From a virus, in the IMG/VR virus record IMGVR_UViG_3300022602_000278, positions 1 through 32,888 of that record: a DNA stretch of 32,888 nucleotides; one strand, written 5' to 3'. The notes below the pieces were generated by a model. It was not told the DNA's origin, did no database searches, and was given only the letters and a program-made list of their open reading frames with translations. Position 1 is the first letter of the stretch. Every line of letters starts with the position of its first letter. The translations under genes and the position numbers were made by a program. This document shows, in pieces, positions 1 through 32,888 of the stretch.

Positions 1-174
1 TCCTACGATAGGCCTAGTCATAATAAGATTTCTAGAAGTATCGTAGATGTTTATGTAATACCTAGGTGCGTAGTTGTTATAAGTACAAATAGCTATATAG
101 CCTACACCATCTAAAGTGGGGCTAAATTGAAAATTAGCATTTGGAGATGGCTCAAATTTAATAATAACTGTCAT
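1..174 (-). CDS. Baseplate/tail protein, N-terminal part (cut by window edge)
   Basis: The reading frame starts with ATG at 174 and is open to position 1, giving 58 residues (begins MTVIIKFEPSPNANFQF, later RYYINIYD). It lies directly after the tape-measure and 219-residue tail genes on the same strand, where contractile-tail phages place baseplate genes. The RYYINIYD-type segment and the position recall the small beta-rich baseplate plug proteins (DUF6983-like), but this is from memory and only the N-terminus is visible. A stop-to-start gap of 11 bases separates it from the 219-residue gene, so it belongs to the late virion operon. Function is an inference from position. Confidence 0.6.
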   Translation of the reverse strand, partial: MTVIIKFEPSPNANFQFSPTLDGVGYIAICTYNNYAPRYYINIYDTSRNLIMTRPIVG

Positions 175-185
175 TTAGCATTCTC

Positions 186-845
186 TTAATCTAAACTACT
201 ATTATATAAAGGCACATTGTTAGGTGGAGTGATACCCCAAGAAGATGCGCCTGTAGTTCCTAAATTACTAACTGCGGGCAATCCGTTATCTATTTTATTC
301 AATAGATTGCTTAGAATTTGTTGTGCCGCGGATGCCGTTATTAAAGGCTGTAAAAAGTCCCATTGATATACGTATTGAACTTGTTTATCACCGCCAGGTG
401 TTACGTCTCTGATGCTTGTTAATAGGCAATTTGTATAGGTGTATGCAGGGGTTAATACTGTAAAACTACCTCCTGATAATACGTGCTTCTCTACACCCAT
501 TTTTATAGCTTGTATTTGAGCTTGTTTTAATAAGTATCCTCCACCATTTTGTGCAGGGCAGATCATTAAAAGACTTACTTTTAAAGGTTGCTGAACTACT
601 GCATTGGCGGCCACTTGCATACTTGCAAACGGATATTCAGCAATCTGCCAATCTTGTAACATACCGCCAGGTAAAACTTTAAATTTAGCAAAAGTAGTTC
701 CTGATTCAAGACCAGGTATGTCAAACATTTCTGTCAAGGCTGTTATAGGTAAGAAACCGCCAATGGCTGAAGCAATACCGTCTTGTAGAACTATCGGAGA
801 TATTTCATACGCTGTGGAAAATATTGTTTGGCCTGGTGAACTCAT
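186..845 (-). CDS. Tail/baseplate-associated structural protein, 219 aa
   Basis: I do not recognise a named family with certainty. The protein is hydrophobic and glycine/alanine rich, without a signal peptide or transmembrane helix, and has a central block LLMICPAQNGGGYLLKQAQ followed by a beta-rich section (GSFTVLTPAYTYTNCLLTSI). Its ATG overlaps the tape-measure stop codon (ATGA), so the two are translationally coupled. Proteins of this size between the tape measure and the baseplate plug in myophages with short tails are usually part of the baseplate hub or the tail-tip initiator complex. That role is inferred from gene order only. Confidence 0.7.
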   Translation of the reverse strand: MSSPGQTIFSTAYEISPIVLQDGIASAIGGFLPITALTEMFDIPGLESGTTFAKFKVLPGGMLQDWQIAEYPFASMQVAANAVVQQPLKVSLLMICPAQNGGGYLLKQAQIQAIKMGVEKHVLSGGSFTVLTPAYTYTNCLLTSIRDVTPGGDKQVQYVYQWDFLQPLITASAAQQILSNLLNKIDNGLPAVSNLGTTGASSWGITPPNNVPLYNSSLD

Positions 846-2434
846 CTAGCGGCTCCTGGTAACGCATTGGTTGTTACAGTTGAGTTATTTCCTGTGTTGT
901 TAGAAATAATCACTTTTATTCCTTCAGGTGTAAAGTTAGACCTAGCATTTTCCATCTTAGTCATACCCGACATAATTTTTGCTAATACATCCGCATTGTT
1001 TAAATCTATAGGCGCATTTGGATTTATGCCTGTTCCTCTAGATAACGCAGCTATATAGTTTGCAGTGTTATTTTCATTTGTTGGGGCATACTTAGATATG
1101 ATTCCCTGTAAGGTCATTATTTTGTCTCTGTTTTGATAGAGACGCAATTGAGCCGCCATGGCTCGTAAACCTTCTTCTTCTGTATTAAATTTAGCAAATC
1201 CGCCTTCGCCTTGTACGGCGCCGGTTTGACCTGCCCATTTTAAATCGCCAGGGTTTTTATTTCGTTCTGCTAAAGGTACGCCATTCATTAGCTTATCTAC
1301 TAGCATCCCACCACCGCCTAAAACCCATTTTCCGTAAGTGCTTACGGCTTGTACGGCTTTTTGAGCAACTTCATAAGACTTACTTCTTTGCTCGTCGTCT
1401 TTTATTAAGCCTAAAAATTTAGCAGTTTCTAATAAGCCATTAGCAACAAGCAACGCGGCTGAAGCTATTTGTTTAATGCCATCTAAAAACTCTTGTGACG
1501 CTTGTTTAAATTCAGGTGAAGATAGGTAATCTATAAAACCTTTTAGAGCTTTTTTTGCTTCTTCGCTATCTATTAAATCGGTCAATGCTTTGGCAAGCCA
1601 ATCTGCAAACTCAACAAGTTTAGGTATTAAGGCAGTAAGTCTGTTGATTAAAGCGGTCTCAATTTTTTGTCCTGCTTCACGCAATTTCAGCCAAAACTCT
1701 TGCCAATCTCTACTTTTTTCATCGGAGATGTCTAACTTTTTACGTAGCTCTTGGTATTTATCAATCGTTTCTTTTAACTCTTTTTCGCTCATATTAGACA
1801 TACGGCGTAATTCTTCAAGAGTAAAAACTTGAGTTAAGCCCATGGCTTCAGCATATTGAGAAGTTCTACCACCTTGCTTAAATAGGCGGGTTGCATTTTG
1901 CATTAAAGCAGGCAACATATCTGCTGGAGTTTGCCCTTGGGCACCACCTAAACGAGATAATATTTGTCTACGGGCTAGATCAGATTGAATGTCTGCAACA
2001 TTGCCTAATACTGATTCAGTATTAATATACTTACTTAGCGTTACACCGCCTGCACGTATATCGCCTGTAGATACCCCTAAACCTTGAGCACGGCGTCTAT
2101 AGTCACTAGCTGAACTAGCTAATGTTCCGAATCCAAATCCGCTTCCTATGGCACTTAAAGCAAGCCATTTACCGACAGATAATGCACTAGATGCTAAATT
2201 TCTAGCTATAGTTCCTGTGCTAACCGCTGCTTCTCGCAACGCTTTACCGCCATCATTTAGCGCTTTATTTAAATCTTTTTGTTTTTTACCTACCGTAGCT
2301 ATGGAATCGGAAATCTTTTCCCATTCCTTTTCCATAGCTTCTACGGCTTTTTTATGCTTTTCAAAAGTAGCCTGAAAGGCTTTAAACTTTTCGTCTTTTA
2401 GTTCAATCTCTATAACCGATTTTGCATTCGCCAT
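842..2434 (-). CDS. Tail tape-measure protein with C-terminal peptidoglycan-hydrolase-like domain
   Basis: 530 residues. The first ~75 residues are strongly helical and charged, coiled-coil-like (KKAVEAMEKEWEKISDS), followed by a hydrophobic stretch near 85-110 (LASSALSVGKWLALSAIGSG), which is the usual tape-measure pattern. A further alpha-helical, amphipathic block runs to about residue 360. Around residues 395-475 is a segment with NPGDLKWAGQ, FAKFNTEEEGLRAMA and ISKYAPTNENNTANYI, which resembles a virion-associated muralytic domain seen in many phage proteins. It follows the frameshifted chaperone gene as in most tailed phages. At 530 residues it is a short tape measure, so a short tail is expected. 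Start chosen for the AGGA box 9 bases upstream. Confidence 0.8.
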   Translation of the reverse strand: MANAKSVIEIELKDEKFKAFQATFEKHKKAVEAMEKEWEKISDSIATVGKKQKDLNKALNDGGKALREAAVSTGTIARNLASSALSVGKWLALSAIGSGFGFGTLASSASDYRRRAQGLGVSTGDIRAGGVTLSKYINTESVLGNVADIQSDLARRQILSRLGGAQGQTPADMLPALMQNATRLFKQGGRTSQYAEAMGLTQVFTLEELRRMSNMSEKELKETIDKYQELRKKLDISDEKSRDWQEFWLKLREAGQKIETALINRLTALIPKLVEFADWLAKALTDLIDSEEAKKALKGFIDYLSSPEFKQASQEFLDGIKQIASAALLVANGLLETAKFLGLIKDDEQRSKSYEVAQKAVQAVSTYGKWVLGGGGMLVDKLMNGVPLAERNKNPGDLKWAGQTGAVQGEGGFAKFNTEEEGLRAMAAQLRLYQNRDKIMTLQGIISKYAPTNENNTANYIAALSRGTGINPNAPIDLNNADVLAKIMSGMTKMENARSNFTPEGIKVIISNNTGNNSTVTTNALPGAAR

Positions 2435-2452
2435 GTTGTCAATTCCTATCGG

Positions 2453-2755
2453 TTAAAAAAGTGATCTACTATTAATTGCCTTAATTAAATGGCGTTGGCG
2501 ATATTCTTGCACATCAGCCCAATTATTGCCAATTTCTTTCATAAATTCGCCAAAACCTTCATGGGTAAAAAACTCTAAGAGATAAGCGATGATTCCGTCG
2601 CTGTGTCTCCAGTATTCTCTTCCGGTGTCGATATCGGCAAACCATTCATGTACTCCGTAGAGGCCAAGGATGTAAGTTCCCAACTTCTTAATGCTCCTGC
2701 CATCTCCAAGAAAGAATTTCTCAGGTCCTTCGGAGCTACCTTGGAGATTGCTGTA
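2453..2755 (-). CDS. Frameshift extension of the tail assembly chaperone (GT-like, -1 frame)
   Basis: This frame has no convincing start or ribosome binding site of its own (the only candidate is a TTG at 2683). It is open from the slippery run at 2755 to a stop at 2453, adding 100 residues to the first 135 of the upstream gene, for a fusion of about 235. The extension is protein-like: residues HEWFADIDTGREYW, then HEGFGEFMKEIGNNWADVQ, rich in aromatic and acidic residues, and ends 18 bases before the tape-measure start. In lambda-like systems the GT extension recruits the tape measure. The overlap with the zero frame is long (about 180 bases), so the exact slip point needs confirming. Confidence 0.65.
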   Translation of the reverse strand, partial: YSNLQGSSEGPEKFFLGDGRSIKKLGTYILGLYGVHEWFADIDTGREYWRHSDGIIAYLLEFFTHEGFGEFMKEIGNNWADVQEYRQRHLIKAINSRSLF

Positions 2756-3159
2756 AAAAAAACGAGTGAGCTAAGAATTTCAGCTTCCTCATCCTCATTG
2801 ATAAAGTCTCTCTTTACAGCCACATCGAAAGGCATGGATTCCCAACCTCTTTCGGTGCTAATTAATACGTTTGTTAATCTGACAATCTCATTAATTAAGC
2901 CAAATTTAACTCCACCTGGGCCATCCCAATTACCTGCTTTAGTCGCTATAGACTTTAAAGCGGGGTAAGCAAGTTGCGGCGCAGATAGAGCTAAATGTGC
3001 TTGGTTAATGCTGTCAAAACATTGACTAAATACTTTGCCAATCTCTAAATAAAACTGTTCAAAAATAGCTCGACTGATTGAAGCGGAGTGAATATAAACT
3101 GCTCCGTTTTTTTCAGTCTGAACTTGCATGACTAAATTCAGATTTCGATCAATTTTCAC
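2575..3159 (-). CDS. Tail assembly chaperone, zero-frame product (G-like)
   Basis: 194 residues, lying between the tail tube gene and the tape measure, the standard place of the lambda G/GT-type chaperone pair. The N-terminal half contains a beta-rich start (MKIDRNLNLVMQVQTEKNG) and a helical core; the last third is rich in S, T and E. A run of eight T (on the coding strand) at codons 133-135 forms the canonical slippery heptamer T_TTT_TTT, and the -1 frame stays open from there to 2453. The protein would act in the cytoplasm on the tape measure during tail assembly. Identification rests on position, size and the frameshift arrangement. Confidence 0.75.
   Translation of the reverse strand: MKIDRNLNLVMQVQTEKNGAVYIHSASISRAIFEQFYLEIGKVFSQCFDSINQAHLALSAPQLAYPALKSIATKAGNWDGPGGVKFGLINEIVRLTNVLISTERGWESMPFDVAVKRDFINEDEEAEILSSLVFFTAISKVAPKDLRNSFLEMAGALRSWELTSLASTEYMNGLPISTPEENTGDTATESSLIS
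2755..2761 (-). promoter_or_regulatory. Slippery heptamer T_TTT_TTT for -1 ribosomal frameshifting
   Basis: On the coding strand the zero frame reads GTT TTT TTT ACA. The last seven T form X_XXY_YYZ in the correct phase, and slipping back by one gives TAC AGC, which enters the open GT-like frame. No other X_XXY_YYZ heptamer in phase was found between here and the zero-frame stop at 2575. Confidence 0.65.
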
Positions 3160-3171
3160 TTTTTATCCTTA

Positions 3172-3615
3172 TTAAGATGCTGCAAATAATTCTGAGTTAA
3201 TGTTGTATACGCCTCTCAAACGAATAATTAAGCTTGCTTGAGAGCCATCAAAAGGCATCTCGTTAACTGCTTGCAATACGCAATTATTCAATTGGAAAGG
3301 TGACAAAGCTACAGAGTCAGGATATACAGTTACAGAACCCATAGTTGTGTTTGTTTCAACTTGAGTTTTATAAGCGTTACCCAAAGCCTGAGTACGTAAT
3401 AGATGCAACGTAACTGTTGCATAAATATACGGCTCAGGGCTTGTTACTGCGCTTGTCATTGTGCCGATTAGCTGAGAAGTATCGCCATCAAAAGCGATGG
3501 AGATACCTTCTTTTGCTAAGTATGAAGAAGTTACATTTAATTCAGGAAAACTAGCATATACCGTACTGGCTAGTAACCGATTTAATGTGCCTTGTAACAC
3601 TTGCTGATTAGCCAT
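3172..3615 (-). CDS. Tail tube protein (DUF3277-like)
   Basis: 147 residues, beta-rich, directly downstream of the sheath gene (10-base gap) and upstream of the chaperone, the canonical tube position. It carries the pattern expected of tube proteins in sheath-bearing phages: an early segment about sampling a field over 'GDTSQLIGTMTSAVTSPEPY', a helix LHLLRTQALGNAYKTQ, and a late strand pair (LSPFQLNNCVLQAVNEMPF). The tube polymerises inside the sheath and is the DNA channel. Assignment to the DUF3277-type family is from memory; the position makes the role likely. Confidence 0.75.
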   Translation of the reverse strand: MANQQVLQGTLNRLLASTVYASFPELNVTSSYLAKEGISIAFDGDTSQLIGTMTSAVTSPEPYIYATVTLHLLRTQALGNAYKTQVETNTTMGSVTVYPDSVALSPFQLNNCVLQAVNEMPFDGSQASLIIRLRGVYNINSELFAAS

Positions 3616-3625
3616 TATTTATCTC

Positions 3626-4921
3626 CTAGACCGGAATGTTAGATGCTGTTAAGTAAATAGTAACTTCAGTGAAGCCACGAGCAGGTACGAAGGTTAAGCT
3701 TAGACCGTTATACGCTCCAATTGCATAGTCACCTGGGTTCTGTGAAACATAAGTTACAAATGGAACCGCATTAACTGTTGCAGGAGATAAAATCAATCCA
3801 AAAGCAATACCGTTATTAACCAATGCTTGAGCTACTTTTTGCAATGTATTTACACCCGCTTGGTTGTAGTACAAAGGATTTGTAGGAGTATTGCTTCCGT
3901 TAATAATAGCATTTGCTAAAGCGATTTCTACGTTAATAGCTAACCAATCTACTGCGTACCAATAGTTAAATGGATTTAAGTCCATATAGGTACCCCAGAA
4001 GATGATGGTATTGCTGATACCGCCTTCTGCCCCTGTACCAATCCAGTTTACGCCCGCAGCTTTTAACTGAGTTTGTAAAACATTTGTTAGTACATAAGGT
4101 GTAACTCCATAAACGTAAGTAAATGACAAAGGATGTGCCAAATTGCTTGCGTTAGGGTTATAGCTTAATGTTGTCCAAAAGATAGCCGCTGCACTGAATT
4201 CAGTAACTGGTGCACTAGGGCTTTGAACAGTTGTAAATGCAGCTTTAAAGTTTTCCCAATGTGAGTACGTAGAAATAGTTGTAGTTACATAGAAATAAAC
4301 TTTAGCAGTTGGGCCTGAGAACGTATTAGCCATAGCCCAAGCTGTAGGCTCTGTATCCCATGTTGCAGGCAATAAATAGCTGTAGAACTTAACTGTTGGA
4401 TTAGCGATATAGCTAGTTAAAGCTGATACACCAACCGCAGGGCTTCCTACACCTAGTTCAAGAACATAAACTGCTTGGGTAGAACCTTGAGCAAAGAATG
4501 TTGTGGCCATAGCTGTTAGCTCTTGTACATCTTCAAGAGTATATTTACCTTGAACAGTTACTGAGCCTGGATTAGTAGCTAATGGATATGTGAATGTATT
4601 TGTGCCTGTAGAAGTCGCTAAGAATGTGCCGTTGTAGCCTGTTGGGGTTACACCTGCAATAATTACTTCAACGCTTTGACCAGAAGTGATGCCATGTGGT
4701 GCAGTTGTTGTAACTGTCACTACGCTTCCACTCCAAGTCATAGATGTAATAGCGGCTGATCCAGATAAAATACTCGCTAAATCGCTCATTTGTGTGAGCA
4801 ATTGTACTGACCCCGCTGCCAAAGTAGTGGCGCCTTGAGATATAAAGGCACCAGTTCTTTGTAGCTGAGACGGGGTAGGCGCTACTTGTTGGGTAACGCT
4901 TACATTAACAATATTTGGCAT
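3626..4921 (-). CDS. Contractile tail sheath protein (DUF3383-like) with inserted beta domain
   Basis: 431 residues. The start (MPNIVNVSVTQQVAPTPS, then RTGAFISQGATTL) and the end (ARGFTEVTIYLTASNIPV) match the style of DUF3383-type sheath proteins, and WIGTGAEGGISNTIIFWGTYMD lies in the C-terminal half. Between about residues 58 and 125 there is an insertion reading WSGSVVTVTTTAPHGITSG ... VTPTGYNGTFLATSTGTN ... FTYPLA, a small beta-sandwich module that recurs in unrelated phage structural proteins. The gene is followed at 10 bases by the tube gene. The sheath surrounds the tube and contracts at infection; the insertion probably sits on the outside. Confidence 0.8.
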   Translation of the reverse strand: MPNIVNVSVTQQVAPTPSQLQRTGAFISQGATTLAAGSVQLLTQMSDLASILSGSAAITSMTWSGSVVTVTTTAPHGITSGQSVEVIIAGVTPTGYNGTFLATSTGTNTFTYPLATNPGSVTVQGKYTLEDVQELTAMATTFFAQGSTQAVYVLELGVGSPAVGVSALTSYIANPTVKFYSYLLPATWDTEPTAWAMANTFSGPTAKVYFYVTTTISTYSHWENFKAAFTTVQSPSAPVTEFSAAAIFWTTLSYNPNASNLAHPLSFTYVYGVTPYVLTNVLQTQLKAAGVNWIGTGAEGGISNTIIFWGTYMDLNPFNYWYAVDWLAINVEIALANAIINGSNTPTNPLYYNQAGVNTLQKVAQALVNNGIAFGLILSPATVNAVPFVTYVSQNPGDYAIGAYNGLSLTFVPARGFTEVTIYLTASNIPV

Positions 4922-4944
4922 AATGCCCCCTGTCTAATAATCGA

Positions 4945-5262
4945 TTAAGCGTAGCTAACAGAAATTGTGCCGCCTGTTGGAGGCGTAACTACGATACCAA
5001 CTTGGCAAGGAAAATCGAATATATACGTGCCGATTGCTTCAGGGATAACTGCTACTGCGTTAGCTACACCTGTGCCAGATACAGTTGCGTGGTCATAAAT
5101 ACCACCGTTTGCTGAACCTGCAACGATTACGTTAACTGTACATACACGACCTTTTACTGGCTTTAATACTGTAGATGTAGTGATATCTAAAGCTGATTTA
5201 ATACCGCTACCTGAAATAACTGTTCCGGCGATAACTGCTGGTTGATTTTGTCCGACTGCCAT
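4945..5262 (-). CDS. Small beta-rich structural protein, 105 aa
   Basis: Unrecognised by name. It is a compact, Cys-poor, Gly/Val/Ala-rich beta protein (GRVCTVNVIVAGSANGGIYD, then PEAIGTYIFDFPCQVGIVV, ending GGTISVSYA). It sits between the neck/terminator gene and the sheath gene, transcribed with them. Similar small proteins with the GxIYD and VxPxxGxxxSVSY pattern occur beside head and tail genes of many phages and are thought to decorate virions. I infer a virion decoration role with low certainty. Confidence 0.65.
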   Translation of the reverse strand: MAVGQNQPAVIAGTVISGSGIKSALDITTSTVLKPVKGRVCTVNVIVAGSANGGIYDHATVSGTGVANAVAVIPEAIGTYIFDFPCQVGIVVTPPTGGTISVSYA

Positions 5263-5291
5263 GATTGGCTCCTTAAAGAGTGGGTTTGGGG

Positions 5292-6284
5292 TTAGGGTGC
5301 TTCTGTGATACTCATTACTGCTGATTCAATTAACTTTCTAGCAATGTCGTTAACTGTACTTTGATAATAGCTTACATCAAAAGTAATCGTCTTCTTCATT
5401 GCTATGATGCCGAATTCAGATTGAACTGATTTTTCATCCTGAATAACAGGCATATTAAGCAATCCAATATTATCGGTATCAATACTGTATTGAAGCACAT
5501 AATTGACGAAATTCAAAGCGTCGTGATTACGTTTTCCATATATAGTTATTTTAACTGAATCTTTTACCAATTGATTAGGGCTTGAATATCTATCTAGCAA
5601 TTGAAAATCTTGTAAAGCCGTAGTTTGAGCGGGGTCTATATCCACCGAAGCATAAGGTGGTGGGCTGTTAGGGGCCACCAAATATGAAGGGTACATAGGG
5701 AAAAATTGATTTAAAGTTAGCCAAATAGGTAGGCTATTGGAAACTACGGGCGTAATCGTATCAAAATCAGTCATGCTATTGATTAGCTGACTGTACATGA
5801 TTGAATACAGAGCGTCTCCACGGTAATGGTAGATATCCGCTTGCTTATAAAAACTTTCTCTACGACGGAAAGCAAACTTTATGTTGTTGTAGGTAGCTAC
5901 ATACATCATATTTGGGTTAATCAAATTAAAGTCTTGAATAGGCTCTAAGGCCGTAAACATTAAATGATTAAATGCTGTAGTTCTATCAACTAACTGTTGA
6001 ACGTCTGTCGTATGGTGTAAAGAGCCTTTAGCTTGGAAATGTCTTGCGGGTACAGGGTAATCCATTTTATCGTACTCGGATTGACCATATTGAGCCGCGT
6101 TATACAAAGCGGAATCAGACATTAAGCTAGAATTCACCCAAAATACGGATCCATCTACAGGCAGAATTAACTTCACATATAGAATAAAAGTTACTTCTTG
6201 GTTCATTGAAAGCGTATTAACACCTTCAGCGATACTAGCTCCTAAGGGCGTCTTAGCGCCTAGCGTTTCTTCTACTGTGCTCAT
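5292..6284 (-). CDS. Neck / tail-terminator-region structural protein, 330 aa
   Basis: The protein has no signal peptide. The last ~100 residues (DSVKITIYGKRNHDALNFV ... EKSVQSEFGIIAMKKTITF) look like the beta-alpha-beta core of phage tail-terminator or neck proteins of the LIC12616-like kind. The N-terminal 200 residues are an extra region with many aromatic residues (YKQADIYHYRGDALYSIMYS). It starts in an ATGA overlap with the 162-residue gene and precedes the sheath, consistent with capping the tail or joining head to tail. The exact role is an inference from order. Confidence 0.65.
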   Translation of the reverse strand: MSTVEETLGAKTPLGASIAEGVNTLSMNQEVTFILYVKLILPVDGSVFWVNSSLMSDSALYNAAQYGQSEYDKMDYPVPARHFQAKGSLHHTTDVQQLVDRTTAFNHLMFTALEPIQDFNLINPNMMYVATYNNIKFAFRRRESFYKQADIYHYRGDALYSIMYSQLINSMTDFDTITPVVSNSLPIWLTLNQFFPMYPSYLVAPNSPPPYASVDIDPAQTTALQDFQLLDRYSSPNQLVKDSVKITIYGKRNHDALNFVNYVLQYSIDTDNIGLLNMPVIQDEKSVQSEFGIIAMKKTITFDVSYYQSTVNDIARKLIESAVMSITEAP

Positions 6285-6769
6285 TTCTCAATCCAACCTT
6301 TTAATGATGCTTCTAGTATGCCTGAATATATGAATGATGGACGCTTAACTCCTGTTATAACTTCAAAATATTCACCTTCAGGCGACCATTTTTTTATCTT
6401 TTTGCCTCGTTTTTGTTTGCCTTTTTCACGTAAAGTACGGCCTTCTAAAGCGGCTTTAGTAGGTATACCTTGTTCTCCATATTGTGTAGCTACTCGTTCT
6501 ACTTCTTCGGAAGTGATGAAATAGTGCATGGATTCAGTTGTTTCGGCTCCTGTTTTTGCAAAAACTTTGTCAAAATCGACTGATTCACCATTAAGTATTT
6601 TAGTCAAAGCATCTGCTGAATCTTCAGCAATGTTTTTTATAATGTCATCTTTATAGGTGTTATAGAACATAGAAAAAATACCGTATTTTTCTTCTAGTTC
6701 AGAACCTACAGAGTGAGTTGTACCACCTTCAGGCTCAGGTACGTCTATGACGCCTAAGCATAACTTCAT
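6281..6769 (-). CDS. Head-tail connector / neck protein, 162 aa (gp10-like position)
   Basis: Sequence features: an acidic N-terminal half (GGTTHSVGSELEEKYG), a central helix with ESMHYFITSEEVERVATQY, and a very basic stretch GRTLREKGKQKRGKKIKKW, ending with KRPSFIYSGILEASLKGW. The final part, with a small residue-rich helix and FIYSGILEASL, resembles HK97-gp10-type neck subunits, which have a basic loop facing DNA. It is two bases from the upstream adaptor-type gene and overlaps the next by ATGA. Assignment is moderate. Confidence 0.65.
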   Translation of the reverse strand: MKLCLGVIDVPEPEGGTTHSVGSELEEKYGIFSMFYNTYKDDIIKNIAEDSADALTKILNGESVDFDKVFAKTGAETTESMHYFITSEEVERVATQYGEQGIPTKAALEGRTLREKGKQKRGKKIKKWSPEGEYFEVITGVKRPSFIYSGILEASLKGWIEK

Positions 6770-6770
6770 A

Positions 6771-7229
6771 TTAGGTCAATCCCCAGAGGGTGCCCAATGT
6801 CTGTAAGTAAGCTAAAGCTTGGCGACCATATGGGTCTTTGATTCGTTGTAAATCAACTAAAGTTAAATTCTGTAAACCTTGGCCTACTGCCATAGCTTGA
6901 CTTGTTGCTTGGTCAGCCGCATCTTTAATAACGCCTGCTACGAAATTATTAATTCCGTATTTTTGTCTAGCCGTCTCAAAAAAAGTCTGCCCAGTAATAT
7001 CTTGTTGGTACTGTAATAATTGGCTTCCTGCCCAATTATAAACAGTCAAAGTGTAGATACCTGGGGACATCACATTGATGTCCACAGGTACCATGTCTAA
7101 TGCTATTTGAAAAGCATACGCATAGCCTAAGTCATCGGGAGCGATATAAATCGTCTTAATGCCCATTACAGCTTGAGACCAAGCTACAAAGCCAGCTAAA
7201 GTAGGAGGATTTTGAATGGGTGATGTCAT
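6771..7229 (-). CDS. Head-completion / adaptor protein, 152 aa
   Basis: An alpha-helical protein beginning MTSPIQNPPTLAGFVAWSQ and containing AYAFQIALDMVPVDINVM, a pattern of a helical bundle with an internal beta hairpin (GIYTLTVYNWAGSQLL) typical of DUF4054-type head-tail adaptors that sit under the portal. The tail end TLVDLQRIKDPYGRQALAYL is helical. It is the second gene after the capsid terminator and the first of the neck cluster. Family recall is from memory, so the role is probable rather than certain. Confidence 0.65.
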   Translation of the reverse strand: MTSPIQNPPTLAGFVAWSQAVMGIKTIYIAPDDLGYAYAFQIALDMVPVDINVMSPGIYTLTVYNWAGSQLLQYQQDITGQTFFETARQKYGINNFVAGVIKDAADQATSQAMAVGQGLQNLTLVDLQRIKDPYGRQALAYLQTLGTLWGLT

Positions 7230-7263
7230 AGGCTAATTGTACTCAATCAAAGATTAAAAAGCA

Positions 7264-7767
7264 TTATTTTCTTCTGCTACCTTTTTTAAGAGGTGCTGAA
7301 CCTTCACGGGCCACTTGAATAGTTTGTTCAAACTTTTCACTTGAATCCGCTGCGTTCTTTTTCTCTTCTACTACTTCTACCTCTAAACCTGATTTTTGTT
7401 TCAAGCCCATTTCTTGAGCTTTAGTCGATAAAATCATGTCTGCGGCGGCGGCAGTGTTGTTTCTAGCTTCTTGAGCACGGTCAATAGCTTCTTGGTCACG
7501 TTGGCTCAAGCCTTGCTCAATAGCCTCTACGTTGATTGGCTTATCAAGTCTATAGCATTGACCACCGAAACCTTTTTTGACCTTGCTGGCTTCCATTAAA
7601 CCATAAATAGAATGCTGTTTAATGATTGAATCAACGTCTGCTTGACTAGCTTCAATCATCATTTGAGCACCTGCACGGATATGATGAGAGAACGGACGTG
7701 GGTTCTCAGGCAACATATAAGTGAAATGGAATTCTTGTTTACTTGCGTTTGCGATATACAGTTTCAT
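7264..7767 (-). CDS. Phage head-neck region protein, 167 aa
   Basis: Unnamed. The N-terminal 80 residues form a compact alpha/beta unit (KLYIANASKQEFHFTYMLPE, then RAGAQMMIEASQADVDSII, GGQCYRLDKPINVE). The remainder is a charged, helical tail ending in basic residues (LKKGSRRK). The pattern is common beside capsid genes of myophages but its role is not established. It is the first gene after the capsid terminator; the start has GGGAG upstream and a long hairpin leader sits before that, so it may be separately controlled. Confidence 0.65.
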   Translation of the reverse strand: MKLYIANASKQEFHFTYMLPENPRPFSHHIRAGAQMMIEASQADVDSIIKQHSIYGLMEASKVKKGFGGQCYRLDKPINVEAIEQGLSQRDQEAIDRAQEARNNTAAAADMILSTKAQEMGLKQKSGLEVEVVEEKKNAADSSEKFEQTIQVAREGSAPLKKGSRRK

Positions 7768-7786
7768 TTTATTTCTCCCAAAAGGG

Positions 7787-7838
7787 TGAGGGGATAGATC
7801 ATGCGAAGTAGCGTTTTAAGTTACCTCCTACCCCCTCA
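7787..7838 (-). promoter_or_regulatory. Long-loop leader hairpin upstream of the 167-aa gene
   Basis: On the coding strand TGAGGGGGTAG (7838-7828) can pair with CTATCCCCTCA (7797-7787): eleven pairs, one of them G-T. The 30-base loop contains a second weaker stem (GTAAC with GCTAC). It lies in the 150-base gap between the capsid terminator and the next gene, about ten bases upstream of the GGGAG ribosome binding site. It could be a leader structure or RNA-processing signal. Confidence 0.45.
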
Positions 7839-7880
7839 TAGAAAACATCCCGGCATGACTCGGAGTGTTAACATGATAGC

Positions 7881-7910
7881 AAAAAAACCACCCGAAGGTG
7901 GCTTTTTTGT
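7881..7910 (-). terminator. Rho-independent terminator after the major capsid gene (bidirectional)
   Basis: Stem CCACC (7888-7892), loop CGAA, stem GGTGG (7897-7901), flanked by seven A on one side and a T run on the other, so it can act in both directions. It starts 11 bases past the stop of the capsid gene. Partial termination here would give more capsid than neck and tail transcript. Confidence 0.85.
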
Positions 7911-7920
7911 TTTTTACTAC

Positions 7921-8946
7921 TTAGTAAGCAGCAGATAGGATTGTCAATGCTTCTGGACGGATACCCCAACCTGAAGTCGAACGCATAGTGTAGAGAGTAG
8001 TAATACCACCGTCTGCAATAGGAGTTGGAATTTCAGTTGGTGCAGATACGTCTGTCAACATCAATGAAGTAGCTGTTTGATTAGGTGTCAATGAAGCGAA
8101 TACGTTAGTATTGATTGCATTGTTTGCTTTAGGAATCTTCAATTCTGGAGCAATTAACAAGATAGCATCAGTACCGCCAGCGCCTTGACCAATTAGTGTG
8201 TCATCAGCCGCGAAGCTAACGTCATCGCCACCCGCCCATTGAGCAACAGTCTCAACCAAGCCAGCAGCAGTTTCAACACCAGCACCAATACGTTGGAACT
8301 GAGTTAAAGAAACTACGCCAGAGTAGCTGATTTGGCTAATGAAGCGTTGTGGAGCCAAGAATACTAAACGTAATGGTTGACCGATTTGAAGAGTACGTAC
8401 TTTCAACGCACCAATCAAATTCAACAAGTATTGAGCCAATTGGCCTGAATCCCATGTTGAGTAGCCAACATTACCGTTTGTATCAGCACCTAAAGATGCA
8501 GTAGTTGCACCAGCAGTGTTCAACAAGCCTTCGCCATTTGCAGGGTTGTAGCCGTACAAAAGAGCGTTACGTAATTGTTGAGCAATACCTTGGCGAGCAG
8601 CTAAACGCATTGCTTGTGGCAAAGCGTAGCCCCATGCACCAGTAGCAGCTTCGTCGAAGTTGTCATACTGAGCACGAGTTTGCAAGCGATAAGTTGCTGT
8701 GCTAATCATTGAAGGGATAACAGAAGCCGATGGCAATTGATTAACTTGTGACTGGTTTGCAGACACTTGTGTTGTCAATTGGATCTTTTTAGCGTAAACA
8801 TAAAGATCAGCCTCGCCTAGACGTGGCATTGGGTTTTCTGTTGCTAAAGTTGTGAATGCACCGGAAGCCAATGAGTATTGCATGATTAACTCAGGCAACA
8901 TCAAATGTGGGTTAACGGTTACAAATGAAGGAGCGAAACCTGACAT
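7921..8946 (-). CDS. Major capsid protein (DUF2184-like)
   Basis: 341 residues, starting MSGFAPSFVTVNPHLMLPEL. The organisation is that of the DUF2184-type major capsid proteins: N-terminal LATENPMPRLGEADLYVYA, a long middle with YRLQTRAQYDNFDEAATG, the arm LRLVFLAPQRFISQI, and an end with TPTPIADGG and MRSTSGWGIRPEALT. It directly follows the cement-like gene and is followed by a strong terminator, as expected for the most abundant virion protein. It builds the HK97-fold head shell. The order protease/scaffold, cement, capsid supports the call. Confidence 0.85.
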   Translation of the reverse strand: MSGFAPSFVTVNPHLMLPELIMQYSLASGAFTTLATENPMPRLGEADLYVYAKKIQLTTQVSANQSQVNQLPSASVIPSMISTATYRLQTRAQYDNFDEAATGAWGYALPQAMRLAARQGIAQQLRNALLYGYNPANGEGLLNTAGATTASLGADTNGNVGYSTWDSGQLAQYLLNLIGALKVRTLQIGQPLRLVFLAPQRFISQISYSGVVSLTQFQRIGAGVETAAGLVETVAQWAGGDDVSFAADDTLIGQGAGGTDAILLIAPELKIPKANNAINTNVFASLTPNQTATSLMLTDVSAPTEIPTPIADGGITTLYTMRSTSGWGIRPEALTILSAAY

Positions 8947-8961
8947 AGTGATTTTCCTTTA

Positions 8962-9582
8962 TTAAATTTGTACAAGAACTACGTTTTGGTTATAAACCCA
9001 GTTCGCATTTCCAGTTACTGAAGAGTAGCTAACTGTTTTATTACCAGTTGTGCTAACTTTCAATACTTTTACAGGAAGAGCGGCTTGAGTGCCTGGTTGA
9101 ACTGCTGTAACCCAATTATTTGTGTAATCAAAGTAAACAGTAGTGCTAATTAGTTCACCTTCTAATGACAAAGATGCAGGATCTAGAGCCAAAGGAATAC
9201 GAGCACCGCTACCAAAACGGTAGAAGTTTACAGACATACCTGGAGAGTACAAAGGTGCTGTACTTTGAGGAGTTGTAATACCAGCATAAGCTTGATTGAA
9301 TACACAAATACCAGTTGGGTTTGCGCTACCAGTAGCTTGTAGAACTGTTGAACCAAGAGTATCAGTACCAGGTTGTGCTGCTGCACCTGGAGTGAATTCT
9401 TGAATAGGAATACCGCCCCAAATTGGAGTAGTTGCTGATGTAGAAAGTACGCCACCAGCAAGTGCGAATTTCACTGCTGGATCGTCTTGTGCATCACCTT
9501 GCGTAAAACCTGCGGAGTTTGTATTAAACAAACCAGCCGCGTTAGTTGTTTGCATAGGATTTAAAGAAATTTGTGCTGACAT
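8962..9582 (-). CDS. Capsid cement/decoration protein
   Basis: 206 residues, Gly/Thr/Ala/Pro-rich with strands throughout, no charged clusters. The block GGIPIQEFTPGAA, then LGSTVLQATGSANPTGICVF, then MSVNFYRFGSGARIPLALD resembles phage structural cement proteins (gp24-like) encoded between the scaffold/protease and capsid genes. It would bind outside the head shell and stabilise it. The gap to the capsid gene is 15 bases. The overlapping 77-residue frame at 9228-9461 is a shadow of low complexity. Confidence 0.7.
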   Translation of the reverse strand: MSAQISLNPMQTTNAAGLFNTNSAGFTQGDAQDDPAVKFALAGGVLSTSATTPIWGGIPIQEFTPGAAAQPGTDTLGSTVLQATGSANPTGICVFNQAYAGITTPQSTAPLYSPGMSVNFYRFGSGARIPLALDPASLSLEGELISTTVYFDYTNNWVTAVQPGTQAALPVKVLKVSTTGNKTVSYSSVTGNANWVYNQNVVLVQI

Positions 9583-9595
9583 AATTTAATCCTTA

Positions 9596-11539
9596 TTAGC
9601 GTTTGTTGTTAAGATGGAACTCTTTAGCTCTCAACGCAGGTACTTTGAATTGGTCTAACCAACCCATACCGCCTTTGAACTTAGTGATTGTGCGGCCAGC
9701 GCGATCTTTTTCATGGATCTCAATTTCTTGGTCAGCAGCAAACACGGCTGGAGACTTAGCAGCAGCTAGAGCATCAGCAAAAATTGCTTTCTCAGCGATT
9801 GCTAATAACGCAGCATCTTTAATAGAGGCCAAGTTAACATTTTTATAAGAGTCAGAATAAGCTTGCAATGAACGTAATTGACGTTTACGGTAAGCCATTA
9901 CGCTTTCACCGCTTAGTGGACGTGATGCAGATTTACCGAAAGCGGCCAATACTGAGTCAGCTTTAGCTTGTGCATCAGCATATTCAGCGGCTTCGTCGTC
10001 AGCTTTTTTAGCTTCTTCTTCATCGTCGTCATCTTTACGAGCGTCGTCATCATCAGGCTTCATTTCTCCGGCTTTACCTTCTTCTTTGCCTTCGTCAGAG
10101 CCTTTAGCATCTTTACGATGTTTCTTAGCGTCGTGTTTCATTTCTTCTTCTTCGTCGTCATCCTTACGGGCGTCGTCGTCGTCTTTTTTAGCTTTTTTAG
10201 CTTCTTCTTCATCGTCGTCTTTGCGCTTGTCAGCAGCAGTAACAAGTTTTTCAGCAGGCATATTCTTTTCCATGCTGTCCATACGAGTTGCCAAACCGCT
10301 TACCATTTGCATAAGAGCATCAAGTTTGTCGCCTGCGGCATCTGCCTTAGGCTCATTGGTTTTGTCTGTCATTTCAGATACCTCAGGGTTAGTTAATAAT
10401 ACTCCGGCAGGATCGCCACCTTTGTCCCACACCCCCTTAGATCCTCTCTCTTTCGTTACGATAGCGATATGATCTAAAAGGAATGGTACACCTTCAATCA
10501 AGAGTGGCTCACCATTCTCAGTTGTAAGTGTAGTGTTTCCAGCAGTATTGTCAAATACTACTGATGGGGATGTGCTAATACCTTCAGGCGATTCGCCCTC
10601 TTTGACGATTTGCTCAAAAGCTTTCTCGTCATAAATCTTCGCAATACCCCAAACTTCGTCACCTTTAATGTAAGGCAACATAACACTTCCGATAGCTCTG
10701 TCTTTGAATTCTTCTGTATTCAAAACAGCACTTTCAGGATGATCCATAATGACTGTTAGGCCATTACATCTCTGTAAAAATTCTTGATTCAAATAAAGCG
10801 ATGGGTCACGCCATACGTGCTCGCCAATACTTGAACGATAAGCCAAGCCTGTACCTGTGATGCGAATAGCTAATAAGTGCATATTGGCATATGGTTGTGG
10901 GCTTGGTAAATTGCCTTCAGACATCAGTTGAGCTACATCGTGTTCAGTTTTGCAACCTGCAATACGGAACGATAGCTCTAAACCTGGGTGAAGTGGAATT
11001 GGTGCATCATCAGGGCGACACCATACATAGCCTGTAGATTCATCGCATAGTTTCACGTGAAACTTCTCTACACCTTTAGCTAAGTAAGTTGCAAACTGAC
11101 CATCATCGTGAATCATCTCTAGAGGGCCTTCGTACTTCAAGCCTGTTTCTTCTAAAGCTTCACGGCGCGCGGCTTCTTCTAAAGTCTCGCCTTTTTCTTG
11201 ATGACCGCCTGGTAGACCAAACGTGCCTGGGAAATCTCCACCGTCGCCTCGACGCATCAATAGAGTTTCACCTTCAGGTGTTAAAAATAGAATCCCTGCT
11301 GCACGGCCTGCGGGGCCTGCATCTTTATCAATAGGGGCTTCATCATTTTTACCATTGCGAACCATTAGTTCATCGCAATCGTCGGTTTTTTCAGGGGTGC
11401 TTAAAACTGTAGCTTCTGCTGGCACTTCATCTTTTCCAATGAACTCTTTACCAACAGCTTGAGGCACTCCACCAAAGCCGCCCGGTGTGTGGGCTGCGGC
11501 TTGCATCAATCTTTCTTGAGCGGCACTTTTAGCTGGCAT
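9596..11539 (-). CDS. NUDIX hydrolase fused to DUF2213-type prohead protease/scaffold
   Basis: 647 residues in several parts. Residues 1-40 carry a phage N-terminal tag (AAQERLMQAAAHTPG ... VPQAVGKEF). Residues 75-210 are a NUDIX domain with an intact box: G112, E118, R126-E127, E130-E131 and G133, so hydrolysis of nucleoside-diphosphate-linked compounds is plausible. Residues 220-385 look like DUF2213 (YRSSIGEHVWRDPSLYL, TVIMDHPESAV, SPEGISTSPSVVF). Residues 430-550 are a run of D, E and K, like a scaffold. The C-terminal part ends VPALRAKEFHLNNKR. One open frame, with the cement gene 13 bases downstream. The protease role is inferred from position. Confidence 0.85.
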   Translation of the reverse strand: MPAKSAAQERLMQAAAHTPGGFGGVPQAVGKEFIGKDEVPAEATVLSTPEKTDDCDELMVRNGKNDEAPIDKDAGPAGRAAGILFLTPEGETLLMRRGDGGDFPGTFGLPGGHQEKGETLEEAARREALEETGLKYEGPLEMIHDDGQFATYLAKGVEKFHVKLCDESTGYVWCRPDDAPIPLHPGLELSFRIAGCKTEHDVAQLMSEGNLPSPQPYANMHLLAIRITGTGLAYRSSIGEHVWRDPSLYLNQEFLQRCNGLTVIMDHPESAVLNTEEFKDRAIGSVMLPYIKGDEVWGIAKIYDEKAFEQIVKEGESPEGISTSPSVVFDNTAGNTTLTTENGEPLLIEGVPFLLDHIAIVTKERGSKGVWDKGGDPAGVLLTNPEVSEMTDKTNEPKADAAGDKLDALMQMVSGLATRMDSMEKNMPAEKLVTAADKRKDDDEEEAKKAKKDDDDARKDDDEEEEMKHDAKKHRKDAKGSDEGKEEGKAGEMKPDDDDARKDDDDEEEAKKADDEAAEYADAQAKADSVLAAFGKSASRPLSGESVMAYRKRQLRSLQAYSDSYKNVNLASIKDAALLAIAEKAIFADALAAAKSPAVFAADQEIEIHEKDRAGRTITKFKGGMGWLDQFKVPALRAKEFHLNNKR

Positions 11540-11553
11540 AGGTAATCCTACAG

Positions 11554-12348
11554 TTATTTCTCGGATTGTATATCTTTTTTACCTTTAGATGTTAAAAATT
11601 CTTCAGGTAAATCTTTTATCTTAAAAATATACTTATAACGGCATCGGCAAAACACTTCTTCGCCAGGTGCAGTAATGTTATCAGTATAACCGTAAACAGG
11701 CTTAATCAAGCCCTTTTCTGATGCCCAATTGCCTTTAATTAAATATATTTTATCGCTACGTTCTTTGTGGTCTTCACGATAGTTGTAGTTAGCTTGTTGC
11801 CAATTGCTTCGCCACATTCCGCCAATAGCTCCCGCATCGACGGCCACAATTTCATTGATGTTATTAATCAATTTATGCGTTTGATCGATAACAACTCGAC
11901 GCTCTTTAAAATCCAAGCTTGCCAAGTCTTTTCTAATTTCTTTTTTCTCTGCTTTTTTATCGACAGCTTTAGTTCCGCCAATAGGTATCGATGTAGCCCA
12001 CCCAGAGAACCTCTTTAACATATTATTGATTGATTGTTCACGATTAAACGTAATCAATTGAGCACTTGCCATAATGCGACGGTCTAATTCTGCTCTTAAT
12101 TTAGGTTTTAGCTTGTCAACAGTGAACTTTGAAACTTGCTTATTGACCAATCCGCCTTTAGTAACAAGTCGAGTGTAAGCCCCGTGTAAGGCACGCTCTA
12201 CGTGTTTTTGCATTTCGTGCTCAGGAATTAATGACTTTATGGCGGCTTCTTTTAGCCTTTTTACCCATGAATTAAGTCGAGCTTCGTTATCGAAGCCATA
12301 TTCCATGAATTCGTTAATGGCCTCTGTTAAGAGTTCAAAAAAGGTCAC
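11554..12348 (-). CDS. Minor head protein, phage Mu gpF-like head morphogenesis
   Basis: 264 residues, mostly helical and basic. The C-terminal part carries the recognisable pattern NYREDHKERSDKIYL ... KGLIKPVYG ... APGEEVFCRCRYKYI, the conserved Cys-rich end of Mu-F-type minor head proteins. It lies between the portal and the protease/scaffold gene (one base after the portal stop), as in Mu and many siphophages. It would be packaged in the procapsid near the portal. Length is close to the family's usual size. Confidence 0.85.
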   Translation of the reverse strand: MTFFELLTEAINEFMEYGFDNEARLNSWVKRLKEAAIKSLIPEHEMQKHVERALHGAYTRLVTKGGLVNKQVSKFTVDKLKPKLRAELDRRIMASAQLITFNREQSINNMLKRFSGWATSIPIGGTKAVDKKAEKKEIRKDLASLDFKERRVVIDQTHKLINNINEIVAVDAGAIGGMWRSNWQQANYNYREDHKERSDKIYLIKGNWASEKGLIKPVYGYTDNITAPGEEVFCRCRYKYIFKIKDLPEEFLTSKGKKDIQSEK

Positions 12349-12349
12349 G

Positions 12350-13765
12350 TTAGTCCTTTGATGGCGGTTCTTTTGGTGCTTCTAACGGTACTGGAGGCTC
12401 GTATTCTGCAATAGACTCAATATCCAATTGAAGAGAACTCTTGAACATATCAGGCATTTCATTGACGTTGTTTTGTGCCCACTCAATCACACGTGCACGG
12501 TTCTCGCCATCGATAACAGGCAATACGGTACGTAAAATTTCAGTGATACCTTTGAGCTTAACATCATCAATTTTGACCAATTCGCTTGGAGTTTCTTCGA
12601 TAAGATTTTCCCAAGTTGGGCGGAAGGCATCTTTCCATTGATAGAAAGCGTCTTCGTAGGTCATATTGCCATAAATATCGGGGTATTTTGCCTTGACTGC
12701 TTCGTAAAATTCTTTGCTCCAAGCACGATGCATAACGATTTTATCGAAGAAATCAAATAGACTGTGCATATCATTACGAATGCTTGTTACGAATTGAGCG
12801 ATAGCTTTGCTATCTTCAGTGCCTTCAGCGAATGCGTTGGTGAACGCTTCGTCTTTAAGCAATATAGCAGGGGTGTCAGTTGCTGCCGCAATGTTGGCCA
12901 CGATGTTGTCACGGGCGGTTGTCATTGCTGTATCTGTGTTATTTAGGTCAATGGATTCGATGTCTTCATCTACATCAATAGATAACACGTTGCCTGTTGT
13001 ACCTTGTTGCAAGTAGCTTCGTTTGATACCTGCTGCTTTTTGCATCAAATTATTGACAATTGACCCAGCTTGCTTTTGCTTGATAATCAAAAGGCCTGCT
13101 TTAGTTGTCACCATGTCATCGGTAATCATAGATTGCACGAATGACTTGAGAGGATATAGGGCACGTTGGAATACTGAACGGCCTGTATAGCCAAAGCCTG
13201 ATGACTGATAGGCTAAATAAATCGGAGCGTTGTTAAACACCACGCATGAACGACTTGGGTGATACGGTTGTCCTGCCGCGGTGATATATGACTTCGGTTG
13301 TTGGAAGTCAGGTGCGTTCGGATTCTGATTGGTTACTACGGAGCCTGCTAAGTTAAGCGGGTCTAGCTTATTGAAGTAGATAGATAGCTCGGGCAATTTC
13401 CAAGGGTCAATATACTCATTAGTTGGTATACCTTCAGCGCCAAATACAACGGCTGACACACCATACACTCGTTTCAAATACGTCACGTCACGGATGATAT
13501 TGGTGGCATCTAATGCGTGCCATTCATCCATAAAAGCTTTGACCAACATATCTTTTGGTTGCATATCCACATTGATGTTGCGTGGTTTTGACAATGCCAA
13601 TACGATTGGTTTTTCAATGATTTTTGATGCTAGAGGATGGTATTCAAAAATAATTTTGCATAGCTCATAGCCTGCGGGCGTTCCTGGTTCGATGCCATTT
13701 TGCTCGTCTAATAGCTGCATCAATTGTGATGGAACCGAGGTGTTGTTGATATCTATACTCGCCAT
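12350..13765 (-). CDS. Portal protein (DUF1073-like)
   Basis: 471 residues. Typical portal elements: YELCKIIFEYHPLASKIIEK near the N-terminus, LKRVYGVSAVVFGAE, RSVFQRALYPLKSFVQSMI (stem helix region), and an ATDTPAILLKDEAFTNAFAEG segment with adjacent helices, matching the DUF1073/anti-recombination-type phage portals. It is two bases upstream of the Mu-F-like gene and downstream of terL, the standard order. The portal is the dodecameric ring through which DNA enters and leaves the head. Confidence 0.85.
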   Translation of the reverse strand: MASIDINNTSVPSQLMQLLDEQNGIEPGTPAGYELCKIIFEYHPLASKIIEKPIVLALSKPRNINVDMQPKDMLVKAFMDEWHALDATNIIRDVTYLKRVYGVSAVVFGAEGIPTNEYIDPWKLPELSIYFNKLDPLNLAGSVVTNQNPNAPDFQQPKSYITAAGQPYHPSRSCVVFNNAPIYLAYQSSGFGYTGRSVFQRALYPLKSFVQSMITDDMVTTKAGLLIIKQKQAGSIVNNLMQKAAGIKRSYLQQGTTGNVLSIDVDEDIESIDLNNTDTAMTTARDNIVANIAAATDTPAILLKDEAFTNAFAEGTEDSKAIAQFVTSIRNDMHSLFDFFDKIVMHRAWSKEFYEAVKAKYPDIYGNMTYEDAFYQWKDAFRPTWENLIEETPSELVKIDDVKLKGITEILRTVLPVIDGENRARVIEWAQNNVNEMPDMFKSSLQLDIESIAEYEPPVPLEAPKEPPSKD

Positions 13766-13801
13766 TATCTGCCCTCAAGCTAAATTATTTTGCTCATCAT
13801 A

Positions 13802-15091
13802 TCAGAACCCAAGTTTATTTCCTAGGGCGATAGCTAATCCATAAACCACACAATCGAGCAAGTCGTCGGCTCGTTTGTTAGCGTCTTTATCACCGATTCT
13901 AAAGTTGGATAGCTGAGTGAGCAAGTGATTTCTTGTGGAGCCTTTAATGCTAATCATTTTGTCGTAGGCCCAACCACTAATTTTCATTTTTTCTTGATGA
14001 AAATAGCCTGACACGCTAATTGCACGTTCATCTTTACCCGCCTGGCACAGTTTGCTATCAATCTCGTGCACGTTCCACCCTCTATTTCGCCCCTGTTGTA
14101 GCAAAATAGAGCCTGCCGCGGTGTCTTCGATAAAAGTTCCGACTACTCCGTGGCGTGCTTTTGTCAATTTAGCCAACTCTTCGAGCCTTGAAAACACGCT
14201 CGGTATCCACTTTTCTAGCATAGCACCGTCAATATTGACCGCATCGTAGTCCAAAATAGTGAGCGGAATGCCTAAATGTTCGTTGATAGCGAAGTACACC
14301 ACGGCTGTTGAGTCATGTTCTTTACCACCTTTTACTGCACAGTCCATCACAGCGAACACGCCGTCGCATCTGTTAGGGTACTCAATCGGCAATTGATTGA
14401 CTAACATCTTGTCCACGGAGAAGAACGCTACCCCTGACCAATCGACGAACTCAGCTAAATACTCTTGCCTAAACACCATTGGGTGATTGCGTACTCGTTC
14501 ACGCTCTAACTCTTCAGGCGGTACGTAAGGATTGGTTGATGTCGGTGCATGGAAAGAGTTGAACCCCATAGAGTCTTCGTTACACGCAGCATAGAAAAAA
14601 TTATCGGGGTCCACACCGTTAGGTGTCGAAAACACCCAGGCAATACCTTTGGTAGTTAGCATCGTTGGCTTGATAGACTTGAACCAAATTTCTTCTTTCA
14701 TCTGCGGTGATTTAGTAAACCCCGCTTCATCGATTAGCACTAAGTTATATTCGCGGCCACGGCCTGCCAACTCGTTGTCGTTCAATGTCCAAAAGTCAAC
14801 TTTACCGCCATTGATTAATTTGATTGTTCCGTCATTTCTGTTTGCGGTTTTTACCGCAGGGTCCAACATATCTCGTAAATGATCCCACGGTTCGGCTAAC
14901 TGTTTGTGCTCAGGAGCAAAAATGCCCACAGACATTTTATTGGTAGCTCCATATCCAGCTAACCATTCTAGAAAACGAGTCTTACCCCAACGTCGCCCGC
15001 ATCGGGTGACATTTAGTCGTTTTTGTTGTAAAAACAGAGCTTCTTGCCCTGAGTGTAAAACTGGTAATGTGACTCTTCTATCGCTAGTCAT
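13802..15091 (-). CDS. terL: Terminase large subunit (ATPase and nuclease)
   Basis: 429 residues. Walker A CGRRWGKT at 31-38 and Walker B LVLIDEAG with the DE at 121-122 define the packaging ATPase; the coupling motif follows in FSTPNG. The C-terminal nuclease has acidic residues in VMDCAVKGG (D250), in IEDTAAG (about 322-323) and in RADDLLDCV near residue 415. It follows a small subunit-like gene at 11 bases and precedes the portal. It cuts the concatemer and drives DNA into the prohead. Length agrees with the family. Confidence 0.92.
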   Translation of the reverse strand: MTSDRRVTLPVLHSGQEALFLQQKRLNVTRCGRRWGKTRFLEWLAGYGATNKMSVGIFAPEHKQLAEPWDHLRDMLDPAVKTANRNDGTIKLINGGKVDFWTLNDNELAGRGREYNLVLIDEAGFTKSPQMKEEIWFKSIKPTMLTTKGIAWVFSTPNGVDPDNFFYAACNEDSMGFNSFHAPTSTNPYVPPEELERERVRNHPMVFRQEYLAEFVDWSGVAFFSVDKMLVNQLPIEYPNRCDGVFAVMDCAVKGGKEHDSTAVVYFAINEHLGIPLTILDYDAVNIDGAMLEKWIPSVFSRLEELAKLTKARHGVVGTFIEDTAAGSILLQQGRNRGWNVHEIDSKLCQAGKDERAISVSGYFHQEKMKISGWAYDKMISIKGSTRNHLLTQLSNFRIGDKDANKRADDLLDCVVYGLAIALGNKLGF

Positions 15092-15102
15092 TAAGTTTTT
15101 AG

Positions 15103-15507
15103 TTATTCATCAATCTTTGGTATAGGTAGCGTATTTTCAACAATAATGCGAATATCGCTATTTGCATCACTATCTGGTTTAGCAGGTTTCCATCCGTGTA
15201 TATGCGTCAAAGCAAATGCTGCCGCTTTTGTTTCACCGTTTAAACCATTGCGAATAACTGCGCCGCTCAATCTAGATTCGCATTCTGCTCGTCCAGTATT
15301 TATGGCTAGGTCAATTCTTGGGTCAAATTCTTTTAAAGAAGCAAATGTAGTGGGTAAAAGTCCTAGCACTACAGCAATGGATTCTTCTTTTAGACCTCTA
15401 AAAGCCGCGTCATATATTTTTTTTAGCTCTAATTCTGTGGCTTCGATTTTATTTACTTTGTAATCAAGGGAAACAATATCGCATGAAGGATTAAACATTT
15501 CATCCAT
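15103..15507 (-). CDS. terS: Probable terminase small subunit
   Basis: 134 residues. The middle helix-turn-helix-like part (GLKEESIAVVLGLLPTTFA) and the segment LAINTGRAECESRLSGAVI followed by NGETKAAAFALTHIHGWKP are typical of small terminase subunits that bind the packaging site. It is the first gene of the leftward virion operon and immediately precedes terL. Ribosome binding site AGGAG lies seven bases before ATG. The promoter region upstream carries a 19-base GTAAG palindrome. Confidence 0.8.
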   Translation of the reverse strand: MDEMFNPSCDIVSLDYKVNKIEATELELKKIYDAAFRGLKEESIAVVLGLLPTTFASLKEFDPRIDLAINTGRAECESRLSGAVIRNGLNGETKAAAFALTHIHGWKPAKPDSDANSDIRIIVENTLPIPKIDE

Positions 15508-15538
15508 ATTTGTCTCCTGAAAAAGTTAAATAATTCCA

Positions 15539-15565
15539 ATACTAACATAAAGCTTACAAAGTCAA
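15539..15565 (-). promoter_or_regulatory. Putative promoter of the late (terS) operon
   Basis: On the minus strand TTGACT (15565-15560) is followed after 15 bases by TAGTAT (15544-15539), a weak match with a short spacer. Between them lies TTTGTAAGCTTTA, also found in the GTAAG array at 20278. No better -10 was seen, so an activator or a different -10 is possible. Confidence 0.35.
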
Positions 15566-15588
15566 CAAGTTGCTTTTTAATTTATTAA

Positions 15589-15607
15589 TGTAAGGAAATT
15601 CCTTACA
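15589..15607. promoter_or_regulatory. Perfect 19-base dyad TGTAAGGAA-A-TTCCTTACA, candidate operator
   Basis: The two 9-base arms are exact reverse complements around a central A. It lies 24 bases upstream of the putative terS -35 and contains the same GTAAG half-site that is repeated at 20272-20352. It looks like a dimeric regulator site. Confidence 0.55.
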
Positions 15608-15872
15608 AGTTGTATTTTTTAAAAAATTTTTTTCAGGATTTGTAAAACTATTTTTTGCATATTGCTAGTAACTAAAAGCCCCCTGATGGTGTGGGTAGAA
15701 AGTAATGACCCCCTTTTTCGATTTTGATAGGCAAAAAAACCCCTATAGCTGAAACGCCAGGCAGAATAAGGCTTGCAAGCCGATAAGCCCTGAAGCCCTT
15801 ATATAATGGGGCTTTTGGGCTAGGCTGCATTCAGATAAAAAGTTAAGGCGGGAAAAGTTAAGGCTAAGGCCT

Positions 15873-15900
15873 GATTCACATAACGCGCGTTATGTTAAAG
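15873..15900 (+). other. dif-like XerC/XerD recombination site
   Basis: Left arm GATTCACATAA, six-base centre CGCGCG, right arm TTATGTTAAAG. Against the E. coli dif site the right (XerD) arm matches 10 of 11; the left (XerC) arm matches 8 of 11, and 10 of 11 when read against a proteobacterial consensus as I remember it (RNTKCGCATAA). The centre differs from chromosomal dif, as in plasmid-borne sites. The inner 18 bases are also a perfect palindrome. A 12-base direct repeat just upstream could be accessory. Match found by eye. Confidence 0.6.
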
Positions 15901-16385
15901 AAGAATGAGGCTATTATGGGTCAAATTGTCATAGATTCCATGTAGCACTTAGCAAAATAGAATATAGCATTTAACGGAAAATTTAAAACCAAAGGGGGGC
16001 GAGATAAAAAATTACCTCATACCCTCAGCACTTAAAAAACTATCATTTAGCACACCTCAAAATGCACTCATACATAGCCAAAAAATGAAGGGCAACGCTA
16101 AAAATTGTCAATTGTCAAATTGTCATACCCTAAAAACTTAGCCCGTGAAATTATGCGTATTTTTACATATTCACTTTTAGAAAATCTAAATAATAAATAA
16201 AAATGACAATATAACCCAAAAGCCCCGAATCCCGTATCCTATATGGCCTTTTCGATAGGTCATAACCCATCACCCATTTTTGACAATTCGCCCATACTTT
16301 AACCCATAACATAGCCCGATTGTCAAATAGTCATAACCCCCTATTCGCTAGCTAAAAATAAAAAGCAAAAACCGAAATTTAAAGG

Positions 16386-16414
16386 TAGACATATTGTTAC
16401 GATTGTCATACTAT
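16386..16414 (+). promoter_or_regulatory. Early-type promoter upstream of the AP2-like gene
   Basis: TAGACA (16386-16391), a 17-base spacer and TACTAT (16409-16414). It sits in the box AAAGGTAGACATATTGT, which occurs again at 16903 before the small-gene array. ATG of the AP2-like gene is about 37 bases downstream of the -10. Confidence 0.5.
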
Positions 16415-16450
16415 CTAATAATCAAAAACCACTTAAAAAAGGCCTTAATT

Positions 16451-16900
16451 ATGCAAAATGTTAAAAAACACCCATGCCGCACGGGGGCTATCACTCATAT
16501 AAAATCATCTGATAAATGGCGCGCCCGAATTATGATAAATGGCGTATATAAGCACATAGGAATGTATAGCACTAGGGACGAAGCCCAAAAGGCGCTGGAC
16601 AATATTCTTTTCGATATTGCTAATAATCAATATATAGACCTAGACATAATTAAAAAAGCACGATTAGAAAACGCCCAAAAAGATCGAAACGAAGCCCTAG
16701 CGGAAAAGATTAACAAGATTCTACAAAATTCGCCCATGGAAAGGGCTAGACGCACCATGCTAGAAAAGTTAGAACATTGGGAAAACTTGAAAAAAGAAAA
16801 CCTTAACCCAAATAAAAAAGAATGGCAAAAAATAGCCAACGCTAAAAAAGCCTATGATTTGGCGCAAATTGAATATTCAGACTTTTTAAATTATTTGTAA
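16451..16900 (+). CDS. AP2-like DNA-binding protein
   Basis: 149 residues from ATG at 16451. Residues 20-55 read KWRARIMINGVYKHIGMYS then TRDEAQKALDNIL, the three-strand-plus-helix pattern of AP2-type DNA-binding domains seen in phage regulators and homing endonucleases. The rest is a charged helical tail with no HNH or other nuclease motif. An upstream-extended frame would need a TTG at 16394, which falls in the promoter, so I rejected it. It is flanked by two copies of the promoter box AAAGGTAGACATATTGT. A regulator of the neighbouring genes is possible but not shown. Confidence 0.7.
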   Translation: MQNVKKHPCRTGAITHIKSSDKWRARIMINGVYKHIGMYSTRDEAQKALDNILFDIANNQYIDLDIIKKARLENAQKDRNEALAEKINKILQNSPMERARRTMLEKLEHWENLKKENLNPNKKEWQKIANAKKAYDLAQIEYSDFLNYL

Positions 16901-16907
16901 AAAAAGG

Positions 16908-16937
16908 TAGACATATTGTAAAAAAATGTTTTACAAT
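16908..16937 (+). promoter_or_regulatory. Promoter and inverted repeat of the small-gene array
   Basis: TAGACA (16908-16913), 18 bases, TACAAT (16932-16937). ATTGTAAAA (16915-16923) and TTTTACAAT (16929-16937) are exact inverted repeats with a five-base loop lying between and over the -10, so a dimeric repressor could block it. The first array gene starts 32 bases further. Confidence 0.65.
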
Positions 16938-16969
16938 GAGTTACCAGTTAAATAAAAAGGGGTTTAAAA

Positions 16970-17197
16970 ATGTCTACTAAAGTTTACTTAAAAAAGATTT
17001 GCCCATGTTGCACCGAATTGCCTACATGGCATGCGGGCGTTCATTATGGATTTGACGAAGCTAAAAACGAATTAGCAGAGACGCCTTACTACTCATGCGG
17101 CGTATGCGGTCACCAAATGCCAAGGCGTATAAATAAAGCTTGCGTACAAAAAAGACAAGCCAAAATTGAAGCGGCTTTTGAAAAATACGGTATTTAA
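16970..17197 (+). CDS. Small zinc-ribbon-like protein, 75 aa
   Basis: First gene of the array. Two Cys pairs (CPCC at 11-14 and CGVC at about 43-46, followed by H) suggest a zinc ribbon. The C-terminus is helical and basic (KACVQKRQAKIEAAFE). Leader is AAAGGGGTTTAAAA before ATG. Small Cys-ribbon proteins in phage early regions often bind host transcription or repair factors, but nothing here identifies the partner. Confidence 0.75.
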   Translation: MSTKVYLKKICPCCTELPTWHAGVHYGFDEAKNELAETPYYSCGVCGHQMPRRINKACVQKRQAKIEAAFEKYGI

Positions 17198-17212
17198 AAA
17201 AGGGGTTTAAAA

Positions 17213-17404
17213 ATGCTAAAAAATGTAGATTTTTTTCCAATTCTTTTCGTTTTGGGCGCGGTTTATTTTGTAGGCCTTATGGTTTACGCCTTATCAATTC
17301 CAAAAAGGGGTTTAAAAATGTTAAAACTATCAATTAAAAAATTACTACTCATCAATGCAGCGATATTTGTATGCGCTCAGATTGTTTTTTATTTCACTAA
17401 ATAA
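17213..17404 (+). CDS. Small membrane protein, 63 aa, with internal leader motif
   Basis: Two hydrophobic segments: residues 7-28 (DFFPILFVLGAVYFVGLMVY) and about 44-61 (LLLINAAIFVCAQIVFYF), so a two-helix membrane protein is likely. Residues 30-36 (PKRGLKM) are encoded by an exact copy of the array leader AAAAAGGGGTTTAAAA before ATG at 17318. That suggests either a fusion of two one-helix genes or an internal start giving a 28-residue second product. The outer start also has the leader. No homologue recognised. Confidence 0.65.
   Translation: MLKNVDFFPILFVLGAVYFVGLMVYALSIPKRGLKMLKLSIKKLLLINAAIFVCAQIVFYFTK
17318..17404 (+). CDS. Possible internal gene product, 28 aa, single membrane helix
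   Basis: ATG at 17318 follows the full leader AAAAAGGGGTTTAAAA, the same spacing used by the other array genes, and stays in frame with the 63-residue protein. The product would be MLKLSIKKLLLINAAIFVC with one helix and a short tail. It may be made separately from the longer protein. The sequence alone cannot tell. Confidence 0.35.
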   Translation: MLKLSIKKLLLINAAIFVCAQIVFYFTK

Positions 17405-17416
17405 GGGGGTTAAAAA

Positions 17417-17623
17417 ATGCAATTCTTATGCACATGGGCGCAAGATAACGGGCGCGGATATTTGGAAAATAAAAGCACCGAAATTGTAGATTCTAGCTTT
17501 TTTTGTGAATTCAACGGCTACACCGAACAAGATAGATTCATGCTTGCAAAACTACACAAGGGCGATAGGCTAGACCTATCCGACGGCATAAGCCAATTTC
17601 ACGAAGTAGAGCGTATATCTTAA
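17417..17623 (+). CDS. Small acidic protein, 68 aa, unknown
   Basis: Begins MQFLCTWAQDNGRGYLENKS and ends QFHEVERIS. Mixed alpha/beta, no membrane segment, no recognisable motif. Leader is AAGGGGGTTAAAAA before ATG. It follows the membrane gene at 12 bases and is part of the array transcript. Function unknown. Confidence 0.65.
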   Translation: MQFLCTWAQDNGRGYLENKSTEIVDSSFFCEFNGYTEQDRFMLAKLHKGDRLDLSDGISQFHEVERIS

Positions 17624-17646
17624 TTTAAAAAGGGAAAAATTAAAAA

Positions 17647-17886
17647 ATGAAAAATATTAAAAATTATGAAGGCCTTTTGACAATCGTTAAAAAACTGCCT
17701 TATAGCCTCAACGGCAATCCACGGTATGAGGCGCAAATTGGCGGGGGGTTTACTAGCGTTACTTTTAAAACCCCCGTCGATAGTAGTTATGGCTATTCAA
17801 TATCAAATTTTAACGGCAAAAAATGCCGCGTTACTTTGGGTAATCATTACGGGGTTTTAACTTTAAATTCTATTGAAGGGGTGTAA
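17647..17886 (+). CDS. Small beta-rich protein, 79 aa, unknown
   Basis: Contains LLTIVKKLPYSLNGNPRYEA then AQIGGGFTSVTFKTPVD and NFNGKKCRVTLGNHYGVLTL, a pattern of short beta strands like an OB or SH3 barrel. Leader AAAGGGAAAAATTAAAAA is the most divergent of the array. The C-terminal Gly-Val and stop are encoded inside the leader of the next gene (GGG GTG TAA AA ATG), so the two are coupled. Function unknown. Confidence 0.65.
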   Translation: MKNIKNYEGLLTIVKKLPYSLNGNPRYEAQIGGGFTSVTFKTPVDSSYGYSISNFNGKKCRVTLGNHYGVLTLNSIEGV

Positions 17887-17888
17887 AA

Positions 17889-18614
17889 ATGTTTAATAAA
17901 ACCAAAAACTTAATTTATACAATGTTGACCACTAGCACGGGCGCGGCTATTTGTGACTCAGGCGATGCTTACGGGCGCCATTGGCAAAAAAATCAGGCCA
18001 AGTCATTGGTGGATTTTGAAAACGAACCTAGCCTTACTTTTGAGGTGGATAAATACGAAAAAGATGGGATCACCTCATGGGGTATTTATCCTCATTTTTC
18101 TTTATATCATCACCTAGTTAATAATCTAGAATTAGATTCTATATGCGACGAATTCAACGCCCGCCCCGTGGACGACTGGCGCGGGGGCTATTACGGCGTA
18201 AGTGACGAAGGCATGGAATGGCTAGAAAATGAGGGGTTTATTCCAAAAGATAAGAGCGAAGGCTTTAATTCTTATAATTGGGATTCGCACTTTTCGCAAG
18301 TAGTGCAGGGCCAAATGCTAGAGCACGAACCCACGGGTGAATATTACGTTTTATTACAAATTCATCAAGGGTGCGACGTGCGCGGGGGCTATACAGATGC
18401 GAAACTCTTTAAAGTTAAGGACGAATATTTATTTTTATATGAGGCGGGAACCCTTGGCGTGGACGATCCTATCACGGGGCAACATTTAGTTCTTGATTAT
18501 TGTAATGGCGATATATGCGACGATTGCGGGGGCCTTGCATCAGATGACTATAAAAACCGTATTTGTGAATTATTGGGCGAAGGCGTGCACGAAGGCGTCG
18601 CATACAATCAATAA
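17889..18614 (+). CDS. Conserved phage protein of unknown function, 241 aa
   Basis: The longest gene of the array. Recognisable features: YTMLTTSTG, then CDSGDAYGRHWQKNQ, then FSLYHHLVNNLELD, IHQGCDVRGGYTDAKLF and a Cys-pair CDDCGG near residue 216. I recall the GDAYGRxWxxN and HxGCDVRGGY pattern from hypothetical proteins of many tailed phages, with no known activity. Its glycine codons are nearly all GGC or GGG, unlike the structural genes, a sign of different ancestry or selection. Leader GAAGGGGTGTAAAA; it overlaps the preceding stop's leader. The start is the first ATG with that leader. Confidence 0.75.
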   Translation: MFNKTKNLIYTMLTTSTGAAICDSGDAYGRHWQKNQAKSLVDFENEPSLTFEVDKYEKDGITSWGIYPHFSLYHHLVNNLELDSICDEFNARPVDDWRGGYYGVSDEGMEWLENEGFIPKDKSEGFNSYNWDSHFSQVVQGQMLEHEPTGEYYVLLQIHQGCDVRGGYTDAKLFKVKDEYLFLYEAGTLGVDDPITGQHLVLDYCNGDICDDCGGLASDDYKNRICELLGEGVHEGVAYNQ

Positions 18615-18624
18615 GGGGTAAAAA

Positions 18625-18864
18625 ATGTATTTTCCGAATCCAAAATGCGCTTATTGTGATCCCGCCACTAATTACTTATGCTTTTATTGTGAGGAATTTT
18701 TAAAAAATGAGAAGCCAAAAGCACCCTATAGCCTAGAAGACTTATTTTGTAGCGTCGACGATATCGAATCCCAATATCACGGGGGCGAAATTCCAGGGGG
18801 CGAAGCCGTCGCCCTACTAAACTTAATTTGTAAGCAATTTTTAATTGATAACTCAAAGGGGTAA
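18625..18864 (+). CDS. Small Cys-pair protein, 79 aa
   Basis: Contains CAYC (8-11) and CFYC (19-22), a likely zinc site, then a helical acidic section with SLEDLFCSVDDIESQ. It ends SKG with the stop inside the leader of the next gene (AAG GGG TAA AAA ATG), so the genes are coupled. Leader AAGGGGTAAAAA before ATG. Function unknown; no homologue recognised. Confidence 0.7.
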   Translation: MYFPNPKCAYCDPATNYLCFYCEEFLKNEKPKAPYSLEDLFCSVDDIESQYHGGEIPGGEAVALLNLICKQFLIDNSKG

Positions 18865-18867
18865 AAA

Positions 18868-19086
18868 ATGCCAAGTTTACATAATAAAAGCGGATCATTA
18901 ACCCGCTACGGGTTAGCGTGCGGATATTTAGAATCAAAAGTAAGCCTAAAAAATGAGGACTATTTGACTTTAGGCCTTGATTGTATATATCACGTTAAGG
19001 GCTATAAAAACAATCAGCGAATATGGGAAAGCTTCGACACCCTAACGGGGGCGCGCAAGTTTTATAGATCAATAAGAATTAGATAA
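18868..19086 (+). CDS. Small protein, 72 aa, unknown
   Basis: Begins MPSLHNKSGSLTRYGLACGY and includes SLKNEDYLTLGLDCIYHVKG and IWESFDTLTGARKFYRSIR, so probably a small alpha/beta DNA- or protein-binding unit. It is coupled to the preceding gene by the leader overlap (AAAGGGGTAAAAA before ATG). The C-terminus is basic (RKFYRSIRIR). Function unknown. Confidence 0.65.
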   Translation: MPSLHNKSGSLTRYGLACGYLESKVSLKNEDYLTLGLDCIYHVKGYKNNQRIWESFDTLTGARKFYRSIRIR

Positions 19087-19096
19087 GGGGTAAAAA

Positions 19097-19270
19097 ATGA
19101 AGACTGATTTTAAAGTGTATAAACGCAAAATTTACGTGTATTACAAAAGAGAAAAGGGCCTTTGTTTTGCATGGGCTACTAATGCCTATAAAACGTGTAG
19201 GGACGCAAAAAAGGCCGCGAAAGACTTACACCCTAATTTTGATTTTGTCGCCAATTTTGCAAAGGGTTAG
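19097..19270 (+). CDS. Small basic protein, 57 aa (too short for usual cutoffs)
   Basis: ATG at 19097 with the leader AAGGGGTAAAAA gives MKTDFKVYKRKIYVYYKREK then LCFAWATNAYKTCRDAKKAA and ends FVANFAKG. The N-terminal strands and helix with three aromatic residues, plus the basic surface, suggest a compact nucleic-acid or protein binder, but nothing more can be said. The final Lys-Gly is read from the leader-like AAAGGGTTAG before the next gene. Confidence 0.7.
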   Translation: MKTDFKVYKRKIYVYYKREKGLCFAWATNAYKTCRDAKKAAKDLHPNFDFVANFAKG

Positions 19271-19272
19271 CC

Positions 19273-19425
19273 ATGGAATTATTCAATTTTAAAATCACCT
19301 TAAAACACGATAGCGGAAAAATAGCAATTCACACTTACGCGCAAGATATCGCCTCAGCTATCCGCCAAGTTTTACAAAACGAAAAAGCGCCCGAACGCGC
19401 CATTATTAAGATTGAAAGGGTTTAA
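19273..19425 (+). CDS. Small protein, 50 aa, unknown
   Basis: ATG at 19273 gives MELFNFKITLKHDSGKIAI then HTYAQDIASAIRQVL and ends APERAIIKIERV. The leader is AAAGGGTTAGCC before ATG, in which the upstream stop TAG lies. Its last codons E-R-V and stop are GAAAGGGTTTAA, the leader of the next gene. It is mostly a beta-hairpin plus helix. Function unknown. Confidence 0.65.
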   Translation: MELFNFKITLKHDSGKIAIHTYAQDIASAIRQVLQNEKAPERAIIKIERV

Positions 19426-19427
19426 AA

Positions 19428-19610
19428 ATGATACATGAATCAAATATTGCGGACGATATATACGACGTGCTTTTTAAAAATAATCAAAATGAGGTTATGG
19501 ATTTTTTATCAGAATTTCCCTTCGCTTATGTGGATATATCTAAAGCGGCTATCTTTTTAGGAAAAGAAGACAATGAGCCAATTTTTAAAATTACCGTTGA
19601 AAGGGTTTAA
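19428..19610 (+). CDS. Small acidic protein, 60 aa, unknown
   Basis: MIHESNIADDIYDVLFKNNQ then EVMDFLSEFPFAYVDISKAA, ending FKITVERV. The C-terminal E-R-V and stop again equal the leader of the following gene. The acidic, helical character is typical of DNA-mimic or antirestriction proteins but similarity to a specific family was not seen. Leader GAAAGGGTTTAAAA. Confidence 0.65.
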   Translation: MIHESNIADDIYDVLFKNNQNEVMDFLSEFPFAYVDISKAAIFLGKEDNEPIFKITVERV

Positions 19611-19612
19611 AA

Positions 19613-19759
19613 ATGGCATATTCAGATTTTAAGCCTAAGGCTACTCAATACCTCATACGCTATAAATTAAGGGGGGAAGAGTTAAGCCTTTATATGACCT
19701 CATACACTAGCGCTAAGTTATTCATTAAACGCTATGGCGGAACGATAACCCCCGTATAG
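19613..19759 (+). CDS. Small basic protein, 48 aa, unknown
   Basis: ATG at 19613 with leader GAAAGGGTTTAAAA gives MAYSDFKPKATQYLIRYKLR then EELSLYMTSYTSAKLF and ends RYGGTITPV. Basic and short; no recognised motif. It is the last gene before the terminator at 19777, so it ends this transcript block. Confidence 0.65.
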   Translation: MAYSDFKPKATQYLIRYKLRGEELSLYMTSYTSAKLFIKRYGGTITPV

Positions 19760-19776
19760 CCTAAAAATTATCAGTT

Positions 19777-19809
19777 AAAAAGCCCCGCCATTTTGCTGCG
19801 GGGTTTTTT
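19777..19809 (+). terminator. Rho-independent terminator inside the small-gene array
   Basis: Stem CCCCGC (19783-19788), loop, GCGGGG (19798-19803), then six T. It follows the 48-residue gene by 18 bases. Partial readthrough would be needed to express the last gene from the same promoter. Confidence 0.85.
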
Positions 19810-19810
19810 G

Positions 19811-19857
19811 GCGGGTAATTTTGCCCGATATAAGCCCCTCATTGATTGTATGAGGGG
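19811..19857 (+). other. Two further hairpins after the terminator
   Basis: CGGG/CCCG (around 19812-19828) and a perfect 8-pair stem CCCCTCAT (19835-19842) with ATGAGGGG (19850-19857), loop of seven bases, no T run. They precede the 59-residue gene. Possible leader structure or small RNA; neither is shown. Confidence 0.4.
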
Positions 19858-19885
19858 TACTATCACGTTATCAAAGGGGTTAAAA

Positions 19886-20065
19886 ATGACATTAATCGAA
19901 GCCATAGCCAATATGGGTATTGTTGAAGCCAAGGCGATAAAAGCATACGAAACGAAGCGCAAGAATGAGTTAAAACGGGTAAAACGGCAATTTCCAAAAG
20001 GCCTTGATAATAACCCCGCCCGCTATATAGCGGAATTTATAAGCCTTAATCACTTGCACAATTAA
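19886..20065 (+). CDS. Small basic helical protein, 59 aa
   Basis: Start ATG at 19886 has the leader AAAGGGGTTAAAA; an upstream extension to 19793 has none and would run through the hairpins, so I rejected it. Product MTLIEAIANMGIVEAKAIKA then YETKRKNELKRVKRQFPKG. Helical and strongly basic in the middle, ending RYIAEFISLNHLHN. A DNA-binding role is possible. It is the last gene of the rightward array and is followed by a strong terminator. Confidence 0.7.
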   Translation: MTLIEAIANMGIVEAKAIKAYETKRKNELKRVKRQFPKGLDNNPARYIAEFISLNHLHN

Positions 20066-20069
20066 ATAA

Positions 20070-20092
20070 GCCCCCTTATTGGGGGTTTTTTT
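20070..20092 (+). terminator. Rho-independent terminator ending the small-gene array
   Basis: CCCCC (20071-20075), loop TTATT, GGGGG (20081-20085), then seven T, four bases after the TAA of the last gene. Confidence 0.9.
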
Positions 20093-20139
20093 AGTAGTTT
20101 TTTCTGAGGGTTTAAACCCCTGGCGGATTGTTGCGCCCT

Positions 20140-20358
20140 CAAAAAAGACTTAATTCAAAACTTTAGATTTTAGACCTAAGGCTATGATTCTATTGTGTTT
20201 TATTTTTTAAGTTAAAGTTAATTTTTATGTTAAGGTGCTAAGTGTATGATTTTATTGATATAAAGTTTCGTGTAAGTTTTGTAAGCTTTAGTAAGTTTCG
20301 TGTAAGCTTACAATTCTTACGTGAAACTTACAAAAACTTACGTGAAACTTACAAAACT
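20140..20358. other. Candidate replication origin: AT-rich stretch plus phased GTAAG/CTTAC array
   Basis: 20140-20262 is very AT-rich. From 20272 there are four GTAAG copies (20272, 20281, 20291, 20302) and then five CTTAC copies (20307, 20316, 20327, 20337, 20348), spaced 9 to 11 bases apart, so all lie on one face of the helix, converging on a centre near 20306. The arms 20291-20306 and 20316-20331 pair over 16 positions with two G-T pairs. It sits in a convergent intergenic gap, facing the primase operon. I found no gene in it. Confidence 0.55.
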
Positions 20359-20390
20359 CGAAAAATTTGCGAAAAACGGCCAAAAACCCA

Positions 20391-20429
20391 AAAAAATGGC
20401 CATTTGCGAAGGGGTCTACGCAAATGGCC
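20391..20429 (-). terminator. Rho-independent terminator of the leftward replication operon
   Basis: GGCCATTTGCG (20398-20408) and CGCAAATGGCC (20419-20429) are a perfect 11-base stem with a ten-base loop; on the minus strand it is followed by a T run (A run 20391-20396). It faces the terminator at 20070, so two convergent units end here. Confidence 0.8.
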
Positions 20430-20432
20430 GAA

Positions 20433-20470
20433 CTGCCAGGGAAAATGAGTGGGTAAGAAAAACCTGGCAG
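20433..20470. other. Inverted repeat CTGCCAGG / CCTGGCAG
   Basis: An exact 8-base inverted repeat with a 22-base loop (20433-20440, 20463-20470), between the terminator and the 53-residue gene. It may be a second weak hairpin or a protein site. Confidence 0.4.
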
Positions 20471-20486
20471 AAGGAAAAACTATACG

Positions 20487-20648
20487 TTACTTGCTAGAAG
20501 GGCGCCCACCCAACTTGCCATTGCTACGGGATGCAGACTCTTTAGCAGGGGTTGTAGACTTACCGCCCTTCTGTCCCAAAGCTTTAGCTGCGGCAGATAG
20601 GTCTCTATATCTGATAGCCCCTGAATCGTTGCGTGTTGAATTGCTCAT
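20487..20648 (-). CDS. Small protein, 53 aa, sharing the GIY-YIG gene's C-terminal module
   Basis: A gene missed by usual length cutoffs. ATG at 20648 is preceded by GGAG nine bases away. The product ends ASRSNGKLGGRPSSK, and the GIY-YIG protein upstream contains ASRANGKLGGRPKKPSA. The preceding KGGKSTTPAKES also parallels KIGGSSTSLAKQE. GGRP with flanking lysines resembles an AT-hook, so minor-groove DNA binding is plausible. The N-terminal 25 residues (NSTRNDSGAIRYRDLSAAAK) are different. It is the last gene before the operon terminator. Confidence 0.7.
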   Translation of the reverse strand: MSNSTRNDSGAIRYRDLSAAAKALGQKGGKSTTPAKESASRSNGKLGGRPSSK

Positions 20649-20724
20649 GTGTGTATCTCCAAGTAATTAACCTAACCGATTGGCTTCTTATACCTAAAGG
20701 CTTAGGCTGATAGTGCTTACTAAC

Positions 20725-21147
20725 CTAAGCGCTCGGCTTCTTTGGCCTACCGCCTAGTTTACCATTAGCTCTCGATGCTTCTTGTTTAGCTAATGATGTT
20801 GAACTGCCGCCTATCTTACCACTGTTAGCTAAATTATCGTAGCGTTCTTTACGGATATCTTCAGTCCATTTCTTTCTGTATGCACTACCTTTGTATATAC
20901 ATTGGTTAACAAGCGGATGCCCCATGTCTTTAAAACAATCGATTAATAGCTGTTCATGTGACGATGCCTCTTCATCAGTCATCCATTGAGCTACTTCTTC
21001 GGCAAACCATTGTCTATCTTTAATGGCCTCATGCCAGGCTTTATTTCTGCCACGCTGACTATTCATACGGCTTTTACGAACTGCCATACCAACATAGAAC
21101 ACCTTGCCCGTATCCATAAATCGATGAATGTATGTGTAGTAGCTCAT
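20725..21147 (-). CDS. GIY-YIG family homing-type endonuclease
   Basis: 140 residues. GIY-YIG elements: YTYIH (4-8), FYVGMAV (17-23), a run of Arg (R24, R27, R32) and HEQLLIDCF with Glu near 65. The C-terminal 40 residues carry a basic, Gly-rich module (KIGGSSTS, then NGKLGGRPKK) that may bind DNA. ATG at 21147 has AGTGAGAA upstream. It follows the 52-residue gene on the same strand, and the module recurs in the next gene. A free-standing mobile endonuclease or a phage defence against competing phages are both possible. Confidence 0.85.
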   Translation of the reverse strand: MSYYTYIHRFMDTGKVFYVGMAVRKSRMNSQRGRNKAWHEAIKDRQWFAEEVAQWMTDEEASSHEQLLIDCFKDMGHPLVNQCIYKGSAYRKKWTEDIRKERYDNLANSGKIGGSSTSLAKQEASRANGKLGGRPKKPSA

Positions 21148-21150
21148 TTC

Positions 21151-21309
21151 TCACTCGCTTTCTTTAACCAACTCAACATCTACCCATTGACCAGCGCTTC
21201 CTGATGGGCTATTAGCAATACATACATCAAACTCTGTGCTGTGCCACCATTGTTGTAATACTTTACGATTGTCCTTCTCTACAAATCTAAGGTAATTTGT
21301 TGGATTCAT
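21151..21309 (-). CDS. Small protein, 52 aa (missed by length cutoffs)
   Basis: ATG at 21309 lies inside the end of the hexapeptide-repeat gene (23-base overlap) and is preceded by GGAGTGAGAA. Product MNPTNYLRFVEKDNRKVLQQ then WWHSTEFDVCIANSPSGS, ending WVDVELVKESE. A small alpha/beta unit with two adjacent tryptophans. Phage genomes often carry such short conserved proteins with WWxSxE near DNA-metabolism genes; a role is unknown. Its stop lies in the leader of the GIY-YIG gene. Confidence 0.6.
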   Translation of the reverse strand: MNPTNYLRFVEKDNRKVLQQWWHSTEFDVCIANSPSGSAGQWVDVELVKESE

Positions 21310-22063
21310 TTCTCACTCCAAAATTAAAAGCGATTAACTGACAAAATAAGCGATATTGCTCTAGGTGTGTTTGATTGTCCTTATGTGTTTTTTCAATTTC
21401 TTCTGAAAATTCATTGACAGTTCCACTAAAACATCCACAATTTACCCTAACACCTAAATTTTTATCAATGTGTGATGTAGTAAAGCGACCTGTTGATTTA
21501 GCAGGCCCAATAAGTAGCCATTGAACATTATTCTCAATAGTAGCATCGCCAGACACCCAAGCATCGCCAGATACCTGAGCATTACCATACACCCGAGCAT
21601 TACCATACACCCGAGCATTACCATACACACAAGCATTGCCATACACCCGAGCATCGCCATACACCCGAGCATCGCCATACACCCAAGCATCGCCAGACAC
21701 CCGAGCATTGTCATACACACAAGCATTGTCATACACACAAGAATCGCCATACACCCAAGCATCGCCAGACACCTGAGCATTACCATACACCCGAGCATTA
21801 CCAGACACCCGAGCATTACCAGACACCCAAGCATCGCTAGACACCTGAGCATTACCATACACCCGAGCATTACCATACACCCGAGCATTACCAGACACCC
21901 AAGCATCGCTAGACTGGTCTAAATTTTTTTCGCTTTCAATGTAGCCACCTAAATCACCAGTAGATACCAATGAACCAATAGAAACTAAAGCCTTAATACG
22001 CTTTAAAGTTTTTCCACCCAAAAAAATTTTATCGTTATCTAACATTTCGTATTTTTTGTTCAT
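21287..22063 (-). CDS. Left-handed beta-helix (hexapeptide-repeat) phage protein
   Basis: 258 residues. The N-terminal 50 (YEMLDNDKIFLGGKTLKRIK, then GDLGGYIESEKNL) is the usual start of a phage family of this type. Residues 52-183 are about 21 tandem hexapeptides such as GNARVY, GDAWVS and GNAQVS, the repeat of left-handed beta-helices. The C-terminal 60 residues contain RVNCGCFSG. ATG overlaps the previous stop (ATGA). No enzyme residues are recognised. Homologues are thought to be structural or to scaffold DNA metabolism, without proof. The codons are 18-base repeats, so copy number can change. Confidence 0.8.
   Translation of the reverse strand: MNKKYEMLDNDKIFLGGKTLKRIKALVSIGSLVSTGDLGGYIESEKNLDQSSDAWVSGNARVYGNARVYGNAQVSSDAWVSGNARVSGNARVYGNAQVSGDAWVYGDSCVYDNACVYDNARVSGDAWVYGDARVYGDARVYGNACVYGNARVYGNARVYGNAQVSGDAWVSGDATIENNVQWLLIGPAKSTGRFTTSHIDKNLGVRVNCGCFSGTVNEFSEEIEKTHKDNQTHLEQYRLFCQLIAFNFGVRNESNKLP
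21515..21910 (-). repeat. About 22 tandem 18-base repeats encoding hexapeptides
   Basis: Units such as GCATTACCATACACCCGA and its variants run through this part of the gene, each giving one hexapeptide. Both strands and other frames stay open through it, producing spurious long frames. The near-identity of neighbouring units points to recent copying. Confidence 0.85.
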
Positions 22064-22311
22064 TTCTCACTCGCTTTCTTTAGTATTGCTCTAGCAAATA
22101 AAATCCACATATCTCTGTCATCTTTACATTCAAGAGTTGTGCTCCATCTTGTTTCAAGTATTTCCTCATCACTTAATTGCTTTGGTTCTGTGTAAAGCGG
22201 TGTATCAAAATAATCATCTTTTACTGGACTTAATGAAGTAAGTTCATAAGTTATAGTCTCGACTTCAAGGCTATACTTACTTATCCATGCAACAGGTTCT
22301 TGTTTCATCAT
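22060..22311 (-). CDS. Small phage protein, 83 aa
   Basis: MMKQEPVAWISKYSLEVETI, then PLYTEPKQLSDEEILETRW and a C-terminal helix. The EPVAWI ... PLYTEP pattern is common in phage hypothetical proteins beside DNA-metabolism genes. ATG overlaps the primase stop (ATGA), and its own stop overlaps the next ATG, so all three are coupled. Function unknown; likely made with the replication proteins. Confidence 0.7.
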   Translation of the reverse strand: MMKQEPVAWISKYSLEVETITYELTSLSPVKDDYFDTPLYTEPKQLSDEEILETRWSTTLECKDDRDMWILFARAILKKASEK

Positions 22312-24650
22312 GCACTCTTCTTCATCTCTAATACAACAGCCTTAGGCGGTGTTACTTCTTCTACCATGCGTCGTAAGTCTGACTTGGTGTACTTAGGATC
22401 AAGGTCAGGTGCTTTAAAGATGTGCTTCTTATTAGAGAAATCAGCCGATGCAATACGGCCACAGTCAACCCAACCCGCCTCTTTCAAAGCATGAAGCAAT
22501 GCGGACTGTGGAACCTTCACACCAGACGGAGCCAAGCCTGCTAACTTATCGCACACTGCATGGAACGGACTGCCGATAACACCTTTAGCAAACTCGCCTA
22601 TACGCTTATGAAGCATATCCACAATGAATGACTCAGCCATAGAACGACCATGCTCAATCAAATTCATCTTGAACTCAGTCATAGCAGGCGATGCACCAGG
22701 ATTGAATGCGGATACGTCACGTGCATACAAGTACGATGCAATCTGCTCAAAGCCACCAAGGTGGAACCAATCCCAAATGGCTTTACCTTCATGGTCTCCC
22801 ATGCGTGGTGACTCAGAACTGATAGCAAACCAACGTCGATCTTGTGATGCCAGAGAAATAGGCACCGCTTCATTCGAGAACGCAAGAACAAATAGGCGGT
22901 TCGCCATTTGGTAGGGGTGCATCCCCTTACGATTGATGTCTAACATCTCAGGAGGTGCAGCAATGATAGGCTTGAGCTTATTAGCCAATGCCCTGCGAGT
23001 TGCGGCATCAGGCTCTTTCAACTCGTTGATGATAAGAATCTCGGATTCTAAGTTGTAGCCCCATTGAGAATGAATGCTATCGCTATCCATGTAGCCACGG
23101 TTCTTTAAATGCGGGCCACACACAGACCAAATAAACGGCGCCCACATCGTATCCTTACCGCAACCCTCATCGCCTACGTGCAACACGGCATGGTTAATCT
23201 TGATGTGCGGTTTTTGTAGCTTAAATGCCATAATGTCTAGAACGTGATTACGTTCCACTTCATCAGTAATCAAACGCTCAACCAATTCAAGCCATGGGCT
23301 GATGTCAGTAACTTCAACGTGTCTTACTTGTGGGCGAGCATCTACCCAACGATTGCCGTATAAAGCACCATGGCGACCTACCATCACTGATTCGCCTGCT
23401 GCGTAAGTTAAACCACGTACAGACTTGGCTTGATGTGCCTGGCGATTCTCGTCATAACAGATAGAAGCTTCAATCTTACGGCCTGTATGAATAGACTTGC
23501 AAGAGATATGGCGATACAAAGCATTGAATGTACCGCGGCTGATGTCTCGACGCTCTTGTAAATCAAAGTACGCATCGTCATCTTCAACATATACGAATCG
23601 ATCATACCATTCGGTCTTTTCAATACGGCCTAATTCTTTACGCTCTATCTCCGCAATAATGCTGTCAGAGGTAGCTTGAAACATATCTGATGGGGTTAGC
23701 TTTTCGAGAGCTTTACCCATCACCTCCTGCATCAATTCAGCACGCACACCTGGTTGGTGATTCGGGCCATTGTTTTCAGCAACCCATGCTAAATATGCAC
23801 GTGAGTCGATGTCTGCACAATGCTCGTGGTAACAGCAATAAGCACGGTTGACAGGGTGATAACGACCCATAGGATTACCATCAGAATGCTGTGCATTATT
23901 CGGGCATACAACTCCGTACCATCCTGTTGTGTTGGCATTTTCAAGTAGCATCCCCTGGTCACTAACCCATTGCAACACATCGTCGTCCCCGTCATCGGAC
24001 AAAGAGATGATTCTTTGGGAGGTGGTGTCTGCTTCACCTGGGGTGACATCAAGGGCATGGCATATCTCATCTAAAGTAAAGTCACGGTCAGGGTGGAACT
24101 CCACCAAGCGTGACACAAAGTTATTTCTACCTGGCTTCAAATTAATAGAGCCTGGCAAACGGAAGTTACGCACGGCATTGATGGCTCCGCCATCGGTATA
24201 GCCTGCGTCTGCAATCGCTTTAATCGCGGCAGTGAAAGCACCTTTCGTTGGTTGCTCATTCACATCAAAAATATAGCCCCACTGATAGTTCTCAGGCGAA
24301 GTCTCAATAATCCATGTAGGCTCTAATGGAGGTCTGCGTGACTTTGTGCCAATGTCATCTAGCACCATCACTAGCACATACTCGCAGTTGGAGGCAGATG
24401 CTGATAGCCTGCCATTCTCAAAGCGTTCTAGAATGAATGAGCCTGTGTTGGCATACCAAGCTTGCTCAGGTTTCCATTTAGATGGCAAAAACGCAGGCCA
24501 TGAATATTTTAAAGTTCCGTCACCATAAGTTAATTGTTTGCCATCGTGCATGATGGGCTTTTGACGGGTTAGTAATAGGGTTTCACCTTCAGCAGGCAAT
24601 GTAGATAGGTATTCAATAAATTCTATTGGTGATACAATTTTGTCAGCCAT
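22308..24650 (-). CDS. Primase-helicase (RepB-like primase, superfamily 3-type helicase)
   Basis: 780 residues. The N-terminal part has DDIG at about 98-101, then ETSPENYQWGYIF and GAINAVRNFRLPGSIN, the pattern of archaeo-eukaryotic-type (RepB/prim-pol) primases. Residues 249-278 form a Cys/His cluster (CPNNAQH ... CCYHEHC), a likely zinc element. The helicase has a Walker A-like GDEGCGKDT at about 493-501 and later LIINELKEPDAATRRAL and FSNEAVPISLASQDRRWF, as in DUF5906-type phage helicases. It would prime and unwind at the origin. AGAGGA precedes the start; the upstream terminator at 24676 suggests a separate promoter or readthrough. Confidence 0.85.
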   Translation of the reverse strand: MADKIVSPIEFIEYLSTLPAEGETLLLTRQKPIMHDGKQLTYGDGTLKYSWPAFLPSKWKPEQAWYANTGSFILERFENGRLSASASNCEYVLVMVLDDIGTKSRRPPLEPTWIIETSPENYQWGYIFDVNEQPTKGAFTAAIKAIADAGYTDGGAINAVRNFRLPGSINLKPGRNNFVSRLVEFHPDRDFTLDEICHALDVTPGEADTTSQRIISLSDDGDDDVLQWVSDQGMLLENANTTGWYGVVCPNNAQHSDGNPMGRYHPVNRAYCCYHEHCADIDSRAYLAWVAENNGPNHQPGVRAELMQEVMGKALEKLTPSDMFQATSDSIIAEIERKELGRIEKTEWYDRFVYVEDDDAYFDLQERRDISRGTFNALYRHISCKSIHTGRKIEASICYDENRQAHQAKSVRGLTYAAGESVMVGRHGALYGNRWVDARPQVRHVEVTDISPWLELVERLITDEVERNHVLDIMAFKLQKPHIKINHAVLHVGDEGCGKDTMWAPFIWSVCGPHLKNRGYMDSDSIHSQWGYNLESEILIINELKEPDAATRRALANKLKPIIAAPPEMLDINRKGMHPYQMANRLFVLAFSNEAVPISLASQDRRWFAISSESPRMGDHEGKAIWDWFHLGGFEQIASYLYARDVSAFNPGASPAMTEFKMNLIEHGRSMAESFIVDMLHKRIGEFAKGVIGSPFHAVCDKLAGLAPSGVKVPQSALLHALKEAGWVDCGRIASADFSNKKHIFKAPDLDPKYTKSDLRRMVEEVTPPKAVVLEMKKSA

Positions 24651-24675
24651 TTAAGTCCTCTAGCTTTATTTGGTT

Positions 24676-24712
24676 AAAAAAGGTCTGTACATTAAGGTGT
24701 TCAGACCTTTTT
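24676..24712 (-). terminator. Terminator between the HNH gene and the primase gene (bidirectional)
   Basis: GGTCTG (24682-24687) and CAGACC (24702-24707) with six A before and five T after. On the minus strand it follows the HNH stop by five bases. The primase RBS AGAGGA follows it, so primase transcription must pass it or start after it. Confidence 0.8.
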
Positions 24713-24716
24713 GCTA

Positions 24717-25238
24717 TTATTCTTGTACGTGCTTCCAAACTTTTCTTTTTTTGATAGCACAGATATGCGCGGAAGTAACATCATACTCCGATGCTAAATC
24801 TTTATTTGGCTTTTTACTGCGTAATATCTTAACAACATCTTTTTCCTTTATTTTTGCCATAGGATGTGTATCACCTTTAAGCCTATGTCCATGCTTTTCT
24901 GTATCTAAATGATTTTCCGCAGGTGTTCCATAACGCAAATTAGTATAGTGGTTATTAGCTTTGTTACCGTCGTTATGCAATACATGAAGGCCAATAGGGC
25001 ATTCCCCTAAAAAAGCCCTTGCCACTAATCTATGAATGCTGATTTGAGGTCTATGAACTCCATTAGTTAAAGTTACGCACATATATCCGTTTTGTTTACG
25101 TACTAAGGATAAGATACGTCCCTTACGTATAGCTGTCTTATTGTTTTTAGCCCCTACTACCATATCTTTAGACTTGACATGGCCGTATTCACTGATTGAA
25201 TATCTTTTTTCCCATCCAGGTATATCAACCCATTTCAT
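24717..25238 (-). CDS. HNH homing endonuclease with NUMOD4 domain
   Basis: 173 residues. NUMOD4-like start MKWVDIPGWEKRYSISEYGH followed by VKSKD. The HNH fold has HRLVARAFLGE (70-80), VLHNDGNKANNHYTNLRYG (about 88-105) and ENHLDTEKHG. A C-terminal helix-turn-helix-like part (KEKDVVKILRSKKPNKDLAS, then VTSAHICAIKKRKVW) probably gives site recognition. ATG overlaps the polymerase stop (ATGA), and a terminator follows, a common layout for a free-standing homing gene inserted between replication genes. It may cut the same intergenic site in related phages. Confidence 0.9.
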   Translation of the reverse strand: MKWVDIPGWEKRYSISEYGHVKSKDMVVGAKNNKTAIRKGRILSLVRKQNGYMCVTLTNGVHRPQISIHRLVARAFLGECPIGLHVLHNDGNKANNHYTNLRYGTPAENHLDTEKHGHRLKGDTHPMAKIKEKDVVKILRSKKPNKDLASEYDVTSAHICAIKKRKVWKHVQE

Positions 25239-27196
25239 TTGCCGTACCTTTGCATTATTTTTACTTCTACGTTAAGTGGTAAATCAAGACACCAAGGCGG
25301 AGGATCACACATTATTTCAGTTAACCGTTGCTTTGCATACCTTGCTTTATCTTCGTCGCATTCCAATACAATTTCGTCATGCACTGTAAGTATGACATCA
25401 AAGTTTTCTTTTTGCAACTCCCTTAGTGAATGCCTCAAGATATCATTCGCTGCGGCTTGGGTGATGTTCTCGCAGGCTAATCCTTTCCACAAACGAGCAC
25501 GTGGCCATTCTTTTGCGTCTGCTGCGGGCTTCCAAGAAGCTTTGGCATAGCTCACCCCATCCGAATCGAGTTTGGCATAGGGGTAGTTTAATATACGACC
25601 ACTCGGAAGTGCATACCAAAGATGCAATCCATCGTAGAAATAAGTTACTCGACCTGCTGAGAATTCTGTGTTAGGGTTTCTTAACGCCCTCGTATACGCT
25701 TGTTCAAGTTCAGACCAATAGTCAACAGCCCATTGATTAGCACGCCTCCAAGCACTAACGGTGCGACGAGCATCAGACTCAGGAAGCACAATGCCGTAAT
25801 TACGGCCCATTGCAGCAAAAGCCCCAATACCACCGCCGTACCCACAAGATAAAATAGCGACCTTACCAATCTGCCTTTGGGCATCTTGAATCTCCTCTTC
25901 TTTCATATGAAAAATACCCGCCGCTTCACGAATATAAATATCACGGCCAGACCTAAATACATCTAATACATCTTCTGCATCGGGTTGATTAGATAGCCAT
26001 GGATTCGCCCGTGCTTCAATCGCAGACCAATCGGCTACGACTAAATGCTTGCCTTTGGATGGCATCATGGCAGGTCTTAACATCCCTTTTAATACATCAG
26101 TGACCCGCTTGCCATACTTGGGAACAATTATCTCGTTAGAGACCATTGAATTTCGTACATCATCGGGCTGTTTAGCGCACTTTCTAGTGAAGTTGTGTAC
26201 TTGTAGCCCAAAACTCGATGCCCGCCCTGTAGCACTCCCACCATTGAATACGAAGGCACCTCTAACTCGGTGGTCTTCAATATCGGCCAACTCTGCCATT
26301 CGTTTGAACTTCGCCACGGAAGACGCCCATAAATCGTCGGCACATTGAATAACATCCGCCACGTTGGCAGGAACTTCATCGGGGTTTTCGTCTGCGAAGA
26401 TAAGCAAGTTGGCTCTGACGGATTTATCGATTGAATATTTCTTTTCTCCATCTACGTACTTCTCCATTAGTTTTTTGGCTTCATCGCCAACACGGGCCAA
26501 TACCCATTCACGCATCTTAGGACTGCGCACACTTGCTATTTCGCCCTCAGTGATATCAGCAACCAACTCTTCAATCTCAACCAACTCATCAGTTGCATAA
26601 CGCAACGCTGATTCAGCCAATGGCACATCAACTAGCACACCTCGATCATTGATACGCTCATTGACATGATAGTCTGTAAGTTCCGTGTCAGATAACTGTC
26701 GCATCGCATCGGAAATAGCACGCATAGCACGAACGTCTTGTTCGCAATAGCGAATCATCTCAGCCATTAGCTCAGAATCGTTGTTAAACGAGCCGTCAGC
26801 ACGTGGAATAGATAGCAGACGTATCAATTGTTGTCCTCGGTGGTCTTTCTTCATAGAGACCCCTGCAAAGCGGCCTACGTCTTCTAGTGAACCAGGAGCA
26901 CAATTGGCTCTTGCTTGTGCGGCAGTGCAATAAAACTGTTCAAGCTTGAAATCAATTTGTAAGACATACCAAAATATGAGACGTTCAAAGGCGGCATTGT
27001 GTGCACGTATTTGCCCTTTGAAGTTACGCACTTCTTCAGGGAATGGCTCAGTCGGTATCCAAGTGGATACATCTCCATCATCAAAGGCATAACTCATGCA
27101 CAAGACTTCCGTGGAGAGGTCTTGTGCATAGTTATACACACCTTGCGTTAATAGATTGCACCGACTTCGGGTTTCAAAGTCTAACCAAAGAATCAT
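25235..27196 (-). CDS. DNA polymerase, family A, with proofreading exonuclease domain
   Basis: 653 residues. Exonuclease: LDFETRS at 5-11, AHNAAFERLIFW near 65-75 and YCEQDVRAM near 150. Polymerase: GSATGRASSF near 320-329, motif A VVADWSAIEAR about 387-397, motif B RQIGKVAILSCGYGGG about 441-456, motif C VHDEIVLE about 605-612. All residues expected for catalysis are present, so the enzyme should be active. It is the phage replicative polymerase, made with the primase-helicase. Its ATG overlaps the previous small gene by four bases; its stop overlaps the HNH start. Confidence 0.93.
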   Translation of the reverse strand: MILWLDFETRSRCNLLTQGVYNYAQDLSTEVLCMSYAFDDGDVSTWIPTEPFPEEVRNFKGQIRAHNAAFERLIFWYVLQIDFKLEQFYCTAAQARANCAPGSLEDVGRFAGVSMKKDHRGQQLIRLLSIPRADGSFNNDSELMAEMIRYCEQDVRAMRAISDAMRQLSDTELTDYHVNERINDRGVLVDVPLAESALRYATDELVEIEELVADITEGEIASVRSPKMREWVLARVGDEAKKLMEKYVDGEKKYSIDKSVRANLLIFADENPDEVPANVADVIQCADDLWASSVAKFKRMAELADIEDHRVRGAFVFNGGSATGRASSFGLQVHNFTRKCAKQPDDVRNSMVSNEIIVPKYGKRVTDVLKGMLRPAMMPSKGKHLVVADWSAIEARANPWLSNQPDAEDVLDVFRSGRDIYIREAAGIFHMKEEEIQDAQRQIGKVAILSCGYGGGIGAFAAMGRNYGIVLPESDARRTVSAWRRANQWAVDYWSELEQAYTRALRNPNTEFSAGRVTYFYDGLHLWYALPSGRILNYPYAKLDSDGVSYAKASWKPAADAKEWPRARLWKGLACENITQAAANDILRHSLRELQKENFDVILTVHDEIVLECDEDKARYAKQRLTEIMCDPPPWCLDLPLNVEVKIMQRYGK

Positions 27197-27342
27197 TTTT
27201 TATCTTCTGTCTTTGGCTTTGATGTTTTCAATGTAGGAAAAATGACACCGATATTAACTTCGGCCATCTTTAGCATCGCCATACGCACTTGGTTGATGGC
27301 TCTGCGTTCTACGATAGTTCTTTGTGGTTTAATCTTTTTCAT
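27193..27342 (-). CDS. Small basic protein upstream of the polymerase, 49 aa
   Basis: ATG at 27342 has GAGGA eight bases upstream (on the minus strand), which decides the start; an extension to 27405 has no ribosome binding site. Product MKKIKPQRTIVERRAINQVR then MAMLKMAEVNIGVIFPTLK. Basic and helical. The stop overlaps the polymerase ATG (ATGA). Function unknown; it is co-translated with the polymerase. Confidence 0.65.
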   Translation of the reverse strand: MKKIKPQRTIVERRAINQVRMAMLKMAEVNIGVIFPTLKTSKPKTEDKK

Positions 27343-27361
27343 TTTATTTTCCTCTAGAAAA

Positions 27362-27442
27362 TTAGGTAGGGCTACTCGCTGCATCTGTAACACTTGGATA
27401 GTCACCTTGAAGTCTGCGATCCTCTTCGGTAGTTATCAGCAT
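27362..27442 (-). CDS. Possible microprotein, 26 aa
   Basis: ATG at 27442 to TAA at 27362 gives MLITTEEDRRLQGDYPSV and a short tail, in the only gap between the SSB-like gene and the polymerase leader. AGGGG lies 10 bases upstream. Too short to identify; it may be a leader peptide or chance. Confidence 0.3.
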   Translation of the reverse strand: MLITTEEDRRLQGDYPSVTDAASSPT

Positions 27443-27461
27443 CCGCTTTTGCCCCTATTCA

Positions 27462-28148
27462 TTAAACCGCTGCTCTACGACGACGAGCAGGTTGTTCAAC
27501 AGCTTCAGCTTCTACTTTTGCAGGAGCTTCAGCTTTAGCTTCATCTTTAGAGTCTTCTAGCAACTCAGGTGCTTCGCCATCCATTGAAATCCATTCAATG
27601 ATGTTAAACACAGGAGTGTAGATACGGCCATAAGACTTGTGCGTGTAGTGATCTTTACCTAAACTCACAACGGCTACAGGTGTTGATGGGTCTTCTTCGA
27701 TGTGGTTAGCAATTGCAATACCCAACTCTTGAACGGCACGCTTACCGCCAACAGAAGTTACTGTGTATTTAGCTTCCATACCTTTGTCATCGCCATTCAA
27801 GCATTTGATGGCCATACCAACTTGAGCTTCCCAACCACGTTTAGCACCCTTAGGAGCTTCTTCCAATTCAGGCAATGGCTGAGAAATACCAACCATTTTC
27901 TCGCCCAATACATCACCGTCGCCCCAAGCAATAAAACCGTGAACGAAGCTGAATGGATTGATAGCCCATTGTGAACCTTCTTGAATTTCTGTTTGGTCTG
28001 CACCGAATACCCAGTGACCAGTTTTATCCATCTTGATAATAACGCTACCACCATTGTCGGCAACCTTTGGAAGGTTAGCTTTCAATGCTGAAGCCATATC
28101 TTTAACGGCTGGAAGACCTGCTGATTTGAATGTTGTTAAATTTGACAT
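27462..28148 (-). CDS. Putative single-stranded DNA-binding protein
   Basis: 228 residues. It lies between the Cas4-like nuclease and the polymerase, where phages of this type encode their SSB. It is beta-rich (GGSVIIKMDKTGHWVFG, VGGKRAVQELGIAIANHI, HYTHKSYGRIYTPVF) with a C-terminal acidic-to-helical region (EAPELLEDSKDEAKA) that then ends in Arg residues (ARRRRAAV). SSB tails are usually acidic to the end; the basic end is unusual. I do not recognise the family surely. It would coat unwound DNA for the polymerase. Confidence 0.6.
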   Translation of the reverse strand: MSNLTTFKSAGLPAVKDMASALKANLPKVADNGGSVIIKMDKTGHWVFGADQTEIQEGSQWAINPFSFVHGFIAWGDGDVLGEKMVGISQPLPELEEAPKGAKRGWEAQVGMAIKCLNGDDKGMEAKYTVTSVGGKRAVQELGIAIANHIEEDPSTPVAVVSLGKDHYTHKSYGRIYTPVFNIIEWISMDGEAPELLEDSKDEAKAEAPAKVEAEAVEQPARRRRAAV

Positions 28149-28165
28149 TACTGTATTTCCTTACT

Positions 28166-29299
28166 TTAGTTTAGTTTAGAGAGGGCTTCAGTTAACTGTT
28201 GCCCGATTTGTAGCATCTTAGGTCTAGGGTCAGACTCAAGTGCCATGGTACTACCCGAAGAGATAGAAACAACTAGCTCTTTAGGTAATTCTTTACCGTG
28301 CTTTTTAAGCACTTTTTCAGCCTGCGCAGGCGAAATAATCTTTGATGTCATAGCTTCAGACTCATCGATATTAAATTCATTAAACATCTTGATTGCATCT
28401 TGCTCATTGAGCCATTGACGTGTTCCACGTTTAGCAACCAATTTCCAACCAGGGATTTCTTTACCGTTCTCCATGGCTTGATGGGCTAATGCACGTAGGT
28501 CTGTAATCCATTGTTCGAGAAGATCAGCGTTTTTTAAGTATCCCCCGATATGGGCGGCGTCCAACTTTTCTACCTGAAGTTTCAACGCTCTGTCCACCGC
28601 CCCTGTCATTTTTGGGCAGATAGGCTTCGCGGCACACCAACGGCAATGCTCACCGTGTTGCAAAGTTGGATTGTTACCTTCAGCTTCACGTACAGCCGCG
28701 GCTAAATCTTGTTCAAATTCTTTGATGCGTGCAGGTGTTGTTGTCCAACGACGAATCTCAGGAGGCTGAATAATAACAACTTCAATCTCATCGATGTCTT
28801 CAAACACCCATTGCACTTCAGGAGTTCTCATCGCGGCAGAGGCATAGAACATCGCTTGGTCATTCTCTTCAGCATTCACAATCACACCTGAGCCGAACTT
28901 CCAATCTAATACGATGGCTTTACGGCCAATCTTACCTAGCACGTCAGCAGAGCCGAATACACCTGGCAAGAAGTTACCAAAGTTCACATAGCTTTCTACC
29001 ACGAAATCCATGGTCATATCAGGATCCACTTGATTAAGCAATTCAAGTGCAGGAAAAATCTTCTCTTCAAGCAATGTCTGATCCATCGTGTAGTTCTTAT
29101 ACTTCATGCCAAGAACATCAGTAGGCTTTAAGTTTTTATCAAGAATATCAGCGATTGCATTATGACAAAGTGTACCTTTATCAGCGTGTTCGCTAGATGG
29201 TTTAGGAGGCATCTGTGCACATAACGCAACAGAGCCTGGACAATTGATAACTCGTTTAGCAGTTGAACCGCCAACGATTGCCGAGTGTTGAGTAGCCAT
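28166..29299 (-). CDS. Cas4-like PD-(D/E)XK nuclease (DUF2800)
   Basis: 377 residues. The N-terminal part has NCPGSVALC and ADKGTLCHNAIADILD; the core has GSADVLGKI, VLDWKFGSG (catalytic D and K) and ENDQAMFYASAAM, as in DUF2800/Cas4-family nucleases. A Cys set (CRWC then CP, about 215-225, plus the N-terminal Cys) could hold an Fe-S cluster. First gene of the leftward operon. It probably trims DNA ends for recombination or replication together with the SSB-like protein. AAAGG lies upstream of ATG. Confidence 0.85.
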   Translation of the reverse strand: MATQHSAIVGGSTAKRVINCPGSVALCAQMPPKPSSEHADKGTLCHNAIADILDKNLKPTDVLGMKYKNYTMDQTLLEEKIFPALELLNQVDPDMTMDFVVESYVNFGNFLPGVFGSADVLGKIGRKAIVLDWKFGSGVIVNAEENDQAMFYASAAMRTPEVQWVFEDIDEIEVVIIQPPEIRRWTTTPARIKEFEQDLAAAVREAEGNNPTLQHGEHCRWCAAKPICPKMTGAVDRALKLQVEKLDAAHIGGYLKNADLLEQWITDLRALAHQAMENGKEIPGWKLVAKRGTRQWLNEQDAIKMFNEFNIDESEAMTSKIISPAQAEKVLKKHGKELPKELVVSISSGSTMALESDPRPKMLQIGQQLTEALSKLN

Positions 29300-29319
29300 T
29301 TTTTACCTTTAATTTAATT

Positions 29320-29342
29320 TACTGTTTGAGTTCACAGTATAC
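29320..29342 (-). promoter_or_regulatory. Leftward replication-operon promoter with LexA-like dyad
   Basis: On the minus strand TATACT (29341-29336) forms the -10, with TGTG before it (extended -10); the -35 (TTGTGT) is weak. The dyad TACTGT (29320-29325), eight bases, ACAGTA (29334-29339) overlaps the -10 and the likely start site. CTG-N10-CAG with TA flanks is the classic LexA box, though the inner bases are not alternating TA. It is 21 bases from the Cas4-like ATG. Confidence 0.6.
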
Positions 29343-29356
29343 ACATAAAAAACTAT

Positions 29357-29386
29357 TTGACACAATTATTTTTTATGTAATATACT
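29357..29386 (+). promoter_or_regulatory. Strong rightward promoter, TTGACA-18-TATACT
   Basis: TTGACA (29357-29362), 18 bases, TATACT (29381-29386). The expected start is near 29392-29394, where the ATG of the VRR-NUC gene begins, so its mRNA would have almost no leader. It diverges from the replication promoter. Confidence 0.75.
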
Positions 29387-29393
29387 TTTTTAC

Positions 29394-29669
29394 ATGAAAG
29401 AAAAAGAGATAGAAGACTATTTTGTTTGGAAGGTTGCCATGATACACGGAAAAACTTACAAGTTTAAATCTGTGAACCAACGTGGCGTATCAGATCAAAT
29501 TGCTTGTTTGCCTAACGGTCAAACGTGGTTTGTGGAATTGAAAAGGCCGAAAGGCGGAAAGGTGTCAGAACTACAAAAACTATTTGGGGAAAACATGAAA
29601 GCGTTAAATCAAAAATATGTGCTATTAACAACAAAAGAAGAAATAGATGAATGGGAAAAGAATCTATGA
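29394..29669 (+). CDS. VRR-NUC domain nuclease
   Basis: 91 residues. KEIEDYFVWKVA at the start, NQRGVSDQIACLPNGQTW, then FVELKRPKGGKVSELQ define the compact VRR-NUC nuclease (catalytic D in VSDQ, E and K in VELK). It has no ribosome binding site and the promoter lies so close that the mRNA is probably leaderless. It is the first of a coupled set with the methyltransferase and helicase. Phage VRR-NUC proteins are thought to process recombination or replication DNA. Confidence 0.9.
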   Translation: MKEKEIEDYFVWKVAMIHGKTYKFKSVNQRGVSDQIACLPNGQTWFVELKRPKGGKVSELQKLFGENMKALNQKYVLLTTKEEIDEWEKNL

Positions 29670-31009
29670 AATACCTATCTGTATGCTCAGGCATTGAAGC
29701 GGCATCCGTAGCGTGGCATGACCTAGGGTGGGAACCCGTAGCTTTCAGTGAGATTGAGAAATTTCCGAGTGCAGTGTTGGCTCATCATTATCCAAATGTT
29801 CCTAATCTTGGGGACATGACTAAATATAAGGAGTGGAATCTTGAACACATCGACATCCTCGTTGGAGGAACCCCGTGCCAATCATTTAGCGTGGCAGGCC
29901 TTAGAAAAGGGCTTGAAGACCCCCGTGGAAACCTTGCCCTTACCTATGTTGGAATTCTTGATAAGTTTAGACCCAAGTGGTTCATTTGGGAAAACGTGCC
30001 TGGTGTCCTCAGTTCAGGAGACGGACGGGACTTTGGTTCCTTCCTCGGGGCGGTGGCCGAACTCGGGTATGGGTTCGCATATCGGGTGCTTGACGCTCAA
30101 CACTTCGGAGTTGCCCAGCGACGCCGTAGAGTGTTTGTTGTCGGACATCTTGGAGACTGGAAACCTGCCGCAGAGGTATTATTTGAGTCCAGTAGCTTGT
30201 GCGGGAATACTAAAAAGAGCCGAACGAAGAGGGAAGCAGTTGCCGGCTATGTTGAAAGCAGCTTTGGACAATACCGTGAAGACAGCATCGGAGGAACTCT
30301 TAAAGCAAGCGGAGGCGTCCTAAGCGGAGGCTCAGAAACATTTGTGACTCAAGTGTTTGAAAACCACCCTGCTGATAGCCGAGTCAAAGAGATGGGCGAT
30401 GTATGCCAAACCGTGACTAGCCGTTGGGGTACAGGCGGTGGCAATGTGCCGTTGGCTGTGTCTGTTGGATGCGATACCTATAACGGCCTTATCACAGGTG
30501 ATAAAGCTTCTACTATGACTGCTGAAATGGCTAGTGCATCGCATAGTGGCCCTAAAGTATTAGAAACGGTTGCTTACGCTGTTCAAGGCTCCATGATTAA
30601 TCGTCAAGACCACAACGGTCCACAAGGCGATGGTATTAATGAAGAAATTAGTTTTACTTTAAATACTATTGATCGCCATGCAGTCGCTCACGCAACTCCT
30701 GTTGGCTCTTCTGATTTATCAGGCACTCTACGCGCTAATCCAGGTAGCGGATGGAGAAGCAATGGCACCCCTGTAGAAGGTGTGGCTATTTATGAAACAG
30801 CCGTTCGCAGATTGACCCCTGTGGAATGTGAAAGATTGCAAGGCTTTCCTGATGGCTATACTGATATCAAGCCAAAAGGCAAAGATACACCTGATGGCCC
30901 ACGCTATAAAGCATTGGGCAACTCAATGGCCGTTCCTGTGATGCGTCATATCGGTGAGCGTATTGCCAAGCATGGGCGAGTTGTAGATTTATTCGGTGAC
31001 TTGGTATGA
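29666..31009 (+). CDS. C5 cytosine DNA methyltransferase (Dcm-type)
   Basis: 447 residues from ATG at 29666, which overlaps the VRR-NUC stop (ATGA); the ATG five codons upstream gives no better site. Motif I SVCSGIEAASVA (5-16), motif IV GGTPCQSFS with Cys about 71, motif VI WENV (108-111), motif VIII QRRRRVFV (151-158), and near the end RRLTPVECERLQGFPDGY and KALGNSMAVPV, so the enzyme looks complete. The middle (160-370) is the target-recognition region. Probably protects phage DNA from host restriction. Positions 29841-30323 also code in another frame. Confidence 0.93.
   Translation: MKYLSVCSGIEAASVAWHDLGWEPVAFSEIEKFPSAVLAHHYPNVPNLGDMTKYKEWNLEHIDILVGGTPCQSFSVAGLRKGLEDPRGNLALTYVGILDKFRPKWFIWENVPGVLSSGDGRDFGSFLGAVAELGYGFAYRVLDAQHFGVAQRRRRVFVVGHLGDWKPAAEVLFESSSLCGNTKKSRTKREAVAGYVESSFGQYREDSIGGTLKASGGVLSGGSETFVTQVFENHPADSRVKEMGDVCQTVTSRWGTGGGNVPLAVSVGCDTYNGLITGDKASTMTAEMASASHSGPKVLETVAYAVQGSMINRQDHNGPQGDGINEEISFTLNTIDRHAVAHATPVGSSDLSGTLRANPGSGWRSNGTPVEGVAIYETAVRRLTPVECERLQGFPDGYTDIKPKGKDTPDGPRYKALGNSMAVPVMRHIGERIAKHGRVVDLFGDLV
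29841..30323 (+). CDS. Nested phage protein overlapping the methyltransferase gene (+1 frame)
   Basis: 160 residues, start TTG at 29841. AAGGAG lies at 29828-29833, seven bases before it, a strong ribosome binding site, and the frame opens just after a TGA at 29817. Segments FGKTCLVSSVQETDGTLVPS, RWPNSGMGSHIGCLTLNTSE, LLSDILETGNLPQRYYLS and ACAGILKRAERRGKQLP match, from memory, stand-alone phage proteins of unknown function annotated in many genomes. The other frame is a canonical methyltransferase, so both are coding. It would be translated from the methyltransferase mRNA. Stop TAA at 30321. The role is unknown; an MTase-linked accessory is an inference. Confidence 0.65.
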   Translation: MNTSTSSLEEPRANHLAWQALEKGLKTPVETLPLPMLEFLISLDPSGSFGKTCLVSSVQETDGTLVPSSGRWPNSGMGSHIGCLTLNTSELPSDAVECLLSDILETGNLPQRYYLSPVACAGILKRAERRGKQLPAMLKAALDNTVKTASEELLKQAEAS

Positions 31010-32340
31010 AATTAAGAGATTACCAAGAACAAGCCGTTGACTTTATCTATGAGCGTGATAAAGCGATGATTCTTGCATCCGTAGGTGCAGGCAAGACCGC
31101 CATATCTTTGACAGGTATGCGAGATATGCTAAAAGATGGTCACGTCAAGCGTTGGATAGTCTTTGCACCTAAACGTGTATGTACAAACACATGGCCGACT
31201 GAGAAAGAACTATGGGCACCTGAGCTTAAATTAGCTTTAGCCTTGGGCACTCCAAAACAACGCCAAGCGGCCTTTGATTCTGATGCGAATGTGGTAGTTA
31301 TCAATTACGATAATATTCAAACCTTGGACGATTTATCGAGTTTTGATGGGGTCGTATTTGATGAGTTGACTAAACTAAAAAATCCTTCAGGTAAACGCTT
31401 TAAGCACTTGGAGAAATTGATTAAGCATATCAATATCCGTTGGGGTTTAACAGGCTCATTCACAAGCAATGGCTTAGAAGACGTGTTTGGTCAATGTAAA
31501 GTAGTCGATCAATCGCTTTTAGGCCGTAGCAAGGGTGCATTCCAACAACGCTATTTCGTTTGTATCAACCGTGATTTCGGTGAGTGGGAGCCAAGAGTCG
31601 GGTCTTTAGAAGCTGTTATGCAAACTATCAAGCCTGCCACATTCTTATTGGATAACAGCGAATATAAAGATAAGTTACCGCCATTGCACACCGTTGAATT
31701 GCGTTGCGACTTGCCTAATCGTGAGCCTTACGAGAAGATGAAGAAAGACTTTGTGGTGCAATTCCCTGATGCTCAGGCTATTGCGGCCAATGCCGCGGTA
31801 GTGACTCAGAAGCTTCAGCAGATGTCATCGGGCTTTGTTTACGATACAACTAAAGAAGCCAATCCTGATGCACCTGGCAAATTCATTATGACTAAGCGCC
31901 CGATATGGTTTTCCAACCATCGGTTCGAGTTGTTAGATGACTTGCTAGAAGAAAATCAGCACGCTAATACCATCATTGTTTACAACTACGAAGAAGAGTT
32001 GGCTGAGTTAAAGCGTCGGTATCCACAAGCGGAAACGATTGACGCTCATCAAGTAGTAGATCGATGGAACGATGGCAAAGTCGAGTTGCTATTGATTCAC
32101 CCTAAGTCCGCAGGGCATGGGCTGAATTTGCAGTATGGCGGTAATAAGATTGTCTTCTTATCGTTGCCTTGGAGTTTGGAGTTGTTTGAACAAACTGTAG
32201 GGCGTTTACACCGTGGCGGACAGAAGCATGATGTCTGGTGCTACATCTTATTAACAAACAAAACAATTGATGAAAAGGTATGGGCGGCTCTTGCAGACAA
32301 ACGTGCTATTTCAGATATTGCCTTAGAGGAATTGAAATGA
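31006..32340 (+). CDS. SNF2-type helicase / ATPase
   Basis: 444 residues, ATG overlapping the methyltransferase stop (ATGA). MKLRDYQEQAVDFIY is motif Q; Walker A ASVGAGKTA at about 24-32; VVFDELTKLKN (DE at 119-120) is motif II; WGLTGSFTSNG motif III; LLIHPKSAGHGLNLQYGG motif V; QTVGRLHRGGQKHDVWCY motif VI. Phage proteins of this type may remodel protein on DNA during replication or transcription. No nuclease or SWI2 accessory domain. It is followed by coupled small genes. Confidence 0.9.
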   Translation: MKLRDYQEQAVDFIYERDKAMILASVGAGKTAISLTGMRDMLKDGHVKRWIVFAPKRVCTNTWPTEKELWAPELKLALALGTPKQRQAAFDSDANVVVINYDNIQTLDDLSSFDGVVFDELTKLKNPSGKRFKHLEKLIKHINIRWGLTGSFTSNGLEDVFGQCKVVDQSLLGRSKGAFQQRYFVCINRDFGEWEPRVGSLEAVMQTIKPATFLLDNSEYKDKLPPLHTVELRCDLPNREPYEKMKKDFVVQFPDAQAIAANAAVVTQKLQQMSSGFVYDTTKEANPDAPGKFIMTKRPIWFSNHRFELLDDLLEENQHANTIIVYNYEEELAELKRRYPQAETIDAHQVVDRWNDGKVELLLIHPKSAGHGLNLQYGGNKIVFLSLPWSLELFEQTVGRLHRGGQKHDVWCYILLTNKTIDEKVWAALADKRAISDIALEELK

Positions 32341-32507
32341 CATCAACAAGATTGATTAACTTAAAAGCCAAACTCAAAGCCGCTAAAGCTGAGTTAAAGA
32401 TTAGAACAAGAACACGCAATGAAGTTGTGCGTAACCATGAGAAATTAGTAAAAACAGTTGCTGAATTGGAGAAGAAAATTGAGAAATTTAACTTGGCGAA
32501 GCCTTAA
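32337..32507 (+). CDS. Small coiled-coil protein, 56 aa
   Basis: ATG at 32337 overlaps the helicase stop (ATGA); an in-frame upstream extension to 32280 would lie inside the helicase with no site. Product MTSTRLINLKAKLKAAKAEL then NEVVRNHEKLVKTVAELEKK. Heptad-like helices with basic and acidic alternation, so a dimeric coiled coil. Function unknown. Confidence 0.7.
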   Translation: MTSTRLINLKAKLKAAKAELKIRTRTRNEVVRNHEKLVKTVAELEKKIEKFNLAKP

Positions 32508-32673
32508 CGAATTGCTGTATACAAAGACCGAAGAAGAAGTTTTAGCTATGCTTAAAGACGAGTGCAACGGAGAAAAGCGTTCATCAGTTATTGAACGCTT
32601 ACATCAACGCTATACAACTCTAAGAGCATCCCGTGAACGTATTGAATTATTACAAGAGGCTAGAAAACTATGA
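32479..32673 (+). CDS. Small phage protein, 64 aa, TTG start
   Basis: I prefer TTG at 32479 because GGAG lies 9 bases upstream and the protein then begins MRNLTWRSLNELLYTKTEEE; a TTG at 32458 is farther from any site. It continues VLAMLKDECNGEKRSSVIER then LHQRYTTLRASRERIELLQE. The TWRxLNxLLYTKTEEEVLxML pattern recurs in phage small proteins near replication genes. It overlaps the previous stop by 29 bases and the next ATG by four. Confidence 0.6.
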   Translation: MRNLTWRSLNELLYTKTEEEVLAMLKDECNGEKRSSVIERLHQRYTTLRASRERIELLQEARKL

Positions 32674-32888
32674 ACCTAAATGACCGCAGTTTATTAAAAC
32701 AAATGATTCAAGCAGGCAGATTTAATAGTGAGATTTATGACTTGTTATGCCAAGATAACGTCGAGCGTTCGAGAGAGAAAATAGAAGCTATGGGCGACAA
32801 GTGGTGCTGTCATCCATCTAACTCTGTCAAACGTCTCGATGTTCCTTTACCACTGTTAAATGATGCTAGAAATAGCAAAGTGTTAAGG
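32670..32888 (+). CDS. Phage protein, N-terminal part (cut by window edge)
   Basis: ATG at 32670 overlaps the previous stop (ATGA). At least 73 residues, beginning MNLNDRSLLKQMIQAGRFNS and continuing NVERSREKIEAMGDKWCCHP. A helical N-terminus and a WCCHP Cys-His pattern are visible; no family recognised. The frame is open at the right edge. Confidence 0.65.
   Translation, partial: MNLNDRSLLKQMIQAGRFNSEIYDLLCQDNVERSREKIEAMGDKWCCHPSNSVKRLDVPLPLLNDARNSKVLR

Follow-up and report, generated by a model that had tools for sequence, protein, structure and literature searches.

A dif-like XerC/XerD site upstream of the terminase genes in a family of tailed phages, with a possible role in recombination between phage copies

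The DNA analyzed here (the window) is a complete IMG/VR record of 32,888 bp (IMGVR_UViG_3300022602_000278) that carries no terminal repeat. Genes for terminase, portal, capsid, sheath, PolA, primase, exonuclease and an SNF2 helicase were identified, and the window looks like a fragment of a virulent-looking myovirus. A divergent non-coding stretch of ~900 bp separates terS from the rightward early genes and holds a dif-like site together with two conserved boxes (Table 1). The original prediction gave the sequence and coordinates of the arms and the CGCGCG centre exactly; its placement in a "phage control region" was a loose description of this non-coding stretch. The box on the terS side may serve as a late promoter, a leader or a signal for packaging, and it was also kept in two family loci (L003 and L004) where no site was found. 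In many relatives, a box equivalent to the one on the other side lies 33 to 45 bp after the start of the site and may be an accessory or promoter element. The sequence GTCAAATTGTCATA occurs three times in the non-coding region (15920-15933, 16114-16127 and, with one change, 16322-16335), and the first copy is the conserved box a short way to the right of the Xer site.

Table 1. Features of the window at and around the dif-like site
Feature	Coordinates	Strand	Basis or remark
Terminase large subunit gene (terL), next gene after terS, same direction	13802..15091	-	phrog_2, E value 4.7e-34
Terminase small subunit gene (terS), reading away from the site	15103..15507	-	phrog_309, E value 1.2e-4
Non-coding box CCCCCTTTTTCGATTTTGATAGGCAAAAAAA, 31 nt, between terS and the site	15709..15739	+	Equivalent place in relatives
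dif-like XerC/XerD site, 28 bp	15873..15900	+	Sequence; kept in place in 43 family loci
XerC-type arm GATTCACATAA	15873..15883	+	Core differs at 1 position from the TTCGCATAA type; whole arm has 3 mismatches to E. coli
Palindromic centre CGCGCG, unlike chromosomal dif centres	15884..15889	+	Sequence
XerD-type arm TTATGTTAAAG	15890..15900	+	10/11 to TTATGTTAAAT
Box GGGTCAAATTGTCA, 17 bp right of the site	15918..15931	+	Equivalent box in many relatives

Among the early genes scanned, one matches TreK, named after a terminal-repeat protein of a Staphylococcus phage. In the window, HNH/homing endonuclease genes were identified at 20725-21147 and 24717-25238, and related copies at several other places in a relative (G005) suggest that they have spread. 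A parS-like palindrome, AGTTTCACGTGAAACT, lies at 11049-11064 inside the 9596-11539 gene and is not conserved in relatives. A parS reading of such palindromes was rejected: the clade-specific TGTTTCATGTGAAACA is followed by a run of T and looks like a terminator hairpin.

With two 11-bp arms around a 6-bp centre (GATTCACATAA-CGCGCG-TTATGTTAAAG), the site has the dif-type layout. It is present in a single copy in the window and contains the window's longest perfect palindrome, 18 bp (ACATAACGCGCGTTATGT). Against the E. coli arms it shows 4 mismatches over 22 positions (3 in the XerC arm and 1 in the XerD arm), compared with 6 for the runner-up place in the window. Against a panel of dif arms of the beta/gammaproteobacterial type, the site has 2 mismatches over 20 scored positions, a level reached by none of 200 Markov shuffles of the window. 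The arms fit the TTCGCATAA-N6-TTATGTTAAAT type found as dif in many sampled proteobacterial chromosomes, apart from two changes, the first in the XerC core and the second at the XerD arm's outer end, and they differ from the Polynucleobacter-type arms of the window's relatives. The single change that had been claimed for the XerD arm was confirmed, and the one claimed for the XerC arm relative to proteobacterial variants holds for the core of the TTCGCATAA type but becomes three against E. coli. Nearly all sampled chromosomal dif centres start with T and end with A. No match was returned by an exact search for CATAACGCGCGTTATGTTAAA in IMG/VR, by BLASTN of the site region against cultured phages or by comparison with Rfam. 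Judged by its sequence, the window site is a genuine dif-type Xer site, and very probably a functional XerCD target.

To the 73 loci from a TerL search of IMG/VR were added the window and one locus (L148) from the arm-pattern scan. A dif-like site was found at the equivalent place, 660 to 837 bp upstream of the terL start, in 43 family loci (window included) that represent 23 distinct contexts. Across the 21 contexts with a 6-bp centre, mean majority identity was 0.91 and 0.93 in the XerC and XerD arms, 0.60 in the centre, and 0.46 and 0.64 in the flanks. Conserved arms around a variable centre are the pattern that would be expected of a recombinase site partnered by its own copy. As evidence against an Xer site, the original prediction had named a palindrome kept in relatives whose arms had changed; the relatives show the opposite, arms being kept while the centre varies. 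Typical family sites are CTTGCGTATAA-CCGGTA-TTATGTCAAAT and GTTGCGTATAA-CGTACG-TTATGTCAAAT, and centre length is 6 bp throughout the family apart from one lineage with 7 bp. Nineteen of the 20 records tested had one good site each (≤1 mismatch), and the twentieth has a 7-bp centre, outside the reach of the search pattern.

No recognizable site was identified in 20 family loci with at least 1 kb of upstream sequence. Among these is L004, with a TerL 87% identical, in which the boxes on both sides are conserved and the site is absent; because of these loci, the site must be dispensable or host-dependent. An apparently degraded site, CGTTTGCATATATCCGGTGTTATATCAAAT, lies ~770 bp upstream of TerL in L058 and is possibly a natural arm mutant. 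Cultured TerL relatives of the window phage (Yersinia 29.18, Klebsiella Chronis, Pantoea PdC23, Rac-SA53, Shewanella QDWS and pPE4) have different early regions and no equivalent site. Contig ends cluster 500 to 970 bp upstream of terL, with 17 in that 600-bp bin compared with 4 to 7 in the following bins; these may mark true ends of the molecule, or points in a variable stretch at which assembly broke off.

The commonest arms of the family, TTGCGTATAA and TTATGTCAAA, are identical at 20 of 20 positions to the chromosomal dif arms of Polynucleobacter. Among 399 Burkholderiales genomes these arms occurred without mismatch in four, three of them from this genus. Within Polynucleobacter they were matched in 130 of 151 genomes, nearly always once, and about half-way round closed chromosomes, as expected of dif. 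Identity of the genus was supported by the PnecC-diagnostic 16S sequence (PMC5018217), present in 7 of 11 genomes inside and 0 of 5 outside. All six Polynucleobacter genomes inspected encode two full-length Xer recombinases, one above the XerD cut-off. The arm match points to Polynucleobacter as the probable host of the relatives.

The centre of the Polynucleobacter dif is, as a rule, TCATTA. Family centres (CCGGTA, CGTACG, CTGGTG, CCGGTG, CCGCTA, GGTAGA, GCGGTA, CTGGCG and TTAGCGA) all differ from it at three or more positions and share with it no 3-nt block adjacent to either arm, a comparison that covers the window's relatives. Set beside the host dif as had originally been proposed, the relatives therefore agree in the arms and in no case in the centre.

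Sites of this kind are not confined to the window's family. An IMG/VR scan with the Polynucleobacter arms gave 33 stretches, most from the family itself. L167 has an unrelated TerL, the same arms, the centre CAGGGA and a site just upstream of terS; L177 has its site placed likewise, and L168 and L169, read in outline, are further carriers outside the family. The phage-like contig L151 also came from the scan with the Polynucleobacter arms. Two commoner dif arm types returned at least 120 stretches each, and a reversed control of the first of these patterns gave 1 match against those at least 120. Using five seeds to recognize TerL and clustering at 50% identity to reduce redundancy, the site lay upstream of TerL in 60 of 60 loci with both site and TerL among the matches listed (18 TerL clusters), at a median distance of 800 bp; upstream placement would be expected in 39% at random. 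Neither the orientation of the site nor its distance is fixed across phage groups. In L247 it falls between terS and terL and is therefore inside the phage, not at a prophage end. The parts read of cultured phages reached through other TerLs, namely HTVC023P, HTVC027P, DSL-LC04, Proteus RS51pmB, Stenotrophomonas B2 and MEP301 contain no site, yet HTVC023P and MEP301 are close relatives of other site-bearing phages. No description of a dif-like site next to a tailed-phage terminase was found in the open-licence literature.

Host Xer recombinases are already known to be used by integrating filamentous, micro- and tectivirus-like phages. The main rival account of the site is an IMEX-type use, in which XerCD would insert the phage at the host dif, and lysogeny would need no integrase of the phage's own. 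Such insertion is known or suspected for filamentous phages, gokushoviruses and NO16-type phages (PMC5357621, PMC7062461, PMC9966536). Integration looks real for L151 (region 4099-5664), a small phage-like Polynucleobacter contig unrelated to the family, which passes into the host chromosome exactly at dif, with the host centre TCATTA, and is likely a Xer-integrated element; it is possible for tailed-phage contigs such as L214 and L292, whose sites have the chromosomal centre TGTATA. The claim that no integrase is present was upheld among the 20 larger ORFs of the window scanned, and PF00589 tyrosine integrases were likewise absent from 13 family records, five of them 49.6 to 52 kb, and from 14 unrelated site-bearing records. 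The proposal that this absence reflects integration at the chromosomal dif fared worse. Family centres have no host homology beside either arm; such homology is described for the attP of VGJ-phi (XerC side) and of TLC-phi (centre) (PMC5357621). In 186 Polynucleobacter genomes there was no clear integrated copy at dif, and the family capsid protein was absent from 185, the lone match being 42% identical and in a 3.4-Mb assembly; a TerL scan of the genome collection gave no close family prophage, and no repressor or partition gene was found among the early genes scanned. For the window's family, integration at dif is unsupported and we regard it as unlikely.

What does stand is that these phages, in which no integrase was detected, carry an XerC/XerD site of dif type whose centre is non-chromosomal and pdif- or psi-like. 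We favor, at a probability of roughly 0.55, its use as a host-XerCD site for recombination between phage copies, leading to circularization or multimer resolution, because the arms follow the host and the centres do not. Host XerC and XerD would each occupy one of the two arms, which follow the host dif in sequence, and would recombine two phage copies with each other. The product could be a circular genome formed from terminally redundant virion DNA with a site at both ends, or monomers released from multimers; resolution of multimers by host XerCD, as the original prediction suggested, is plausible. The site lies where the terminase operon begins, close to the likely start of packaging, and could thereby be included in the terminal redundancy that the first headful carries, as happens with loxP near pac in phage P1. 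Its private centre would let phage sites recombine mutually and not with the chromosome. Binding, catalysis, circularization or resolution and the packaging link are all deduced from comparative evidence, namely the form of the site, the host-matched arms of relatives, the conserved place, the diverged centre and the lack of detected integrase or lysogens. XerCD requires an activator, either FtsK or, at plasmid sites, PepA with ArgR or ArcA (PMC5357621), and none was identified on the phage. No circle, dimer or other product of recombination was observed.

Several known systems share parts of this arrangement. The E. coli-type chromosomal dif has the same 11-6-11 layout with XerC and XerD arms, and the relatives' arms are identical to the dif of Polynucleobacter; the phage site differs in adjoining terS and in its non-chromosomal centre. 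The plasmid sites cer (ColE1) and psi (pSC101) combine host XerCD arms with a private centre (PMC5357621) on extrachromosomal DNA that has no recombinase of its own. The present sites are on tailed phages, and where the plasmids have ~180 bp of accessory sequence for PepA with ArgR or ArcA, the phage site has a conserved box next to it. The IMEX attP of CTX-phi, VGJ-phi, TLC-phi, gokushoviruses and NO16 is likewise a dif-like phage site used by host XerCD; those phages integrate at dif, whereas here the centre is mismatched, no lysogens were found and the virion is tailed. In phage P1, also tailed, loxP lies near pac. The present site, like loxP, is a single target for a tyrosine recombinase; it lies upstream of terL, near the packaging genes, and its proposed role is circularization or monomer upkeep. 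P1 encodes Cre, whereas no PF00589 protein was found in the 27 family or site-bearing records. The present phage looks virulent and would have to rely on a recombinase supplied by its host. Extending the comparison, many unrelated integrase-less proteobacterial tailed phages might use host XerC/XerD as a stand-in for Cre, with a single terminase-operon site of host-matched arms and private centre that circularizes or monomerizes their DNA and avoids the chromosome; we put this forward tentatively, at somewhat less than even odds.

Three further accounts carry less weight than integration. Like the pdif modules of Acinetobacter (PMC10057898), Xer sites could let co-infecting phages fuse or swap their structural and early halves. 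The site does lie where conserved late genes give way to early genes of high variability, neither G001 nor G005 has counterparts of the small rightward genes adjoining it in the window, and pdif sites too combine several centres with shared arm types. Such exchange is nonetheless improbable: pdif sites flank plasmid modules in numbers, whereas with one site per phage genome a second crossover would be needed, and the differing centres among family members would be a hindrance. We consider it about equally improbable that the phage binds XerC/XerD without recombination, titrating them or using them for transcription or DNA marking. The arms, which serve binding, are more constrained than the centre, which serves strand exchange, and the site sits between divergent operons, but a single copy would be a poor sponge, the centre spacing of 6 bp (7 in one lineage) is kept, and orientation and distance vary across phage groups. 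Least credible, and very improbable, is a merely coincidental resemblance to dif in a palindrome that acts as an operator, a terminator or a signal for packaging. The perfect 18-bp palindrome of the window copy would suit this account, and many phages have their packaging signals close to terS. Against this, both arms of relatives match the host genus dif at 20 of 20 positions, the arms are asymmetric, the centres often break the palindrome, and the site recurs in unrelated phages with other dif arm types, far above the reversed-pattern control.

If recombination between phage copies is correct, Xer would have a new role in phage genome handling, exerted through a recurrent, non-integrating site near the terminase genes of tailed phages, and xerC and xerD would be host factors for virulent phages. 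The arms would also provide a short DNA signature to help host prediction of uncultivated phages, here to Polynucleobacter.

Small serine recombinases were seen in two records. One is near the dif boundary of L151, and the other is a small serine resolvase in Methylophilales phage MEP301 (L437, 935-1624), whose TerL is related to site-bearing marine contigs. A rule by which a phage has either a host Xer site or its own resolvase was considered and rejected, with a serine recombinase in these two and in 0 of 38 other records with or without the site. In the P2-like phages L174 (782-806) and L176 (12704-12728), a dif-like ACTTCACATAA-CGCCCA-TTATGTTAAAT lies past the portal gene, on the side presumed to contain cos. 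L344 carries two dif-like sites, at 7601 and 7707 (106 bp apart), with centres TGCATA and AAGTTA, an arrangement reminiscent of the paired attP sites of CTX-type phages.

Follow-up and report, generated by a model that had tools for sequence, protein, structure and literature searches.

In phage P4, the initiator alpha combines primase, helicase and winged-helix origin-binding parts, and ori and crr are two separate cis sites. Promoters with Pho-box geometry carry, in place of the -35 element, an activator box made up of two direct repeats of 11 bp. Sites of the OmpR family are direct repeats that support class II activation, including the AgrR box of Cupriavidus (PMC7380067). In the SaPI Rep and SCCmec Cch2 proteins, a C-terminal domain binds the iterons of the origin (PMC7581432).

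Here we analyze an array of short repeats in a 32.9-kb linear viral record (the window: the whole stretch of 32,888 nucleotides) from a tailed phage whose tail sheath is contractile. An initial annotation had taken the array for the phage origin or a centromere-like site. Our analysis favors a regulatory landing pad over an origin, because the phage's own origin most likely lies 4 kb away.

An inverted GTAAG/CTTAC array between convergent operons

The replication operon (exonuclease, DNA polymerase A, primase-helicase and small genes) occupies the minus strand and a small-gene operon the plus strand; a structural operon begins with the terminase genes. The array lies inside a 421-bp gap where the replication and small-gene operons converge, with a terminator at either end (Table 1). 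As first described, the site is free of genes, and the gap contains only mechanical open reading frames. Listing all positions reproduced the reported four GTAAG and five CTTAC at 9 to 11 base spacing, inverted about 20306/20307 and spanning 81 bp. Successive half-sites are 9, 10 and 11 bp apart, then 5 bp across the center, then 9, 11, 10 and 11 bp. Since the center step offsets the halves by half a turn, the nine sites are not all on one helix face; the phasing claimed earlier holds within each half and fails between them. The reported 16-base inverted pair with two G-T positions corresponds to the first two double sites of Table 1, of which a third copy follows. Altogether the array comprises three exact 16-mers and nine intact half-sites, near-perfect and evenly spaced.

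Table 1. Coordinates of the array, its surroundings and the predicted replication elements in the window.
Feature	Position	Strand	Basis or remark
Array left half, four GTAAG half-sites (20272, 20281, 20291, 20302)	20272-20306	+	
Array right half, five CTTAC (20307, 20316, 20327, 20337, 20348)	20307-20352	-	GTAAG on - strand
16-bp double site GTAAGTTTCGTGTAAG	20291-20306	+	11-bp direct repeat
16-bp double site CTTACGTGAAACTTAC	20316-20331	-	
16-bp double site CTTACGTGAAACTTAC, second copy	20337-20352	-	21-bp period
AT-rich flank	20143-20262	n/a	78% AT, base composition
Near-consensus IHF site AATCATACACTTA	20239-20251	-	1 mismatch; relatives have exact WATCARNNNNTTR at matching position
Second near-consensus IHF site AATCATAGCCTTA	20177-20189	-	1 mismatch
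Intrinsic terminator of small-gene operon	20068-20091	+	also mapped as 20068-20088
Terminator-like hairpin closing replication operon	20391-20429	-	11-bp perfect stem 20398-20429, then T run
Primase-helicase (AEP primase, SF3 helicase, C-terminal winged helix)	22308-24650	-	predicted initiator
Codons for residues 730-758	22377-22463	-	wing region covarying with iteron class
Eight TTGTCA/TGACAA copies (15926, 16105, 16112, 16120, 16204, 16281, 16320, 16403)	15926-16408	n/a	predicted origin iterons
Palindrome GTAAGGAAATTCCTTAC	15590-15606	n/a	upstream of terminase small subunit gene

Within 85 bp, GTAAG/CTTAC occurred at most 4 times in any of 5,000 dinucleotide shuffles of the gap, compared to nine observed, and across 60 shuffles of the whole window no 5-mer with at least three different letters occurred more than 7 times in such a span. 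The array is thus far from chance. Its direct-repeat half-sites fall at the 10-11 bp of OmpR/PhoB-type boxes, with the three double sites at 11 bp and the rest at 9-10 bp. The two runs point at each other, so that every site faces inward, and no -10-like hexamer was found 8-10 nt from any of the nine on the strand of that site. No intrinsic terminator (a G+C-rich hairpin and T run) was found within the array, and terminator-like sites occur at the flanks only. With no -10, inward-facing runs and terminators on both sides, the array cannot act as an ordinary promoter.

The AT-rich 120 bases noted on the left were also borne out, ranking in the top 0.3% of the window's 120-bp windows. DnaA boxes (TTWTNCACA) occur in the window at 813, 17426 and 27132 only, none of them in the gap. 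Neither the window nor the loci of six relatives matched an Rfam family. In comparisons with known phages over 18-22 kb, the sole DNA match was a YdcK-type beta-solenoid gene (21287-22063, minus strand). This gene is unlike its surroundings, and has 65-85% DNA identity to genes in phages infecting very distant hosts (Streptococcus, Vibrio, Aeromonas and Xanthomonas).

Outside the gap, a further CTTAC at 15553 lies near the small-terminase promoter. As GTAAG half-sites occur at this position and within the palindrome at 15590-15606, a link between the array and the small-terminase region is possible. The small terminase subunit itself is not supported as the binder of GTAAG sites, since relatives with a similar protein lack the palindrome (judged by eye).

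We searched with the primase and obtained 80 loci, with 75% identity for the nearest and 61-70% for most. Among those whose sequence includes the convergent gap, the eleven closest relatives likewise have a long gap free of genes, with 0-3 GTAAG/CTTAC per gap (about 1 expected by chance) versus 10 in the window. These gaps share a AAAATCAATnACTTA element matching the IHF consensus, with a G+C-rich block further on; the exact consensus occurs at 11 sites versus 0.4 expected from shuffles, in loci that are related and not all independent. This order is retained in the window gap, which has two one-mismatch IHF elements and a short stretch of GGGCGCAA. Because these shared elements keep their order and the array is missing from the relatives, the gap is homologous and the array peculiar to this phage. 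Relatives that keep the gap and not the array are largely the outcome that the initial annotation had named as counting against an origin. Its suggestion of a nearby small basic protein as the binder also lost ground: the neighboring 53-residue basic protein is an unlikely candidate, because relatives without the array have it too.

The relatives' gaps carry other conserved features. Eleven loci (L002-L007, L009, L010, L012, L014 and L203) share a conserved non-coding block, GCGAATAGnGCA.GGGCGCTATTCTCGC...CGATATTCGCGACAATAGCCCGC, which is missing from the window. Directly past the 53-residue gene, a structured sequence, CCTCTTAGGGGC..AAAGC...GCGAGTAGCCCCACTTTTTT, is conserved in L002, L004-L007, L010-L012 and L014. 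It may be a small RNA or else an elaborate terminator, and a scan of six loci found no matching Rfam family. Tandem repeats of 22 bp with the core CTTTACAATCC occupy the homologous gap in L004 (6270-6336), L010 (12064-12140) and L014 (4609-4670).

A recurrent box in phage and bacterial genomes

We scanned 2.9 million viral contigs for the 16-bp unit CTTAC-RYGAAA-CTTAC, with the reversed pattern as a control, and found at least 120 viral loci compared to 65 for the control. Among the matches listed, 18 of 120 loci carry more than one copy (control, 1/65) and 89 of 120 sites fall outside open reading frames (5/65). Using four different large-terminase queries covering several types of the protein, 42 of the 120 listed matches were found 0-2.5 kb upstream of a large-terminase gene versus 1/65 in the control, an enrichment somewhat inflated because the queries came partly from hit loci; the intergenic fraction is unaffected. 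Outside selected pairs, 11 bp was the sole strongly recurrent half-site spacing. The unit is not tied to the primase of our phage, as box-bearing phage records of 83 and 60 kb have no relative of it. The initial reading of an iteron-like array is supported as far as binding of a sequence-specific protein at multiple sites is concerned, because the 16-bp unit recurs in many phages, intergenic and clustered; as a claim to be the origin it is disfavored.

Many boxes have a TATAAT-like hexamer at a fixed distance: among 117 distinct viral sites listed, 19 have one after the box, 16 of them at 9 nt and 3 at 10 nt, compared to 0-3 at any other offset. In L082, L088, L094, L102, L111, L113, L116, L129, L195, L197, L199 and others, GTAAGTTTCRYGTAAG is followed by a -10 hexamer 9 nt on. 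Judged by these sequences, unrelated phages would repeatedly use GTAAGTTTCRYGTAAG with its -10 as a promoter box of the activator type. The occurrence of box and fixed-distance -10 before terminase genes suggests one common regulator, possibly the host's, across phages of different terminase types.

Bacterial chromosomes also carry the box, with Betaproteobacteria abundant among the first 80 matches listed. At three loci, single chromosomal boxes lie 39-57 bp before OmpR-type response-regulator genes, and an OmpR-type regulator is nearby at 4 of 76 chromosomal loci among the matches listed. The boxes before OmpR-type genes give a modest hint of autoregulation.

In ten phage loci (L091, L097, L102, L123, L151, L156, L170, L174, L190 and L201), at least two DnaA boxes (TTWTCCACA) lie within 600 bp of GTAAG boxes before the terminase; no locus of the control set has two or more near the pattern.

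Predicted initiator and iterons

The primase-helicase is the predicted initiator of this phage. Its full AlphaFold2 model matches NrS-1 (Z 17.9) and the SaPI5 primase-helicase (Z 15.1), and the C-terminal 97 residues form a winged helix whose best PDB matches are wHTH domains, weakly (Z 4-5). The model thus has the helicase core and C-terminal DNA-binding domain expected of an initiator.

Upstream of the small terminase gene, the relatives have dense, short intergenic repeats at 8-9 bp spacing that read GTCCAC, GGGTCA or TTGTCA depending on the phage. We compared repeat class with initiator sequence in L002-L081 and then in L344-L419, reading the second set without a preset repeat. In an alignment of the whole primase, the columns that best predict class cluster in residues 730-758, which sit in the wing of the modeled C-terminal winged helix. 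K734, R736 and D739 are present in 26/26 GTCCAC phages and in none with GGGTCA or TTGTCA. Wing KSR.D pairs with GTCCAC, VAS.D.S with GGGTCA and LASADFKS with TTGTCA; in the second set, LASAEYTT pairs with TGCCAA, LMSRDYT with TAGTCAT, LYSREY with CCTACA and IASRDYTT with CTTACA. Simple descent does not account for iteron class, as a tree built from residues 1-690, leaving out the wing, requires at least nine class changes.

The wing of the window initiator, IASADFSN, assigns it to the TTGTCA class. Between 15926 and 16408 TTGTCA occurs 8 times, versus 0.3 expected and a maximum of 4 in 3,000 shuffles, and the array gap contains none. This covariation places the origin of replication most probably in the TTGTCA iteron region, which is 4 kb from the array. 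We had entertained GTAAG as this phage's own iteron, and dropped it after tabulating the wing classes.

Phage repeats that are short and phased are routinely annotated as origins; here initiator covariation points to other repeats. Such covariation offers a generally applicable means of separating true iterons from other repeat arrays in phages that have not been cultured, and the residue-to-repeat code of the wing is possibly of more interest than the array itself.

Two further features mark the region upstream of the small terminase gene. A conserved block, AAAATCGAAAAAGGGGGTCATTA, found at 15690-15750 of the window and in L003-L017, is a candidate packaging site. L020, L024-L030, L034 and L038-L042 have arrays of 12-20-bp palindromes of the form GTNAGYRCTNAC, which we take to resemble the SlmA nucleoid-occlusion site GTGAGTACTCAC; a SlmA-like reading was discarded, as the half-site spacing in the window does not fit it.

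Possible roles of the array and comparison with known systems

Our preferred reading, tentative and a little short of even chances, is that the array is a promoter-less cluster of widespread phage regulator boxes. It would form a nucleoprotein platform, either titrating the regulator or insulating the two converging operons from each other. A DNA-binding protein would recognize the 11-bp direct-repeat box CTTAC-RYGAAA-CTTAC (GTAAG-TTTCRY-GTAAG on the other strand), whose geometry would be that of OmpR/PhoB-type winged-helix regulators. In other phages, as the sequence scans show, this box stands between genes before the terminase, often exactly 9 nt upstream of a -10, where it would replace the -35 element. 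In our phage, three full boxes and extra half-sites are arranged in two inward-facing runs between two terminators, without a -10; the array could titrate the protein that binds it, loop the DNA or act as a block to transcription. The host probably encodes the regulator. A narrower version, in which the array is a phage decoy, insulated by the terminators and titrating a host OmpR-type activator whose boxes drive the promoters of other phages, seems to us rather unlikely. Counting against the platform are the low share of chromosomal loci with an OmpR-type regulator nearby (only 4 of the 76), the array spacings of 9 and 10 bp, looser than the strict 11 bp elsewhere, and the AT-rich flank and IHF-like sites, which fit an origin equally. 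A decoy or insulator role is also weakened in that it rests on the absence of a promoter, without a positive signal.

The strongest rival, unlikely but well short of negligible, is an origin reading, in which GTAAG iterons bound by the primase-helicase or a partner serve as the phage origin, or else as a second or accessory one. Within this initiator family, CTTACA is itself one of the iteron classes. The identical wing ASRDYTT occurs in L054 and L131, whose overall identity is 63%, and in their origin regions CTTACA/ACTTAC is the top repeated hexamer (10 and 9 copies); L131 carries the 16-mer of the window. The AT-rich flank and two near-consensus IHF sites adjoin the array, the exact IHF consensus is enriched in the relatives' gaps, and in other phages the boxes are often near DnaA boxes. 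The array lies downstream of the primase operon, as SaPI origins lie downstream of rep (PMC7581432). Against this, the window wing (ASADFSN) belongs with TTGTCA, which is repeated elsewhere and absent from the gap, and the array is not conserved in the relatives' gaps. The GC-skew check proposed in the initial annotation places the array, at the meeting point of the convergent operons, at a local maximum of cumulative skew, which is weak evidence because skew tracks gene orientation. An accessory origin is conceivable if the window initiator is less choosy than the code or if a second protein acts.

Improbable, too, is a relic reading, in which the array stems from a promoter or origin region brought in from another phage by recombination and is now decaying without a function. 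Among close relatives only this phage has the array, and in other phages the box lies upstream of terminase genes, as a relic would predict, but decay sits poorly with its three exact 16-mers, intact half-sites and near-perfect even spacing.

Less probable again is a transcribed RNA hairpin or bidirectional terminator, for which both strands could form a long stem, with G-T positions that suit RNA. Single-stranded, 20255-20365 folds at -23.7 kcal/mol compared to a shuffle mean of -10.6 (z -5.7). However, neither arm is followed by a T tract, there is no promoter-like excess, and genuine terminators already flank the array. The R-Y wobble that the box shows in other phages accounts for the two G-T positions, and both forms occur there in directly repeated arrays that form no hairpin, such as L185.

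A centromere-like partition site or the attP of a temperate phage is very improbable: short inverted repeats and IHF-like sites resemble such sites in outline, but no partition gene was noticed among the annotated genes, leaving the centromere proposal of the initial annotation without support, and no tyrosine integrase (PF00589) was found in 14 records (the window and 13 relatives, several near 50 kb, none rated complete).

The locus can be set beside four known systems. Like the oriV of iteron plasmids, the array has phased repeats with an AT-rich stretch and IHF-like sites adjoining; unlike it, the runs are inverted rather than direct, no Rep_3-type gene is among those annotated and the gap has no DnaA box. 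The resemblance to P4 lies in the domain make-up of the initiator and in two separate cis sites; the GTAAG array mismatches the predicted specificity of the initiator. With SaPI Rep, SCCmec Cch2 and SaPI5 (PMC7581432; PDB 7ola), the phage shares a primase-helicase with a C-terminal domain that is predicted to recognize iterons. The array has the adjoining AT-rich stretch of a SaPI Rep-like origin, but by wing/iteron covariation its repeats are not those of its own initiator: GTAAG is another class, and the covarying TTGTCA copies lie 4 kb away. Unlike OmpR/PhoB activator boxes, the array consists of two inward runs of mixed 9/10/11-bp spacing in a convergent gap with no -10; like them, it has short half-sites phased at 11 bp, and in other phages its box takes the place of the -35 element, 9 nt before a -10.
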